Source: Ignavibacteria bacterium
Lineage (GTDB): Bacteria > Bacteroidota > Ignavibacteria > Ch128b
Assembly: GCA_013177855.1 (NCBI GenBank)
Contig: JABLYA010000001.1
Coordinates: 1,591,573 to 1,655,572, forward strand
DNA: 64,000 nt
Direction of reading: 5' to 3'
Made by a program: the position numbers and the translations under genes. How positions within the stretch are numbered: position 1 is the first letter of the stretch; each line of letters begins with the position of its first letter. Below are positions 1 through 64,000 of the stretch, in pieces. A model generated the notes under the pieces. That model was not told where the DNA came from. It saw nothing but the letters and a program-made list of their open reading frames with translations, and searched no databases.

Positions 1-763
1 AAATATTTTTGTTAATTCCGTCATAAATCCAAATTTTGATTGCAATTATATGCATTATTTGGCATATAAAAAAATTATGTTGAAGTTAAAAATGATAAGC
101 TATAGTTTTTCAACTTTTGTTTTAATTTAAGTTTTAGCTTTTTTAACAGAAAGAAAATTTATTACAAAATGCAGGTTAGTAATCCAATTTGAGATTTTGT
201 ATTTTTTATTGTCAGAAGGGTTTTAATAATGCTTACAAATAGTAAAAAATACTTGTTGGGGTTAAATTATCATTTGATTTAATACGGGAGTAGTTTTTGA
301 AAATCAAATTCGGCAGTAACTTTTCGAATCAAAGGAATGTTGATTAGTTTTTCCATTTGTTTAGCTTAACAAAGCTTTGATATGAATTTCAGTTTAAGAT
401 ATATCGTCAGTTACAATGAAATAAAGAGCATTGAAATTAGAAAGAAAATTTTTTTCAATTAAAATAAAGGAGGTTCTGTATAAGAGATAAAAATCAAATA
501 AGTATAATTTTTTGCCTGAAACCTTGTGATAGGGTATAATATAGAGTTGTTTCGATAAGCCGTTCCTTTTGAAAATTTAATTTAGATTTTAAATCCTTCT
601 TTGATATTACCCTACCACTTTAAATCTTCACAAAATTGTGAAAGCAAATAAAGAGTTAATATTAACATCATTGTATTTTATAACTTATTTTTTTGTGACT
701 GAATGTATTATGATTATTTAGTCCATTTGAATAAAAAGTATTTTATTAGATGGAGGTCTGACA
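1..763. other. Intergenic region, no gene seen
   Basis: I find no convincing coding frame, RNA gene or mobile-element remnant in this very AT-rich stretch. It contains an AAAGGAGG-like string near 468-475 with no start codon at a useful distance. It also has an inverted repeat TTCACAA-AA-TTGTGAA at 627-642 and a 12-nt palindrome GTTAATATTAAC at 655-666, both roughly 100-140 bases before the first gene. The repeats could be operators for that gene, but no match to a known regulator was recognised. Confidence 0.5.
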
Positions 764-2227
764 ATGAAAAGAATAATTTATTTGATTGGTCTTTTTTCCT
801 TTCTCTCAGATCTTGTTTTATCACAAAATATTCTCTGGACTAAATTTTATGGTGGTCCATGGCCGTACTTTGATGTTGGAAATTGTGTAATATCTACATT
901 TGATGGTGGATACGCAATTGTTGGAGAAACTGACTGGCGCGGAGCTGGTTGGAAAGATGTCTGGTTAATTAGAACAGATGGAAGTGGTGACACTTTATGG
1001 ACAAGAACTTATGGTTTTTCTTTCAGTGATCGTGGCCGTTCGATTTTAGAGTTACCTGATCGTGGTTTTATTATTGTTGGAGGATGTTATTATGAAACTA
1101 GTTACCCGCCACCAAGAAAACCTTCTGTTTATATTATTCGCACAGATCAAAATGGTGATACACTTTGGACTAAGGTAATTTCAAGCGATTTTGATTCACA
1201 TATTGATGAAGGTTATTCAGTGTATCAAACACCTGATAATGGATTTCTGATTACTGGACTTTGTACTCCTCATGTTCCAGGAGGCAAAAGAGTTTATGTT
1301 TTAAAGATTGATTCGATTGGGAATAGACAGTGGGAAAAAGGATTTGGTATTCCAGGAAGAGTAGATGCACAACCACATAAAATGTATCCAACTTCAGATG
1401 GTGGATTTATTATTACTGGTTCAGCGGAATCTTACCCAGATATAGTAGACCTATTCATTATGAAATTTAATTCGAGTGGAGATACACTCTGGTCAAAATT
1501 GTACGGGGGTTCTCTACTTGATTGGGGTCAAGATGTTTGTGAAACAAATGATGGAGGATTTATAGTGACTGGATCAGTGGACTTTACTTTTCCAGGTTAT
1601 GGTGATCTCTGGGTATTAAGGACTGACTATAAAGGAGATACTATATGGACGAAACGATTTGGGATATCAGTTTCTTCGGCAGAAGGAATTTCCATTTGTC
1701 GAGCTTCTGATGGTGGTTATTTCATCGCTGGGCGAAGACAGAACTATGTATATGTTTTACGTTTCAATCAAGATGGTGATACTTTGTGGACAAGAGAAAT
1801 CCATGAGTTTCATGGTGCAGGTTATTCGGTTAGTCAGGCTTATGATGGTGATTTTTTAATTACGGGAACGGGATCGGCAAGAGATCAAAGCAGTGATATA
1901 TTTCTATTAAAAATTACAGAGCAAAGTTCAGGACTGAAACAAGAGTTAAACCCTTCCCGATTTGAACTGTATCAAAATTATCCTAATCCATTTAATTCTG
2001 TCACGGTAATTAAATACGAAATTCCAGAAACAAACGTACCAATTAAGGTTTCCTTAAAGATTTATAATATTTTGGGAGAAGAAATCGCATCCTTAGTTAA
2101 CAAAATACAGACAACGGGACATTATGAGGTTACATTTAATTCATTACAGCTCACAAGTGGAATTTATTTTTACAAATTACATACAGATAATTTTGTATTA
2201 ACTAAGAAGATGGTATTAATTAAATAA
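764..2227 (+). CDS. Secreted beta-propeller-like repeat protein with T9SS type A sorting domain
   Basis: This is a predicted extracellular protein. An N-terminal signal peptide of about 20 residues is followed by seven degenerate repeats of about 50-60 residues. Each repeat carries a GDTLWTK(x)YGG-like strand and then a DGGF(I/V)ITG-like strand, with the last near residue 380. The residues from about 400 to 487 form a T9SS type A sorting domain with the YQNYPNPFN motif and a terminal KKMVLIK. T9SS cargo with this tail is exported across the outer membrane and then released or anchored. A GGAGG ribosome site lies 7 bases before the ATG. The gene stands alone and ends in a strong terminator. 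Seven repeats suggest a seven-bladed propeller, but the binding target is unknown. Confidence 0.85.
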   Translation: MKRIIYLIGLFSFLSDLVLSQNILWTKFYGGPWPYFDVGNCVISTFDGGYAIVGETDWRGAGWKDVWLIRTDGSGDTLWTRTYGFSFSDRGRSILELPDRGFIIVGGCYYETSYPPPRKPSVYIIRTDQNGDTLWTKVISSDFDSHIDEGYSVYQTPDNGFLITGLCTPHVPGGKRVYVLKIDSIGNRQWEKGFGIPGRVDAQPHKMYPTSDGGFIITGSAESYPDIVDLFIMKFNSSGDTLWSKLYGGSLLDWGQDVCETNDGGFIVTGSVDFTFPGYGDLWVLRTDYKGDTIWTKRFGISVSSAEGISICRASDGGYFIAGRRQNYVYVLRFNQDGDTLWTREIHEFHGAGYSVSQAYDGDFLITGTGSARDQSSDIFLLKITEQSSGLKQELNPSRFELYQNYPNPFNSVTVIKYEIPETNVPIKVSLKIYNILGEEIASLVNKIQTTGHYEVTFNSLQLTSGIYFYKLHTDNFVLTKKMVLIK

Positions 2228-2239
2228 AGGGAAAAATTT

Positions 2240-2296
2240 AGTCAGGGTTAGTAAATAGTACATTCCCACAATTTTAATCTAACCCTGACTTTTTTA
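2240..2296 (+). terminator. Rho-independent-type terminator
   Basis: A perfect 12-bp inverted repeat (AGTCAGGGTTAG at 2240-2251, CTAACCCTGACT at 2279-2290) is followed by a run of T. The 27-nt loop is longer than usual. It lies just downstream of the secreted propeller gene. Confidence 0.7.
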
Positions 2297-2595
2297 TGGT
2301 TTTGAAACCTTATTGATTATGAACAGAATTCTATTATTTATTTTATATCCCAAGACATGTGTAAGGATATCAAATCTTAATTTTAATCTCTGACTTTTTG
2401 GTGATAAAACTTATCTGTAAACAATTTATTTCATTGGGATTTGTTGTTTTGATTTTAAAGCAATTTCTTTACTTACCAGAATTTTAATCGAACTTTATTT
2501 TTTTCTGTTTATAATTTTTATACTCTTAAACATATCACATTTCTTGAATTCTCAGTATTTCTGATTTAATTTGTTTTAAAAGCACTGAGGTTTTT
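2297..2595. other. Intergenic region, nothing recognised
   Basis: An AT-rich gap between the terminator and the epimerase gene. No reading frame or RNA gene is supported. It presumably contains the promoter of the downstream gene, but no clear promoter match was found. Confidence 0.4.
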
Positions 2596-3507
2596 ATGTC
2601 AGGAAAAATTTTAATTGCGGGGATTTCGGGTTTGATAGGGGAAAAATTAGCTCGTTTCTTAATGCCCGAATACAAAGTCAGAGGACTTGTTAGAAATGTT
2701 CAAAAGGTCAAACAATCTTTACCAAATGTTGAGCTTTATTCGTGGAATGAAAGTGAAAAATTTCTAATTAACTTAATTGAAGATACTGATGTTGTTATAA
2801 ACCTTTCGGGGAAATCGATTGCAGGCGGCAGATGGACTGAAAAAGTTAAAAAAGAAATCTATTCAAGTAGAATTGATACGACAAAAAAACTTGCTGAGTT
2901 GATTTTAAAATCATCGCAAAGACCAGAGAGTTTTATTGTTGCTTCTGCTGTTGGTTATTATGGTCTGGATGTAAACAAAATTTCGGATGAGAACTCACCA
3001 CCATCAGATGATTTTCTTGGACAGGTTTGTGTTGATTGGGAAAAGGCTTCTTCCATTGTTGATCAATATCAGGTGAGAAGGGTAAATGTAAGGATCAGCA
3101 CTGTATTGAGTCGAGATGGAGGTGCTCTACCTCTTTTGGCGTTACCATTTAAATTTTTCACTGGGAATTATTTCGGCACTGGAAATCAGTTTTTCCCATG
3201 GATTCATGAGAAAGATTTAATTCGACTTTTCAAATTTGTGATTGAAAATAAGTCAATTTCTGGTCCAATAAATGCTGTTTCGCCTCAAGTTGTTACAGTG
3301 AAAGAATTTTGTAAAACACTCGGCAAAGTATTGAAGAGACCTTGTTGGATTCGAATTCCTGAATGGAAAATGAAAATAATATTTGGTGAAATGGCTGAGC
3401 TCCTTATTAAAGGCGGAAGAGTAATTCCAAAGAAAGCAATTGAATCAGGTTTTAGATTTGAATTTGAAGATCTTGAAACTGCATTGAGAGATTTATTCGG
3501 TAAATGA
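2596..3507 (+). CDS. TIGR01777 family NAD-dependent epimerase/dehydratase-like protein
   Basis: This is a member of the extended short-chain dehydrogenase superfamily, close to the TIGR01777/YfcH group. The N-terminal Rossmann motif is GISGLIG (residues 9-15). NLSGKSIAGGRWT near residues 69-81 and the SAVGYYG motif near residues 118-124 are diagnostic of the group. The C-terminal 50-60 residues match the DUF1731-type tail. At 303 residues the length is normal. The physiological substrate of the family is unsettled; a link to cell division (the SulA-like label) is historical and weak. The gene appears monocistronic. Confidence 0.85.
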   Translation: MSGKILIAGISGLIGEKLARFLMPEYKVRGLVRNVQKVKQSLPNVELYSWNESEKFLINLIEDTDVVINLSGKSIAGGRWTEKVKKEIYSSRIDTTKKLAELILKSSQRPESFIVASAVGYYGLDVNKISDENSPPSDDFLGQVCVDWEKASSIVDQYQVRRVNVRISTVLSRDGGALPLLALPFKFFTGNYFGTGNQFFPWIHEKDLIRLFKFVIENKSISGPINAVSPQVVTVKEFCKTLGKVLKRPCWIRIPEWKMKIIFGEMAELLIKGGRVIPKKAIESGFRFEFEDLETALRDLFGK

Positions 3508-3544
3508 CAAATGTCATTTAAGATTTTTCAAATGGCAAAACCAC

Positions 3545-3576
3545 TTTGAATTTCTTTTTAAAAAGGCTAATTTTTG
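3545..3576 (+). promoter_or_regulatory. Bacteroidota-like promoter before xdhA
   Basis: TTTG at 3545-3548 is followed after 19 bases by TAATTTTTG at 3568-3576. This is close to the TTTG / TAnnTTTG pattern but has one extra base in the second box. A transcript starting a few bases downstream would exclude the upstream TTG (3574) as start codon and leave ATG 3598. Confidence 0.35.
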
Positions 3577-3597
3577 AATGAAATCATTGAGATAATT

Positions 3598-5037
3598 ATG
3601 ATAACCTTCATTCTAAATAACGAGATTATTAAAACCAGCCTTCCATCTGGATTTGTTTTACTCGATTTTATCAGGAAACATCAGCGTTTGACGGGTACAA
3701 AAGAGGGTTGCAGAGAAGGTGATTGCGGTGCTTGTACTGTTCTTGTTGGTGAGTTACGCGATGGCGAAGTAAAATATAAGACTGTTAATTCCTGCCTTTT
3801 TCCGCTCGGTGATGCACATCTGAAACATATTGTTACAATTGAAGGATTAAATTTAGATCAGATGAATTATCTTCAAGCAAAGTTTGTTGAACTTGGTGGG
3901 ACACAATGCGGCTTCTGCACACCTGGTTTTATTGTTTCTGCAATGGGTTATTTCTTGACGCAGGAAAATTATCGAAATGATGATGCAATACAATTTGTTG
4001 CGGGTAATATTTGTCGTTGCACTGGTTATGCAGGAATTAAAAGAGCATTAAGCAGTACAATTGAGTATCTAAATTCTTCAATTGAAAAAACAAATGGAAA
4101 AACTAAAAAGACATTTGAGGAATTAATAAGAATCGGATTTGTACCAGATTATTTTTCTTCTATTCCTCAAAAATTAAAAGCACTTCAACTCGAAGAAAAA
4201 ACTTTATCTGAAAGCTCAAAAATTTTTGTCTCAGGTGGAACTGATGTTTATGTTCAGAGGTGGGATGAGCTTGTCGATAAAAATGTAAGCTTAATTTCAT
4301 TAAAAGAAGAATTTAAAGGCATAAAACAGGTAAATGATGAAATATTTATTGGCGGGGCTACAACAATTTCGGAGATTGAAGAGTCAGATTTAATCCATTC
4401 AATAATTCCTGAGTTGAAAGATTATTTAAAACTATTTGGTTCAAAACCTATCAGAAACAGAGCAACGGTGGCTGGAAATATTGTCAACGCATCTCCAATT
4501 GGAGATATGACAAATATTCTTCTCGCTTTGGATTCAACTGTCCACTTAACAAACGGAAACGGAAAAAGAACAATCCAATTAAGAAAATTTTTCCTTGAGT
4601 ATAAAAAGCTAGATAAAAATGAAGACGAATTAATTCAGTCGGTTAGTTTCAAAGTTCCGAAGAAAAAATATTTAATAAATTTTGAAAAGATTTCTCGTCG
4701 AACTTTTCTTGATATAGCAAGTGTGAACTCAACATTTTTTGGATACATTGAAAACGATTCTTTCGAAGAAATCTCAATCACTGCAGGTGGTGTTTCGCCA
4801 ATTCCTCTATATCTTCAAAAGGCATCAAATTATCTGAGAAATAAAAAAATTAATGTCGAGACAATTAGTAAAGCAATCGAAGTTGCTTTGAGTGAAATTT
4901 CTCCAATCAGTGATGCTCGAGGCTCTGCTGAATATAAAAAATTATTACTTCGTCAATTGCTTCTGGCGCATTTTGAAAAATTTTTCCCTGACTTGATTTC
5001 AAAGGAATTAGTACTAAGTGAGGAGGGTTTACTATGA
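3598..5037 (+). CDS. xdhA: Xanthine dehydrogenase small subunit (2Fe-2S and FAD domains)
   Basis: This is the electron-transfer subunit of a molybdenum hydroxylase acting on xanthine or hypoxanthine, with the layout of Rhodobacter-type XdhA. A plant-type [2Fe-2S] domain at the N-terminus has the CREGDCGAC cluster and a fourth Cys in VNSC. The second, alpha-helical [2Fe-2S] domain has GTQCGFC and CRCTGY. The C-terminal half is the FAD-binding domain with FVSGGTDVYV and a CO-dehydrogenase flavoprotein-like tail. I chose ATG 3598 over the in-frame TTG at 3574, because the TTG overlaps the likely promoter box and adds eight residues that do not belong to the ferredoxin fold. The stop overlaps xdhB by 4 bases, so the two are translationally coupled. 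Confidence 0.92.
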   Translation: MITFILNNEIIKTSLPSGFVLLDFIRKHQRLTGTKEGCREGDCGACTVLVGELRDGEVKYKTVNSCLFPLGDAHLKHIVTIEGLNLDQMNYLQAKFVELGGTQCGFCTPGFIVSAMGYFLTQENYRNDDAIQFVAGNICRCTGYAGIKRALSSTIEYLNSSIEKTNGKTKKTFEELIRIGFVPDYFSSIPQKLKALQLEEKTLSESSKIFVSGGTDVYVQRWDELVDKNVSLISLKEEFKGIKQVNDEIFIGGATTISEIEESDLIHSIIPELKDYLKLFGSKPIRNRATVAGNIVNASPIGDMTNILLALDSTVHLTNGNGKRTIQLRKFFLEYKKLDKNEDELIQSVSFKVPKKKYLINFEKISRRTFLDIASVNSTFFGYIENDSFEEISITAGGVSPIPLYLQKASNYLRNKKINVETISKAIEVALSEISPISDARGSAEYKKLLLRQLLLAHFEKFFPDLISKELVLSEEGLL

Positions 5038-7322
5038 TTAATTATGACTCAATCAAACATGTTAGAGGCGAATCTCAGTTTGTTGATGATTTTATCCCAT
5101 TTGAGAAAATTCTCTATGGATATGTTTTCACTTCTCCAATCGCACATGGTATCATCAAAAAATTAGATATAGAAGAAGCTCTTAAATTCCCAGGAGTAAA
5201 ATATATTTTTACTTTCAAAGATATACCTGGCGAAAATCAAGTTGGTGGGATTGTTCAAGATGAAGTTTTATTTGCTGAAGATAAAGTTGAATTCGTGGGT
5301 CAACCGATAGCTTTTGTTGTAGCTGAAGATTTTCTCAGTGCTAAAAGAGCAGCAAAGAAAATTAGGGTTGAAATTGAAGAACTCGAGCCAATTTTTGATC
5401 CAAGGCTCGCATTTGAAAAAGGTTTGTTAATAATCCCGCCGAGAATTTTTTCGCTTGGAAATGTTGATGAAGCTTGGCAACAATGTGATTTTGTGATTGA
5501 GGGGCAAGTTGAATCTGGTGGACAGGAACATCTTTACCTTGAAACGCAGGGCTCCATAGCCTTCCCAGTCGATAAAGAGAGTGTAAAAATTTTCTCTTCT
5601 ACCCAAAATCCAACTCATGTTCAAAAAATAGCTGCTCATGTTTTGGGTATCCCGATGAATAAAGTTGAAGTTGATGTATTGAGACTTGGCGGTGGTTTTG
5701 GTGGGAAAGAAGATCAAGCGACTCACTGGGCGGTTATGACAGCTTTAGCTGCAAAGAAATTGAACACAGCTGTAAAATTAATCTTGCCCCGTCAGGAAGA
5801 TATGAGGATGACTGGTAAACGACATCCTTACTCTTCTGATTTTAAGATTGGTTTGAACAAAGAAGGTAAAATTTTAGCTTATGAAGTTACTTTCTATCAA
5901 AATGCTGGTGCCGCTGCAGATTTATCTCCAGCAATTCTTGAAAGAACTTTGTTCCATACGACAAACACTTATTACATTCCAAATGTAAAAGCGACTGCAT
6001 ACAGTTGCAAAACAAATCTTCCACCCAATACAGCATTTCGTGGATTTGGTGGTCCGCAAGCAATGTTTGTAATGGAAAGCGCCTTGTTCAAAGCTTCGCA
6101 GGTTACGGGAATTGATTATCATAAACTTCAAAAAATTAATCTTTTGAACGAAGGAGATGAATTTCCTTACGGTCAAAAAGCATTTAACTGCCGAGCTAAA
6201 CTTTGTTACGATACACTTGAGAAAAAATACGATGTTGAAAAAGTCAAACTCGAAATAGATGAGTTTAATAGTAAAAGTAAATTTGTAAAAAAAGCTTATT
6301 CAATAATGCCGATTTGTTTTGGAATTTCATTCACATCAACATATTTGAATCAGGCGAGTGCACTCGTTCACATTTATGTTGATGGAAGTGTTGGAATAAG
6401 TACAGCAGCAGTGGAGATGGGTCAGGGTGTTAATGCAAAACTATTGCAAATTGCATCAAAAATGTTTTCTATCTCGCCAGAAAAAATAAAAATTGAGTCA
6501 ACCAATACAACCAGGATTGCCAATACTTCACCAACAGCAGCAAGCAAAGCTGCTGATTTAAATGGTTTTGCACTAATGGAAGCCTGTGAACTTATTTTAA
6601 ATAGATTAAAAAAATTTGCAGCGCAAAGATTAAATGTATCAGATGAGTCAAAAATAAAATTCGAGAACGAATGGGTTTTTGTTGATAATGTAAAAACAGA
6701 TTTGAACTGGGGAAATTTAATCAAACAAGCGTATTTGAATAGAATAAATTTATCAGCTCATGCACATCACGCAACTCCAGATGTTTATTTCGATAGAGAG
6801 ATTTCAAAAGGAAAACCTTTTGCTTATCATGTTTATGGAACTGCTCTCATTGAAGTCACAGTAGATTGCCTGCGTGGAACTTACAAAATTGATTCTGTCA
6901 AAGTCGTTCATGATTTAGGAGATTCAATTCATCCAGTTGTTGATCTCGGTCAGGTAGAAGGCGGAATTGTTCAGGGTATTGGCTGGATGACAGTTGAAGA
7001 AGTTATTTATAATGATAAAGGGAAATTAATTACCGACGCACTCTCTACTTACAAAGTACCTGATATTTATTTCGCACCTGAAAAAATTGAAGTTCAATTT
7101 CTTGAAAATGCTTCGAATCCATTTGGTCCTTTTAAGTCTAAGGCAGTTGGTGAGCCACCATTTATGTATGGAATTGGAGCTTTTTTCGCAATTTTAAAAG
7201 CTATGCTGACATTCAATCCTGAAATGGAAATTCAGTTCAAAGCACCAATGACCAATGAGAGAGTTTTGATGAGCATTTATTCAGGAATAAAAGAGAAAGT
7301 TTTGAATCACATTCATATTTAA
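5034..7322 (+). CDS. xdhB: Xanthine dehydrogenase large (molybdopterin) subunit
   Basis: This is the catalytic molybdenum-cofactor subunit of the xanthine dehydrogenase, 762 residues. The three active-site signatures of true xanthine dehydrogenases are visible: the Glu of GGGFGGKE, the Arg of AFRGFGGPQ and the Glu of VGEPP (equivalents of bovine E802, R880 and E1261). That supports a purine substrate rather than a generic aldehyde oxidase. Residues 1-130 form the a/b hammerhead domain. The gene is coupled to xdhA by a 4-base overlap. No XdhC-type cofactor-insertion gene is seen in the window, so it must lie elsewhere or be absent. The likely role is purine catabolism in the cytoplasm. Confidence 0.93.
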   Translation: MINYDSIKHVRGESQFVDDFIPFEKILYGYVFTSPIAHGIIKKLDIEEALKFPGVKYIFTFKDIPGENQVGGIVQDEVLFAEDKVEFVGQPIAFVVAEDFLSAKRAAKKIRVEIEELEPIFDPRLAFEKGLLIIPPRIFSLGNVDEAWQQCDFVIEGQVESGGQEHLYLETQGSIAFPVDKESVKIFSSTQNPTHVQKIAAHVLGIPMNKVEVDVLRLGGGFGGKEDQATHWAVMTALAAKKLNTAVKLILPRQEDMRMTGKRHPYSSDFKIGLNKEGKILAYEVTFYQNAGAAADLSPAILERTLFHTTNTYYIPNVKATAYSCKTNLPPNTAFRGFGGPQAMFVMESALFKASQVTGIDYHKLQKINLLNEGDEFPYGQKAFNCRAKLCYDTLEKKYDVEKVKLEIDEFNSKSKFVKKAYSIMPICFGISFTSTYLNQASALVHIYVDGSVGISTAAVEMGQGVNAKLLQIASKMFSISPEKIKIESTNTTRIANTSPTAASKAADLNGFALMEACELILNRLKKFAAQRLNVSDESKIKFENEWVFVDNVKTDLNWGNLIKQAYLNRINLSAHAHHATPDVYFDREISKGKPFAYHVYGTALIEVTVDCLRGTYKIDSVKVVHDLGDSIHPVVDLGQVEGGIVQGIGWMTVEEVIYNDKGKLITDALSTYKVPDIYFAPEKIEVQFLENASNPFGPFKSKAVGEPPFMYGIGAFFAILKAMLTFNPEMEIQFKAPMTNERVLMSIYSGIKEKVLNHIHI

Positions 7323-7407
7323 GAACATCGAAAGGACGAAATGTTTTTAATATTTAACTAAACAAAAAATTTTAATAACTTAATCAAAAACAAAAAAGAG
7401 GTGATAT

Positions 7408-7836
7408 ATGCCAATAAGAAGAAAAAAGAAAGATGAGCTTTATCGTTTCGGGGTCTCAATGGAATATGACCTTATCCAGAAATTCGATAAATATTTAGAG
7501 AAGAGAGGTTTCTACAACCGCTCCGAAGCAATTCGTGATCTTGTCAGACAATTGCTCGCAAAAGAAAAAGTTGAAATTAAAAATGAAGTAACTTATGGAA
7601 TAGTGTCGTTCATTTACAATCATCATCAGCGAGAACTGGAAGAAAGGATTACTCATCTCCAACATCATAACTTTAAATCAATAATTTCAACCACACATAT
7701 CCACATTGATGAAGAGTATTGTCTTGAAGTGATAATAATGAAAGACAGAGCACAAAGAATTAAAACAATCGCTGAAGCTATCTTTAGTCTCAAAGGTGTA
7801 AAGAGTGGTGAAGTATCGTTTGTCACTCTTGTTTAA
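7408..7836 (+). CDS. nikR: NikR-family nickel-responsive transcriptional regulator
   Basis: This is a ribbon-helix-helix repressor with a C-terminal ACT-like metal-binding domain, 142 residues, normal for NikR. The N-terminal 50 residues contain the RHH fold (RFGVSMEYDLIQKFDKY...NRSEAIRDLVR). All four high-affinity nickel ligands known from E. coli NikR have counterparts: His86 or His87 (LQHHNF), His97 and His99 (THIHID) and Cys105. A GAGGTG ribosome site sits 9 bases before the ATG. No nickel transporter or nickel enzyme gene is near, and no GTATGA-type operator was found, so its targets cannot be named from this window. Confidence 0.9.
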   Translation: MPIRRKKKDELYRFGVSMEYDLIQKFDKYLEKRGFYNRSEAIRDLVRQLLAKEKVEIKNEVTYGIVSFIYNHHQRELEERITHLQHHNFKSIISTTHIHIDEEYCLEVIIMKDRAQRIKTIAEAIFSLKGVKSGEVSFVTLV

Positions 7837-7860
7837 ATCTAAAAAATAGATTAAAAATAA

Positions 7861-8352
7861 ATGAGAAGAATAGGCGTTTTTATTGATTTGCAAAATATTT
7901 ATCTGGCAGTAAAGACTATTGAACAAAAATCTAAAATTAACTTTACTGTCTTGAAAGAATATTTACGTTCGAATGATGCGATCGTAACGATGTCGGTTTT
8001 TACTTGTTATGATCCAGAATATAAATCACAGATTGATTTCATTAATCATCTGGCATTGCTCGGTTATCGTGTGGTTTCTAAACCACTCAAGAAACTTCCC
8101 GATGGAACGACCAAAGCAAATATGGATCTTGAAATGGCAATGGAAGTTATGAATCAAGCTCCCCACCTTGATGAGATTGTTCTGGTAACTGGCGATGGCG
8201 ATTTTGCTCCGCTTGTTAGTTACTTATGTTCACTAGGGAAATTTGTGAAGGTGATCGGACCAGATGTTTTAACTTCTCCCGATTTAATCCGAGCATGCCA
8301 TACCTTTGTTAATTTGAATAAGATTGAAGGAATATTTGATGTAAATCAATGA
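7861..8352 (+). CDS. NYN domain protein (LabA/DUF88 family), putative ribonuclease
   Basis: A PIN-like NYN-fold protein of 163 residues. The acidic residues expected to bind the metal are visible in FIDLQN (Asp9), ANMDLEMAM (around residue 94) and VTGDGDFAPL (around residues 118-127). LabA-like proteins are thought to cleave RNA, though few have been characterised. It starts 24 bases after nikR and is probably cotranscribed; why a nickel regulator and an RNase-like protein should pair is unclear. Confidence 0.85.
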   Translation: MRRIGVFIDLQNIYLAVKTIEQKSKINFTVLKEYLRSNDAIVTMSVFTCYDPEYKSQIDFINHLALLGYRVVSKPLKKLPDGTTKANMDLEMAMEVMNQAPHLDEIVLVTGDGDFAPLVSYLCSLGKFVKVIGPDVLTSPDLIRACHTFVNLNKIEGIFDVNQ

Positions 8353-8425
8353 AGGGTTTGGTTCCATTAAAAAGGAATTTGATTTTGTTTTAAGGAAGAA
8401 TAAAAAAATTATGTTACCTGCTTAA

Positions 8426-9439
8426 CTAAAAATAAATTCCATACCATATTGTTGATGGAGTGATTCTCACTGCAGGTGCTGGGAAATGAAAATTATCAAG
8501 CAAGTCTAATACTTCTCTTAAAATTTTTGATTCTGGGTTAAATAATTTCAATAAACTGTAATCAAGAGAAATATACCATTCTCTATCTCCGAGTGGTTTT
8601 CCTGAACTATTCCAGATGTTTTTCCCGAGTTTAACTTTCTCGACACCATAAGCTATTGCAAAATTCAACCATTTGGGCCAGTAATTATCAACTGGTGAAG
8701 GAAGAATGGAATGAATATCAAAACTCAAGTAATATGTAAATCCTTCATAATCCTTAATCCAGTAATCATACCAGCCTTTTTTGTAGGCAGGTGATGGATG
8801 GTAACTCCACTTTAAATTAACCGATTGAAGAGGTTTAAAATGATTTTGAAGATGTGGATAGATTGCACCTAGAACATTTCCACCAAAGTCCCACCAGCTC
8901 CATCCCCACTTTTTGTAATAAGCATCGTGAAATTCAATTTGAGTTTGAAAAAAAATACTTGAAAGGATTGAAGAGATAACAGAGTAATTCTCGGGGACAT
9001 TGGTTGCTCTCAAAACTTTGTAGGCTCCTTTTGACAATAACATTCCAGCATAAAAATGACCCAACTTATCAATATTCATATCAGCGTTATTCCAATCGTT
9101 AAAAGTATGGAACTTTGTTCTCGCTTCGTTCCAGTAAGCATCTTTGAAAATAAAATAAATTGAGACATTCGTAATTACTGTTGCACCAATGAAAGGTCCG
9201 AGATATTCCCACTTAATTCGCGTCGAATCATTATTCTTTTGATTTGTATTTTTTTCGATAGGTGAAATATTGAATAAGAATTCTTGTTGTTGAAAAGAAT
9301 TTAATCTTAACAGAATTCTGTTTTGCTGAAGTTCATAAAAATTAATAGGAGTTTCATCTAATTTAATTTTTGTGTATCCACCCGATGAGAAAACTTGATA
9401 TTGGGTTAACAGCAACAAAATAAAAAAGTATCTAATCAT
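8426..9439 (-). CDS. DUF2279 (YfiM-like) envelope protein
   Basis: This is a predicted exported or membrane-associated protein of 337 residues. A short hydrophobic N-terminus (FFILLLLTQYQVFSSG) looks like a signal peptide, and a second hydrophobic stretch near residues 78-92 may insert in the membrane. The motif DKLGHFYAGMLLSKGAY with the following WWDFGGNVLGA stretch is typical of the DUF2279/YfiM group, whose function is unknown. The gene ends 3 bases from the upstream phosphohexomutase, so both are probably on one transcript reading leftward. Confidence 0.75.
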   Translation of the reverse strand: MIRYFFILLLLTQYQVFSSGGYTKIKLDETPINFYELQQNRILLRLNSFQQQEFLFNISPIEKNTNQKNNDSTRIKWEYLGPFIGATVITNVSIYFIFKDAYWNEARTKFHTFNDWNNADMNIDKLGHFYAGMLLSKGAYKVLRATNVPENYSVISSILSSIFFQTQIEFHDAYYKKWGWSWWDFGGNVLGAIYPHLQNHFKPLQSVNLKWSYHPSPAYKKGWYDYWIKDYEGFTYYLSFDIHSILPSPVDNYWPKWLNFAIAYGVEKVKLGKNIWNSSGKPLGDREWYISLDYSLLKLFNPESKILREVLDLLDNFHFPAPAVRITPSTIWYGIYF

Positions 9440-9441
9440 AA

Positions 9442-10830
9442 TTATTGAAGATTGATCCCTGCGTCTAAAAGTTTTTCAACTTTTTCAAATGTATCTGCTT
9501 CGGAGTAAAATCTTAAAATAGGTTCTGTACCAGATGCTCTGATTAACAGCCAGCCATTTTCAACAAAAAATTTGTAACCATCAAGATCAGAGGTTCTAAT
9601 TACATCGTAGCCGTTGAGAGATTTAATTGTTCCACTTTTGCATTTTGAAAGAATTGCCTGTTTTTTCTCTTCTGTAGTGTGGATATCAATTCTTTTGTAT
9701 TTGTGTGGACCGAATTCGTCTTCCAGTGATTGAACAAGCTCACTTAAAGGTTTTTGATAATCAATTAAAAGTTCTGTTAAAAGTAAACCTAAAAATATTC
9801 CATCTCTTTCAGGTAAATGAATTTTCACGCCAATACCACCGCTTTCTTCACCTCCAATAAGTACATCTTTTTCAAGCATTAATTTACAAACATGCTTGAA
9901 ACCAACTGGTGTAACAGTGATTTCGAGCCCAAATTTATCACACATTTTGTCCAGCATTTCAGTTGTTGAGAATGTCTTTACAACCATTCCACGCAAATTT
10001 TTCTTTTCGTAAAGATATTTTAACAACAGAGAGAAAATTTTATGTGAATCGACAAATTGCCCTTTTTCATCCATTGCACCAATTCGATCTGCATCGCCGT
10101 CAACCGCAAGACCGATATCGTATTTGCCTTTTACAACAGTTTCAGAAAGTTCTTTTAAGTTTTCTTCGAGCGGTTCAGGATTGATTTTTCCAAATAGAGG
10201 ATTGTGTTCATTATGAATTTCATCAATTCCAAGAAGTTCGTTCATAAATCCCTGTCCCGAACCATACATTGAGTCATAAACAATCTTCAAGCCTGAATTT
10301 TTAATTTTATTGATATCAAACTTGGTGATAATGTAGTCTTTGTAAAATTTTCTCAGATCAGTCAAAACGATTAAGCCTTTATCAACGAGTTCATCAAATT
10401 CTTTTAACTTAAAATCTTTTTCAACATTAGGAAGTTCTTTTTCGACTTCAGCGACCATTTCTGGATGAGCAGAGCCGCCAAATTCACCTTTGATTTTGAA
10501 ACCATTATACTTTGGAGGATTGTGAGAAGCAGTTATCATTATTCCGCCAGCCAGATTCATATTCTTTGCTGCAAGTGAAACCATTGGAGAAGAGACCATC
10601 TGATCAGCAAGCAAAGTTTTTATGCCTTTAGAGGCTAAAACTCTTGCGACTAATTTTCCATATTCATCAGAGAGGAAACGAGCATCATAACCCACAACAA
10701 TTCCATTCTGGATTTTGGGATGAGAAGAAAAGTATTTTGCAGTTGCAAGTGAAACTGTAATTAAATTTTCAAATGTAAAATCATCGGAAATAACTCCACG
10801 CCAGCCGTCAGTTCCAAATTTTATTTTCAT
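9442..10830 (-). CDS. Phosphoglucomutase/phosphomannomutase family protein
   Basis: This is an alpha-D-phosphohexomutase that interconverts sugar 1- and 6-phosphates, 462 residues. The four family landmarks are present in order: the phosphoserine loop ITASHNPPKYNG (Ser about residue 101), the magnesium loop DGDADRIG, the sugar-binding GGEESGG, and the phosphate-binding RASGTEP near the C-terminus. It probably supplies glucose-1-phosphate or mannose-1-phosphate for cell-surface glycans or storage sugar; sequence alone does not separate the substrates. It is the first gene of a short leftward operon with the DUF2279 gene and lies divergent to the ECF sigma operon. Confidence 0.9.
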   Translation of the reverse strand: MKIKFGTDGWRGVISDDFTFENLITVSLATAKYFSSHPKIQNGIVVGYDARFLSDEYGKLVARVLASKGIKTLLADQMVSSPMVSLAAKNMNLAGGIMITASHNPPKYNGFKIKGEFGGSAHPEMVAEVEKELPNVEKDFKLKEFDELVDKGLIVLTDLRKFYKDYIITKFDINKIKNSGLKIVYDSMYGSGQGFMNELLGIDEIHNEHNPLFGKINPEPLEENLKELSETVVKGKYDIGLAVDGDADRIGAMDEKGQFVDSHKIFSLLLKYLYEKKNLRGMVVKTFSTTEMLDKMCDKFGLEITVTPVGFKHVCKLMLEKDVLIGGEESGGIGVKIHLPERDGIFLGLLLTELLIDYQKPLSELVQSLEDEFGPHKYKRIDIHTTEEKKQAILSKCKSGTIKSLNGYDVIRTSDLDGYKFFVENGWLLIRASGTEPILRFYSEADTFEKVEKLLDAGINLQ

Positions 10831-11028
10831 AACTTCTCCGTAATTTGTTTTTGTTGAAATGTCAATAGCAAAATTACTTAAATCTAAAGAATAGTTTAAG
10901 ACCTAATTTCATTAAATCAAATACGATTTTATTATCAAAATATTTAAGTTCCATCATTCAGGTGTCGCTTAATTGACAAATTTTAAGAGAAATTAAACTT
11001 CTTTTGACCTATTTTTGTCAATAGATAG

Positions 11029-11583
11029 ATGAAAAGTCAGTTAGATGATAATGTTTTAATTGATAGATTTTTAGCCGGCGATACGAAGGCTTTTAATCTG
11101 CTTGTCGAAAAATATAAAAGGAAAATCTATCTGACTGTTTATAGATTGCTCGGAAATCATGAAGACGCCAGTGACATTACTCAAGAAGTCATAATTAAAA
11201 TGTATAATGAATTAAAAAATTTTAGACGTGAGTCATCAATTTATACTTGGATTTATAGGATAGCGACAAATTTATCGTTGAATGAGTTAAAAAGGCGAAA
11301 AATTAGAAGTTTTTTTGATTTTGATGAACTTGAAGAATGGTTATTTAAGGATGAAAAACAATCACCCGAATTAAGCTTTAGAGAAAATGAATTGTCTAAT
11401 AAAATACAGGAAGCGATAAATAAGCTTCCAGAAAAACAAAGAACAGTATTTACTTTAAGATATTATGATGGTCTTTCTTATGAGGAAATTTCTGAAATAC
11501 TTGGGACTTCAGTCGGTGCTTTGAAAGCAAATTACTTTCATGCAATCAATAAATTGCAAAAGGAGTTGAAAGATGTTCTGTGA
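11029..11583 (+). CDS. ECF-type RNA polymerase sigma factor
   Basis: A sigma-70 family extracytoplasmic-function sigma factor of 184 residues. Region 2 (about residues 20-90) has the DITQEV and WIYRIATNL signatures. Region 4 (about residues 125-180) has LPEKQRTVFTLRYYDGLSYEEISEILG, the helix-turn-helix that reads the -35 box. The next gene is a zinc-finger anti-sigma factor overlapping by 11 bases, the normal arrangement for a RpoE-like stress circuit. TATTTTTG at 11010-11017 is a possible promoter box, with no clear upstream partner. Autoregulation is likely but not shown. Confidence 0.92.
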   Translation: MKSQLDDNVLIDRFLAGDTKAFNLLVEKYKRKIYLTVYRLLGNHEDASDITQEVIIKMYNELKNFRRESSIYTWIYRIATNLSLNELKRRKIRSFFDFDELEEWLFKDEKQSPELSFRENELSNKIQEAINKLPEKQRTVFTLRYYDGLSYEEISEILGTSVGALKANYFHAINKLQKELKDVL

Positions 11584-12199
11584 TGATTACAAAAAATTAA
11601 TGATCGAATATTTTGATACGGGTCTAAAAGATCAAGATAAAATCCGTCTCGATGAACACCTCGAAATTTGCAGCTCTTGCAAAATGGAGTTTAATGAACT
11701 TGAAAAACTATTTAATTCATTGGAAAGAGAAAATCAAATCGTGTTAGTGGAAAGCGAAAAGTATATTCAATCAATTGATGTAGATGAGATTATTGCGCGA
11801 AAGAAAAAAAGGAAATGGTTTGAATTTCAATTCAGTCAATCAATAGCTTTTGCTCTAATTCTCTTAGTTTCCATTGTGATTTATTTTAACTTAACAAAGG
11901 TGAATAACCTGAACAATAAAAGTTTAAATGGTGAACTAACTATGAGCGAAACAACAACAAACGATTTTTTAGGAGATTATATTAATCAAGATTATCTATA
12001 TGAAAATGTTGATGAAACAATTCTATCTCAATCTGATTACTTCAAAGATGTATTAAATTTCATTGATGAATTAGAATCTTTAGCCTTTACTAATCAAGAT
12101 TTATTAATCGGAACTGAAACCGAGATAAATAAAATTGATGAAAATGATGTGGACGAAATAATAGCCCAATTAGAAAATAAAAAATTCTTAGGAGAATAA
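11573..12199 (+). CDS. Anti-sigma factor with putative zinc finger, single-pass membrane protein
   Basis: This 208-residue protein begins with the zf-HC2 motif HxxxCxxC (His29, Cys33, Cys36; HLEICSSC), which in ZAS-type anti-sigma factors folds into the domain that sequesters the sigma factor. A single transmembrane helix spans about residues 90-108. The remaining 100 residues are acidic, low-complexity and presumably periplasmic, so they may sense envelope stress or be cleaved. The start overlaps the sigma gene by 11 bases, indicating translational coupling. Its release mechanism cannot be read from the sequence. Confidence 0.85.
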   Translation: MFCDDYKKLMIEYFDTGLKDQDKIRLDEHLEICSSCKMEFNELEKLFNSLERENQIVLVESEKYIQSIDVDEIIARKKKRKWFEFQFSQSIAFALILLVSIVIYFNLTKVNNLNNKSLNGELTMSETTTNDFLGDYINQDYLYENVDETILSQSDYFKDVLNFIDELESLAFTNQDLLIGTETEINKIDENDVDEIIAQLENKKFLGE

Positions 12200-12202
12200 G
12201 AT

Positions 12203-12676
12203 ATGAGAATCATTTTAAGCTTTTTGGTTTTAATGTTTGTATTTAATCAGGTGAATGCCCAGCAATGGGGAATGCGTGATAACCAGAGAAAGAAATTGGA
12301 AGAATTCAAAAAAATTAAGTTGATAGAGGAGCTTGATTTAAATCAAGATGAATCTACTCGGTTTTTCGCTTTATATAATGAGCACCAGAAAAAGGTTCGA
12401 GATATTCAAAAGGAAAGAGATAAAGTTATCGATCAAATTGAAAGATTGATCAAAGATGAAAACAAATTTCAACCTAAAAAATTTGAAGAGCTTGAGCAAA
12501 GATTGAATGAACTTGAACAGGAATTATTTAGAAACCGAACGGAGTTTCATTCAAATATCAAAAATGTTCTATCCCCATATAAAGTTGCAAAGTATTATGT
12601 TTTTGAACGACAATTTATGCGTGAAGTAAATAAACTTTTGATGATGAGAAGGGGTAGACAACTGCCTGAAGAATAA
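12203..12676 (+). CDS. Spy/CpxP-like periplasmic protein (putative)
   Basis: This is a small exported helical protein of 157 residues. The signal peptide covers about residues 1-19 (cleavage after VNA). The mature part is almost entirely charged alpha helix with a long predicted coiled region, similar in size and composition to Spy/CpxP-type envelope chaperones and the metal-resistance zraP group; a true LTxxQ motif is not clear. It follows the anti-sigma gene by 3 bases and so is probably an effector or feedback component of that ECF circuit. The family assignment is by resemblance only. Confidence 0.6.
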   Translation: MRIILSFLVLMFVFNQVNAQQWGMRDNQRKKLEEFKKIKLIEELDLNQDESTRFFALYNEHQKKVRDIQKERDKVIDQIERLIKDENKFQPKKFEELEQRLNELEQELFRNRTEFHSNIKNVLSPYKVAKYYVFERQFMREVNKLLMMRRGRQLPEE

Positions 12677-12735
12677 AATTTTGGGAGATTAAAATTAAAA
12701 AAGAAGTTTTCTGCGTTCTTCACATTTGATCAAAT

Positions 12736-12767
12736 CTTGTAATTTTTTTTTCAAAGTAATATTTTTG
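12736..12767 (+). promoter_or_regulatory. Bacteroidota-like promoter for tRNA-Leu
   Basis: CTTG at 12736-12739 (one mismatch to TTTG), 20 bases, then TATTTTTG at 12760-12767, which matches TAnnTTTG. The tRNA begins 13 bases after the second box. Confidence 0.5.
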
Positions 12768-12779
12768 CACCAGTTCTTT

Positions 12780-12861
12780 GCGGAAGTGGTGGAACTGGTA
12801 GACACACCATCTTGAGGGGGTGGCGCCGAGAGGCGTGCGGGTTCAAGTCCCGCCTTCCGCA
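12780..12861 (+). tRNA. tRNA-Leu (anticodon GAG)
   Basis: The acceptor arms GCGGAAG and CTTCCGC pair perfectly with A as discriminator. The D arm contains GGTAGAC, the anticodon stem CCATC/GGTGG encloses loop TTGAGGG giving anticodon GAG, and there is a long variable arm typical of class II tRNA. The T arm GTTCAAGTC is canonical. The 3' CCA is not encoded. Confidence 0.97.
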
Positions 12862-12921
12862 CAAAATTTTTTGTAGAGTTAACTTTAAATCCATCATAAT
12901 CATAATAAACGGAGCTAAAAT

Positions 12922-13683
12922 ATGAAGTTGTTTCGAGCGTTTGCTATAATCATTTTATTTACTTTATCACTTCAAGCTCAAGAAATGAATCCCGAGGCAG
13001 CCAAATTATATAATGACGGTAATCAAAAAATGAAAGAAGGAAATTTTTCGGCTGCACTTCAGCTTTATGAACAGGCATTAAAAATTCAAAAAGATTATAG
13101 AATTCTCTATCAGAAGGGAATTGCCCATAGAAGGATGAATCAACTTGATCAAGCCTATAATGATCTAACAGAAGCACTCAAACTCAAACCTGATTTTGAT
13201 TTAGCTTATAATGCACTTGGAACACTGGAATACACTCGTGGAAATTATGAGCAATCGGTTAACAATTTTCTTAAGACACTTGAACTCACCAAAAATGCCC
13301 AGCTGAAAAATCAGGTTGAAAAAAATATCTCCCTCTCTTATCTAAAACTTGGAGATCAGTACTTAAAGAATTTTGAATATGAAAAAGCAATTGATAATCT
13401 TAAAAAAGCCATTCAATATGATCAAAAAAATGATGCTGCTTATTTAGCTCTTGCGCGAGCTTATGTTGAAACTGGCAAATATGATGATGCGCTTGTTTCA
13501 GCAGACAATGCATTAAAATACCGAAACAAAATTCCTAAAGGTGGAATTTATTATTACAAAGGTCTGGCTCTCAAGAATCTTGGAAAGTTAAACGAAGCCA
13601 AAGCAGCATTTGAAGAAGGAAAAAAAGATCCAACCTACAAAGCAGTTTGTGATTACGAGATTAAAAACCTCCCTAAACAATAA
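12922..13683 (+). CDS. Exported TPR-repeat protein
   Basis: A 253-residue protein with a signal peptide (about residues 1-19, ending LQAQ) and at least five tetratricopeptide repeats covering most of the mature chain. Typical repeat cores include AxLxYNxGxxxxKxGNFSAAL, ALKLKPDFDLAYNALG and AIDNLKKAIQYDQKNDAAY. TPR solenoids mediate protein-protein contacts, here in the periplasm or at the outer membrane. It sits alone between tRNA-Leu and a strong terminator. The partner is unknown. Confidence 0.85.
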   Translation: MKLFRAFAIIILFTLSLQAQEMNPEAAKLYNDGNQKMKEGNFSAALQLYEQALKIQKDYRILYQKGIAHRRMNQLDQAYNDLTEALKLKPDFDLAYNALGTLEYTRGNYEQSVNNFLKTLELTKNAQLKNQVEKNISLSYLKLGDQYLKNFEYEKAIDNLKKAIQYDQKNDAAYLALARAYVETGKYDDALVSADNALKYRNKIPKGGIYYYKGLALKNLGKLNEAKAAFEEGKKDPTYKAVCDYEIKNLPKQ

Positions 13684-13694
13684 CTGATAAATAG

Positions 13695-13727
13695 AAAGCC
13701 GCCTCTTGCAGGCGGTTTTCTGTTTTA
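13695..13727 (+). terminator. Rho-independent terminator
   Basis: A GC-rich stem (AAAGCCGCC at 13695-13703 with GGCGGTTTT at 13711-13719, one G-U pair) with a 7-nt loop, followed by TTTTCTGTTTT. It separates the TPR gene from the large envelope operon that begins at 13778. Confidence 0.85.
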
Positions 13728-13777
13728 AATTGTTATTGCAAATCTTTTTGAATGGGTTTATCTTTATTTCAAAAACT

Positions 13778-15256
13778 ATGAATGAATTTCAATCACTTCT
13801 AATCTTAGCTGCAATCACTATCTCGTTGCTCATCTTGTTTGAATTTCTTGCGAGAAAAAATGTTATAACTAAAAACCTTTCCCGAAAATTATTGCATATT
13901 ACAACAGGCTTTATTGTTGTTTATCTTCCTTTTGTTGTACAAAATTTCTGGCTCGTTGTTTTTGTCGGGACAGCATTTAGTATCTCGAATTTTATTTTAA
14001 TTAAAAAGCATTTAATCAAACAAATAAACGATACAGGAACTGTAAATTGGGGGATTTTTTATTATCCACTTTCTTTTTTGATATGCACTTTGCTTTTCTG
14101 GAATGTAAATAAATTCATAATCAGTTTGAGCTTTTTGATTTTTTCAATTGGAGATGCATTTGCTGCACTTGTTGGAAATTATTCGTCAATTAAATATCTG
14201 ACACGCATTACCAAAGAGCCAAAGACTTTTAATGGTGTGATTGCGTTTGTACTAAGTTCTTTTTTCCTTCTATGGATTGTAAAAGTTTTTCTGTGGGAAA
14301 AATTGAATTTTATAGATTATAATTGGTTAGAGTTTTCTTTCCTTGCTTTAATATTTTCCTTGCTCGGGGGAATTACTGAAGCGGTTAGTACTAAAGGTAC
14401 AGATAATCTTAGCTTACCTATTATACTTTCGTCAGCAACAATGATGTTTTTTGTAAAAGGGATTGATTTAAGCTCATTTGTTCTCGCATTTGTTCTTGCA
14501 TTTTTGATTTCAATCTTTTCATATAAAATGAAATTTCTTGATCTGGGTGGTTCAGCTGTAACTTTTCTTTTGGCGGTTTTCATATTTGGAATTGGAGGAT
14601 GGAAATGGACAATTCCGATTCTTACATTCTTCATTTTCTCATCGCTTCTCTCAAAAATTGCTGAAAGAATAAGCAAAAAAGATGTGAGTTCAATTTTTGA
14701 AAAAGGGAGTCAAAGGGATTATAAACAAGTCCTTGCAAATGGCGGGGTACCTTTGCTTATTATTGTTTTAGGTAATTTGGTACCATTGAAAATTGATTGG
14801 TATTCGATCTACTTGCTTTCGATTGCAATTGCTACTGCTAATACCTGGTCGACTGAATTTGGAACTCTCTTCGCAAAGAATGTCTATTTGATTACAAATT
14901 TCAGAAAGGTTACACCAGGAATTTCTGGAGGGATTTCATTTATCGGTACTTTGGGCGGTGTTTTAGGCTCTATTTTGATCATCTTAAGCGCAGGATTTTT
15001 TATTCCATTAAATCTTAAAATTTTTCTTTCAATTGTTTTCTTCGCATTGCTTGGTAATTTGTTTGATAGTCTAATGGGTGCAACGATTCAGGTAATTTAC
15101 AAATGTTCGATTTGCGGAAAATTAACAGAGAAGAAGTTTCATTGTTCTAAAGAAACTGATTATCACAAAGGCATAAAGTTCATTGATAATGATATGGTTA
15201 ATTTAGGTTCGGTTTTTTTCATAAGTTTAGTTTATTTCCTATTTTTGATTGTATGA
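13778..15256 (+). CDS. Fusion: dolichol/phytol kinase-like domain + DUF92 (VTE6-like) domain
   Basis: A polytopic membrane protein of 492 residues. The N-terminal half (about residues 1-205) belongs to the CTP-dependent dolichol/phytol kinase and phosphatidate cytidylyltransferase superfamily, with SRKLLHITTGF near residues 30-40 and SIGDAFAALVGN near residue 130. The C-terminal half matches DUF92/TMEM19, the family of plant VTE6 phytyl-phosphate kinase. It has AIATANTWSTEFG, TPGISGG and the family's C-terminal CSICGK...HC...DNDMVN signature. Such a fusion could phosphorylate a prenyl alcohol twice. I start at ATG 13778; the longer in-frame start at 13706 lies inside the terminator. It overlaps the next gene by 4 bases. 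The substrate is inferred. Confidence 0.8.
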   Translation: MNEFQSLLILAAITISLLILFEFLARKNVITKNLSRKLLHITTGFIVVYLPFVVQNFWLVVFVGTAFSISNFILIKKHLIKQINDTGTVNWGIFYYPLSFLICTLLFWNVNKFIISLSFLIFSIGDAFAALVGNYSSIKYLTRITKEPKTFNGVIAFVLSSFFLLWIVKVFLWEKLNFIDYNWLEFSFLALIFSLLGGITEAVSTKGTDNLSLPIILSSATMMFFVKGIDLSSFVLAFVLAFLISIFSYKMKFLDLGGSAVTFLLAVFIFGIGGWKWTIPILTFFIFSSLLSKIAERISKKDVSSIFEKGSQRDYKQVLANGGVPLLIIVLGNLVPLKIDWYSIYLLSIAIATANTWSTEFGTLFAKNVYLITNFRKVTPGISGGISFIGTLGGVLGSILIILSAGFFIPLNLKIFLSIVFFALLGNLFDSLMGATIQVIYKCSICGKLTEKKFHCSKETDYHKGIKFIDNDMVNLGSVFFISLVYFLFLIV

Positions 15257-18225
15257 GAAGGCTAATTTTTATAATAATTATAGTATCTTTTCGTCTACTA
15301 TTTGCTCAAACATCGATTGATAAATTTGAAAGAGGGCTAAGACTTTACGAGGAGGGATTTTATGCTGAGGCTTATCAGATATTTAATGAAATTAAAGAAA
15401 GCAAAGAATTAAGCTATGAATCATTAGCTCAAATTTATTTTCTTCTTGGTGAGATAAAATACAGATTAAATGAATTTGTTGAAGCTACCTTCGATCTGGA
15501 AAATTATGTAATTAAATTTCCTTATGATAAAAATTATGATCTTGCTCTCTTAAAGTTAGGTCAAATTTATTTTACTCTTGGGGTTTTTACTAATGCTGAG
15601 AAATTCCTGATTAAGCTAATTGAAAATGTCCCTGACAGCAGATACATAGGTCTTGCTCACTACTGGTTGGGTGAAGTTTATTCTGCCCAGGATAGATTTG
15701 AAGATGCTGAAAAAAATTTTCTTGAAGCTTTAAGTTATAAAGAATCAAATACAAAACTCGATCACACCTATTTTTCTCTTGGTTATCTATATGAAAAATT
15801 AAAATTATATGATAAGGCTGAGTATTACTATGAAAGTCTGATAATGAGTTTTCCAAATTCTCAACTTACTCCGCTTGGACTTGTAAGAGTTGCACTTGCT
15901 CATTACATCAACGGAAATTATAATAAAGCAATTTCGCGATTAAACGATCCAAAGGTTCGCTCACTTTCACAACAAAATCTCGCTGAAGCTTATTACATTC
16001 TTGCCAATAGTTATTATAAGATTGGAAAGTTTTATGAAGCTCAAGTAGAATTTCAGAATGTTGTTAATAGATATCCAGACTCAAAAATGGTAAGACCCGC
16101 AAAGTATGGTCTTGCTTGGTCTTTCTATCAACAAAATAAATTCGAACAAGCTCATAGAGTCTTTAAAGATTTAAGCACAGGTGATGATTCATTAGCTGAG
16201 AGGTCACTTTACTGGCTTGGATTTATCAGCAGAAACCTTGAAAACAATCAAAGAGCCATTCAAGAATTTTCAGGTTACATCTCAAAATATCCTTCAAGTG
16301 AATTTACTTCGAAAGCTAAATTTCAAATTGGTTTGATAAACTACGAATTAAAGAAATATCAGGATGCAGAGCGGTTCTTGATTGAAGTTATCGAAGACAC
16401 TTTAGATGAAAAAACTCGTGCAAGTGCGGCACTTTTACTCGGTACAATTTCGATGGATAGAAAAAACTTCCGTGTGGCAAAAACCAATTTTGAACTTGCT
16501 GTAAGTTTAATTGATGAAAATGACGAAGATTTTTCTGATGCTTTACTTGGGCTCGCCATTTCTAATTTTTATTTGAATAATTTTGATGCAACTATTTTTA
16601 TTGCCAATAGAATTTTAAGTAGAAAGAATTTCAGAGATGAGGACAAAGTTAGATTTTATCTTGCTGAATCCTATTTCACACTTAATCAATACAATAATGC
16701 AATTAAAGAGTATGAACGGGTGATAAAATTAACGAACGATGAATTATTGAAAGAGTTATCAACCTATGGTTTAATCTATTGCAATTTCAACACAAAAAAT
16801 TATTCAAAAGTGATTCAGTTAGCTCAACAATTTCTTGATAATTTCACCTATTCGAAATATTACAATGAAGTCAAATTAAGGCTTGCAGATTCTTATTATG
16901 CTCAGAAAAATTTTGCAAAAGCAAGCCAGCTTTATCGTGACTATTTTTCCGATCCTGATGCACGGGGAAGTGATTATGTTTCTTATCAACTTTCACAGGC
17001 TCTCTTCAGAGCAGGAAATCTTGAGGGTGCAATTGATGAACTGAAAAGATTCTTGAATCAGTATCCAGCCTCACGATATGCTGATGAAGTTCAATATTTA
17101 ATTGGCTGGATTAGATTTAAGCAAGGGAAATATGAAACGAGTATCGAAGAATATAGGAAGCTCATTAATTCGTTCCCAAATTCTCCAATTGTACCTCTTG
17201 CATATTACTCAATTGGGGATGCTTATTTCAATCTCGGTTTGTATGATAAAGCAATAGCAAGCTATGACCAGGTTTTGAAAAACTATCCAAATTCTCAATT
17301 TGTTATCGATGCAATGAATGGAATTCAATACGCTTATGTTGCTCAGGGTAAAATTGATCTTGCAGCTCAGGTGATAACAGATTTTGTATTTTCAAATCCA
17401 GGAAATCCACATCTCGATAAGCTTCTAATTAAAAAAGGAGATTTGTATTTATCGCAAAGAAGATACCAGGAGGCAATTTCTGCATATAGAGAATTTATTT
17501 CATTTTTCCCCAATAGTTCATTAACTACAAGTGCATATTATTCAATTGCGAAAGCTTTTGTCCAGCTAAAATCTTATGATGATGCAATTTTCAATCTTTC
17601 AATCATTATAAGAAATTATTCAAACGATGAACTTGCCGATGATGCAATTCTTGAACTTGGCAACATTTACAGAACTTTGAATAGATTTGATGATGCTATT
17701 GAACAATTCCAGAATTTGATTCAGAATTATCCAAAGTCAAATTTGATTGCCGAAGCAAATTACTGGCTGGGTAAAGCGTATCTTGAAAAAGGCGATTTAA
17801 CAAATGCTAAGTCAAAATTTTTAGAAGTCTCTTCGAGATTTAAAGAATCGGGTTTTTATTCCAGAGCATTGTTTGATCTTGGTAAAATTGAGTATGAAGC
17901 CAGACCAGATACCGCTCTAAATTATTTCAAAAAAGTAGTGGAATTACGAAACGATGAATTTGGAGCTGAAAGTCAATATCTAATTGGTGAAATCTTATTA
18001 AAGAAAAAGAATTATCAAGATGCAATTGCAGAATATCTAAAATTAAGATATGCATTTGCAGGTTATACAGATTGGCTTGTAAAAGGTTTATTTAAAGTTG
18101 CACAGATTTATGAAACAATTAAAGACAAAAAGAAAGCAAGAGAATTTTATAATGAAGTTGCCAAACTTGATCCAAAAGGTGAATTAGGACAAGCAGCGAA
18201 AAATAAGTTGAGAAGATTGCGATGA
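15253..18225 (+). CDS. Large exported TPR-repeat protein (YbgF/CpoB/BamD-like)
   Basis: A 990-residue protein with a signal peptide (about residues 1-19) followed by more than twenty tetratricopeptide-type repeats. Many show the FPNS or YPNS turn between repeats (VDRYPDSK, SKYPSSEFT, NQYPASRYADE) typical of Tol-Pal-associated YbgF/CpoB and BamD-like proteins. It should form a long periplasmic solenoid. It overlaps the genes before and after by 4 bases in an operon with ExbB/ExbD/TonB homologues, so it may be a scaffold linking the outer membrane to that energised complex. It is far longer than CpoB or BamD, so it is not an orthologue of either. Confidence 0.85.
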   Translation: MRRLIFIIIIVSFRLLFAQTSIDKFERGLRLYEEGFYAEAYQIFNEIKESKELSYESLAQIYFLLGEIKYRLNEFVEATFDLENYVIKFPYDKNYDLALLKLGQIYFTLGVFTNAEKFLIKLIENVPDSRYIGLAHYWLGEVYSAQDRFEDAEKNFLEALSYKESNTKLDHTYFSLGYLYEKLKLYDKAEYYYESLIMSFPNSQLTPLGLVRVALAHYINGNYNKAISRLNDPKVRSLSQQNLAEAYYILANSYYKIGKFYEAQVEFQNVVNRYPDSKMVRPAKYGLAWSFYQQNKFEQAHRVFKDLSTGDDSLAERSLYWLGFISRNLENNQRAIQEFSGYISKYPSSEFTSKAKFQIGLINYELKKYQDAERFLIEVIEDTLDEKTRASAALLLGTISMDRKNFRVAKTNFELAVSLIDENDEDFSDALLGLAISNFYLNNFDATIFIANRILSRKNFRDEDKVRFYLAESYFTLNQYNNAIKEYERVIKLTNDELLKELSTYGLIYCNFNTKNYSKVIQLAQQFLDNFTYSKYYNEVKLRLADSYYAQKNFAKASQLYRDYFSDPDARGSDYVSYQLSQALFRAGNLEGAIDELKRFLNQYPASRYADEVQYLIGWIRFKQGKYETSIEEYRKLINSFPNSPIVPLAYYSIGDAYFNLGLYDKAIASYDQVLKNYPNSQFVIDAMNGIQYAYVAQGKIDLAAQVITDFVFSNPGNPHLDKLLIKKGDLYLSQRRYQEAISAYREFISFFPNSSLTTSAYYSIAKAFVQLKSYDDAIFNLSIIIRNYSNDELADDAILELGNIYRTLNRFDDAIEQFQNLIQNYPKSNLIAEANYWLGKAYLEKGDLTNAKSKFLEVSSRFKESGFYSRALFDLGKIEYEARPDTALNYFKKVVELRNDEFGAESQYLIGEILLKKKNYQDAIAEYLKLRYAFAGYTDWLVKGLFKVAQIYETIKDKKKAREFYNEVAKLDPKGELGQAAKNKLRRLR

Positions 18226-19823
18226 AAAAGATTTTATTTATTTTATTTATAAACACAGCTGTTCTTCTCGCTCAGCGTGATACAATTAAATCGAAAATTC
18301 CTGAGATCGAATTACCTGATTTTGTGATAACTGGACAAGCAACAGTTGAGCTTCCACGTCAAAATAAAGCCACTCCCGATTTAATTGTTCCGCTTTCAAA
18401 AGAGTTTATTTTGCCAAGAATTAAAATTCAAGAATTAAGACTTGAAGGTTTATCTGATCCATCAAGACAGCAGCCTTCAATTGTTGATACATCAATTAAA
18501 TACTCGGGAAGGATAAAAACTGCTGCTGGAATTTATTCACTCCCTGAAGCTGAAATTTTTTATTATGGTCGATTAAGGAATATCTTATTTGCAGCTGGTG
18601 GTAATTTTGAGAATAGCAGAGATTACGAAAAAAATTCAAAGTACCTGAAGACAAATTTCTTCCTGAATAATTCTCTCATCATTCAAAAAGAAAAAGAACC
18701 GCCTGCAAGATTAAACGTCAATGGCGCGTTTGATTATTTCAAATATTCTAATTTCAAATCTTTCTCATCCGACACATTTAATAACATAACAAACTTAAAT
18801 ATTAATGGTTCTCTCGAAAACTTATTCTATCGTGAATTCAATTTAAATTTTGGTGGTAATTTCGATTATCAAAAACTTAGCCGGTGGGATTTTTCATTTG
18901 CAGAAATCAGCGCATTTGGAACTTTAAAATCAACATTTGAACATTTTGAATTAACCGCATCGGCTCATCCTTATCTGTATAAAGTCTCGAAAAATTTAAC
19001 AGAAAATTCTCTAATTCTTTCAGCTTATGGAGAGTTATATTTTAGAAAATTATTCAATGTAATGAATATCGTTACAAGATTGGATTATCAAAGTGAAAAA
19101 GAAAATAACAGTCAATTTCTTGCACCGAGCACTCGAATTGGCTTTGGATTAAGTGATTATTGGACACTAACATTATTCTATGAAAACAAATTGTTAAATA
19201 AAACACCAATTAATCTGTGGAATGAAAATCCTTATCTTGACTCAGCCTCTTTTAATTACTCAATTGAAAGGATTAAAAATAAATTTGGATTTGGAACAAT
19301 CATTTACTTTGACAGATCAAGCAATTTGAAATTTGAACTTTCTAGATATAATGTTGCTGGTAAAAATGTGTTTATAGTAGATACAACTAACACTGGATAT
19401 TTCAAAATTCAAAAACTCGAAACAGAAACGATTGAATTAAATACTTTTCTTTTTGTTGATTTAAATCGATATGGAGATCTGCTGCTCAACTTAAAATATA
19501 TAAACTCAAGATTAAAGCTTACAACAAGGCAGGAACCACATAATCCAGCATTTCAATCTAAATTGTCCTATGGATATAGGTTTGCATTCCCACTTTATTT
19601 AAGATTAAGTTTTTTGTATAATTCAGTTAGTTACGGTGATATTAATCATCAGATAGAAATCGAGCCATATACAGATATTGAATTTAGTGCTGATTATCAA
19701 TTAGTAAAATTTTTAAATGCTGGAATTGAATTGAAAAACATTTTGAACAAAAAGAATTATAGGTGGTTTAATTATCAACAAAAACCAATTGATTTTCAAA
19801 TTTATTTGAAAGCAAGATTTTAA
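18222..19823 (+). CDS. Putative outer-membrane beta-barrel protein
   Basis: 533 residues with a signal peptide (about 1-17, ending LLAQ). The mature chain has many short amphipathic strands, is rich in aromatic residues and Asn, and ends in a terminal Phe (YLKARF), the mark of a BAM substrate. The last strands (NILNKKNYRW...) resemble the end of TonB-dependent receptors. No plug domain is seen. The mature N-terminus contains LPDFVITGQATV, which looks TonB-box-like. It could be the barrel partner of the TonB gene at the end of the operon. The assignment is by composition and ends, not by a recognised family. Confidence 0.6.
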   Translation: MKKILFILFINTAVLLAQRDTIKSKIPEIELPDFVITGQATVELPRQNKATPDLIVPLSKEFILPRIKIQELRLEGLSDPSRQQPSIVDTSIKYSGRIKTAAGIYSLPEAEIFYYGRLRNILFAAGGNFENSRDYEKNSKYLKTNFFLNNSLIIQKEKEPPARLNVNGAFDYFKYSNFKSFSSDTFNNITNLNINGSLENLFYREFNLNFGGNFDYQKLSRWDFSFAEISAFGTLKSTFEHFELTASAHPYLYKVSKNLTENSLILSAYGELYFRKLFNVMNIVTRLDYQSEKENNSQFLAPSTRIGFGLSDYWTLTLFYENKLLNKTPINLWNENPYLDSASFNYSIERIKNKFGFGTIIYFDRSSNLKFELSRYNVAGKNVFIVDTTNTGYFKIQKLETETIELNTFLFVDLNRYGDLLLNLKYINSRLKLTTRQEPHNPAFQSKLSYGYRFAFPLYLRLSFLYNSVSYGDINHQIEIEPYTDIEFSADYQLVKFLNAGIELKNILNKKNYRWFNYQQKPIDFQIYLKARF

Positions 19824-20092
19824 TGAACAAAAGTGACTTAATTGCACAAATAGCGAAAGAAACAAACCTCACTCAAAAGAGAGTAGGCGAAATTTTAGAT
19901 GCAATCCTTGAATCTATTATTGAAGTTGTAAAAGAAAGTGGTTCTATAACTTTTACGAATTTTGGAAAATTTGAAAAAAGATTAAGAAAAGAAAGAAAAG
20001 GCGTAAATCCAAAAACAGGAGATTTAATTTTAATTCCACCTAAAGAAGTTTTTATCTTTAAACCATCTAAAAACATTTTTAAGACTGAGTAA
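19823..20092 (+). CDS. HU/IHF family DNA-binding protein
   Basis: An 89-residue HU-type histone-like protein. The N-terminal helices (MNKSDLIAQIAKETNLTQKRV) are followed by TNFGKF and the DNA-binding arm RKERKGVNPKTGD, which keeps the NPxTG tip and the intercalating proline. Unlike a lone hup gene, it is placed in an envelope operon: its start and stop codons both share bases with the neighbouring genes (TAATG junctions). Its immediate partner is an HU-like membrane protein, so the two may form a heterodimer. This last point is inference. Confidence 0.9.
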   Translation: MNKSDLIAQIAKETNLTQKRVGEILDAILESIIEVVKESGSITFTNFGKFEKRLRKERKGVNPKTGDLILIPPKEVFIFKPSKNIFKTE

Positions 20093-21492
20093 TGGATCGC
20101 AAAGAATTTTTAGAAAAAGTTTCTTCTAAGATTGGTGCTGATGTAAAGGAAGTTGAACAAGTTTTCCAGAAATTTATTGATTCAGTCACAGCAGCACTCA
20201 GAGATGGTGAAAAAGTTAGCCTTGGAAATTTTGGTACTTTTTCTCCGAAGATCACGAAAGCTACAAAAAAATTCAGTGCCCTTTTAAATCGTGAGATTGA
20301 AATTCCAGAAAAGTTCACCATCTCATTTTCACCAGCTTCAAAAGTAGCTGAGGAAATTAATTTAAAGTATAAGGATGAAAAACCAACCGTAATTAAAGAA
20401 GCATCCGAACGGGAAATTGAAAAGAAGGTAGAGATTATGGCACAAGAAAAGGAATCTTCAGAAACTGATAAACAAGCAGAAGAAATTTCAAAATTGGAAG
20501 AGAAAACTTTAGAAGAAAAGCTTGAGCCTGAAGAAGAAAAAGATATTAGCTTATCAGCTGAGTTAATGGAAGTATTAAAAGAGGTCGAGGAAAAACTTCA
20601 GGAGGAAGAACAAGCGGAGCAACTATCAACTATTCCTGAGGTACACGAAACAAAAGAAGAAAAAGAGGAGGTTTCACAAATGCCCGAAATGAACCTCAAT
20701 CAAGATAAACCAAAATTTACATTTGGGGAAGATTTAACATCTCAACCAATTGGCTCGGGAAGTTACCAATCACCATCTTCAACGAGTGGAGCTGGACCAG
20801 CACCATCAAGTGCAGGACGAGAAAGTTCAGGTGCATTATGGATAACATTAATTATATTATTGATTGGTATCATTGGAGTTGGTATTTATTGGGCTTTAAG
20901 TTCGGATGTAACAGAAAGCAAAAAAGAACCTGTAGTTGAGCTAAAAAAAGAAACAACCCCACCTGTTGTAATTGAGAAAAAACCACAAACTGCAGGCAAA
21001 AAACAAATTATCATTGCACCAGAAGAATATTCATCTATTCCACCTGATACATCAATCAAGCAAAAATCTAACCTAATTGTTGAAGAACCTATCACAGAGA
21101 AAAAAGAAACAGTAACAGAAACTTCGAAAACTCCTGCTAAGACAGAAATTGTTAAACCAGAAACAAAAACAACTGTAACTCAGAAAGTAAAACCAATTCA
21201 AAGAAAAACAGTTGTTACCAAATCTATTGCGAGGAAGGCACCTGTTTCTTCGCAGGGTGATTACTTTATCCAGGTGAATTCTTATAGTGAGAAAAGATTT
21301 GCCGATGCATTTGCAAAGGATTTAAGGAACAAGGGATATCGTGCGTTTGTAGAAGTGAGCGATGTTCCAGGATTTGGTAGAATGTACAGAGTAAAGGTTG
21401 GTTTTTATTTGGATGAAGATGCAGCTGCGAAAGATTATCATAATTTAAGATTATTACTCAAAAAAGAAGATATATACGTAGATAGGAGATAA
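20092..21492 (+). CDS. HU-like DNA-binding domain + transmembrane helix + SPOR domain protein
   Basis: A 466-residue fusion. Residues 1-95 are HU-like (EFLEKVSSKIGADVKEVEQVF, LGNFGTF), but the arm has lost the RxGxNPxTG tip, so its DNA contact may be altered. Residues about 95-215 are a Glu/Lys-rich, probably coiled linker. One transmembrane helix covers about 249-270, followed by a Lys/Pro/Thr-rich region. A SPOR domain occupies about 390-466 (GDYFIQVNSYSE, RVKVGFYLDEDAA), the fold that binds glycan strands stripped of stem peptides at division sites. The predicted topology puts HU in the cytoplasm and SPOR in the periplasm. HU-SPOR architectures have been noted in Bacteroidota; the role is unproven. 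Confidence 0.88.
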   Translation: MDRKEFLEKVSSKIGADVKEVEQVFQKFIDSVTAALRDGEKVSLGNFGTFSPKITKATKKFSALLNREIEIPEKFTISFSPASKVAEEINLKYKDEKPTVIKEASEREIEKKVEIMAQEKESSETDKQAEEISKLEEKTLEEKLEPEEEKDISLSAELMEVLKEVEEKLQEEEQAEQLSTIPEVHETKEEKEEVSQMPEMNLNQDKPKFTFGEDLTSQPIGSGSYQSPSSTSGAGPAPSSAGRESSGALWITLIILLIGIIGVGIYWALSSDVTESKKEPVVELKKETTPPVVIEKKPQTAGKKQIIIAPEEYSSIPPDTSIKQKSNLIVEEPITEKKETVTETSKTPAKTEIVKPETKTTVTQKVKPIQRKTVVTKSIARKAPVSSQGDYFIQVNSYSEKRFADAFAKDLRNKGYRAFVEVSDVPGFGRMYRVKVGFYLDEDAAAKDYHNLRLLLKKEDIYVDRR

Positions 21493-21500
21493 TTTGTAAT

Positions 21501-22130
21501 ATGGATTTACTTACAGGATTTTTAAAGGGTGGGCTACTTATGTGGCCCATTCTTTTATGTTCAATAATTACAATTGGAATAGTAATCGAAAGATATTTTG
21601 TTTTGAGGCAGGCTTCTGTCAATGTTCCTCGTTTTATGATTCAAATTCGAGAATTAATGAAAAAAGGAGACATTGTCGAAGCCATTAATTATTGTTCAGA
21701 ATATAATTCACCAATTGCAAATATTATTCGCAAAGGACTTTCCAAATATCATTTCGGAATGGAAAGAATCAAAGAATCGATTGAAAGTGCAGGTAAACAA
21801 GAAATTTATAAACTCGAAAAAGGATTGTCTGTTCTTGCAACAATATCTGGTGTTGCACCTTTGCTTGGATTTCTTGGTACAGTGACTGGAATGATTTCAG
21901 CTTTTATGAGAATTGAATCTCTTGGTGGAAATGCTTCGCCTTCTGATCTTGCTGGTGGAATTTGGGAAGCATTGCTCACAACTGCATTTGGTCTTTCTGT
22001 AGGAATTATTGCTTATCTATTCTATAATTATTTCGTTACAAGAATTAATAAACTGATTTCGGAAATGGAGATTACCTCTACTGATTTTATTGACGTTCTA
22101 TACGAAAAAGAACATGGTAAGATGAAATGA
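21501..22130 (+). CDS. MotA/TolQ/ExbB proton-channel family protein
   Basis: The polytopic subunit of a proton-driven motor that powers outer-membrane processes, 209 residues. Three transmembrane helices are visible (about residues 10-30, 110-135 and 155-180), with the family core SGVAPLLGFLGTVTGMISAF and GIWEALLTTAFGLSVGI. It starts 8 bases after the HU-SPOR gene and overlaps the ExbD gene by 4 bases. Sequence alone does not decide between ExbB and TolQ; the linked TonB-like gene favours ExbB, and the linked SPOR and TPR genes fit Tol. I leave the symbol blank. Confidence 0.93.
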   Translation: MDLLTGFLKGGLLMWPILLCSIITIGIVIERYFVLRQASVNVPRFMIQIRELMKKGDIVEAINYCSEYNSPIANIIRKGLSKYHFGMERIKESIESAGKQEIYKLEKGLSVLATISGVAPLLGFLGTVTGMISAFMRIESLGGNASPSDLAGGIWEALLTTAFGLSVGIIAYLFYNYFVTRINKLISEMEITSTDFIDVLYEKEHGKMK

Positions 22131-22531
22131 AGTTTGAATCGGAAACTAAATTGTTAACAGCTTTTAATTATTCGTCACTTACTGATATTGTGATGCTTTT
22201 ATTGATTTTCTTTCTCCTTACATCTCAATTTGTTATAACGACTGGTGTGCAGGTAAAATTACCGAAATCTGAAACTTCTGAACCTGTTAATGAAAATCAA
22301 TTTATAGTTACAATTACAAAAACAAACGATATTTACTTTGGAAGTGAAAGAATTAGTTTAGGTGAACTTGCTGATAAAATAATTAAATCACCCGAACAGC
22401 AAAGAGAACGAAATCTTGTAATTAAAGCTGATAAAGAAGTCCCAATAGAAATTTTAATTAAAGTTATTGACATTGCTAAAAGTTCAGGTATAAATAAGTT
22501 TACGATTGCGACTGAAAAAGAAAGTTTATGA
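22127..22531 (+). CDS. ExbD/TolR family biopolymer transport protein
   Basis: A 134-residue partner of the proton channel. A short cytoplasmic N-terminus leads to one transmembrane helix with the essential proton-carrying Asp20 (SLTDIVMLLLIFFL). It is followed by VQVKLPKS and a periplasmic domain of about 90 residues that ends with the ExbD-type pattern of VIKADKEVP and a final IATE. Overlaps of 4 bases on both sides show tight translational coupling with the channel and TonB genes. Confidence 0.92.
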   Translation: MKFESETKLLTAFNYSSLTDIVMLLLIFFLLTSQFVITTGVQVKLPKSETSEPVNENQFIVTITKTNDIYFGSERISLGELADKIIKSPEQQRERNLVIKADKEVPIEILIKVIDIAKSSGINKFTIATEKESL

Positions 22532-23205
22532 AAAGATTTTTGTCTAATCGAAGAAATGCATTTATCGTCTCATTTCTTCTTCATACAGTTTTATTAATTT
22601 TCTTCTCGTTTGTAACTCTTGGGACAACAATCGAAGAACTTGAATATGTAACTGTTGATTTTGGTAGTCCCGGTTCTGGCAAAATGGGCGAATCACCATT
22701 AAGCGAAAAAGCCAATACAGCTCTTGAGGAACAAAAAGAAATTTCCGAAGAATCAAAACAAAAAGTAGAAACACCTAAAATCAGACAAGAATTTGATGAA
22801 GTCATTCAAAAGAACAATAAACCTGAAGAAGATAAAAGAAAAATAGAGAGAGCGAAACAATCTGAAAATATTTCCAAAAATGTTTCTAAGAATTCAGAAG
22901 GTGAACAGCCATTTGGTTCAAGCGGTTACAGCTTTGATTGGGGTGGCAGAGGAACAAGAAAAATTTTAAGATGGGAAAAACCTAAATTTCCCGAAGGTGT
23001 TCAGAAAGAAATTGATATTAAAATAAAATTTACAATCCTTCCCGATGGTTCGGTTGTGTCCCCTGTTCCATTAATTAAAGCAGATACTCAACTTGAAGAT
23101 GCCGCCATTCAGGCATTAAAAACATGGAAATTTGAACCATTAAGACCAAATCAAATTCAATTTGAACAGACGGTAATTATTACCATACCGTATAGATTAG
23201 AATGA
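22528..23205 (+). CDS. TonB-family energy transducer
   Basis: A 225-residue protein with one N-terminal transmembrane anchor (about residues 11-30), a Glu/Lys-rich periplasmic spacer instead of the Pro-Lys/Pro-Glu repeats of E. coli TonB, and a C-terminal TonB domain (about 150-225). The domain is marked by FTILPDGSVVSPVPL and AAIQALKTWKFEPL. It would transmit motor energy to an outer-membrane partner, possibly the barrel protein encoded at 18222-19823. It is the last gene of the operon, and convergent genes begin 2 bases later with no clear terminator. Confidence 0.9.
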   Translation: MKRFLSNRRNAFIVSFLLHTVLLIFFSFVTLGTTIEELEYVTVDFGSPGSGKMGESPLSEKANTALEEQKEISEESKQKVETPKIRQEFDEVIQKNNKPEEDKRKIERAKQSENISKNVSKNSEGEQPFGSSGYSFDWGGRGTRKILRWEKPKFPEGVQKEIDIKIKFTILPDGSVVSPVPLIKADTQLEDAAIQALKTWKFEPLRPNQIQFEQTVIITIPYRLE

Positions 23206-23206
23206 A

Positions 23207-23506
23207 TTAAATAAGTGATTCTTTCCCCTTTTTCCCGCGCCCACGAAAATATGTCGTGTAAAAGAAATATTCGAAGATGGTTACAATAGTAAGTGATATT
23301 GTATCTCTATTATAAAATTTACCAAAACCTTCTGGCGGGAAAATTAGAGATGCAACCAAATAAGATATTGTCCATCCCACTGAGAAAATTATTCCAACAA
23401 AAATTAAAATTAAAACAGCTGCACCCAACCCCTCATCTTGCCATCTCTTTGTGAAAACATACAGAGCAAAAATAAAATGAATATAAAAGAGAAATATAGC
23501 TATCAT
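23207..23506 (-). CDS. Small membrane protein of unknown function
   Basis: A 99-residue hydrophobic protein with two or three predicted membrane segments (about residues 2-20, 29-55 and 70-85) and a basic C-terminus (RGRGKKGK). I recognise no family. The sequence does not show whether it is the third gene of the leftward operon with the two membrane proteins upstream or is transcribed alone, but the 24-base gap to the next gene supports cotranscription. Confidence 0.6.
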   Translation of the reverse strand: MIAIFLFYIHFIFALYVFTKRWQDEGLGAAVLILIFVGIIFSVGWTISYLVASLIFPPEGFGKFYNRDTISLTIVTIFEYFFYTTYFRGRGKKGKESLI

Positions 23507-23530
23507 AGTTAAGTGAATGTTTATTTAAAA

Positions 23531-24031
23531 TTAAGAAAAAGAATCTCTTATTATCCTTTTTTTGATGTTTGATACTCCAAGTAATGCTCCAATAGTCGCA
23601 AAGATTGAATTGACAATTGTTGCATTAAAGAATAACATAAATGATAATAATGCAGAAAATCTCTTTTCATCGATTTCTTTTGAAATGCTGTAAATTAAAT
23701 CGGGCATTTTCATATCTGGTAAATACTGCTGCATAAGGACAATAGAATCGTAGACTGGATTATCCTTCGATACCAGAATAAGAAGAGACTGGAATATGGA
23801 TTCGAAAAATCCTGAAATAAAACCAATCAAGATCCCAATTTGAAAACCATCAGATTTTTCGATATTAAATTCGGGGTGTTTCTTCATCTGCAAATAAAAA
23901 AGATTAACACTGAAAAGTCCCGCTAAAGGCGCGAGTAAACAACAAGTTGTTATTTGAATAATGGGGACAACACTTAAAACAGCTAAACTGAAACCAGCAA
24001 CTAATGAAGGTAAGAATTTCTCTTTTCTCAT
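23531..24031 (-). CDS. Membrane protein of unknown function
   Basis: A 166-residue polytopic protein with about four hydrophobic segments: residues 8-27, 28-45, 67-90 and 125-150. The early segment is rich in small residues and has a TTCCLLAPLAGLF stretch. I do not recognise the family. It lies 2 bases after the DUF2085 gene in the same direction, so the two are almost certainly cotranscribed and may work together in the inner membrane. Confidence 0.65.
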   Translation of the reverse strand: MRKEKFLPSLVAGFSLAVLSVVPIIQITTCCLLAPLAGLFSVNLFYLQMKKHPEFNIEKSDGFQIGILIGFISGFFESIFQSLLILVSKDNPVYDSIVLMQQYLPDMKMPDLIYSISKEIDEKRFSALLSFMLFFNATIVNSIFATIGALLGVSNIKKRIIRDSFS

Positions 24032-24033
24032 AT

Positions 24034-24483
24034 TTAAGATTTAGAATTAAAAATTAATGTGTTCAAAAAATAAACTGGTACAAAACTGAATAAAATTCCA
24101 GTTAAAAACCTCACGAAATTAGTAGTTTCAATTTTGAAAGAAAAATTTATTAACCAGTCAATAAACAATGGTAAAAGAAAAATAAAGACTTTTTTATAAT
24201 CAATTTGATTAATAAGATAGCGTAAGTTTTTGAGAAATGACAATAAAACAAAGAGTATAAAAGAACCTAAAAATATTCCAGTACATCTTGCGCAGATTAA
24301 TAATGGTTTAGCATTGACAAAGAAGCTACGACTTTCAATCTGATGGCAGATTTGGCCGTAAAAATTATTAATAAAAAACAGAACAGAGAGATTATTTACA
24401 AATTGATAAGCAAAAGTAAATGAAAGAAAAATTAGAAGAGATAAACTGATTAAAAGATAAATTTTAGTGTGATTGAAATTCAT
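24034..24483 (-). CDS. DUF2085 membrane protein
   Basis: A 149-residue inner-membrane protein with four predicted helices. The motif YGQICHQIESRSFF followed by LLICARCTGIFLGS matches DUF2085, with its conserved CHQ and CARCTG cysteines that look capable of binding metal or forming a redox pair. The biochemical role of the family is unknown. It is the first gene of a three-gene leftward operon and is divergent from rpmB, with 108 bases between the starts. Confidence 0.8.
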   Translation of the reverse strand: MNFNHTKIYLLISLSLLIFLSFTFAYQFVNNLSVLFFINNFYGQICHQIESRSFFVNAKPLLICARCTGIFLGSFILFVLLSFLKNLRYLINQIDYKKVFIFLLPLFIDWLINFSFKIETTNFVRFLTGILFSFVPVYFLNTLIFNSKS

Positions 24484-24534
24484 TTCATGGACTTTGTTTA
24501 GAAATAAATTAGTGAATTATTTTTCAAATTTTAA

Positions 24535-24566
24535 TTTGGATAAAAAAACCTCAATTAATAAATTTG
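24535..24566 (+). promoter_or_regulatory. Bacteroidota-like promoter for rpmB
   Basis: TTTG at 24535-24538, 20 bases, then TAAATTTG at 24559-24566, a perfect TAnnTTTG box. The rpmB ATG follows 25 bases later, leaving a short leader. Confidence 0.6.
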
Positions 24567-24591
24567 TGTCTCAAATTGAAAGGATTAAACA

Positions 24592-24783
24592 ATGGCTAGA
24601 GTATGTGAAATATGCGGAAAGAAGCCCATATATGGTAACAATGTATCACATGCACACAATAGAACAAGAAGAAGATGGTTACCAAATTTGCAGAAAGTTC
24701 GGGCTAAAGTTGGTAAGTCTGTAAAGACTATCAAAGTCTGCACAAATTGTATCAAATCAGGAAAAGTTTTAAAAGCCGCTTAA
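24592..24783 (+). CDS. rpmB: 50S ribosomal protein L28
   Basis: Ribosomal protein bL28, 63 residues. The family start [12 protein letters not shown], the [19 protein letters not shown] core and the closing [12 protein letters not shown] are all present. The four cysteines (CxxC and CxxC) mark the zinc-binding version. The gene stands alone with its own promoter and terminator; rpmG is not adjacent. A longer frame over the same bases in another phase (24473-24724) is a shadow. Confidence 0.97.
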
Positions 24784-24806
24784 ATTGTTGCGGCTTTTAA
24801 TTTTCC
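24771..24806. terminator. Bidirectional terminator between rpmB and a convergent gene
   Basis: A perfect 9-bp stem, AAAAGCCGC (24771-24779) and GCGGCTTTT (24790-24798), encloses a 10-nt loop. The A and T flanks give a U-tract in either direction. It overlaps the last codons of rpmB and the end of the convergent propeller gene. Confidence 0.8.
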
Positions 24807-25639
24807 TTTTTGCAGATTAAAATCCCCCTATCAGTCAGCAAGTAAATTTTATTTAATCTTATCTCAAACTTCTTGAGTTTAGAATTACCAATAATTTCAT
24901 TATCAATAAAGATTTGAGTCAATTCATTTTTGAACTCATATAAATTTCTTTCTGTGAGAAAGTAGATAGAATTCTGATAAACTTGAAAATCGACTATTTC
25001 GTTTTTGAGTTTTTCAGGTATTGGAATTTTTTTAATAAAACTTCCAAACTCATCGAAGACCAAAATTTGATCTTTGTCCAGTACATAAATCCGTTGTGAT
25101 GAATCTAATTTTATTAGTTTGGGCTCAGCTAAGATTACATTACCGCTTTCATAATTCCCAAACACTCGCTCGAGTTTTTTAAAGCTGTTTATTTTCAATA
25201 CCTTTTTATTTTTTGAATCCAAAATATAAAGATCACCTTTTGAAGAAAGTGTAATTGAGATTGGATATTCGAATTTAATGTTATCTGAACTTGAAAGAGA
25301 AGAAATGAAATTTAAATTATGATCAAATCTTTGAATTCGATGGTTATTGAAATCCGCAACATATATTTCAATTGCAGTTGAGGTTATACTCGAAGGATAA
25401 TCAAACTGACTTTCGCTCCAACCAAATCCACCAATTATTTTTTGTATCTCTCCATCTAAATTTATTTTTATAACCTCATTAGTTTCATTAGAAATAAGAA
25501 TTATAAAATTTTTGTTTTCATTAATTGAAAAATCATTTACATTAATTTTCAGTGGAATAAATCTCTCTATTGATACAGTTTGAGAAAGAAGAGTTTTAAG
25601 AGTTAAAAAAAGGCAAGTGAGAAATATTTTAAGTTGCAT
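24797..25639 (-). CDS. Exported NHL/6-bladed beta-propeller-like protein
   Basis: A 280-residue protein with a signal peptide (about residues 1-19) and a run of NHL-type propeller repeats. Clear repeat signatures include FDYPSSITSTAIEIYVADFNNHRIQRFD, FEYPISITLSSKGDLYILDSKNKKVLKI and AEPKLIKLDSSQRIYVLDKDQILVFD. Propellers of this kind bind proteins or sugars. There is no T9SS tail, so it is probably periplasmic or a surface lipoprotein without a visible lipobox. It stands alone, and its function is unknown. Confidence 0.7.
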   Translation of the reverse strand: MQLKIFLTCLFLTLKTLLSQTVSIERFIPLKINVNDFSINENKNFIILISNETNEVIKINLDGEIQKIIGGFGWSESQFDYPSSITSTAIEIYVADFNNHRIQRFDHNLNFISSLSSSDNIKFEYPISITLSSKGDLYILDSKNKKVLKINSFKKLERVFGNYESGNVILAEPKLIKLDSSQRIYVLDKDQILVFDEFGSFIKKIPIPEKLKNEIVDFQVYQNSIYFLTERNLYEFKNELTQIFIDNEIIGNSKLKKFEIRLNKIYLLTDRGILICKKEN

Positions 25640-25737
25640 AGATTAAAATTTTCTTTTCATCCTTAATTTAATAAAAATCCTTTGCTTAATTTTAAGAGTT
25701 CATAAAGATATCTTAGATAGTCATTTGATTCTGGGTT

Positions 25738-25768
25738 TTTGAGAATTTTTAAGAGAGTGATAAATTTG
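25738..25768 (+). promoter_or_regulatory. Bacteroidota-like promoter for tRNA-Gln
   Basis: TTTG at 25738-25741, 19 bases, then TAAATTTG at 25761-25768. Both boxes are exact. The tRNA begins 27 bases after the second box. Confidence 0.6.
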
Positions 25769-25795
25769 TTTTGCCTTTTTGAAACTTTGAAAAGA

Positions 25796-25868
25796 TGCCC
25801 CGTGGTGTAATTGGCAACACGTCTGACTCTGGATCAGAAGACTCCAGGTTCGACCCCTGGCGGGGCAG
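25796..25868 (+). tRNA. tRNA-Gln (anticodon CTG)
   Basis: 73 nt. The acceptor TGCCCCG/CGGGGCA pairs perfectly with discriminator G. The anticodon stem TCTGA/TCAGA encloses CTCTGGA, giving anticodon CTG. The T arm CCAGG-TTCGACC-CCTGG is canonical. CCA is not encoded. Confidence 0.95.
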
Positions 25869-25931
25869 CTAAGAATTAAATCTTTTTTACCTCAGTAACA
25901 ATCCTAAGTGTAATTCCCTGTTTTTTAACGA

Positions 25932-25967
25932 TAAAAAAAAGCCCAAACCCTTTTCAGGATTTGAGCT
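25932..25967 (-). terminator. Terminator of the OsmC-family gene
   Basis: Read on the minus strand, an 11-bp stem (AGCTCAAATCC with GGGTTTGGGCT, two G-U pairs) is followed by eight T. It lies just beyond the stop codon of the OsmC-family gene. Confidence 0.8.
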
Positions 25968-25996
25968 ATAAATTAGAATTTTTTGAAAAGTCTTAA

Positions 25997-26428
25997 TTAA
26001 AATTTTGAGGGTTCAATACGATATGAATGGGTAATTTCGACAGAGGGTCTTAACATTGCTTGGACTGAGCAATACTTAGTGCTTGATAATTCGATTGCTC
26101 TTTCTACATCTTCTTTTTTGACTTCATTTCCATAAAAAACATATTCGATATGAATTTTGGTAAAGACCTGAGGATGTTCGTCCCTTGTTTCGGCAGTGAT
26201 ATTGATTTCAAAATCCTCAAGTTTTGATCTTTTCTTTTGAAGAATTGAAACTACATCGCTTCCAGTACATCCAGCAAGTGATAAAAGCAATAATTCTTTT
26301 GGACGAACGCCTGCATTGCTTCCGCCAAATTCTTCAGGACCATCCATTGTTATCCAAACATTTGAATCCGTTTTTCCAACTAAGGTAATGCCTTTAAGTT
26401 GTTTTACATAAGCTTTTTTGGTTGCCAT
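25997..26428 (-). CDS. OsmC family protein (putative thiol peroxidase)
   Basis: A 143-residue OsmC/Ohr-fold protein. The first catalytic cysteine lies in LLSLAGCTGSDVVSIL (about residue 54) and the second in SSTKYCSVQAML (about residue 121), the spacing of the family. EFGGSNAGVRPKELLL precedes the first cysteine as in YhfA-type members. OsmC proteins reduce organic hydroperoxides with a Cys pair; the YhfA-like branch has a less certain substrate. The gene is monocistronic with its own terminator and is divergent from the methyltransferase-MTHFR gene. Confidence 0.88.
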   Translation of the reverse strand: MATKKAYVKQLKGITLVGKTDSNVWITMDGPEEFGGSNAGVRPKELLLLSLAGCTGSDVVSILQKKRSKLEDFEINITAETRDEHPQVFTKIHIEYVFYGNEVKKEDVERAIELSSTKYCSVQAMLRPSVEITHSYRIEPSKF

Positions 26429-26509
26429 AGATTATTTCCTTCCATTTTTGATTATAAGATGATAAATAATTTTTTTTGTTTCAAACTTCTTAAAGATTAT
26501 TGATAAAAT

Positions 26510-26541
26510 TTTGACAAGCATAAACTTTTATTATAAATTTA
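26510..26541 (+). promoter_or_regulatory. Bacteroidota-like promoter before the HMT-MTHFR gene
   Basis: TTTG at 26510-26513, 20 bases, then TAAATTTA at 26534-26541 (one mismatch to TAnnTTTG). The ATG follows 24 bases later, after AAGAGGT. Confidence 0.4.
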
Positions 26542-26565
26542 TTTTAACTAAAGAGGTAATTGTAA

Positions 26566-28422
26566 ATGAAAAACTTTCGTGAACGACTTGAAAATGAAAT
26601 AATAGTTTTTGACGGCGGAACAGGAACATATCTTTATGAAAAAGGAATTTTTATAAATCGATGCTTTGAAGAATTAAACCTCACAAATCCTGAACTCGTT
26701 AAACAGGTTCATCGTGATTATTTATTGGCTGGAGCTGATGTAATTGAAACAAATACTTTTGGGGCAAATAGATTTAAACTTGCTCCTCATGGACTAAATG
26801 AGAAAGTTTATGAAATAAATTTTGCAGGAGCTAAACTTGCTCGTGAAGTTGCGAAAGACAATGTTTTGGTTGCTGGTTCGGTTGGTCCACTCGGTGTTCA
26901 AATTGAACCTCTCGGAAAGATTGGATACGATGAAGCAAAAGATTTCTTTAAAGAACAAATTCAACCATTAATCGATGGTGGAGTCGATTTAATTATTCTT
27001 GAAACTTTCACTCTTGTAGAAGAATTGATTCAAGCTATTCGAGCCGCAAGGGAAATTAATCCAGAAATTCCAGTTATTGCTCAGGTGACTATTAATGAAG
27101 AAGGAAATCTTATAAGTGGAGAACCAATTGAAAAGTTTGTAGAATTAGTTTCTCAATATAAACCTGATGTAGTTGGTTTTAATTGCAGTGTTGGACCTAA
27201 ACCAATGCTCGAAGCTCTTGAAAAACTTAGGACATTAACTGATCTACCAATTTCAATTCAACCTAATGCCGGCTATCCAGTCAATATTGGCGGAAGAAAT
27301 ATTTATATGACTTCTCCTGAATACATAGCTGAATATTCAAAAAGATTTATTCAAACAGGAGCTTGTATTGTTGGGGGTTGTTGCGGAACTAATCCTTCCC
27401 ATATAAAAGCGATTAGACGAGCAGTTCAGGCACTTCAACCCAGTAAAAGATTGGACATAAAAGTTGAAGAATTAAAAATCGAACAACCTGCAAATGTTCA
27501 CGTTTATGAGAAATATGAAAAATCAAGATTGTCAAATAAATTATTAAGAGAAGAATTTGTCACACTTGTTGAAATTGTTTCGCCGCGTGGTGTCTCAGCG
27601 CAAAATGAAATTCAAAAGGCGAGAAAATTATATCACTTCGGTATTGACGCTATAAATATTCCCGATGGACCAAGAGCAATGGCTCGAATGTCTGCTCTTG
27701 CGATGGCTGTATTAATTCAAAAAGAAGTTGGAATTGAAACTGTTTTGCATTTTGCCTGTCGAGATAGAAATGTTATTGGAATGCAATCGGATTTGCTCGG
27801 AGCCTGGGCATTGGGAATTAGAAATATTCTGGCAATTACTGGTGATCCTCCAAAACTTGGCAATTACCCAGATGCAACTGCTGTGTTTGATGTTGATTCA
27901 ATTGGACTTGTAAATCTTTTAAATCGATTAAATCATGGACTTGATCTTGCAGGTAATCCAATTGGTGAGGCAACTGGTTTTTCTATTGGAGTTGGAGTTA
28001 ATCCTGGCGCGATTAATCTTGATGAAGAACTCCGAAGACTTGATTGGAAAGTTCAAGCCGGTGCTGAATATATGATTACTCAACCAGTTTTTGATATCAG
28101 TTTACTTGAGAATTTTATGAAAAGAGTTGAACACTATAAGATACCTTTAATTGTTGGTATCTGGCCATTGGTTTCATATAGAAATGCTGAATTTATGAAT
28201 AATGAAGTTCCGGGTGCTAAAGTCCCCAACGATGTAATGGAGAGAATGCGAAGAGCTCAAGAGATTTCAAAAGAAAAAGCTTTTGAAGAAGGTGTTAAAA
28301 TTGCTAAAGAAACCTACGATTACATTCGTTCAGAGGTGAGCGGAGTTCAAATAGCGGCGCCATTAGGAAGAATCGAAGCAGTCTTTAAAATGCTAAGTGA
28401 CGAAGAGTTATACACTATGTAA
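26566..28422 (+). CDS. Bifunctional homocysteine S-methyltransferase / methylenetetrahydrofolate reductase
   Basis: A 618-residue YitJ-type fusion. Residues 1-295 are a zinc-dependent homocysteine methyltransferase domain, with FDGGTGTYL at the start and the zinc ligands Cys207 (FNCSVGP), Cys272 and Cys273 (GGCCG). Residues about 325-618 are a MetF-like MTHFR barrel, with EIVSPRGV, HFACRDRN and ITGDPPKLGNYPDATAVFD binding FAD and folate. Together the domains would make 5-methyl-tetrahydrofolate and transfer methyl groups in the methionine cycle. Whether methyltetrahydrofolate or another compound is the methyl donor for the first domain is not visible. It is monocistronic. Confidence 0.92.
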   Translation: MKNFRERLENEIIVFDGGTGTYLYEKGIFINRCFEELNLTNPELVKQVHRDYLLAGADVIETNTFGANRFKLAPHGLNEKVYEINFAGAKLAREVAKDNVLVAGSVGPLGVQIEPLGKIGYDEAKDFFKEQIQPLIDGGVDLIILETFTLVEELIQAIRAAREINPEIPVIAQVTINEEGNLISGEPIEKFVELVSQYKPDVVGFNCSVGPKPMLEALEKLRTLTDLPISIQPNAGYPVNIGGRNIYMTSPEYIAEYSKRFIQTGACIVGGCCGTNPSHIKAIRRAVQALQPSKRLDIKVEELKIEQPANVHVYEKYEKSRLSNKLLREEFVTLVEIVSPRGVSAQNEIQKARKLYHFGIDAINIPDGPRAMARMSALAMAVLIQKEVGIETVLHFACRDRNVIGMQSDLLGAWALGIRNILAITGDPPKLGNYPDATAVFDVDSIGLVNLLNRLNHGLDLAGNPIGEATGFSIGVGVNPGAINLDEELRRLDWKVQAGAEYMITQPVFDISLLENFMKRVEHYKIPLIVGIWPLVSYRNAEFMNNEVPGAKVPNDVMERMRRAQEISKEKAFEEGVKIAKETYDYIRSEVSGVQIAAPLGRIEAVFKMLSDEELYTM

Positions 28423-28673
28423 AAATTTGAAAACAATAATTAAACAAAATCTTTAATTAGTCATTGAACTAAAAAATTGAATTAAACTAAAAATCCATAC
28501 TTATAAAAATAATATTCTCATAGATTATTGATAGTTAATTGGCATGTTTGAAATTTGCAATTAAGCATTATTATTCTTTTTGATATTATTGTGAATCTTT
28601 CTTTATTCTCTAATCGCATCTCACTAAGTAATACCAGCATTTTACTTTTCTAAATCCACATCGCTAATCTTTG

Positions 28674-28681
28674 TATTTTTG
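28674..28681 (+). promoter_or_regulatory. Possible promoter box for the aromatic amino-acid lyase
   Basis: TATTTTTG fits TAnnTTTG and lies 21 bases before the ATG, but no clear TTTG is found 19-20 bases upstream. An ATAGGAG ribosome site follows at 28691-28697. Confidence 0.3.
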
Positions 28682-28702
28682 TAAAAAATTATAGGAGAAA
28701 AA

Positions 28703-30226
28703 ATGGCTATTATACTTGATGGGAATAGTCTCACCATTGAAAAATTAGTTCAAATAGCTCGATACGGGGAGAAAGTTGAACTCGCATCAGAATCTCTCGA
28801 GCGAATAAAAGCCTGCCGTGCAATGCTGGAAGAAAAAATCAAAGCACGAGAAATTATGTATGGAATTAACACTGGCATTGGTGAATTCTCAGAAATTGTT
28901 TTAAATGATGAACAGGTTAAGCAATTTCAAAAATATTTAATTTACAATCATGCTGCCGGGATTGGTGAACCAATGCCCATTGAATATGTGAGAGGAGCGA
29001 TCGCAAGCAGAATAAATGTTCATGCAAAAGGTTATTCAGGTTGCAGACCAGAGATTACTTTAACTTTGGTTGAAATGTTGAACAAAGGTGTAACGCCTGT
29101 TGTTTGTCAGAAAGGTTCTGTTGGTGCGTGTGGTGATTTAGCTCCAATGTCTCAGATTGCTTTGTTGTTAATGGGCGAAGGTGAAGCGTTTTATAACGGT
29201 GAAAGATTGCCCGGTAAAGTTGCATTTGAAAAAGCTGGAATAAAAATTCCAGGACTTCAGGCGAGAGACGGATTGGCATCAATAAACGGTTCGAATTTCA
29301 TTACTGCTATTAGCGCACTTCAACTTTATGATATTAATCGCTGGTTGAAACAGGCTGAAATTGCCGCTGCAATGTCTCTTGAAGCTTTATTGGCAAACCT
29401 CAAACCTTATGATGTGCGTCTTCATCAATTAAGAGGTTTTCCCGGTGCTGTTAGAAGCGCAAAAGCAATTATGAAATGTATCGAAGGAAGTGACCTTCAA
29501 ACTGGAAAATTAAAAATGAAAGTTCAAGATGCTTACTCAATGCGTTCTACTCCGCAGGTTATCGGAGCTGCACACGATGCAGTTAGATGGGCTAGAGAAC
29601 AAATTGAAATTGAATTGAATGGAGTTGCTGATAATCCTATCTTTTTAACTGAAGAAAAATTGACTTTAACTGGAGCAAACTTTCAAGGGACACCTGTATC
29701 GCTTCCAATGGATAATGTCGGTGCAGCTGTTACAATGGTTAGTGTTCTTTCCGAAAGGAGATTAAATCGTTTGCTCAATCCTGCATTAAGTGTTGGACTT
29801 CCCCCATTTCTGACAAAAGGTGCCGGAATGTTTTCTGGTTATATGTTAAGTCAATACACAGCCGATACATTAATTGTTGAACAAAGAATTTTATCTAATC
29901 CGGCATCAATTCAATCAATCCCAGCAGCAGCTGATCAAGAAGACTTCGTGTCGATGGGTATGAACACAGTCTGGAAAAATGCTCAGATACTTGATAATGC
30001 GTATGGAGTATTAGGAATTGAATTTATGGCTGCAGCTCAAGCGCTTGATTTCAGAGATTTCAAAAATGGTAAAGGAGTTGAAACCGCAAGAAAAGTTATA
30101 AGAAAATATATTCCACACCTCGAAGAAGATAGACCATTATATCCTGATCATAATAAAATGAAAGAACTTGTTAAGTCCTGTGAAATTTTAGAGGAAGTCG
30201 AAAAAGAAGTTGGCTCACTTGAATAG
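28703..30226 (+). CDS. Aromatic amino-acid ammonia-lyase/aminomutase family, HAL-like, with Ala-Cys-Gly MIO triad
   Basis: A 507-residue MIO-enzyme that should remove (or shift) the alpha-amino group of His, Tyr or Phe. Positions align with Pseudomonas histidine ammonia-lyase: Tyr53 (MYGINTG), His83 (YNHAAGIG), the cofactor triad at 142-144 and YSMRSTPQ near 280. QED in the late active-site loop (ADQEDFVSMG) is as in HAL, not the NQD of PAL. The triad reads Ala-Cys143-Gly instead of Ala-Ser-Gly; the codon is TGT at 29129-29131. In engineered Pseudomonas HAL, Ser143Cys is known to be converted to an active enzyme. No hutU, hutI or ftcD is near, so the substrate stays open. It ends in a strong terminator. 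Confidence 0.88.
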   Translation: MAIILDGNSLTIEKLVQIARYGEKVELASESLERIKACRAMLEEKIKAREIMYGINTGIGEFSEIVLNDEQVKQFQKYLIYNHAAGIGEPMPIEYVRGAIASRINVHAKGYSGCRPEITLTLVEMLNKGVTPVVCQKGSVGACGDLAPMSQIALLLMGEGEAFYNGERLPGKVAFEKAGIKIPGLQARDGLASINGSNFITAISALQLYDINRWLKQAEIAAAMSLEALLANLKPYDVRLHQLRGFPGAVRSAKAIMKCIEGSDLQTGKLKMKVQDAYSMRSTPQVIGAAHDAVRWAREQIEIELNGVADNPIFLTEEKLTLTGANFQGTPVSLPMDNVGAAVTMVSVLSERRLNRLLNPALSVGLPPFLTKGAGMFSGYMLSQYTADTLIVEQRILSNPASIQSIPAAADQEDFVSMGMNTVWKNAQILDNAYGVLGIEFMAAAQALDFRDFKNGKGVETARKVIRKYIPHLEEDRPLYPDHNKMKELVKSCEILEEVEKEVGSLE

Positions 30227-30245
30227 ATTTTATCTAATATTTTTG

Positions 30246-30280
30246 AAAAAGCCTCGATGTTATGTCGGGGCTTTTTTGTT
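30246..30280 (+). terminator. Rho-independent terminator
   Basis: A 12-bp stem (AAAAAGCCTCGA and TCGGGGCTTTTT, one G-U pair) with a 7-nt loop, ending in a T-run, directly downstream of the lyase gene. Confidence 0.88.
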
Positions 30281-30393
30281 TTATACAATCTCGAAAAATT
30301 TAATATTAAAGCTCGGGAAAGTTTTTTATTTAAATTTTGATTGAATTATCATTTAATAGGCAGTTTGAGTATGAACTAAATATTCTTTGTGTT

Positions 30394-31122
30394 TTAGACT
30401 CTCAAGCTGAAATCTTTTTCTTTTACAAAAGCTAAGGTAGCAAGATTTATTTTTTTCGCTCCAGCATTTAATAGAGTCAATGCAACTTCATTCACTGTTG
30501 AACCAGTTGTGCAAACATCGTCAACGATGAGGAGCGTTCTGTCTTTAATTTTATTTACATCGATTACCTTAAAGGCACCTTTAACATTTTCAATTCTTTC
30601 TTGAAGATGGAGATGTGTTTGAGTCGGAGTGTTTCGTGTTCTTTTTAATGATCTATTATCAAAGGTTTTTCCTGTAACAAGAGAAATTCCTTTTGAAATG
30701 AAATCAGATTGATTATAACCACGACTCATTTTTTTTATTCGATGAATTGGTACGGGAATAATTAAATCAATTTCCTTAAACCAGTTCTGTTTCAACAAAT
30801 CCTTACCAAGCTCAATGCCCAGTTGAATCCCAATTTTAGGTTTGCGATTATATTTCAAATAATGAACTGCTGTTTGAAATTTCCCATCTTTCACAAATTC
30901 ATATTTTGCATAGTAGTTTGAGATTATACCTGATTTGAAAAGGTTAAAATGGAAGAATTCATTTAAATCATAATCATTTGAGAGTTCAATTTGATCAAGA
31001 CAATTTTCACAAATAGAAAATAATGTTCGGTTGATTTTTTGATTGCAGAGTACGCAGAAATTTGGGAACAGAAAATCGAGCCAGTCGAGGTAAAAATTTT
31101 TTAATGTTACAACAAGCCCCAT
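30394..31122 (-). CDS. comF: ComF family phosphoribosyltransferase-like protein
   Basis: A protein of about 242 residues with an N-terminal four-cysteine zinc finger (FCVLCNQK, SICENCLDQ). The C-terminal type I phosphoribosyltransferase fold carries RGYNQSDF and the PRPP loop LLIVDDVCTTGSTVNE. ComF is needed for DNA uptake in competent bacteria, and related proteins exist in non-competent species. I start at ATG 31122, which overlaps the upstream gene by 16 bases and begins just before the hydrophobic FYLDWLDFLFP segment. Starts at 31140 or 31191 are also possible. It is the last gene of a leftward run with the VWA-like protein and surE. Confidence 0.88.
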   Translation of the reverse strand: MGLVVTLKNFYLDWLDFLFPNFCVLCNQKINRTLFSICENCLDQIELSNDYDLNEFFHFNLFKSGIISNYYAKYEFVKDGKFQTAVHYLKYNRKPKIGIQLGIELGKDLLKQNWFKEIDLIIPVPIHRIKKMSRGYNQSDFISKGISLVTGKTFDNRSLKRTRNTPTQTHLHLQERIENVKGAFKVIDVNKIKDRTLLIVDDVCTTGSTVNEVALTLLNAGAKKINLATLAFVKEKDFSLRV

Positions 31123-33260
31123 CTTTTTCTCAAAAACCATTCGAGGGATAATAAAAAGATAATTGTCAGCAATAGATAACTTGAATTCCACGCGTAAAAT
31201 GCATTTCGAAATTCTTTCGATTTTTCTCTTTTGATCAAATAATTATTCAAATTTTGAATAAATTCATCTGAATTTGAAATGTGAACATAAGCTCCATTAG
31301 TGATTGCAGCCATTCTTTTTAATAAGTCTTCTCTCATTGTTAGATCACGAAACTCAAGCTCGGTCTCCGTGACAGAAAATCTTCCATTATCAGAAAATCT
31401 TTTTCCCGCAAATTCAGTTGACGCAATGAATTCGAAATCCCCTTTGTTGAAATTTTCAAATTCAGTTGAGTAAATACCATTTCCAAGTGGCTTGAAAAGA
31501 GTAGTGGATACTTTTGAGCCTTTTTCAAATATGTCGAGTGTAATTTGAGCATCATCTATAGGTTGATTTGCGTCATTATAAAACTGAGCAACAAAATTTA
31601 TTTTCTCATTGATATCAAAAATCTTTTTGGAAAGTCTGACTTTTAGATTTTTCTCCATCTCTTTTGATGTTAACCATTTGATTGAATTATTAATAAATTT
31701 ATCGAAGTATATTGATTCTTCTTCTTTCATTGCATTTAATAATTTGAGACGCCAGATATTAAATCCAATAAAGGCAATGCTTCTATGTTTGTTTAAATTT
31801 CGTGAAATAATTAACGGTTGGTTTATTCTTGTATTTTGAATTTTAAAGAATGCAAGAATTTCTGACTCGGGCTTGGCAATAAATTCCCGATCAACTCTAA
31901 AAATTGGTGGAAGTGAATTCCATACATCAGCTGAATTAGATAAGGCAATATTCAGAATTTCATTTTTGCTCTTTTCTTCTGGAACATCAATAAAAACTTG
32001 AGATGCAGTTCCAAAAGCAGAACGCCAATCGAATGGAATAAAATTTTTGAACAAAGCTAAACGATTAAAATCAACATCGGGATTAACAAGAATAAAAATT
32101 GGAGTGTTGTCCCTTTCAATTTTTGCAAGGACTTTTTTAACGAATCTTTCTGAATTGATTGGAGAAGGGAATCCGATAAAGAAAATCACATTTGCTGAAT
32201 CAAGAAATCTTTCATTTCGAAAGAGTGGATAAAAATCACCATCAGGTTTTTCAATTAATGTTTCGAGTTGAAAATCTTTATTAGATTTAACGACCTGATT
32301 AATGAAGCTTAAATCGTATGAAGGTTTACCCGCAATAGTTAAGACTTTTATTTTATTACTGAGCACTTTGATGTATTTTGACGCAAAATTATTTTTTTCA
32401 GTGAATTCTCCCTGAATTGGTGAAATTGAAAAGCTTAATTTTTTTTCTCCTTCGGTTTCTGGAATGTATATAAAATCAAGTTCCTGATAATTACCTGAAA
32501 TTGTAAAAGTTTTTTTGTCGATCAATTTTTTGTCTTCAAAAAAAGAAATGGTTGCTTGTTTGTTTTCAAAACCATTTGATTTGATATTAACTCTTACAGG
32601 TGTTTGATTTTGAGCATAAATTAAATCATTGGTTATGATATCATCAATTGAAATATCATTTTTTGGTTTTGGATCACCTACACCCAGAATAATCATTGGT
32701 ATTTCGAGTTTTTCTGTCTGATAAAGTGGATTTTCACCTGAATTATAAATCCCATCTGTAATCAAAATTAAATTCTGATAATTTCTTTCTGATTTATTTT
32801 TGATTGCTTCGTTTAATGCTTTTGAAATATTTGTTAAGTGACCATTAAAATCGAAACTATTTAGTGAATCAGCAGAAATTTGATTTACATTATCGCCAAA
32901 AGAGAAAAGTTCAATTTCTTGATTTGAATTTTTCACTTTCTGAATAATGACTGGAAGTTTTTCTAAAACGAGATTTCTATCATTCTGAAGACTTTTAGAA
33001 TTGTCAACAAAAATTGCAGTTACAGGCTTTTGCACTCTGGTGGTAATTGCTTCAATTGCAAGCTCTCCAGTTGAAAGAACAATAGAAATTAAAACAATAA
33101 CTCTCAAAAAGAACAATAGAGTTTTATACTTTGTAGGTAATTCGGGGATTGTTTTTTTATAATAAAAATATGTCCATCCAAGAATTAGTAAAACTATAAC
33201 CAGAAGAAGGATTATAGAATAGCTTAGAATAAGGTTAATTTTGAGTAAGAATACACTCAT
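31107..33260 (-). CDS. Membrane-anchored VWA-type domain protein
   Basis: A 717-residue protein with two N-terminal transmembrane helices (about residues 8-28 and 46-66) and one near the C-terminus (about 690-708). Between them is a domain starting AIFVDNSKSLQNDRN that has the DxSxS-like metal site of a von Willebrand A fold, followed by LILITDGIYNSGENP. A class-I-amidotransferase-like region and an Ig-like region follow. The layout resembles uncharacterised BatA-type or DUF-glutamine-amidotransferase-like membrane proteins of the FCB group. Its function is unknown. It lies between surE and comF. Confidence 0.7.
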   Translation of the reverse strand: MSVFLLKINLILSYSIILLLVIVLLILGWTYFYYKKTIPELPTKYKTLLFFLRVIVLISIVLSTGELAIEAITTRVQKPVTAIFVDNSKSLQNDRNLVLEKLPVIIQKVKNSNQEIELFSFGDNVNQISADSLNSFDFNGHLTNISKALNEAIKNKSERNYQNLILITDGIYNSGENPLYQTEKLEIPMIILGVGDPKPKNDISIDDIITNDLIYAQNQTPVRVNIKSNGFENKQATISFFEDKKLIDKKTFTISGNYQELDFIYIPETEGEKKLSFSISPIQGEFTEKNNFASKYIKVLSNKIKVLTIAGKPSYDLSFINQVVKSNKDFQLETLIEKPDGDFYPLFRNERFLDSANVIFFIGFPSPINSERFVKKVLAKIERDNTPIFILVNPDVDFNRLALFKNFIPFDWRSAFGTASQVFIDVPEEKSKNEILNIALSNSADVWNSLPPIFRVDREFIAKPESEILAFFKIQNTRINQPLIISRNLNKHRSIAFIGFNIWRLKLLNAMKEEESIYFDKFINNSIKWLTSKEMEKNLKVRLSKKIFDINEKINFVAQFYNDANQPIDDAQITLDIFEKGSKVSTTLFKPLGNGIYSTEFENFNKGDFEFIASTEFAGKRFSDNGRFSVTETELEFRDLTMREDLLKRMAAITNGAYVHISNSDEFIQNLNNYLIKREKSKEFRNAFYAWNSSYLLLTIIFLLSLEWFLRKRWGLL

Positions 33261-33272
33261 TGTTGAACTTAA

Positions 33273-34040
33273 TTATTTAAATTCCCATTGTTTTAATTTT
33301 TCCAGAAAATCATAGGCAGTTAAGTCAAATTGAATTGGTGTAACAGAGACATAATTTTCTTGAATTGCTCGAATATCTGATTCTTCATCATCTTCAATAT
33401 TATCCATTGTACCGGTTAACCAATAATATTCCCGTTGTTGTGGGTCGACCCTTTTTTCGAAATAATCATTCCATCTTGATTTCCCCTGTTTGGTAATCTT
33501 GATCCCTTTAATTTTATCTTCTGGAACTGGTGGAATGTTAACATTCAACAAAACGCCTGGTGGAAGACCATACTTTAAAACTGCTTGAGCAATAATTTTT
33601 GCAATTTTCTTGGAATATGTAAAATCAAAATCAACATATGTAGTTAGACTAAATGCGATCGATGGAATTCCAAGAATTGTCCCTTCGGTTGCAGCGGAGA
33701 CTGTTCCGCTATAAATTACATTTATCGCCGCATTGGAGCCATGATTAATTCCAGAAACGATTAGATCGGGTTTAACTTTCATATGAGTTGTAACGGCGAG
33801 TTTGACGCAGTCGGCTGGAGTTCCTGTTACAGCATAACCAAAAAATTCACCATTCATATAATAGGGATTAACTCTAAGGGGCAGGTGAGTGGTGATTGCA
33901 TGCCCAACTGCACTTTGTTGTTTGTGCGGTGCATAAACGAAGACTTCACCCAGTTCGAGCATTGCTTCTCGAAGAGCAATTATGCCTTCGGAATAAATTC
34001 CATCATCATTGGAGACTAATATTCTAAATTTTTTTTCCAT
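33273..34040 (-). CDS. surE: 5'/3'-nucleotidase SurE
   Basis: A 255-residue SurE phosphatase that dephosphorylates nucleoside monophosphates. The start ILVSNDDGIYSEGI carries the two metal-binding aspartates (Asp11, Asp12 region). APHKQQSAVGHAIT follows, and PDLIVSGINHGSNAA contains the conserved Asn. YSGTVSAATEGTILGIPSIAFS is also a family signature. The length is normal. It is the first gene of a leftward group with the VWA-type protein and comF, and lies divergent to the cytochrome gene. Confidence 0.95.
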   Translation of the reverse strand: MEKKFRILVSNDDGIYSEGIIALREAMLELGEVFVYAPHKQQSAVGHAITTHLPLRVNPYYMNGEFFGYAVTGTPADCVKLAVTTHMKVKPDLIVSGINHGSNAAINVIYSGTVSAATEGTILGIPSIAFSLTTYVDFDFTYSKKIAKIIAQAVLKYGLPPGVLLNVNIPPVPEDKIKGIKITKQGKSRWNDYFEKRVDPQQREYYWLTGTMDNIEDDEESDIRAIQENYVSVTPIQFDLTAYDFLEKLKQWEFK

Positions 34041-34432
34041 AATGACAATTTAACTTTTAATTTGAAATTTTTCATAGAGGTATTGGTAATAAGCCTTTCT
34101 AGATCCATAAAAATTTTTTTAATAATTCTCTGTCACTACCGGAGAATTTTATAAAAGTAATGACCATTTCTTTCAACTTGACAGGCATCAAAATCTTTAA
34201 GAAACATAACCCGCAATATAGATTTATAAATATCAACTTTTTTAAACATCAATTCCTATGAGTTATTATGATTTGTTCTTGGTCAAAATTGCAAAAATAA
34301 ATAGCTCAATATTTCAAGATTGAGAATCGATTGTTGAGAATGTTAAAATTTTAATCATTTTTCGAACATTAAAATATTTGATGAATGGAATAATTTTTGA
34401 GTTAATAACAAAAAAAACTGAGGAGAGAAGTT
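34041..34432. other. Divergent intergenic region between surE and the cytochrome gene
   Basis: No gene is supported. There is a short stem (AATTCTC...GAGAATT near 34120-34145) and a 12-nt palindrome TTAAAATTTTAA at about 34344-34355. It should hold the two divergent promoters. No clear promoter box pair was found. The cytochrome ribosome site GAGGAGAGAAG lies at 34419-34429. Confidence 0.4.
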
Positions 34433-36523
34433 ATGAAAAAACTCTTTACAATTTTGTTCTTGATTTCATTTGTGACTGGATTATTTGCTCAAAGAGCAAA
34501 TATTAAAATAGAACCAGTCACTCCCGAAAGACTTCATAAACTTGGCTTCCCAACTCAATCTGTTTCAAGTGGTTTACCAGTAGTTGGAGCTGAGACCTAT
34601 GTTTATCTTTCGGCTCAGAACATTGGAAATACTGAGCCTATAACATCTGCAGTATGGGAGTTTACATCAAAACCAAGTGGTTCAACTGCAGCATTTACAT
34701 ATCCGTATTCAGATAATAGCTGGGCTTATTTCCTGGCAGATAAAACAGGTGCATACAATGTAAAACTCACCATTACAACTGCCTCAGGAACCGACGATAC
34801 AACAATTACAATTTATGCTGCAAGATATGTTGGCGTCGGTAATTTCGATGGTGTTCCGGCTCAATATCCAAATTGTATGTCCTGTCATGGTGCGATGCCT
34901 AAATTCACAGAAATCTTTAATCGCTGGAAAAATTCAGGACATGCTTTAAGATTTAAAATTGGCATTGACGGAAATCCCGCCTATTATTCAAGCAGCTGTT
35001 TTAAATGCCATACAGTCGGATACAATCATGATTTAGCAGCAAATAACAATGGTTTTGATGATGTTGCTGCTCAATTAGGCTGGGATTGGAATAACTGGAA
35101 ACCAGCAAAACCAGGTAACTGGGATTCATTAAAAACAAAGTATCCAGCCCTGGTCCAATTTGCAACAATTGGTTGTGAAAATTGTCATGGCGCTGGAAGT
35201 GAGCACACAATGGGTGGAAGCAAAGAAAAAGTTGCAATTTCATATAACTCTGGTGCTTGCGGTCAATGCCATGATGAACCGTGGAGACATAACAGATATG
35301 CTCAATGGGAATATTCTGGACACTCTGAAGCAATTTGGTCAAATTCATTTGCTCAGAGTTCTGGTTCAGATTATATGAGCAATAATCTTAATAACTGTAT
35401 CCGTTGCCATGATGGTCGAGGATTTGTAAACTTCACAAAAGGACAACCAACCGATACAAAAGGAATGATTGAGGCACAACAAGTAAAAATTGGTTGCCCA
35501 ACTTGTCATGATCCTCATGGTAATGATCAAGAATATAGTTTAAGAAAAATTCCTGCAGGTGCAGATACACTTGCAAACGGTCAGCAAATTACTCTCGGTG
35601 GTAAAGGTAAGCTTTGTATGAGTTGTCATATTGCAAGAAGAAATGCTGCAACTTATGTTCTTACCAATGTTACTTCTCAACACTGGGGTCCACATTATTC
35701 AACTCAGGGTGATGTTTTCTTGGGTACAAATGCAGCAGACTTTGGAACTGGATTTATTAGCTCATCTCATAAATATGTTGTTCAAGATGGATGTGTTGGA
35801 TGTCATATGGCAGCCACAACTGATACCGGTACGGTCACTCGCGATCGAGTTGGTGGACATAGCTGGAAATTACGTGATGAAGAAAATAATTATGAGCATG
35901 TTAAAGCATGCCAAACATGTCATGGACCACAAATCCAAAGCTTTGATGATTTCATCGCTGCTGCTGATTTTGATGGGGATGGAAATATCGAAAGTATCAG
36001 AAATGAAGTTTTAGGATTAATGAAAAATCTGAGAATTGCTTTACCACCAGTTGGAATTGATTCTATCAGCTGGCAGATGATTCGAGATGCAAATGATTTG
36101 AATATGAGAAAAGCTTATTTCAATTATAGATTGATTGATGGCGATGGCAGCCTTGGAATGCACAATACCAAATTCACAATTGATGTTTTGAGAAAATCTA
36201 TTGCAATTCTGACTGGTGTCGAAGTCGTTGATAATAACATTCCAACAACCTTTGACTTAAGTCAGAATTATCCGAACCCATTCAACCCATCGACTGAAAT
36301 TAAATTCGCAATACCAAAGACAGAAAAAGTTAGAATTTCAATTTATAACTCCATTGGAAAACTTGTGAAAGTTTTAGTTGATGATAATTTAACTCCAGGA
36401 ACTTACAAAGTTACCTGGAATGGTGATGACAACCGTGGTCAGAAAGTATCCAGTGGTGTATATCTCTACAGATTAGAAACACCATCATTCCAGTCAACAA
36501 AGAAAATGGTTCTGTTGAAGTAA
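34433..36523 (+). CDS. Nonaheme c-type cytochrome with T9SS type A sorting domain
   Basis: A 696-residue exported cytochrome. A signal peptide (about 1-19) is followed by a PKD/Ig-like domain (about residues 25-135, TYVYLSAQN...ITIYAARYV). Nine CXXCH heme sites then lie between Cys148 and about residue 497: CMSCH, CFKCH, CENCH, CGQCH, CIRCH, CPTCH, CMSCH, CVGCH and CQTCH. The C-terminal 85 residues are a T9SS type A sorting domain (SQNYPNPFNPST, ending KKMVLLK). It would thus be placed outside the outer membrane, consistent with extracellular electron transfer or a surface reductase role. No other redox gene is adjacent. The substrate is unknown. Confidence 0.93.
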   Translation: MKKLFTILFLISFVTGLFAQRANIKIEPVTPERLHKLGFPTQSVSSGLPVVGAETYVYLSAQNIGNTEPITSAVWEFTSKPSGSTAAFTYPYSDNSWAYFLADKTGAYNVKLTITTASGTDDTTITIYAARYVGVGNFDGVPAQYPNCMSCHGAMPKFTEIFNRWKNSGHALRFKIGIDGNPAYYSSSCFKCHTVGYNHDLAANNNGFDDVAAQLGWDWNNWKPAKPGNWDSLKTKYPALVQFATIGCENCHGAGSEHTMGGSKEKVAISYNSGACGQCHDEPWRHNRYAQWEYSGHSEAIWSNSFAQSSGSDYMSNNLNNCIRCHDGRGFVNFTKGQPTDTKGMIEAQQVKIGCPTCHDPHGNDQEYSLRKIPAGADTLANGQQITLGGKGKLCMSCHIARRNAATYVLTNVTSQHWGPHYSTQGDVFLGTNAADFGTGFISSSHKYVVQDGCVGCHMAATTDTGTVTRDRVGGHSWKLRDEENNYEHVKACQTCHGPQIQSFDDFIAAADFDGDGNIESIRNEVLGLMKNLRIALPPVGIDSISWQMIRDANDLNMRKAYFNYRLIDGDGSLGMHNTKFTIDVLRKSIAILTGVEVVDNNIPTTFDLSQNYPNPFNPSTEIKFAIPKTEKVRISIYNSIGKLVKVLVDDNLTPGTYKVTWNGDDNRGQKVSSGVYLYRLETPSFQSTKKMVLLK

Positions 36524-36545
36524 GCTGTGGGGAGGTCAAGTTACT

Positions 36546-36575
36546 AAGTCCCGCCTTTGTGCGGGACTTTTTATT
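36546..36575 (+). terminator. Rho-independent terminator
   Basis: A perfect 9-bp stem, AAGTCCCGC and GCGGGACTT, with a 6-nt loop followed by TTTTATTTT, 23 bases after the cytochrome stop codon. Confidence 0.92.
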
Positions 36576-36813
36576 TTAAATTTCTTTGAAAGGTATTCAT
36601 TTAGTTAGAGTTCAATCAAATCCTTATCGAAAATCAGTTATTTTTTAATGAAAAGTATTTTTCCATAATGAACAAAAATTTTGAAACCAACTTTTATGTT
36701 TTGAATTTAATTGGTTGGTAATTTTTAGTTAATTGTATACATTCTCTTAATCAATTAAATTTGCCAATAGTTAATAAATTTTCCCTCTAATAAATCTCAG
36801 GAAAAAGTGAAAG

Positions 36814-38166
36814 ATGAATAAACAGAAGATTTATATTGAGACTTATGGCTGTCAGATGAACCTGGCTGATACAGAAATAGTTCAGGGTGTTCTGAAAAGA
36901 AATGGTTATGAACTTACCAGTGATGCTGAACAGGCGGATGTTGTTCTAATCAATACCTGTGCAATAAGGGAACACGCTGAAGAAAGAATTTATGGAAGAC
37001 TTGGTGCTTTTCGTGCAATTAAAAAACACAAACCAAACCTTGTCGTCGGTATTTTAGGATGTATGGCTGAGAGGCTACGTTCAAAATTAATTGAAGAAGA
37101 AAAAATAGTTGACCTTATAGTTGGCCCTGATGAATATCGTCGTGTACCAGAATTAATTGATAACGCTTTGATTGGTGAAAAAGGAATTGCTGTCAGATTG
37201 AGCAAAACAGAAACTTATGATGATATTGAACCATACCGCGAAGATGGAATTTCTGCCTGGATTGCTGTGATGCGTGGCTGCGATAAGTTTTGTACTTTTT
37301 GTGTTGTCCCATTCACAAGAGGCAGAGAAAGAAGCCGACCACTTCAAAGTATTGTAAATGAAGTTAAAGCTTTAAGTGAAAGAGGATTTAAAGAAGTTAA
37401 TTTACTCGGACAAAATGTTAACTCTTACCGTGACGGCAATTATGATTTTGCTGATTTACTTGCTGCAGTTGCTAAAGTTGACCCTACGATGAGAGTTAGA
37501 TTTACTACTTCACATCCTCAAGATTTTTCTGATAAACTAATTTATACAATTGCTGAACACGAAAACATTTGTAATTACATTCATTTGCCAATTCAATCGG
37601 GTTCAAATAGAATTCTAAAGTTAATGAATAGAACCTACACAGTTGAGCATTACCTCGAAAGAATTGAAAAAGCTCGAAAGGTTATTCCAGGTGTTAGTTT
37701 CTCTACAGATATCATCGCTGGATTTCCAACTGAAACAGAAGAAGATCATAAAATGACATTAGATATATTACGTGAAGTTCGATACGATGGTGCGTTTATG
37801 TTCAAATACTCAGCAAGAGAAAGAACCAAAGCTTATGAAATGGGTGATGATGTACCTGATGAAGTAAAAACTCGTCGTTTAAATGAAATAATTGAACTTC
37901 AGCAAAAAATATCTTATGAGATTAATCAGACATTAATTGGAAAAACTGTTGAAGTGCTTGTTGAAGACTTCAGCAAGAAATCAAAAGATTTTTATATGGG
38001 ACGAACCGATACAAATAAAATCGTTATCCTTCCAAAAGATGGATTAAATATCGGAGATTACTGCTTAGCTACTATTACCAGAGCCAATTCAGCAACCCTA
38101 TTTGCCAGTAAAGCCGAGAAGATTGAAAAAAAGTTTGCTGAGTTTTCTTCTTATGAAAAGAATTAA
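36814..38166 (+). CDS. miaB: tRNA-2-methylthio-N6-dimethylallyladenosine synthase
   Basis: A radical SAM methylthiotransferase that adds a methylthio group to i6A37 in tRNAs, 450 residues. The auxiliary 4Fe-4S ligands are Cys13 (YGCQMNLAD), Cys49 (NTCAIREHA) and Cys about 83 (GCMAERL). The radical SAM cluster is CDKFCTFC. The start ETYGCQMN and VVPFTRGRERSRP distinguish MiaB from RimO, which occurs separately at 48585. The C-terminal TRAM domain covers about residues 378-440. The next gene overlaps by 14 bases. Confidence 0.96.
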   Translation: MNKQKIYIETYGCQMNLADTEIVQGVLKRNGYELTSDAEQADVVLINTCAIREHAEERIYGRLGAFRAIKKHKPNLVVGILGCMAERLRSKLIEEEKIVDLIVGPDEYRRVPELIDNALIGEKGIAVRLSKTETYDDIEPYREDGISAWIAVMRGCDKFCTFCVVPFTRGRERSRPLQSIVNEVKALSERGFKEVNLLGQNVNSYRDGNYDFADLLAAVAKVDPTMRVRFTTSHPQDFSDKLIYTIAEHENICNYIHLPIQSGSNRILKLMNRTYTVEHYLERIEKARKVIPGVSFSTDIIAGFPTETEEDHKMTLDILREVRYDGAFMFKYSARERTKAYEMGDDVPDEVKTRRLNEIIELQQKISYEINQTLIGKTVEVLVEDFSKKSKDFYMGRTDTNKIVILPKDGLNIGDYCLATITRANSATLFASKAEKIEKKFAEFSSYEKN

Positions 38167-38893
38167 TCAATTGATTATAAAATTCCTGATTTATCTTTTT
38201 ATATCTGTAAATTTTTTATTTGCTCAATCACTCGATTTGAAGAAAGTCATTCAGGATATTGAAAGAGGAGAAACAGAAAAAGCAAATATAATTTTAGTAA
38301 GTCTCGAAAAAGATAATCCCAATTCACTTGAAGTAAAATATCTCAGAGCTTTACTGAACGAAAATGGTGATGAAGCCGCCAAGCTTTATAAAGAAATTGT
38401 TTTTTCTTCAGATGTTTCCGATTTGAAAGACGATGCTTTATTTAAACTTTATCAGTATTATTATGCACGTGCAGAATTTAGTGAGTCCGATAAGTATGCA
38501 AGAATGTTGAAGGAATCATTCCCAGAGTCTGAATATTTAAATTATTTGCAGAGAAAGAATTTATCTCAATCAAGGCTTCAAGTACAGCAAAATTTTGAAC
38601 AAAAAATTTTAAACGATACATCCCGTAACATAAGTCAATCAGAACAAACTCAACCGATCTCTAATTCTAATTTCTCAATTCAGGTTGGAGCTTTTTCTAC
38701 TTACTCTAATGCAGTAAGATTTGCATCTCAATTTCAAAAATACCCCACTAAAATTTCTGAGAAAGAAACAAACGGGAGAAAATTTTTCATCGTTATGGTC
38801 GGAAGCTACGCCACCGAGACGGAAGCACGAAATGCACTCCAAACATTGAAAAATCAATACAAAGTGGATGGAATTATTGTTTCATTACAATAA
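38153..38893 (+). CDS. Exported TPR-like and SPOR domain protein
   Basis: A 246-residue protein with an N-terminal signal or anchor segment (LIIKFLIYLFISVNFLFA), a TPR-like helical part (about residues 25-130) and a C-terminal SPOR domain (about 175-246, NFSIQVGAFSTYSNAVRF, KFFIVMVGSYATETEAR). SPOR domains bind denuded peptidoglycan at the division site. I start at ATG 38153 because the 17 residues upstream lie in miaB and break the signal peptide. It is coupled to miaB by a 14-base overlap. Partner proteins are unknown. Confidence 0.85.
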   Translation: MKRINQLIIKFLIYLFISVNFLFAQSLDLKKVIQDIERGETEKANIILVSLEKDNPNSLEVKYLRALLNENGDEAAKLYKEIVFSSDVSDLKDDALFKLYQYYYARAEFSESDKYARMLKESFPESEYLNYLQRKNLSQSRLQVQQNFEQKILNDTSRNISQSEQTQPISNSNFSIQVGAFSTYSNAVRFASQFQKYPTKISEKETNGRKFFIVMVGSYATETEARNALQTLKNQYKVDGIIVSLQ

Positions 38894-38999
38894 AATAACC
38901 CCAGGAACGAGAACATTTCACTCCTTAATCTACAAGAAAATTAGAATGCAATTACTTAATTTTGTTAGCCTTTCAGTCTTTTTATTTTGAATTATATTT

Positions 39000-40118
39000 A
39001 TGATTGATCACAGGGAATTTCAAAAGAAATTTGGGATTTGTTATCGCTCTCAAATAATGAAAGAGATGGTTGAAGTTATCCATCAAGTAGCGCCGACTGA
39101 TATTACTGTTTTAATTCAGGGTGAGAGCGGAGTGGGGAAAGAACTTGTAGCTCGTGCAATTCACGGATTGAGTCCAAGAGCAAATAAAAAAATGCTTAGT
39201 GTTAATTGCGGCGCAATACCCGAAGGTTTAATTGAAAGTGAATTATTTGGTCATCAAAGAGGAGCTTTTACTGGTGCAGTTGATTCAAGGAAAGGTTACT
39301 TTGAACTTGCTGATGGAGGAACTCTCTTTCTTGATGAAATAGGAGAGCTTCCACTTTCGCTTCAGGTTAAATTTTTAAGAGTTTTAGAGACAAAAGAGAT
39401 TCTTCGCCTCGGTGCCGAAACTGTCATTAAAGTTGATGTAAGATTTATAACCGCAACAAATAAAGACCTAGCCCTCGAAGTTGCAAAAAAAAGATTCCGC
39501 GAGGATTTATATTATCGTTTAAGAACTGTAATGATAGAAATTCCACCATTAAGAAAAAGAAAAGAAGATATTCCAATTTTGGTTGATAAGTTTTTAGAAG
39601 ATTTTTGCGAGAGAAATAAAATTCCAAAACTTGAAGTAGCGCCGGAGACTTATGATTATTTGATGGAATACTCCTGGCCTGGAAATGTTCGTGAATTAAA
39701 AAATGCGGTTGAATCAGCGGCTGCTTTAAATAAAACTGGAATTCTGAGAATCGAAGATTTTGAGAAATACTTAATTCCAATCAAATATGATGATAAAGAT
39801 CGTAACCTTCCTGTTTTTCTAAATAAACCAAGTGATGCTGCGGATCGCGAATTTATATACCGTGCATTATTTGAAATCAAAAAAGATTTGATGGAAATTA
39901 AAGACATCCTCATCAATCGTCAGCAAAAAGTTGAAGAGGAAATTCCCGTTTCGGAGCATTTGCCGTTAATTCCAATGAAAGATCTCGAAAAAGAATCTAT
40001 CAAAAATGCATTAATTAGAACTAACTTTGATAAAAAGAAAGCAGCTGAACTTCTTGGAATCAGTCTTAGAACACTATATCGAAAATTAAAAGAACTTCAA
40101 TTGAATGAAAACGAGTAA
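39000..40118 (+). CDS. Sigma-54-dependent transcriptional activator without receiver domain
   Basis: A 372-residue bEBP. The AAA+ domain (about residues 10-250) has Walker A GESGVGKE, the sigma-54 contact loop GAFTGA at residues 88-93 and Walker [14 protein letters not shown]. The arginine-finger region [10 protein letters not shown] follows. A Fis-type helix-turn-helix is at the C-terminus ([21 protein letters not shown]). The N-terminal regulatory domain is missing, so activity must be controlled by another protein or by expression, as in PspF. It overlaps lptE by 14 bases, which hints at envelope control. No sigma-54 promoter (TGGCAC-N5-TTGCA) was seen in the window. Confidence 0.92.
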
Positions 40119-40605
40119 TTTAATAAGCTATTTTCTGTTGAGTTTAATTCTCTTTGGATGTTCGTATTCATTTACTGGTTCGTCTATACCTTCGGATATG
40201 AAAACTATCGCAATTCCTGTCTTTGACGATTTAAGCGGATACACCGAAGCAGGTTTGCGTGAAAATCTTACAAACTTATTAATACAAAAATTTATTCAGG
40301 ATAATTCACTTCAAGTTGTTGATCGGAAATATTCTGATACAATTCTTGAAGGGGTAATTCTCTCTGTTAGAGATGAGCCTTTTGTAATTGCTGGAAATGA
40401 GCAGGTAAATTCGCGTAGAGTATTGGTTCAGGTCAAAGTTCGCTTTTCTGATCAACGGAGCAAAAAACAATACTGGGAACGAAATTTTTCTCAATATGCT
40501 GATTACTCAGCTGAAGGTGGAATTTTTGCAAAACAGCAGGCTATTCAAAAAGCAATAGAAAACTTAACTGAAGATATTTTAATTTCAACAGTATCAGATT
40601 GGTAA
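40105..40605 (+). CDS. lptE: LptE-family LPS-assembly lipoprotein
   Basis: A 166-residue lipoprotein. The signal peptide ends in the lipobox LFGC with Cys about residue 19. The mature part starts [22 protein letters not shown] and continues [15 protein letters not shown], a pattern seen in the Bacteroidota-type LptE family. LptE plugs the LptD barrel and delivers LPS to the outer leaflet. It overlaps the sigma-54 activator by 14 bases and is followed by a polysaccharide-synthase-like GT2 gene. Confidence 0.85.
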
Positions 40606-40622
40606 AATAAGAGAGGTCAAAA

Positions 40623-42092
40623 TTGGCAATTGAAGATATAATACTAACAGCATACTTAATAACGCTTTCCATTTTGTTCTTTTATGGAATGCATGGTTTC
40701 TTTCTGGTTTATCTCTACAATAAATTCGGGAATGTAAAATTTGAACCTAAAGGGAAATTCGAAGAACTTCCAAAGGTTTGCATTCAGCTTCCAACTTATA
40801 ATGAAGCTCTTGTTGTAGACAGGTTGATTGAAGCTGTTTGTAAAATGAATTACCCAAAAGAGAAAATGGAAATTCAGGTTCTCGATGATTCTACTGATGA
40901 GACGCAAGAGGTTTTGAAAAAAATTGTTGAAGAAAAAAAGAAAGAGGGCTTCAATATAATTTACCACCACCGGGATAATAGAATTGGTTATAAAGCTGGT
41001 GCTTTAAAGGAAGGACTGGAAATGACCGACGCTGAGTATGTTGCAATTTTTGATGCTGATTTCATTCCTAATCCTGAATTTTTGAATCGAACAATTCATT
41101 ATTTCACAGATCCAAAAGTTGGAATGGTCCAAACTCGATGGGAACATTTGAACGATGAATATTCACTTCTTACTCGGGCTCAGGCATTAGCTCTTGATGG
41201 ACATTTTGTGATGGAACAACAGGTTAGAAACAAAGCTGGATTTTTCATTAACTTTAATGGAACAGCTGGGATCTGGCGAAAGGCTTGTATCATTGATGCC
41301 GGTAACTGGCAGCCCGATACATTAACTGAAGATCTTGACTTAAGTTATCGTGCTCAATTAAGAGGCTGGAAATTTATTTTCATAAATGATTTCACTTCAC
41401 CTTCAGAATTGCCAATTGAAATTAATGCTTTAAAAAATCAACAATTTAGATGGACGAAGGGCGCAATCGAAACAGCAAAGAAAATTCTTCCACTTGTCTG
41501 GAAATCAAGTATTCCGCTTAAATTAAAATTGTATTCAACTTTTCATTTAACAATGAATATTGTTTTCCCTCTAATTGTGATTGCTGGATTGCTTGCTGTT
41601 CCACTTGTCTATGTGAAAAATACTGGTAATTATGATGAGTACTTTGCTTTTATGTCGATTTTCACTCTTGCATTTATAAGTTCATTTTTGATGTATATGT
41701 ATTCTCAGAAAGATATTTATCCCGATTGGAAAAGAAGAATTTATCTTTTCCCTGTCTTTATGGCAGGAAGTATGGGCTTTGCACTTAATAATACAAAAGC
41801 AGTTATCGAAGGACTTTTGAACAAAAAAAGTGAATTTGTCCGTACACCAAAATTTAGAATAGAAACAGATAAAGATAATCCACATCCAAAGAAGAAAAAA
41901 TACGCTGTCACAAAAATCAGCCCGATGATAATTTTAGAATTAGTTTTTGCTTTATGGGCATTATTTGGTATAGGTTTAGCTGCTTATTATACTGAGATCA
42001 CAGCAATTCCTTTCTTATCAATGTACTTTTTAGGTTATGGTGTGATTGCCGTAATGTCAATCAAACATGCACTTGATAGTAAATATGAGTAA
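40623..42092 (+). CDS. Membrane-bound family 2 glycosyltransferase (CESA/BcsA-like)
   Basis: A 489-residue processive-type GT2 enzyme. One N-terminal membrane helix (about residues 5-27) precedes the catalytic domain with the substrate DxD (AIFDADFIPN), the base-bearing TEDLDLSYR and the acceptor motif QQFRW. Several helices follow after residue 300. This is the layout of cellulose/mannan synthase-like and ceramide glucosyltransferase-like enzymes. The product is unknown. The start is TTG 40623, 7 bases after an AGAGAGG ribosome site; no ATG offers a better beginning. It lies between lptE and a TPR gene that overlaps by 8 bases. Confidence 0.85.
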   Translation: MAIEDIILTAYLITLSILFFYGMHGFFLVYLYNKFGNVKFEPKGKFEELPKVCIQLPTYNEALVVDRLIEAVCKMNYPKEKMEIQVLDDSTDETQEVLKKIVEEKKKEGFNIIYHHRDNRIGYKAGALKEGLEMTDAEYVAIFDADFIPNPEFLNRTIHYFTDPKVGMVQTRWEHLNDEYSLLTRAQALALDGHFVMEQQVRNKAGFFINFNGTAGIWRKACIIDAGNWQPDTLTEDLDLSYRAQLRGWKFIFINDFTSPSELPIEINALKNQQFRWTKGAIETAKKILPLVWKSSIPLKLKLYSTFHLTMNIVFPLIVIAGLLAVPLVYVKNTGNYDEYFAFMSIFTLAFISSFLMYMYSQKDIYPDWKRRIYLFPVFMAGSMGFALNNTKAVIEGLLNKKSEFVRTPKFRIETDKDNPHPKKKKYAVTKISPMIILELVFALWALFGIGLAAYYTEITAIPFLSMYFLGYGVIAVMSIKHALDSKYE

Positions 42093-42729
42093 TTCTAAAG
42101 AACTTACTTTGGATAGAATTCGCAACTTGATGAAAGATAATCCTGATTCTCCTTTATTTGCGAGATATGCGGATTTACTTTTTCAGAAGGGACTAATTAA
42201 TGAAGCTTTAATTGTAATTGAGAATGGATTGAAGAAGCACAAACTTTATTCAACTGCGTACATTGTATATGCTAAAATTTTACTCCAAAAAGGAAGGGAC
42301 AAAGAAGCTCTCGAAAATTTGAAAAAAGTTCTAAAGCTCTCCCCTTCTTGTCCCGCTGCAAAAGCATTAATTGATAAAATAGAACACAAAGATTTTCGTA
42401 AAAGGATGAAGGGGGAAGGTAGTGATGTAATTTCAGAACCACTTATCCGTAAGAGGAAATCCGTGACCAAGAATGAAATTGAATCAATAATTGAAAAATT
42501 CGAAAATGCCGAATCACTTATAATTAAAGCTGACCCAAATTTTAATAAGCAATATCAGCCACCAGATGAAACACCAGAAATTGTAACCGAAACGATGTAT
42601 CACATTTTAGTTAATCAAGGTTTATATGACAAGGCTTACAATGTCTTACAAAAACTTATTCTCAAAAATCCAACCCGAAGAGATTATTACGAGCAACAGC
42701 TAAATTGGATTAAACAAAAATTAACTTAA
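42085..42729 (+). CDS. TPR-repeat protein, cytoplasmic
   Basis: A protein of about 214 residues with three or four TPR repeats (LFARYADLLFQKGLINEALIVIENGLKKH and the next ALENLKKVLKLSPSCPAAKAL) and a second, separate repeat at the C-terminus. I start at ATG 42085, which overlaps the GT2 stop in ATGAGTAA, rather than 42067. There is no signal peptide. It may be an adaptor for the preceding glycosyltransferase; this rests on position only. Confidence 0.75.
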   Translation: MSNSKELTLDRIRNLMKDNPDSPLFARYADLLFQKGLINEALIVIENGLKKHKLYSTAYIVYAKILLQKGRDKEALENLKKVLKLSPSCPAAKALIDKIEHKDFRKRMKGEGSDVISEPLIRKRKSVTKNEIESIIEKFENAESLIIKADPNFNKQYQPPDETPEIVTETMYHILVNQGLYDKAYNVLQKLILKNPTRRDYYEQQLNWIKQKLT

Positions 42730-43160
42730 AAGTCATTTCAGTAGATTTAAATTCAATAAACGAGCTTCTTTTAATAACTATTTGATCGAATTTTGGTTTA
42801 CGATAAACAAAATTTTAATTGAATAAAGCTGTATATTTCTATCATCTTTGATGATGACTTAAAAATTTTATTTCAATAATTAGTGCTGATAAATCTATTT
42901 CATTTAGGCTGGTGCTGTTTTTAATTTCAAAAAAAGCAAGAAAAAATATTTCAAGTTTCAAAAATCTTTTTAGTAAAAATTTGAGACTATTTATTAAAGT
43001 AGAAATTGGAATTCAAATCAGAGAGTTGTTTAAGCTTAATGTGAAACAGCAGGCTTTCACATTTCAAAATGTAATTCAAAGTGTAAAGAATCATTAGTAA
43101 ATTTTTCACTAGAAAATCATCTTAATTCACTAAATTTTGAAAAATATTGTACGATTACGG
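42730..43160. other. Intergenic region, nothing recognised
   Basis: A gap of about 430 bases without a supported gene. A 61-codon open frame at 42912-43097 is of low complexity and has no ribosome site, so I do not call it. A small hairpin ATCATC-TTT-GATGAT lies at 42841-42855. The start of the downstream gene is uncertain here. Confidence 0.45.
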
Positions 43161-43748
43161 ATGAATTATCAACGCGTCAATCCTGATTTCTTCAAAGGAC
43201 CAACCGAAAAAGTTGCTAAAAAATTATTGGGTAAAATTTTAGTTAGAGTTATCAAAGGAAAAATATTATCCGGTAAAATTGTAGAAACTGAAGCATATCT
43301 TGATGAAAATGATCTTGCTTCCCATTCCGCTGTTGGAATGACTGAGAGAAATAAAGTAATGTTTGGTGAAGCGGGACTTGCTTATGTTTATTTCACTTAT
43401 GGAATGCACTATTGCTTTAATGTTGTAACAGGTGAAAAGGGTAAAGGCTCTGCTGTTTTAATTCGAGCAATTGAACCAATAGAAGGAATTGATTTAATGA
43501 AGAAATTCAGAAAGAAAGAAGATCTCAATATTTTGACAAACGGTCCTGCTAAACTCTGCCAGGCATTAAATATCGATAAGAGACTAAATGGTGTGGATTT
43601 AAAATCATCAAATGAAATTTTTATTGCAGAACCATTCAATAAAGAAAATTTTGAAATAGTTGTATCTAAGAGAATTGGAATTGAAAAATCAAAAGACCTT
43701 CCTTTAAGGTTTTATATTAAGGAAAACAAATTTGTCTCTAAGAAGTAG
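43161..43748 (+). CDS. DNA-3-methyladenine glycosylase (AAG/MPG family)
   Basis: A base-excision repair enzyme of the mammalian AAG type, removing alkylated purines and possibly hypoxanthine, about 195 residues. The family motifs LLGKILVRV, VETEAYLDENDLASHSAVG, VMFGEAGLAYVYFTYGMHYCFNVVT and LTNGPAKLCQAL are all present. The Glu of VETEAY is the catalytic base equivalent. I prefer ATG 43161; TTG 43137 would add eight residues. Confidence 0.9.
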   Translation: MNYQRVNPDFFKGPTEKVAKKLLGKILVRVIKGKILSGKIVETEAYLDENDLASHSAVGMTERNKVMFGEAGLAYVYFTYGMHYCFNVVTGEKGKGSAVLIRAIEPIEGIDLMKKFRKKEDLNILTNGPAKLCQALNIDKRLNGVDLKSSNEIFIAEPFNKENFEIVVSKRIGIEKSKDLPLRFYIKENKFVSKK

Positions 43749-43756
43749 AACAGACA

Positions 43757-44779
43757 ATGAAATTTTTAATTGTCAGAACAGATAAACTCGGTGACTCTCT
43801 ACTTACTTTGCCAGTAGCAGCAAAATTAAAAGAGAAATTTCCGGAAAGTATTGTTTACTTTCTTGCGAGTTCATATACGGCACCAATTATTGCTAAATCA
43901 ATTTTTGTTGATGAAGTGATTGCTTCAGATAAGACAAGTTTTTTTGATCTGGCAGAAATATTAAGAAGAAAAAAAATAGATTATGCAATTGTTGCTCGTC
44001 CTACATTGAGAAATGCTTTGCTGGTTTATTTTGCAGGAATTAAATATCGTATTGGTACTAAATTCAGAGCTTATTCGTTTTTATTTAATAAAAGAGTTGC
44101 TCATCACCGAAAAGAGAGCAAAAAACACGAAGCACTTTATAATCTTGATTTAATTGAGCCAATTGGAATTCCAAATTCTGATAATCTTGATGATATTAAA
44201 TTTGGCTTGGTTCCTGAATTTGAATGGCAGCAGAAAGTCAGACGAAAACTCCGAAGGTTTGGAATTGACCTTACAAAACCATTGATGGTAATGCATATTT
44301 CAAGTGGTGGATCTGCAGTTGATTGGAATTACCTTAACTTTAAGCAGCTTGCCCGAATGATTAAAGCCAATACAGAAGCAGAAATTATTTTAACTGGAAC
44401 CAATAAAGATTTCCTCTTTCTTTATGAATTATTCTTAGATTTTGATTATAGAGTTTACAATCTTGCAGGAGAATTAAATCTTGTAGAATTATTCAATTTG
44501 TTTTCACTTGTCGATATTTACATTGGTAATTCAACGGGTCCCACTCATCTTGCAGCAATTGCAGGATGCTGGGTAATTTCTTTCTATCCAAAAATTAAAG
44601 TTGCATCACAGGTGAGATGGGGTCCTATTACTAAAAAAAGAATTATATTTGAACCAGAAATTGAATGTTCAGAATGCACTCAGGAGCAATGCATGAATTT
44701 AAATTGTATGGATTCAATTTCAGTAGAAAAAGTCTTCAAAGAAGTTTATAAAATTATCACTAAAACAGAGTGGAAATAA
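43757..44779 (+). CDS. Family 9 glycosyltransferase (heptosyltransferase-like)
   Basis: A 340-residue GT-B enzyme of the heptosyltransferase family. The N-terminus FLIVRTDKLGDSLLTLPVA and the C-terminal YIGNSTGPTHLAAIAGC are typical, as is the cysteine-rich ECSECTQEQCMNLNCMDSI near the end. Members add heptose or other sugars to LPS cores or surface glycans. It follows the glycosylase gene by 8 bases, and the DUF3108 gene starts inside its last codons. Confidence 0.88.
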   Translation: MKFLIVRTDKLGDSLLTLPVAAKLKEKFPESIVYFLASSYTAPIIAKSIFVDEVIASDKTSFFDLAEILRRKKIDYAIVARPTLRNALLVYFAGIKYRIGTKFRAYSFLFNKRVAHHRKESKKHEALYNLDLIEPIGIPNSDNLDDIKFGLVPEFEWQQKVRRKLRRFGIDLTKPLMVMHISSGGSAVDWNYLNFKQLARMIKANTEAEIILTGTNKDFLFLYELFLDFDYRVYNLAGELNLVELFNLFSLVDIYIGNSTGPTHLAAIAGCWVISFYPKIKVASQVRWGPITKKRIIFEPEIECSECTQEQCMNLNCMDSISVEKVFKEVYKIITKTEWK

Positions 44780-45546
44780 TTATGATTAATTTTTTGATTT
44801 TCTTACTGATTTTAAATTTATTCCCTCAAGCTTCAGAGTTTAGGAAAATTGAGAATAGAGCATTCGATGTTAAGGAAAAACTAACTTTTGATGTTAATTA
44901 CGGCTTTGTTACGGCAGGAATTGCAACTTTTTCGATACCAGAAATTAGATCATTAGCAGGAAGAAAAGTCTATCGAATTAAATTTGAAGTGAACACTGTT
45001 CCTGCTTTTGATCCATTTTTTAAAGTTCGTGATAGATATGAAACTTATCTTGATGTAGAAGGAATTTTTCCATGGAGATTTGAACAGCATATCCGTGAAG
45101 GGAATTACCGCAGAGACTTTAGTGCATTTTTTGATCAAAGAAGAAATCTTGCGAAGACAACTGAAGGTGTTTTCCCAGTTCCGCCTTATGTCCACGATAT
45201 TGTGTCAGCGTTTTATTATGTTCGAACGCTCGATTTCAGCAAAATGAAGAAGGGTGATAAAATTAAACTTCAAAATTTTTATAAAGATAGAACTTATGAT
45301 CTCGAGGTTCTTTATCACGGAAAAGAAATTGTAACTGTGAAAGCAGGAAAGTTTCGATGCATCGTTGTTGAACCACTTGTTCAAGAAGGCGGATTATTCA
45401 AAGCCGAAGGAAGTATTTTAATCTGGCTGACGGATGATGATGTTAAAATGCCCGTGAAAGTTAAAACAAAAGTTGTGATTGGTTCAATTGATAGTGAATT
45501 AACAGCTTATGAAAATTTAAAATCACCACTTAAGGCAAAATTATAA
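44770..45546 (+). CDS. DUF3108 domain exported protein
   Basis: A 258-residue protein with a short signal peptide (IFLLILNLFPQASE) and a DUF3108 domain covering most of the rest. Markers are KLTFDVNYGFVTAGIATFSI, YETYLDVEGIFPWRFEQHIREG and ALYNVRTLDFSK-like text around residue 145. The family is a periplasmic beta-rich fold of unknown role, sometimes linked to envelope polysaccharide genes. It overlaps the GT9 gene by 10 bases and shares one base with the next gene. Confidence 0.8.
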   Translation: MEIIMINFLIFLLILNLFPQASEFRKIENRAFDVKEKLTFDVNYGFVTAGIATFSIPEIRSLAGRKVYRIKFEVNTVPAFDPFFKVRDRYETYLDVEGIFPWRFEQHIREGNYRRDFSAFFDQRRNLAKTTEGVFPVPPYVHDIVSAFYYVRTLDFSKMKKGDKIKLQNFYKDRTYDLEVLYHGKEIVTVKAGKFRCIVVEPLVQEGGLFKAEGSILIWLTDDDVKMPVKVKTKVVIGSIDSELTAYENLKSPLKAKL

Positions 45547-46493
45547 TGTCAAAGTATAAAAAAGCTGACTTCTCCAAAGTAAAGACTTATTCAATAAAGC
45601 AAAGAAAAAGCAAAGTTGAACTTGGTTTATTGGCAAAGACTTTTGATCCTAAAAAGGATTCATTTGGTGATTATATCAATTCATTGCCAAAATTTTTAGC
45701 AGTTAATGATTTGATTGAGTTTGCGAAACTTATCGTTAAAGCAAAAGAAAAAAATAAGCCAGTAATTTTTATGATAGGTGCTCATGTTATTAAAGTTGGA
45801 TTAAGCCCAATCTTAATTGATTTGATGAAAAATGATTTTATCTCTGCAATTGCAATGAATAGTGCTGGAGCAATTCATGATTCGGAACTGGCTTTCTTTG
45901 GCAAAACATCTGAAGATGTGGCTGCAGGAATTACAGATGGTTCTTTCGGAATGGCAAAAGAAACTGGCGAATTTATCAACTCTACTCTTACAAAATATGA
46001 GCATTCGAATGTCGGTTACGGCGAAGCTCTTGCAATTGAAATGAAATTGCAAAAAGCAAAAAATCGAAGGTTAAGTATTATTTACAATGCTTATGAATTA
46101 GATAAACCTGTTACAATTCATGCAGCAATTGGAACCGACATTACTCATCAGCATCCCAATGTAAATGGATCAGCCATTGGAAAGCTAAGCCTTAATGATT
46201 TTCAAATTTTGACAGAGGTCGTTTCAAAACTTGGTAATGGCGGAGTAGTTGCTAATATTGGTTCAAATGTAATTTTACCAGAAGTTTTTTTGAAAGCTTT
46301 AACAATTGCGAGAAATCTTGGACACAAAGTTTTTAATTTCACCACAGCTAATTTTGATTTTATTCAGCATTACCGTCCAAGAGTTAATGTCGTTCAGCGT
46401 CCCACTCAGGATGGCGGCAAAGGATTTATGTTTACAGGTCATCATGAATTAATGATTCCATTTCTTTCCGCATTTATAAAATATTTTGCTTAA
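45546..46493 (+). CDS. Unrecognised cytoplasmic protein, faintly deoxyhypusine-synthase-like
   Basis: 315 residues without signal or membrane segment. Features visible are PVIFMIGAHVIKVGLSPILIDLM, ISAIAMNSAGAIHDSELAFFG and a late NFTTANFDFIQHYRPRVNVVQRPT with DGGKGFMFTGHHE. The GAH...G...LI/SAGAIHD pattern resembles the Rossmann-type NAD site of deoxyhypusine synthases, but the catalytic lysine region of that family is not obvious. It is coupled to DUF3108 by a 1-base overlap. I do not assign a function. Confidence 0.4.
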   Translation: MSKYKKADFSKVKTYSIKQRKSKVELGLLAKTFDPKKDSFGDYINSLPKFLAVNDLIEFAKLIVKAKEKNKPVIFMIGAHVIKVGLSPILIDLMKNDFISAIAMNSAGAIHDSELAFFGKTSEDVAAGITDGSFGMAKETGEFINSTLTKYEHSNVGYGEALAIEMKLQKAKNRRLSIIYNAYELDKPVTIHAAIGTDITHQHPNVNGSAIGKLSLNDFQILTEVVSKLGNGGVVANIGSNVILPEVFLKALTIARNLGHKVFNFTTANFDFIQHYRPRVNVVQRPTQDGGKGFMFTGHHELMIPFLSAFIKYFA

Positions 46494-46507
46494 TAAAGGA
46501 GGCAGAA

Positions 46508-47446
46508 TTGATCAAGTTCAATAGAGAGTACAAACAATACACAATGTCACCAATCTCTGCAGCCTTTCTTGTTCTTTTTGTGACTTTTTTTCTTTATCAA
46601 TTTGTGGGAGGATTGTTTACTCTACAATTTGTTGGACTGGAAGTAACAAAAGAAAATGCCGGGCTGGTTCGACTTTTTACTTCAATCAGTCAAATTGTTT
46701 TTATGTTTTTTCTTACCATACTATTTGCAAAAGCGATTTATAATGATTTCACGAATACTTTTAGAGTAAGAAAAATTTATTCAGTTGAGTTGCTCTTTTC
46801 CATTCTGGGACTTGTTCTTATTATAATGGCTTCGCAAATATTTCTGTACATTCAATCCTATTACATCAATCTCGTAAAACAAAATTATCCAGTATTGAAA
46901 ACCGTTTTTGATGCTATTGAGAAGTTAAGCGAGATGGTGGAAAAAACTTATTCTAATATTCTCTATATGGATAATTTCTGGGATTATCTTTCTATTGTTA
47001 TTAGTGTTGCATTGGTTCCAGCTTTTTGTGAAGAATTTTTATTCAGAGGATTTGTCCAGAGTAGTTTTGAAAAGAGATGGTCAATCACATTGACAATTAT
47101 CATCACTGCTTTACTTTTTGCTTTATTTCATTTTAATCCGTTTGCGATTGTTCCGCTTTTTGCATTGGGTGCATATTTCTCTTATTTGGTTTACCTGACT
47201 GATTCAATTTTTTATTCAGTAATTCTTCATTTCCTCAATAACTTTTTTACTATCACAATTTTTGCAGTGTACAGAACCGAGGATGTAATTTCGGCAAAGC
47301 CAGAAATTAATTATCCTTTAAGTTCGCTTTATTTGGGATTGATACTTCTTGTTTTTTTGTTTGGTTTTACAATGGTATTATTGAAAAAACAGGTCGACAA
47401 GAGAAAATTACAATTTAAGGAGAATGAAAATGAAAATATGCCCTAA
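46508..47446 (+). CDS. CPBP-family intramembrane metalloprotease
   Basis: A polytopic 312-residue membrane protease of the CAAX-processing-like (Abi) family. The active-site motifs are EEFLFRGFVQ (the EExxxR box, about residues 177-186), FALFHFNP (FxxxH) and the later HFLNN. Related proteins cleave prenylated or membrane substrates, and some give bacteriocin self-immunity; the substrate here is unknown. The start codon is TTG 46508, 5 bases after a strong AAAGGAGG ribosome site. It overlaps the next gene. Confidence 0.88.
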   Translation: MIKFNREYKQYTMSPISAAFLVLFVTFFLYQFVGGLFTLQFVGLEVTKENAGLVRLFTSISQIVFMFFLTILFAKAIYNDFTNTFRVRKIYSVELLFSILGLVLIIMASQIFLYIQSYYINLVKQNYPVLKTVFDAIEKLSEMVEKTYSNILYMDNFWDYLSIVISVALVPAFCEEFLFRGFVQSSFEKRWSITLTIIITALLFALFHFNPFAIVPLFALGAYFSYLVYLTDSIFYSVILHFLNNFFTITIFAVYRTEDVISAKPEINYPLSSLYLGLILLVFLFGFTMVLLKKQVDKRKLQFKENENENMP

Positions 47447-47780
47447 CTGTGCTTCTGAATATGAAGATAGCGTAAATATTTGCAGTGATTGCAATGTTGA
47501 GCTTGTGAGCAAAGAAGAATATGAAAAGTTGGAATCTAAATATTCAGATTGGGAAGAAGTATTTTCTTCACCTCAACATTACGAAGCCGAAATGGTTAAA
47601 ACTAATCTTGAAAGCGCCGGAATTGAAGCGATGATTTTTGATCAAAAAGATTCATCTTTCCCGCTTGGAGGAGAACTCGGTGAAATAAAAGTTTTTGTTC
47701 CAAAAGATAAAGTTGAAGATGCTCGTTTAATTATTGAGAAACTTGAAAGTCAAACAGAAGGCGAAGAGGAAAGCGAATGA
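47430..47780 (+). CDS. Zinc-ribbon and DUF2007-like putative signal-transducing protein
   Basis: A small protein of about 116 residues. The N-terminal zinc ribbon [21 protein letters not shown] has two CxxC pairs. The C-terminal part ([25 protein letters not shown]...[17 protein letters not shown]) matches DUF2007-type regulators, whose partners are unknown. I start at ATG 47430 rather than 47424, because the AAGGAG ribosome site at 47417-47422 leaves only one base before 47424 and a normal seven bases before 47430. It is coupled to cdsA by a 4-base overlap. Confidence 0.75.
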
Positions 47781-48595
47781 CAAAATTTCCAAATTTATTT
47801 CAAAGAGTTCTGGTCAGTGTAATTGCAATTCCACTTATTTTGCTGATTGTTTACATTGGTAAAATTTATTTCACGATTTTTGTTTCAGCAATTATCTTAC
47901 TTGCATTGTATGAGTTTTACAAATTATCTGAACACAAAGGAGCAAAGCCTGATTACATTTTTGGTTTTCTTTATTCAATTGCTGTGATTATAATTTTTTA
48001 CACTAAAACATTTGATTACTTTCTTCCACTGACTTTTTTGCTTATTGTTTTTAGTTCAATATTTAATCTTACCAGAAAGGAGAACAATGCATTTTTGAAT
48101 TTCGGAGTAACAGTTTCTGGTGCGATTCTTATTGCTGTATTTTATTCAACTTTGATAGGCATTAGAGAAAAATTTGTTCAAGATTATTCAAAAGGTGCGT
48201 TTATTATTATGACAATCTTAGCTGCCATCTGGATTTGTGATTCGGCAGCTTATTTTGGTGGAACTGCTTACGGAAAACATCGCTTGTTTGAAAGAATAAG
48301 TCCAAAAAAGAGTGTGGAAGGTGCAGTCTTTGGATTTGTATTTGCTATGCTTACGCTAATTGCAGGTAAATTGACAATCATAAGTTTCTTAAATTGGAAT
48401 GATATTGTTTATATGGGATTGACAGTCGGTATAATTGGTCAAATTGGCGATCTTGTGGAGTCAATGTTTAAACGGGATGTTGGCGTCAAAGATTCCTCAA
48501 ATATTCTTCCAGGTCATGGTGGAATATTGGATAGATTCGATAGTCTTTTATTTGTTTCACCATTCATTTATTTTTATTTGAACTATGCATACTAA
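47777..48595 (+). CDS. cdsA: Phosphatidate cytidylyltransferase
   Basis: A membrane enzyme that makes CDP-diacylglycerol from phosphatidate and CTP, 272 residues. The family signature lies near residues 215-255 as [23 protein letters not shown] and [12 protein letters not shown], and [12 protein letters not shown] precedes it. About seven hydrophobic segments span the chain. It overlaps the small zinc-ribbon gene by 4 bases and rimO by 11 bases. Confidence 0.95.
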
Positions 48596-49886
48596 AAACG
48601 GACATAAAAAAGTTAATTTAGTTTCACTCGGTTGTAGTAAAAATCTTGTCGATTCGGAAATTTTATTGCGTCAATTCCAATCTAATGGATTGGAAATAAT
48701 CGAAAATTCAAAAAAGGCGGATTACATCGTCATCAATACATGCGGATTTATTAATGATGCAAAAGAAGAATCGATTCGTGCAATTTTAGAAGCTGTTGAT
48801 TTGAAAAAATCCGGGAAAGTGAAAAAAGTCGTTGTAATGGGATGCCTTTCTGAACGATATAAATCGGAACTTGTTGAAGAAATTCCTGAAGTTGATGCAT
48901 ACTTCGGTGTGACAGATTACCGTGGTGTTTTAAGCGAACTCGGATTGGATTTGAAAAAAGAATTGCTTGGCGAAAGACTTATTACAACCCCAAAACATTT
49001 TGCTTACTTAAAAATATCTGAAGGGTGTGATAATCCTTGTTCTTTCTGCGCAATTCCTTTAATTAGAGGTAAACATCAGTCAAAACCAATAGAACAGGTT
49101 TTATCCGAAGCAGAATTTTTAGCAAAAAATGGTGCAAAGGAGATAATTTTAATTGCTCAAGATTCAACTTACTATGGACTTGATCTTTATGGGACGCGTC
49201 AACTGGCTGCTCTTTTGAAAGAATTAACAAAAATTGAAGGAATAGAATGGATAAGATTGCTTTACGCATTCCCCGCTAAATTCCCCGAAGAAATTTTAGA
49301 TGTAATTGCTCAGGAAGAAAAGATTTGTAAATATATTGACATTCCATTCCAGCATATTTCAGATAAGATTTTAAAATCGATGCAGAGAGGGGTTTCGAAA
49401 AGACGAACTTACGAATTGATTGATCTCATTAGGAATAAAATACCCGAAGTTGCTATCAGAACAACATTAATTGTTGGTTATCCTGAAGAAGGCGAAAAAG
49501 AATTTCAGGAACTTGTTGATTTTGTAAAAGATGTAAAATTTGATCGACTTGGAGTTTTTACTTATTCGCAGGAAGAAAGTACAAAAGCATACGAGCTTGG
49601 TGATCCAATTCCACAGAAAGTAAAAGAAGAAAGAAAAAAGGAAATACTGAGAATTCAACAGGAAATTTCTCATCAAAAAAATCTTGAAAAAATCGGAAAA
49701 AGAATAAAAGTTTTAATTGATGAAAAAATTGATCAAAATGTCTTTTTAGGCAGGTCACAATGGGATGCACCAGAAGTTGATAACAGCGTCTTTGTTAATA
49801 CGACGAAAAGCATTGAACCAGGTAACTTTTACGAAGTAGAAATAGATGATGCACTTGAGTTTGACTTAGCAGGACAGGTAATATGA
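48585..49886 (+). CDS. rimO: Ribosomal protein S12 methylthiotransferase
   Basis: A radical SAM methylthiotransferase that modifies the conserved aspartate (D89 in E. coli numbering) of ribosomal protein uS12, 433 residues. The N-terminal domain has [24 protein letters not shown] and the GCLSERY cysteine, which together bind the auxiliary cluster. The radical SAM cluster is CDNPCSFC, with RGKHQSKP next. A TRAM domain closes the protein. RimO is separated from MiaB by [13 protein letters not shown] versus ETYGCQMN, so both enzymes are encoded here. It overlaps cdsA and the GWxTD gene. Confidence 0.95.
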
Positions 49887-51169
49887 AAACAAAAAAATTC
49901 TTAATCGCTTTTTTAATTTTGCTTCCAACTTCCCTGTTTGGTCAGGTTGAGAGTTTTAACTCAGCGGGGGTGAGAACTTTAATTCCTTTCTTTTACTTTA
50001 ATGCATTAAACTTTAAAAGTGACGATCCAAATTTTACTCGTGTAGATCTTTACATTCAGGTTCCTTACACGCAATTAAGTTTTGTGAAAGAAGGGAATTT
50101 TTACATTGCCAATTATGAAGTTACAGCTGGTGTTTATGATTCAACTGAAAGATTGGTGACGGAAAAAATCTGGACAGAAAAAATTGTTTTAGGCTCTTAC
50201 TCAGAATCTGTTTCAAGAAATGGAAGTAATATAAGCTCAAGATCATTTAGACTAAATCCTGGAAATTATAAATTAAGAGTTGCTGTTCAGGATAAAGAAT
50301 CAAAGAAAAATGCAAATGCAACAGTTGATTTGAATGTCCGTGCCTTTAATGAACCTTTTGCCTTAAGTGATCTCTTGTTGATCACAAAATATTCTGAGAT
50401 TGATTCAAAAAAGGAAGTCATCCCCAACATTACAAATAATATTGTATTTAGTGAGGGTGGATTTTATGTATTCTTTGAATTTTATAATCAATCACCTGAT
50501 CAGAATTTTAGTATGAATTGTAAAATAACGAATTCAAAAGGCAAAGCAATTCTTGAGTTCAACACACCTTACACACTTCCATCTTCACGCAAACCAATTT
50601 TTTTGAAAGTGGAAAAGTCAGATTTCAGTATTGGTGAATACGTTTTAACGATTACCGCAAAATCCCTTGATAGTCTTGTTAAAGGAACTTACTCAGTTTC
50701 AAAACGAATCTTTTCAAGATGGGTTGGAGTTCCGAGAAGTATTGTGGATTTAAATAAAGCAATTGAGCAGATGATTTACATTACAAGTCGAGATAAAATA
50801 AACGAGCTGTTAAAGATTGAAGACCAACAACTCAAGTATGAAAAATTTATGGAGTTCTGGAAATCAAAAGATCCAACTCCAAACACAGAAGAGAACGAAT
50901 TAATGGATGAATATTACGGCAGGGTTGAGTATGCAAATGAGCATTTCTCAACTTATCAGGAAGGTTGGAAGAGCGATATGGGAATGGTCTTCATTATTTT
51001 AGGTCCACCCAACAATGTCGAAAGAAGACCTTTCAACTATGATACTCCAGCTTATGAAATATGGGAATATTACACTCTAAATCGTAGTTTTATCTTTGTG
51101 GATTACACCGGCTTTGGCGATTACAGATTGATCAATCGAGATTTTTCTGAATGGTTTAAATATCGATAA
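49883..51169 (+). CDS. GWxTD domain exported protein
   Basis: A 428-residue exported protein with a signal peptide (LIAFLILLPTSLFGQ). Residues about 25-285 form beta-rich repeats with RLNPGNYKLRV-like strands, and the C-terminal third is the GWxTD domain. There YYGRVEYANEHF is followed by GWKSDMGMVFIILGPPNNVERRP and IWEYYTLNRSFIFVD. The GWxTD family is common in the FCB group and of unknown role. It is coupled to rimO by a 4-base overlap. Confidence 0.85.
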   Translation: MKTKKFLIAFLILLPTSLFGQVESFNSAGVRTLIPFFYFNALNFKSDDPNFTRVDLYIQVPYTQLSFVKEGNFYIANYEVTAGVYDSTERLVTEKIWTEKIVLGSYSESVSRNGSNISSRSFRLNPGNYKLRVAVQDKESKKNANATVDLNVRAFNEPFALSDLLLITKYSEIDSKKEVIPNITNNIVFSEGGFYVFFEFYNQSPDQNFSMNCKITNSKGKAILEFNTPYTLPSSRKPIFLKVEKSDFSIGEYVLTITAKSLDSLVKGTYSVSKRIFSRWVGVPRSIVDLNKAIEQMIYITSRDKINELLKIEDQQLKYEKFMEFWKSKDPTPNTEENELMDEYYGRVEYANEHFSTYQEGWKSDMGMVFIILGPPNNVERRPFNYDTPAYEIWEYYTLNRSFIFVDYTGFGDYRLINRDFSEWFKYR

Positions 51170-51173
51170 ACTT

Positions 51174-52130
51174 ATGTTTGTTAATCCAGATATAACTATT
51201 GCAGGAACAATTGTTTTTGACATTTTCATTTCAGATTTCAGAAATTTTCCTTCAAAGGGACAGGCAATTGAAATTGAAAAATTCCCATACTTTACCGGTG
51301 GTTGTGGTGCAAATCCTTCCATTTTACTTTCAAAGCTTGGTGCAAGTGTTTCATTGATCGGAGCTGTTGGCAACGATCTCTTCGGAAATTTTATTCTTGA
51401 TTACCTCAAGCAAAATAAAGTTGACACCTCCCTTATCAAAATTTCATCAAAGAATCCAACTTCTGCTTCACTCCTTTTTTTGAATGAAAAAAAAGAGCGA
51501 AGTTATTTCCATTCAGTTGGTGCAAGCAGAGAAATCGCAATTGGTCAAAAAGAATTACAGTTAATTAATCGATCAAAAATTTTTCACATAGGTGGAGTTA
51601 ATCTTTTGCCTTCATTAGACGGCAAACCGATGGCTCAAATTCTCAAAAAAGTTAAATCAAAAAACATTACTACTTCCATAGATCTAGCCTGGGATGTGAA
51701 AAACAAATGGATGGAAAATTTAAAATATTCTTTGCCTTTCATCGATATTTTAATGGGCAATGAAGATGAAATTAAAGCTTTATCAAAATCGAATAAACTA
51801 AACACAACTATTGAATTTTTGCATAAAACGGGAGTGAAAATTATTGTTGTAAAATTAGGAAAGAAGGGTTCACTTATTTCGAAAGATTTTCTCCAGACAT
51901 TTATTCCACCGTTTGATGTTGAGGTAAAAGATTCAACTGGTGCCGGCGATGCATTTGCTGGAGGTTTTCTTTTCGGACTTCTTTCAGGATTGAGTCTATA
52001 TGACTCTGCAAGACTTGGCAATTACTTTGGTGCTCTTGTAACTACCGAAGTTGGTTCAACAACGGCGCTTACAAAATTCAATTCGTTTAAAATCAATAAA
52101 ATTCTGAAAATCAATAAAATTCTTTTATGA
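51174..52130 (+). CDS. PfkB-family carbohydrate or nucleoside kinase
   Basis: A 318-residue ribokinase-fold kinase. The early motif FTGGCGANPSILLSKLGASVSLIGAVGNDLFG binds substrate, and the ATP/anion-hole motif DSTGAGDAFAGGFLFGLL (about residues 250-267) carries the catalytic Asp. The substrate could be a sugar or adenosine. The next gene is a second PfkB kinase overlapping by 4 bases, so the pair may be a duplication or may work on different sugars. Confidence 0.88.
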   Translation: MFVNPDITIAGTIVFDIFISDFRNFPSKGQAIEIEKFPYFTGGCGANPSILLSKLGASVSLIGAVGNDLFGNFILDYLKQNKVDTSLIKISSKNPTSASLLFLNEKKERSYFHSVGASREIAIGQKELQLINRSKIFHIGGVNLLPSLDGKPMAQILKKVKSKNITTSIDLAWDVKNKWMENLKYSLPFIDILMGNEDEIKALSKSNKLNTTIEFLHKTGVKIIVVKLGKKGSLISKDFLQTFIPPFDVEVKDSTGAGDAFAGGFLFGLLSGLSLYDSARLGNYFGALVTTEVGSTTALTKFNSFKINKILKINKILL

Positions 52131-53068
52131 TACTAACGATTACACTTAATCCACTTCTGGAAAAAGTTCTTTTCTTTGATGAAATTATCAAAGGTCAGGT
52201 CAATAGAGCTAACAATGTAAAAATAAATGCTGGCGGGAAAGGGATTAATGTATCGCGACAATTAAATCATTTTAAGCTCGATAATCTTGCAATTGGTTTT
52301 CTTGGCGGTGATAATGGCAAAAAATTAAAGTCAATTTTATTCAAGGAACAAATTAAAAATTCTTTTCAGCAAATTTCCGATGAAACACGAGAAGGTTTTG
52401 TTGTTGTTGAAAATTCTAAAATTAGAGAAAGTTATTTCTTCCCAAATCCTGTTGTAAATTCAAAAGAAGTTTTTGAATTGATCGTGAGAACCAAAAAAGC
52501 AATTTTAAATTCTGAAATGATGATTATTTCGGGAAGTTCTCCCGACTTTGAATCAAAAGAAGATGAAATGATAATTTTTTCTGAACTCATTCCTTTTGCC
52601 GCTGATAATGATAAATTTACTCTGATTGATATTTATGGCAATCATCTACCTCAGGTTTTGGAATTAAAACCAATGATTGTTCATACAAATCGAGAAGAGC
52701 TTGAAAAATCTTTAAACATAAAATTTAATTCAGATAATGATTTGCTGAATTTTTTGGAGAATAACTGCCGAAAAGGAATAAAAATTTTTATTGTTACAAA
52801 TGGACCTGAAAAATTTTTTGCGATCAATCAAGGCTTTGTTTATGAAGTAATTCCACCAGAAGTCGAAACGGTTAATCCGACTGGCAGCGGTGATGCTTTT
52901 ATGGCTGGGTTCATTTATGGACTTCACAATAATCATCCATTCGAGGAAATTTTGAAATGGGCAACGGCAAGCGGTGCTGCAAATGCATCAATGTTTGAAG
53001 TTTGTGCTGCAGATCAAAGTCTTATAGAAGCTTTGAAAGATAAAGTGAGAGTGAAAAAGTTGAATTGA
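52127..53068 (+). CDS. 1-phosphofructokinase-like PfkB kinase
   Basis: A 313-residue PfkB kinase of the hexose-phosphate branch (FruK/PfkB/LacC). The start ILTITLNPLLEKVLFF and INAGGKGINVSRQLNHF fit that branch, and NPTGSGDAFMAGFIYGL carries the catalytic Asp. It could phosphorylate fructose-1-phosphate, fructose-6-phosphate or tagatose-6-phosphate; sequence alone does not decide. It overlaps the preceding kinase by 4 bases and the outer-membrane gene by 4 bases. Confidence 0.85.
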   Translation: MILTITLNPLLEKVLFFDEIIKGQVNRANNVKINAGGKGINVSRQLNHFKLDNLAIGFLGGDNGKKLKSILFKEQIKNSFQQISDETREGFVVVENSKIRESYFFPNPVVNSKEVFELIVRTKKAILNSEMMIISGSSPDFESKEDEMIIFSELIPFAADNDKFTLIDIYGNHLPQVLELKPMIVHTNREELEKSLNIKFNSDNDLLNFLENNCRKGIKIFIVTNGPEKFFAINQGFVYEVIPPEVETVNPTGSGDAFMAGFIYGLHNNHPFEEILKWATASGAANASMFEVCAADQSLIEALKDKVRVKKLN

Positions 53069-54780
53069 AAAGTCGAAGTCTGAATAAATTATTGGTTATA
53101 CTATTATTCTTCTTTGCAGAGCTTACGCTTTCAGCTCAACAAAAATCTCTAATCCACTTCAAAAATTTACAATTGAAAAAAGATTTCTATTCTTCGCTAA
53201 AAGTTGAAGAAGATACAATTCAATTAAGCTTGGATTCGCTGCTGACATTTCTCAATAATTTCCTTCAACTAAAGGGTTACTATGATTATAAGATTAGTTT
53301 TGACTCGACCTATAATGATTCAGAGATCTTTTATTTTCTAAAAATTGAAGAGGGCAATAGATATTTAATTAAAAAAGTATCATCGATTGAGTCAGAATGT
53401 CCAGAAGAAGTTCTAAACGAAGTATCATCTATTTTTACCAATGCAATTTTAAATGAAGAAAATATTCGAAAAGCAGGCTGGGCAATTGTGGAAAGACTTG
53501 AAAACAGAGGGTATCTTTTTGCAGAGGTTAAATTTCAAAATTTTGAAGTCTTGGAGAAGGAAGTTAACAACATTTTGACAGAAATTATTTTTAATGTGAA
53601 TTTGAACTCTCTAGCTAAGATTTCAAGAGTTGAGATTACTGGAAATAAATTTACCAATCGTGATGTAATTATTCGTGAAATGAGAATTTCGGAGAATGAA
53701 CTTTTCACTCCACAGCTTTCACAAAAAGTTTTAAGAAGATTAAACAAACTGAATATTTTTTCGCAGGTAAACAATCCTGAATTTTTCTTTGATGACAGCT
53801 TAAAAGGAATTTTGAAAATAGAAGTTAAAGAGGGAAACACAAATTCATTTGACGGAATTTTAGGTTATGTTCCAGCTCCAACTCAAAAAGAAAAAGGTTA
53901 TCTGACAGGTCAGGTTAATATCTCGCTCAGAAATTTATTCGGTACTTTGAGAGCTTTTTCATTGCGATGGAATAAATTAAGTCGTCTTTCGCAAGATTTA
54001 GAGATCAAATATTTCGAACCTTGGTTTCTTGGTTTTCCACTTAGCATTACTCCAATCTTTCAACAGTTCAAACAGGATACAACTTACATTCAAAGAACTT
54101 TCATCGGAAATTTTGATTTATCTCTAACTGAATCTTTTATGTTTCTATTTAATTTTTCGACTGGGCAGGTAATTCCTCAATCGAACTATTTTTCAAACAA
54201 TGTGAACAGAAGTTCAATGTTTTCTTATGGTCTTGGAGTGTTGTACGACTCAAGGGATAATCCAATTTTTACAAAATCCGGTTTATTGTTCAAAACAGAT
54301 TTAAATCAAATAATAAAAAAAGAATATCATCCCAATGAATTAAAAAAATACAATCAACAAAGAGGGAGTATTTCTCTATCAATTCACCAACCTATTTTTA
54401 GAAATCAAATTCTTTTCTGGGGTTTGAATGCAAAAATTATCACAGGAGATGGAATTTCAATTAGTGATTTATTTCGTTTCGGAGGAATGAATTCACTCAG
54501 AGGATATGAAGAAAATCAATTCAGCGGAAGCAGAATCTTCTGGATTAATTTCGAATATCGTTTATTTACAAATTTCACAGACTATCTCTCTGCATTTATT
54601 GATATTGGTTATTACTTTAGAAATATCTTGAATGAAAAAATTAGCAAGTTTAAGTTTGGTTATGGAGTTGGTGCTGCGTTTAATACAGGACTTGGTTTGT
54701 TCAGAGTTAATTATGCACTTGGTGAAGGTGATACATTTACAAGAGGGAAAATTCATTTTGGATTTGTAAGTTTATTTTAA
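53065..54780 (+). CDS. BamA/TamA-family outer-membrane protein
   Basis: A 571-residue Omp85-superfamily protein. A signal peptide (about 1-25) and two or more POTRA-like domains (about residues 75-270, ISRVEITGNKFTNRDVIIREM) precede a 16-strand-type barrel. The barrel shows YGLGVLYDSRDNPIFTKSG, the conserved FRFGGMNSLRGYEENQ (an RGY motif) and a terminal Phe. At this length it is shorter than BamA, so TamA or an Omp85-like variant is more likely. The start TTG 53065 shares TTGA with the upstream stop, and no ATG fits better. Confidence 0.82.
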   Translation: MKSRSLNKLLVILLFFFAELTLSAQQKSLIHFKNLQLKKDFYSSLKVEEDTIQLSLDSLLTFLNNFLQLKGYYDYKISFDSTYNDSEIFYFLKIEEGNRYLIKKVSSIESECPEEVLNEVSSIFTNAILNEENIRKAGWAIVERLENRGYLFAEVKFQNFEVLEKEVNNILTEIIFNVNLNSLAKISRVEITGNKFTNRDVIIREMRISENELFTPQLSQKVLRRLNKLNIFSQVNNPEFFFDDSLKGILKIEVKEGNTNSFDGILGYVPAPTQKEKGYLTGQVNISLRNLFGTLRAFSLRWNKLSRLSQDLEIKYFEPWFLGFPLSITPIFQQFKQDTTYIQRTFIGNFDLSLTESFMFLFNFSTGQVIPQSNYFSNNVNRSSMFSYGLGVLYDSRDNPIFTKSGLLFKTDLNQIIKKEYHPNELKKYNQQRGSISLSIHQPIFRNQILFWGLNAKIITGDGISISDLFRFGGMNSLRGYEENQFSGSRIFWINFEYRLFTNFTDYLSAFIDIGYYFRNILNEKISKFKFGYGVGAAFNTGLGLFRVNYALGEGDTFTRGKIHFGFVSLF

Positions 54781-54781
54781 A

Positions 54782-55621
54782 ATGAAAAACATTTTTGATT
54801 ACATAAGAATAATCAGACCTGTTAATTTTTTTATTGCTTTTTTATCGATTTATGTTTCTGTAATTATTGCAGACAAATCTCTTGCCTTTTCTTTCACATC
54901 TTTCTTTGGTTCTTTAGCAGGAGCTTTAATTGGCGGCGCTGGTATGGTTATTAATGATTATTTCGATTACGAAATTGATAAAATCAATCGACCCAAGAGA
55001 CCAATCCCCTCAGGGAAAATTTCTTTGAGATCAGCACTTGTTTATTATTTCTTCTTAAATCTTGTTGCTTTAATTCTTGTCAGTCAAACCAACATTTACG
55101 CTTTCCTGATTGCATTGATTTCGATTGTTTTAATTTTCTTTTACAGTTATAAGCTTAAAAGCAAAGGTGTAATTGGAAATTTTGTTGTTGGATTTATGAC
55201 TGGACTTGCATTTATTTATGGCGGAGTTATCGGTCGAAATATTGTTCCTTTACTCTTCCCATTCATTTTTGGTTTACTTATAAATTTTGCCCGCGAAATT
55301 TTAAAGGATGTTGAAGACATTGAAGGTGATAGAATAAAAAATCTCAGTACTTTCCCAATTATTTATGGTGAAAATACAGCTCTAAAGGTTTGTAATTTTC
55401 TTATTGTGCTCACTATCCTTTCTACATTTATACCTTATCTATTGAAGATTTATAATGTTTATTATCTATTAATAATCCTTTTCGGTGTTAATCTTCCGCT
55501 TGTTTATTCAATTAAGATTATTAAGAATAAACCAGATAGATTGAAATTGAGAAAAATCAGTCATTTAATTAAATATGAGATGATAATTGGTTTGATTGCT
55601 ATTTACATAGGTATGAATTGA
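54782..55621 (+). CDS. UbiA-type prenyltransferase, DGGGP-synthase-like
   Basis: A 279-residue polytopic prenyltransferase with about eight membrane helices. The first aspartate motif NDYFDYEID (residues 58-66) is followed by KINRPKRPIPSGKIS, and the second is DVEDIEGD with FAREILK before it. The RPKRPIPSGKIS and REILKDVEDIEGD text is closest to the digeranylgeranylglyceryl-phosphate synthase branch seen in archaea and some FCB bacteria. Quinone-branch members cannot be excluded. It lies 1 base after the Omp85 gene and overlaps rnhB by 4 bases. Confidence 0.8.
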   Translation: MKNIFDYIRIIRPVNFFIAFLSIYVSVIIADKSLAFSFTSFFGSLAGALIGGAGMVINDYFDYEIDKINRPKRPIPSGKISLRSALVYYFFLNLVALILVSQTNIYAFLIALISIVLIFFYSYKLKSKGVIGNFVVGFMTGLAFIYGGVIGRNIVPLLFPFIFGLLINFAREILKDVEDIEGDRIKNLSTFPIIYGENTALKVCNFLIVLTILSTFIPYLLKIYNVYYLLIILFGVNLPLVYSIKIIKNKPDRLKLRKISHLIKYEMIIGLIAIYIGMN

Positions 55622-56250
55622 AAACTTTTCAGAAAATAGAAAAGAATTTATTTGAAAAAGGTTATCGTTTAATTGCTGGAGTAGATGAAGCTGGCAGAGG
55701 ACCGCTGGCTGGACCAGTTGTAGCGGCTGCTGTTATTTTTGATAAAGATGTTGAGATTAACGGAATTAACGATTCAAAGAAATTGAGTGAAAGGGAAAGA
55801 GAAAAGTTAGAAATTGAAATTAAAGAAAAAGCACTTGCGCACTCGATTTTTATAGCTAATGTGGAACAAATAAATCAAATGAATATTTTGAGAGCATCAC
55901 TTTTTGCAATGGAAAAAGCAATCCTTGAGCTAAAATTAATTCCAGAAGTAGTTTTGGTTGATGGAAATTTTAATTTGAACTTATCATTGGAAAATAGGCC
56001 AATTGTTAAGGGAGATTCGAAGTGTTTTTCAATTGCAGCGGCTTCAATACTTGCAAAGACATATCGAGACAGGCTGATGATCGAATTATCAGAGAAATAT
56101 CCTGAGTATAAATTTCATAAGAATAAAGGTTATCCTACTCAAGAACATATTGAAGCAATCTTAAAATACGGTCCTTGCGAAATTCACAGGAAAAAATTTT
56201 TAAGAAAAATTTATGAGCGAAGAACAGAACAACAAGAAATCGAATTCTAA
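55618..56250 (+). CDS. rnhB: Ribonuclease HII
   Basis: A 210-residue RNase HII that removes ribonucleotides from DNA. The catalytic motif GVDEAGRGPLAGP carries Asp23 and Glu24. VLVDGNF supplies a third acidic residue, KGDSKCFSIAAASILAKTYRD is the substrate-contact stretch, and HKNKGYPTQEH closes the fold. The start TTG 55618 shares TTGA with the stop of the prenyltransferase gene. The yraN gene starts 38 bases inside its end. Confidence 0.95.
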   Translation: MKTFQKIEKNLFEKGYRLIAGVDEAGRGPLAGPVVAAAVIFDKDVEINGINDSKKLSEREREKLEIEIKEKALAHSIFIANVEQINQMNILRASLFAMEKAILELKLIPEVVLVDGNFNLNLSLENRPIVKGDSKCFSIAAASILAKTYRDRLMIELSEKYPEYKFHKNKGYPTQEHIEAILKYGPCEIHRKKFLRKIYERRTEQQEIEF

Positions 56251-56596
56251 GAGTCTTGGAAAAAAGGGAGAGGATATTGCCGAAGAATTGCTTAGATCAA
56301 AAGGTTATCAAATTTTAAAAAGAAATTTCAGGTTCGGTAAAGGTGAAATTGATATAATTGCAAAAGATGGTGATTGTCTTGTCTTTGTTGAAGTGAAGTC
56401 AAGAAAAAATTATGATTTCGGTGAACCCGAGTATTCAATCACAAAATCAAAACAAAAGCAGCTTAAGAGAATTGCAGAAGGTTATTTTTATGTCAATGGA
56501 ATAAATGAACAACTCTGTCGATTTGATGTGATTACAATCGTTGGTGAAAAAGAAGATGAATTAAAAATAAATCATATAGAGAATGCTTTCTTTTAG
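56213..56596 (+). CDS. yraN: YraN/UPF0102 family nuclease-fold protein
   Basis: A 127-residue protein of the UPF0102 family. The Holliday-junction-resolvase-like core has GKKGEDIAEELLRSKGYQILKRNFRFGKGEIDIIAKDGDCLVFVEVKSR with the E...D...ExK metal motif, and a basic loop follows. Its physiological substrate is unknown. It overlaps rnhB by 38 bases, a placement common for this pair in many bacteria. Confidence 0.93.
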   Translation: MSEEQNNKKSNSKSLGKKGEDIAEELLRSKGYQILKRNFRFGKGEIDIIAKDGDCLVFVEVKSRKNYDFGEPEYSITKSKQKQLKRIAEGYFYVNGINEQLCRFDVITIVGEKEDELKINHIENAFF

Positions 56597-56605
56597 GAGG
56601 TTAAT

Positions 56606-58270
56606 ATGAATGGAATTGAACTTGTTTTGCTTGCTCTCGTTTTCTATTCTCTCGCTTATAAATTTTACGGATCTTTCCTGATTAAGAAATTCAAAGTAAG
56701 CGATGAAAATTTAACTCCATCACATACGATGTATGATGGGATTGATTATGTTCCAGCAAAAGCTCCTGTTTTACTTGGACATCATTTTGCATCAATTGCT
56801 GGTGCAGGACCTATTGTTGGTCCTGTAATAGCTGCGGGCTTTGGTTGGCTGCCTGTTTATCTCTGGATTATTCTCGGTGCAATTTTTATTGGTGGTGTTC
56901 ACGATTTTTCTTCAATCATTGCTTCGGTAAGACATAAAAGTAAATCAATTGGTTTTATAATTGAAACCTACATTGGCGAAGGTGGAAAAAAACTATTCCT
57001 TCTTTTTGCCTGGGCAACTTTAATACTTGTGATTGCGGTCTTTACTATAATTGTTTCTGAAACTTTCGCTAACATTCCATCAGTTGCAACAGCTTCTACT
57101 CTGTTCATTTTCTTAGCGATTTTATTTGGGATGATGATTTACAGATTGAAAATGAACCTGACTGTAGCGACAATAATAGGACTAATTTTGATGGGACTTG
57201 CAATTTATATCGGGATGATTTACCCAATAAATTTAAGTAAAACAAGTTGGCAATTAATTTTGTTAGTTTATGTTTTTATTGCATCTGTCACACCTGTTTG
57301 GATTTTGCTTCAACCGAGAGATTATCTTAATTCATTTCTGCTTTATGGAGTTTTATTTGGAGGGTTAGTTGGTGTTTTCTTCACAAAGCCGGAAATTAAT
57401 CTGCCTGCATATAATACTTTTAGTCTTGAAAAAGTTGGATATCTTTTCCCTGCTTTGTTTGTGACAGTTGCCTGTGGAGCAATAAGCGGATTTCATTCTT
57501 TAGTCGGAAGTGGGACAACAGCAAAACAATTAAACAAAGAAACTGATGCACGAATTGTTGGTTATGGCGGAATGCTGATAGAAGGATTACTAGCAGTTTT
57601 GTCTTTAACTGCTGTTGCTTCAATGGCTAGTGAAGAATTTTTTGAAATATTGAAAACCAAAGGGGCGGTTCCTGCATTTTCGATGGGAGTTGCGAAATTT
57701 CTAAATTCAATTCCATTTCTCGGTATTTCAATTGAAACAGGAAAAACATTTTCGGCTCTCGCAGTTTCAGCATTTGCATTAACATCACTCGATACTGCAA
57801 CGAGACTTGCTAGATATGCATTTCAAGAATTTTTTGAGATTAATACCAAACAAGCTGAAAAAGAAAGTAATAAAATTTTAAGCAATCGTTTTGTGGCTAC
57901 AGCGATTACAGTCGCCGTTGGAGCTGCTCTGACTTTCAGTGGACAGTCAATGTCAATTTGGCCAGTTTTTGGGAGTGCCAACCAATTGCTTGCTGCACTC
58001 GCTTTGCTTGCACTCACAGTTTATGTTGCATTTTTAAAAGAGAAAAAATTTTTTGTAATGATTCCTATGTTCTTTATGTTTACTGTTACATTGACTGCTC
58101 TTGCAATGTTGATTTACACTAACTTTGTGACAGATCATTATGTATTATCATTCATTTCGGTTTTATTATTTATCCTTGCTGTTTTACTTGGAATAAAAGC
58201 TTATCAGGTTCTAAATAATCAAAAAGAACAATTTGCTAGAGCTGAAAATTATGGTGTTGTTGAAAAATGA
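56606..58270 (+). CDS. cstA: CstA-family carbon starvation / peptide or pyruvate transporter
   Basis: A 554-residue membrane transporter of the CstA/BtsT family. Family segments are YDGIDYVPAKAPVLLGHHFASIAGAGPIVGP and GFHSLVGSGTTAKQLNKETDAR. About 15 hydrophobic helices are visible. E. coli CstA is about 700 residues, so this is the shorter form widespread in Gram-negative bacteria. Members import pyruvate or peptides on starvation. A TTAGGAGG ribosome site lies just before ATG. It ends the plus-strand block with the small secreted gene after it. Confidence 0.9.
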   Translation: MNGIELVLLALVFYSLAYKFYGSFLIKKFKVSDENLTPSHTMYDGIDYVPAKAPVLLGHHFASIAGAGPIVGPVIAAGFGWLPVYLWIILGAIFIGGVHDFSSIIASVRHKSKSIGFIIETYIGEGGKKLFLLFAWATLILVIAVFTIIVSETFANIPSVATASTLFIFLAILFGMMIYRLKMNLTVATIIGLILMGLAIYIGMIYPINLSKTSWQLILLVYVFIASVTPVWILLQPRDYLNSFLLYGVLFGGLVGVFFTKPEINLPAYNTFSLEKVGYLFPALFVTVACGAISGFHSLVGSGTTAKQLNKETDARIVGYGGMLIEGLLAVLSLTAVASMASEEFFEILKTKGAVPAFSMGVAKFLNSIPFLGISIETGKTFSALAVSAFALTSLDTATRLARYAFQEFFEINTKQAEKESNKILSNRFVATAITVAVGAALTFSGQSMSIWPVFGSANQLLAALALLALTVYVAFLKEKKFFVMIPMFFMFTVTLTALAMLIYTNFVTDHYVLSFISVLLFILAVLLGIKAYQVLNNQKEQFARAENYGVVEK

Positions 58271-58332
58271 ATTTTGAGTATCTGGAACAAATTCAGAAAA
58301 ATTAAATTTAATCATTCAAAAATAGGTTTGAT

Positions 58333-58794
58333 ATGATCAATAAACTTTTAATACTAATTTTATCTTTCATTTTCGTTCAATCTTCATTTGCTCAGTTCTC
58401 CCTTGAAAAATTTCTTGATGAGCCATTTAATCTCAATTACAAAACAGTTAAGTCAAATTTGAAAGGTAAAGATTTAGAGGAGACAACTATACTTAAATTT
58501 AAGAGTGTTGTCTTTTATGATTATTTAGATCCTGTTTCTGTGAAGGTCGGATATCTTTTTGATGTCGATAATTCACAGAAAGGAAAAGTGATAATGAATG
58601 GAAAAGAAAATGAAAAGGATTCGGAAAAACTTTTCGAAATTTTACTTGCTGCTCTTGAAAAAAAGTTTTCTAAGAATTACTCTAAAACAGAACTCGGCGA
58701 TATGATAATGATTAACTGGAAGGGATTGAAAGATCTTTCAGTTATTTTATCAAAACAGGCAAATAAAACTATGATGACAATTGTCAGGAAGTGA
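58333..58794 (+). CDS. Small exported protein of unknown function
   Basis: A 153-residue protein with a signal peptide (about 1-20, ending SFAQ) and a mixed alpha/beta mature domain. I recognise no family. A central patch KVIMNGKENEKDSEKLFEIL is charged, with no repeat or cysteine. It overlaps the 3' end of the convergent AddB-like gene by 11 bases. Confidence 0.6.
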   Translation: MINKLLILILSFIFVQSSFAQFSLEKFLDEPFNLNYKTVKSNLKGKDLEETTILKFKSVVFYDYLDPVSVKVGYLFDVDNSQKGKVIMNGKENEKDSEKLFEILLAALEKKFSKNYSKTELGDMIMINWKGLKDLSVILSKQANKTMMTIVRK

Positions 58795-61700
58795 GCTCTA
58801 TCTCAATTGAATTTTGTTTAATCAAATCAATTCTGCAAATGCCCTGATAACCACACTTTGAACAAACTCTAACCTCAAAATTTTTAATTGTGGTTAAATT
58901 AAATTTCCCATTCTTAATGTTTTGAATTAGCTCTGAAACAAGTATTAGAATCTGATCCAATTCATTCCTCAAGTCTTCGTCCATATTTTTAAGATAAAAA
59001 TCTCTAAAAGAACGTCGTTCTGTGTTGTTCGTTTTCTTTGGTGAGAGTTTTAGAAATTCTGCATCTGAAATATTGAGATCTAGATTGATCGACTTAAAAT
59101 ATTTTTCTACTAATTTCAAATACAGAGGCAATTGTAATGAAATTCTATCAAAGTAATTAGCTCGGTCAGGTAATTCACCTGTTTTATAATCAATCACTTT
59201 GAATTCTTTTTTTTCAGGATCAATATCAATCCTATCAATTTTTCCTTTTAATCTAAACTTTTCACTATTGGAATTAAATTCTTGAACAATAGTTTTTTCG
59301 AATTCAGTTGGAATAAAAGAGCTATGGGGACTCTCAACTAATTTTTTCTCAAGATCTAAAAATTCATCAAGAATAGATTTTTGCTGCTCTGAACCTAAAA
59401 TTATTTCTTCTGTCAGGAAGAAGAATGGATTAAATCTTTCAAAATACTTGAGTATACCTCGGGCAATCTCTTTAATTTCTCTGGATAAATTATCCTTATT
59501 GGTTTTTAACTCCTCGTAAAAATTTCGACTTTCTTGTTTGAGTTTATTTAGAAACTGATAAAGTATCTGATGAATTATCATTCCAAATTCATTTCGCTGA
59601 ATGTCTTCTTCAATCTCTTCTTCAACTTGCGGCTGAATAATATAATTTAGAAAATACTTAAAAGGACATTGTGCGTAAGTTTCAAGTTCTGTTATTGAAA
59701 ACTCTTTATCGAGTTTTGAATAGAGCAATTTTAGAAGTTGTTCGTCAGTTATTATACCGCAGTAATCTTTGCCTTCCCTTTCAAGATCATTACAGATTCT
59801 ATAATTAATTCTTTGAATTGCTTCTTTAACCTTAGCTAATCTTGAAATTAGTTCTCTATTGTCTTTGCTTAATTCAATTAATTGTTCAACTGAATATTTT
59901 TCATAAAGCTCTGATATGGAGAAGATGAAATTATTTAAGGCATCAGAATTTAGTTCTTTAATCTCACAGATTTTTTCCAGTTCATTTATAAAATCTGACG
60001 GTATCTTTTCTTTTTTTTCATCCTGTCTTGGGTATGAAAGGTAAAGCTCATCTTCAAAGGCATTTAAGCACTGATAAAATAAATATCTGTCTTCAAGTAA
60101 TTTTTGTCTTTCTGTTCGAATATATTTTTCATCCAGTAAAATCAGGGGGAAATATTTCGATGGGAATAAGCCGTTTTCAAGTCCAGGCAAAAACAGGATA
60201 GAAAAACTTAATCCGCGAATTTCTTCAGGCGATGTAACTAAAACACCATATCCCCATCTTTCTTTTACATTATATCTTGAACCAAAAACAGCTGTTGTGA
60301 TAAAATCAAAGTAATCGTTAAAAGAAAAATATTTTTTATGGAGCTGAAGTTTTTCGAAAGTATAAACCAGCTCTTCAAGTATTGATTCAAATAAGTTTAA
60401 TGCTCTTACATCTTTTGAGTAAGTGATTATGTTAATATCTTCATCGATTGAAAGCTCTTGATTGAAAATGTTGTCGTAAATTTTGAGCGAGTAAATAATC
60501 TCACGAAGATTTTTCACAAAACTTTGAGGAGTTTGATTGTTTTCAAGTTTCGAAAGTAAATCAACGATTTGATTAAAATCATTGTAAGCTTTTTCTAATC
60601 TTTTAATTTCAAAATCCCTCTGAGGATATTCGTTTAGTGAAATTGACTCAAGATACTTTAATCTATTTTGAATTGATGAAAGAATTTTATCTTTCCCACG
60701 GGTTATTTTAATTAAGCCGAGAGTTTCTCTTAGATTATCTACATCTATCTGATCAAATGTGAAATAAGTTGACCTCAGAACATATAAAAGATCTTTGTAA
60801 AAGAAATCATTCCGCAGTAAATCGAGCAAACGGATAATTGAGATAACAGGCGGAGAGTTTTTGAGATAAAATCTATCAGTTACATTTACGGGGATTCCAT
60901 ATTTATAGAAAATTTCTCTGACAAGATTTGAATATTCATTTATTCCCTTAATTGCAATACAAATTTTACTTAAATCAAGATTTGGATTTTGAAAAACCTT
61001 ATGTTTAATTATTCTTGCAATGGTTTCAATTTCATCTCTTGCATCAAAACCAGAAAATTTAAAAATGTTTCCAGCATTTAATTTTTCTTTTGAAGGATTA
61101 ATAAATAATTCATTCTTAATTTTCTGATTGAACTCGTCATTTTTCTCAAATTTGTTTGTGATTATATAGTGGAAACCGATGTTTATCAAATGCTGATGTG
61201 TATCGATTAGATTCTCGAAGATTTCTTTATTGCTTTCGTGAAAATCAAGTGTAACAGTCATTTTGAGATTATTTATTTTAGAAAGCCCTTCAATTAATTT
61301 CAATTCAGGATTGGTGAATTCATTAAATCCAGTAATTAATAAGTAATCGACTTCATCAAAAATATTTCGAAAAGCTTCTTCTATTTCTTTTGAATTCATC
61401 GAATTAATTTTAAGATAAACATCACCAGTCTCAAAGAGATTTAAGTTTTTAAGTAATTTCTGATAACTGGAATAAATTTTACTCAGGTCATTCATTTTGA
61501 TTTTATTGTAACCTTCAAAATCGTCAAGTTCTTTTTCGAATTCAGCGTCGGAATAACCGATTTCTTTTAATCGAGTTATTACATTGATTACTAATTCAAT
61601 TAATCCATTTGGAATGTACTTTCCCTTAACAGCGAAATATTCCAGATCAAGCTCCGAAAGAATTTTTTTTATTAAGAAATATTGAAGTGATGATGTAATC

Positions 61701-61942
61701 TTTGTCCATCCTGTGAATTTGCTCTTAAAAATTTCTTCTGCAAGATCTCCGATTGTGTAGATGTTTAATCTTGGAGTTGCTTTATTCGGTGCAGCCTCTG
61801 TTAGTTCACGATTTAAAAATCTAACTTTTCTACGAGTAGGCACAACATAAATGAAAGAGGAGAATTTATTTTCTCTAAGTCTCGCATTAATTTCTTCGAA
61901 GGGATTAAAGTCTTCTTCTTTCGTTTTTGTGTAAAGATACAT
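58784..61942 (-). CDS. AddB/RexB-like PD-(D/E)XK nuclease with 4Fe-4S cluster
   Basis: A 1052-residue homologue of the AddB subunit of the AddAB helicase-nuclease. The N-terminal half (about 1-600) is a helicase-like domain without an intact Walker A, as in AddB. The C-terminal nuclease has KGKIDRID and VIDYKTGELP, with Asp918 and Lys920 as the catalytic pair. Four cysteines suit an iron-sulfur cluster: Cys759 (QCPFKYF) and Cys1027, Cys1030 and Cys1036. The partner helicase AddA is not in the window. A TATA-like strand-end processing role in recombination and repair follows from the family. It is followed on the same strand by no further gene. Confidence 0.85.
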   Translation of the reverse strand: MYLYTKTKEEDFNPFEEINARLRENKFSSFIYVVPTRRKVRFLNRELTEAAPNKATPRLNIYTIGDLAEEIFKSKFTGWTKITSSLQYFLIKKILSELDLEYFAVKGKYIPNGLIELVINVITRLKEIGYSDAEFEKELDDFEGYNKIKMNDLSKIYSSYQKLLKNLNLFETGDVYLKINSMNSKEIEEAFRNIFDEVDYLLITGFNEFTNPELKLIEGLSKINNLKMTVTLDFHESNKEIFENLIDTHQHLINIGFHYIITNKFEKNDEFNQKIKNELFINPSKEKLNAGNIFKFSGFDARDEIETIARIIKHKVFQNPNLDLSKICIAIKGINEYSNLVREIFYKYGIPVNVTDRFYLKNSPPVISIIRLLDLLRNDFFYKDLLYVLRSTYFTFDQIDVDNLRETLGLIKITRGKDKILSSIQNRLKYLESISLNEYPQRDFEIKRLEKAYNDFNQIVDLLSKLENNQTPQSFVKNLREIIYSLKIYDNIFNQELSIDEDINIITYSKDVRALNLFESILEELVYTFEKLQLHKKYFSFNDYFDFITTAVFGSRYNVKERWGYGVLVTSPEEIRGLSFSILFLPGLENGLFPSKYFPLILLDEKYIRTERQKLLEDRYLFYQCLNAFEDELYLSYPRQDEKKEKIPSDFINELEKICEIKELNSDALNNFIFSISELYEKYSVEQLIELSKDNRELISRLAKVKEAIQRINYRICNDLEREGKDYCGIITDEQLLKLLYSKLDKEFSITELETYAQCPFKYFLNYIIQPQVEEEIEEDIQRNEFGMIIHQILYQFLNKLKQESRNFYEELKTNKDNLSREIKEIARGILKYFERFNPFFFLTEEIILGSEQQKSILDEFLDLEKKLVESPHSSFIPTEFEKTIVQEFNSNSEKFRLKGKIDRIDIDPEKKEFKVIDYKTGELPDRANYFDRISLQLPLYLKLVEKYFKSINLDLNISDAEFLKLSPKKTNNTERRSFRDFYLKNMDEDLRNELDQILILVSELIQNIKNGKFNLTTIKNFEVRVCSKCGYQGICRIDLIKQNSIEIELTS

Positions 61943-62461
61943 TTATGATTTCCTTTTGTTAAGAATCAAATCTGAATAGGAATTTAAAATTTGCTTTTCT
62001 GGATTAAGTTTAAGCAATTCAATTAATTTTTGAAATTCTTTCTTTGCTTGATTTTTATTTCGAACAACCTTGGTTTCAAGTTCGATAAAATTTCCGAGTC
62101 CACGCACTTTATCAAAATGAATTCTTGTATTAAAAAGATGATAAAGTGTTCTATGTTTATCGACAACGACTAATCTCTCAAGAAATTTGTCGAAAAACTT
62201 AATCCATGTTTCAGGATTATCAACTTTAATTACCTCAAAGTCTGACCATCTTTCAGAGCCATCCTCAATTCTTTTATAGAAAATAATTGATTTCTCTCCA
62301 TTCCCGCTTGAATTTCTAATTTTTAATCTGCCATTATTTAATTTGTAATAAACATCGACCTGCCGTGCTGAATAAATTTTCTTAGCTCCTTCCTTTTCGA
62401 TTATATCAATCAAACTCTTAAGGTTTTTGACAGGAACTTTAATTTCAAGATTTACAGGCAT
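61943..62461 (-). CDS. CYTH domain protein (class IV adenylate cyclase-like)
   Basis: A 172-residue triphosphate tunnel fold. The opening motif LEIKVPV carries the ExExK-like signature (here EIK near residues 6-8), and YYKLNNGRLKIRNSS follows with the typical basic pattern. Members include class IV adenylate cyclases, inorganic triphosphatases and thiamine triphosphatases; substrate is not visible. It abuts the AddB gene with no gap and is divergent from rlmI. Confidence 0.82.
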   Translation of the reverse strand: MPVNLEIKVPVKNLKSLIDIIEKEGAKKIYSARQVDVYYKLNNGRLKIRNSSGNGEKSIIFYKRIEDGSERWSDFEVIKVDNPETWIKFFDKFLERLVVVDKHRTLYHLFNTRIHFDKVRGLGNFIELETKVVRNKNQAKKEFQKLIELLKLNPEKQILNSYSDLILNKRKS

Positions 62462-62521
62462 TTGAAATTTCCTTTTGTTTGTTCATTTTTTAATGAAAAA
62501 TTTAGTTTAATTAATTTTGCA

Positions 62522-62614
62522 TTAACTGGAGGAATTTTTTCCTGTATCCCAGGTATCAGAACCTGTACGATACCGATTATCCCAGTTAAATAGAACGAAT
62601 AAAAAATTCGTTCT
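62522..62614. promoter_or_regulatory. Candidate folded leader RNA or repeat before rlmI
   Basis: Between the CYTH and rlmI starts the bases fold as a compact three-way junction. An outer 8-bp helix pairs TTAACTGG (62522-62529) with CCAGTTAA (62582-62589). It encloses AGGAA-TTTT-TTCCT (62530-62543) and GGTATC (62552-62557) paired with GATACC (62569-62574). A separate hairpin, AGAACGAAT and ATTCGTTCT at 62592-62614, follows. A known riboswitch or RNA family was not recognised. It may be a cis-regulator of rlmI, a small RNA or an unrelated repeat. No T-tract follows the second hairpin, so it is not a simple terminator. Confidence 0.4.
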
Positions 62615-62631
62615 GTAAAAATCTATAAAAC

Positions 62632-62643
62632 TTTGTTAACAAA
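62632..62643. repeat. 12-nt palindrome upstream of rlmI
   Basis: TTTGTTAACAAA is perfectly palindromic and ends 20 bases before the rlmI ATG. A repressor operator is possible but not identified; it also follows directly after the folded region. Confidence 0.3.
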
Positions 62644-62663
62644 ACAAAAGGAGATCAGGAATT

Positions 62664-63845
62664 ATGGAATACCCAGTATTGAAATTAAAAAAAGGTCACG
62701 AGAAGAGAGTAAGGGCAGGTCACCTCTGGGTTTACAGCAACGAGCTTGAAAAAATTGACAAATCTCTCCCAATTGGATGCCTGGTTGATGTGATCAATTC
62801 AAAAGAAGAATTTGTTGGGACTGGTTTTTACAATCCGAATTCATTGGTAGTGGTTCGGATTCTAACTAAGACCAAAGAACCAATTGATCGTGAGTTTTTT
62901 GCAAGAAGATTAAAACGAGCAAGAGAAATTCGTGAAACATTTTGTTCAAACCGAACTGCATACCGACTTGTGCACAGCGAGAGTGACTTTCTGCCTGGAC
63001 TCGTTATAGATAAATACAATGATAGTTATTCGATTCAGCTTAATTCAGCTGGAATGGAAAATTATCTTGATATTATTACAAATCTTCTTATAAAAGAATT
63101 TGACGCTAAAAATATCGTACTTCGAAATGATACAACGGCAAGGGAACTTGAAGGATTACCAAGATTTACTAAAGTTCTTTATGGCGATAATGTTGAAGAA
63201 ATAATTTTTGATGGTAAGTTGAAAATGAAAGTGAATTTGCTTGAAGGACAGAAGACAGGAATTTATCTCGATCAAACAGAAAACCGACATTTACTTATTC
63301 CAATTTCGAAAGATGCTGAGGTGCTGGATGTTTTTTGCAATGAAGGTGGTTTTTCTCTGGCTGCATTACTCGGTGGCGCAAAGAAAGTTACATCTATTGA
63401 TATTTCTCAGGAATCACTTGATCGATTCAAAGAAAATATTGAATTGAATGGTTTTGATTTAGATAAAGTTGAGATTATTAAAAAAGATGCTTTTGATATT
63501 TTGAAAGTGATGAAAAAAGAAGGACGAAAGTTTGATGTAATTAATCTCGATCCGCCTTCATTTACAAAAACAAAGAAAAATGTTCCGCAGGCAAAGAAAG
63601 GTTACTATGTGATTAACAATCATGCATTCAATATGATCCGAGAGGGTGGATATATTCTTACTTCATCCTGTTCGCATCACTTAAGTGAAGATGACTTTCA
63701 GGAAATAGTTTTGACTGCAGCACTGAAATCTGGAAGACAATATATGATTTTGAAAACAGGCGAAGCTTCTATTGATCATCCAATTCACCCAAGAATGCCC
63801 GAAACTCGTTACCTGAAATTTATGTTGCTGAAAGTTGTAAATTGA
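62664..63845 (+). CDS. rlmI: Class I rRNA methyltransferase (RlmI family)
   Basis: A 393-residue SAM-dependent methyltransferase of the RlmI (23S rRNA m5C1962) family. An N-terminal PUA domain covers about residues 1-80 (GHLWVYSNELEK). The Rossmann methyltransferase part has VLDVFCNEGGFSLAALLGGA for SAM binding, NLDPPSFTK as the catalytic loop and SSCSHH downstream. An AAGGAGA ribosome site lies at 62647-62654. The folded leader upstream may regulate it. Confidence 0.93.
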   Translation: MEYPVLKLKKGHEKRVRAGHLWVYSNELEKIDKSLPIGCLVDVINSKEEFVGTGFYNPNSLVVVRILTKTKEPIDREFFARRLKRAREIRETFCSNRTAYRLVHSESDFLPGLVIDKYNDSYSIQLNSAGMENYLDIITNLLIKEFDAKNIVLRNDTTARELEGLPRFTKVLYGDNVEEIIFDGKLKMKVNLLEGQKTGIYLDQTENRHLLIPISKDAEVLDVFCNEGGFSLAALLGGAKKVTSIDISQESLDRFKENIELNGFDLDKVEIIKKDAFDILKVMKKEGRKFDVINLDPPSFTKTKKNVPQAKKGYYVINNHAFNMIREGGYILTSSCSHHLSEDDFQEIVLTAALKSGRQYMILKTGEASIDHPIHPRMPETRYLKFMLLKVVN

Positions 63846-63909
63846 TTTAAGTTGTGTGTGAAATTTTTTTTAAGAAAATTATGAATGAGAATATTACTGG
63901 AGTTTAGAA

Positions 63910-64000
63910 ATGAAAAAGGTTTTTCTGATTTCATCAATGATTTTTATGGCTTTTACTTTTCTTTATGGACAGGAAAAGCTTTACACGAATATGTACTTTG
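63910..64000 (+). CDS. 5' end of a secreted protein, cut by the window edge
   Basis: Thirty codons are visible: an ATG at 63910, a basic start and a hydrophobic signal peptide ending FLYGQ before EKLYTNMYF. This is the normal beginning of an exported protein, but nothing about its function can be read. It lies 64 bases after rlmI in the same direction. Confidence 0.6.
   Translation, partial: MKKVFLISSMIFMAFTFLYGQEKLYTNMYF

Follow-up and report, generated by a model that had tools for sequence, protein, structure and literature searches.

The window analysed here, a stretch of 64,000 nucleotides from an Ignavibacteria bacterium (contig JABLYA010000001.1), carries a forward-strand operon in the order TPR990, barrel, HU, HU-SPOR, ExbB, ExbD and TonB. 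The coupled gene run starts with a DUF92 membrane protein (13778..15256), identified by PF01940 (E=1e-58) and synteny, and continues with TPR990, an exported 990-residue protein matched to TPR families in profile searches (15253..18225), and OMB, a 533-residue outer-membrane beta-barrel of the TonB-receptor type that is apparently plugless, as judged by profile comparison with the PDB (18222..19823). These are followed by HU89, a separate 89-residue HU protein with an intact NPKTG arm (19823..20092; PF00216, E=3e-28), and by a 466-residue HU-TM-SPOR protein, here HU-SPOR, defined by its open reading frame, Pfam matches and an AlphaFold model (20092..21492). The run closes with an ExbB/TolQ-type motor subunit (21501..22130; PF01618, E=1e-34), an ExbD/TolR-type subunit with membrane Asp20 (22127..22531; PF02472, E=2e-29) and a TonB/TolA-type transducer with membrane His19 (22528..23205; PF03544, E=2e-7). 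From 13778 to 23205, the genes overlap by 1-4 bases or lie 8 apart, all seven junctions touching or nearly so, and the stop of HU89 shares one base with the start of HU-SPOR in TAATG. An earlier note on this DNA had proposed a single operon with a 990-residue TPR protein and an outer-membrane barrel upstream of the HU genes; the one-base overlap and tight spacing of coupled genes bear out the first proposal, and the profile matches the second. The nearest named relative of the locus is the Ignavibacteria MAG JAOAHM010000045.1, at 65% identity.

HU-SPOR consists of an HU domain, an acidic linker, one hydrophobic segment, a linker rich in proline and lysine, and a SPOR domain. The HU domain (residues 1-90, 20092..20361) matches PF00216 at E=2e-17 and, taken as an isolated domain, covers 90/90 positions of the profile; a profile of the whole protein compared with the PDB matched IHF/HU chains as well as SPOR chains from DedD and a sporulation amidase, so that both Pfam and PDB profiles place a full-length HU/IHF fold at the N-terminus. 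Hydropathy shows one hydrophobic segment at residues 243-273, preceded by a stretch with 23% D/E, and together with the model it places a single membrane helix at residues about 248-275 (20833..20916). The SPOR domain (residues 388-453, 21253..21450) matches PF05036 at E=2e-10. Although the AlphaFold model, built from a two-sequence input, has low overall confidence (pLDDT 46.9), its SPOR part is confident (pLDDT 74-88) and agrees with the crystal structures 6i05/6i09 of the RlpA SPOR domain at a TMt of 0.79, and HU-like helices are modelled at residues 3-14, 18-38 and 83-94. The HU fold, the single membrane helix after an acidic linker and the SPOR domain that had been proposed from the letters alone are thus upheld by profile searches, hydropathy and the model, respectively. 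SPOR domains bind denuded septal glycan through a conserved patch of Gln and Arg (PMC6895207). Across 30 relatives, Q394 is invariant and R433 nearly invariant; mapped by motif, they are the probable counterparts of RlpA Q270 and R309 (PMC6895207), and sequence and model together give a SPOR fold with conserved glycan-contact residues. Like FtsN, DedD and DamX, HU-SPOR combines a cytoplasmic-side part, one membrane helix, a linker and a C-terminal SPOR domain with the glycan-contact Gln and Arg; unlike them, its cytoplasmic-side part is an HU domain with a long acidic linker. An HU domain, a membrane helix and a SPOR domain in one chain are also the hallmark of CCDC81-type HU-SPOR proteins. 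HU-SPOR fusions in Bacteroidetes have reportedly been described before, by Burroughs et al. in 2017; no paper on HU-SPOR was found among the open-licence papers searched.

To assess conservation, loci were located with a TPR990 profile in 197 good genomes of the class, many of them fragmented assemblies, of which 158 were positive; orthologues also occur in other Bacteroidota. A further 79 loci of up to 20 kb each were fetched, and 97 class loci were scanned with home-made profiles. The order TPR990, OMB, SPOR, ExbB, ExbD, TonB was retained, with OMB detected in 95/97 class loci, TonB in 83/97, SPOR in 80/97 and ExbB in 52/97, and the arrangement TPR990-barrel-SPOR-(ExbB-ExbD)-TonB, which spans some 20 class families and also occurs in other Bacteroidota, is shared by much of this phylum. 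The profile scan of class loci detected no SPOR gene in the operon in families f2, f4, f18 and f23. Outside the class, where L160, L145, L147 and L156 exemplify the same order, TPR990-OMB is kept in 16 of 20 sampled Bacteroidota loci (in L141 as an overlapped frame recognised by eye), and an HU and/or SPOR gene comes next in about 14 of the 20, most of them with ExbB. In four of the other Bacteroidota loci (L142, L143, L146, L150), an aroA-like gene comes after TPR990 and the operon is missing. The earlier note had named two outcomes that would count against it, the lack of an HU fold and an ExbBD/TonB association not conserved in relatives. Both were checked and neither was observed; the association holds far beyond near relatives.

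ExbB, ExbD and TonB_C of the window each exceed their Pfam cut-offs. PF01618 and PF02472 thereby provide the TolQ/TolR-type motor expected of a Tol-Pal system, and PF03544 with His19 provides a TolA/TonB-type transducer with a membrane His; against more specific models the ExbB/TolQ subunit scores 107.7 bits for TolQ and 69.8 for ExbB, both below cut-off. The membrane Asp20 of ExbD is invariant (51/51). The transducer His, whose conserved form is modelled as a motor contact in PMC12204202, is present in the TonB membrane helix at 51/52 loci with a local ExbB, the sole exception being L059, which lacks ExbD, and at 11/31 loci without one, the 11 including f18; this correlation applies to local motors only and is drawn from relatives that are not independent, so that its Fisher p-value is not taken as proof. 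At the exceptional locus (L059:10966-11547), ExbD has apparently been lost: what begins like ExbD (VKFESSLRP) continues as a TonB-like protein that has no membrane His. Coupling to a motor is not universal, since many lineages keep SPOR, TonB and OMB with no local ExbBD and several of these have also lost the TonB His. Equating the lack of local ExbBD with motor loss was considered and rejected: in f18 (L169) the motor lies upstream, and in f16 (L163:3414-6712, L164:1121-4415) ExbB, ExbD and TonB sit away from TPR990, OMB and HU-SPOR, together beside a DUF92-like gene, which is the usual operon mate (recognised in L163 from its length, its position and a similarity in sequence judged by eye). 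Since the motor of f18 can sit upstream and the relocated TonB of f16 has no membrane His, the His rule is a tendency. Two further motor clusters were seen in the genome of the window: L138:7510-13299 encodes a second TPR protein (1052 aa, related to TPR990) with ExbB, ExbD and a long transducer, a similar cluster occurring in L165, and L137:8285-9974 encodes ExbB followed by two ExbD genes with no adjacent TonB.

The partner of this motor in the outer membrane is indicated by the barrel. Searched against the PDB, a profile of 35 OMBs matched TonB-dependent receptors, 5fp1 most strongly (E=2e-14), over barrel strands only; no Pfam plug match was obtained and all profile matches fall inside the barrel, leaving no detectable N-terminal plug. 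The AlphaFold model of OMB (two-sequence input; pLDDT 26.8) is unusable. Behind the signal peptide, all but a few OMBs have a motif of the form LPxFVITG, which in the window reads ELPDFVITG (OMB residues 30-38, 18309..18335), as in TonB-dependent transport, where a barrel of the receptor superfamily bears a TonB box. Among the 7434 ORFs of these loci, the strict motif is confined to OMBs, 68/95 of which have it; a looser form is present in 85/95, where shuffled sequences would give 6.8, and TonB-box-like variants are visible by eye in OMBs of other Bacteroidota. On sequence grounds, OMB is therefore taken to be a barrel of the receptor type that has no plug and could be gripped by TonB, and the strong conservation of the box on such a barrel gives TonB a dedicated outer-membrane partner. 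A search of the open-licence literature for plugless barrels returned nothing on bacteria. Since a Ton system is made up of exactly these parts, ExbB-ExbD-TonB and a barrel with a TonB box, the operon could be a nutrient or metal importer with a shrunken receptor, in which SPOR merely positions the complex and there is no role in division. This is improbable: no plug or ligand-gating region was matched, the barrel is tied to SPOR and TPR genes instead of a substrate locus, and the genome has the separate ExbB-ExbD-ExbD set of L137. The motor families and the receptor-superfamily barrel with its TonB box are shared with import systems; the match over strands only, with no plug, and the fixed SPOR and TPR neighbours set the operon apart from them.

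TPR990, in which no lipobox was seen, could instead suggest that the operon is an accessory to type IX secretion or to gliding, with TPR990 as a PorW/SprE-like part. The partial match of TPR990 to the PorW/SprE model NF052312 speaks for this, and SprA was found in 149/149 class genomes searched; yet the match attains 154 bits against a cut-off of 250 and covers TPRs only, and genomes of f6 and f13 that gave no TPR990 match have SprA as well. Being universal in the class, SprA makes co-occurrence with type IX secretion uninformative, and the accessory-module reading, which gains no support from it, is very unlikely. Separately, a small CxxCH cytochrome-c-like protein (TCFTCHRGQ) is encoded between TPR990 and OMB in L118:5966-6400 and L042:12131-12514, from families f8 and f16.

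The two HU genes bear on the cytoplasmic end of the operon. In the window, HU89 keeps the NPKTG tip with its intercalating Pro; in the anchored HU of HU-SPOR, alignment shows a full-length beta-arm region, KITKATKKFSALLNREIEIP (20248..20307), whose tip reads FSALLN and has no such Pro, which agrees with the loss of the NPxTG tip pointed out earlier. Bacteroidia-like loci (L160, L153, L154) encode in the same slot a protein with HU-CCDC81_bac_1, bac_2, a membrane helix and SPOR, and L141, L144, L148 and L151 have a small HU-like ORF followed by an HU-SPOR-like gene. In profile comparison, HU89 matches the first CCDC81-type unit at E=2e-8 and the anchored HU the second at E=2.4e-12; cross pairings are weaker and the pairing is reciprocally best. 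The window's two HU genes therefore look like the unfused, and least degenerate, form of a CCDC81-type tandem, and the reciprocal matches favour heterodimerisation of HU-SPOR with the adjacent HU, which had been a side remark in the earlier note. With CCDC81-type HU-SPOR proteins (PF18174/PF18175), the window shares the operon slot, two HU units and the position of the HUs N-terminal to the membrane helix and SPOR; it differs in having two separate genes for its HUs, both of which are full-length and IHF/HU-like, and one of which retains the NPKTG arm intact. There is accordingly one HU per chain, and HU-SPOR matches PF18175 only at E=0.007, short of the Pfam cut-off. No work on CCDC81 in bacteria was found among the open-licence papers searched.

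HU was detected on the SPOR protein in class families f1, f10, f12, f16, f22 and f26, and eleven other class families have a SPOR protein without detectable HU; f10, f22 and f26 have no separate HU gene. The scatter of HU states on the TPR990 tree, whose backbone is weakly supported, and the presence of HU in outgroups suggest that the domain is old, with several losses, and dispensable, several lineages being without it. Arm lengths, read by eye from alignments, vary likewise: in f1 and f16, HU89 has the complete arm, and so does the anchored HU (tip FSALLN in f1, DPKTG in f16). On the anchored HU the arm is degenerate in f22 and lost in f12 and non-class relatives (about 9-10 residues vs 29), and most lineages with the domain show either its loss or its alteration. 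DNA tethering by HU is plausible for f1 and f16. Two further HU genes are present in the genome of the window, as in most of 16 genomes tested, so that HU89 is a third free-standing HU. The HU pair might belong to an envelope machine without binding DNA any longer, serving instead for dimerisation or protein docking and so bringing in a partner from the cytoplasm, from division or from the motor. The arm losses and altered f1 tip, the missing HU gene of f10, f22 and f26 and the many operon-keeping lineages without detected HU are in line with such docking; the full NPKTG arm of HU89 in f1 and f16 and the DPKTG of the f16 anchored HU count against it, and with two other HU genes in the genome a dedicated third copy would be needless unless it had a specific role. 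Docking is a serious possibility, credited with somewhat less than even confidence. Several variant architectures were also recorded. In L066:7528-9557, the single HU-SPOR gene is replaced by two ORFs that overlap, one for HU (402 aa) and one for SPOR (274 aa); in family f2 (L099:9873-10915, L100, L101, L102), the HU-TM protein keeps HU-like domains and the membrane helix, and SPOR was not detected; L102 apparently has two HU domains fused in one chain.

Comparison with Tol-Pal (TolQ-TolR-TolA-TolB-Pal-CpoB) frames the preferred reading. Both systems have a proton-driven QR-type motor, a transducer with a membrane His, a periplasmic TPR protein and an outer-membrane partner, and the pairing of a motor with SPOR has a precedent in the division protein FtsN, which carries a SPOR domain and is bound by TolQ in E. 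coli (PMC3831626). The window operon differs in encoding a SPOR protein with HU domains attached and a TonB-box barrel in place of Pal. TolB_N gave marginal matches in 3/149 class genomes, PF04052 was not found in the genome of the window and no TolB lies in the operon; no Pal (OmpA-like lipoprotein) was found by Pfam in the operon. What is new here is the barrel as a TonB-receptor type with a TonB box and no detectable plug, together with the near-absence of TolB in the class; no account of the operon as such was found among the open-licence papers searched. According to PMC12204202, Bacteroidetes are reported without tol-pal loci, which makes the operon a good candidate for the missing equivalent. 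The same text proposes PorE as a Pal-like tether between outer membrane and peptidoglycan in Bacteroidetes and expects other systems. PorE, a CpoB-TolB-Pal-like lipoprotein, is likewise a proposed filler of the Tol-Pal gap but has an unrelated architecture, and no motor genes are described with it in the PMC12204202 passage on it.

On balance, the operon probably encodes, with modest confidence, a Tol-Pal-like, proton-driven trans-envelope machine acting at the division septum and not a nutrient importer. SPOR would direct the complex to septal glycan free of stem peptides, as in FtsN and DedD; ExbBD would energise TonB, which would pull the barrel by its TonB box; the barrel would take over the job of Pal as outer-membrane anchor, and the TPR protein would act as a periplasmic scaffold. 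In the cytoplasm, the arm-bearing free HU may pair with the anchored HU and touch DNA, the pair either holding the nucleoid close to the septum or keeping the machine in check until the nucleoid is out of the way. This HU/DNA step is the least certain of the mechanism and would be dispensable in lineages that lost HU. Because the barrel has a TonB box and resembles a plugless TonB-receptor barrel, a role spanning inner membrane, wall and outer membrane is supported, and the evidence for this envelope role is stronger than that for DNA tethering. Of the nucleoid-septum-outer-membrane system proposed in the earlier note, the envelope part is therefore well supported, with its TonB-box barrel and conserved gene order; the nucleoid end was overweighted, since HU goes undetected in many operon-keeping lineages and the arm is mostly lost. 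A bolder version is held only tentatively, as doubtful rather than probable: the operon may be the missing Bacteroidota equivalent of Tol-Pal, in which a Ton motor, positioned by SPOR, pulls a plugless TonB-box barrel at the septum, originally with a membrane-anchored HU heterodimer as nucleoid sensor. If so, outer-membrane constriction would be coupled to chromosome clearance, and the CCDC81-type HU family would descend from the anchored HU pair. How Bacteroidota constrict and anchor the outer membrane at division without Tol-Pal, a question raised in PMC12204202, is made testable by the operon, which brings together a motor, a reader of septal glycan, a handle on the outer membrane and an HU module in the cytoplasm. 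It also offers a functional hypothesis for CCDC81-type HU-SPOR proteins and suggests a route from a DNA-binding HU pair to a membrane-anchored module.

Other features lie around the operon. Upstream, at 11029-12676 of the window, are an ECF sigma factor, an anti-sigma-like gene and a small exported protein, and several loci of f1, f10 and f22 likewise have the sigma gene ahead of the operon. Downstream, a T9SS-like C-terminal sorting domain is encoded at 36002-36523, and another SPOR protein, with a signal peptide, directly follows a radical-SAM-type gene at 38102-38893.
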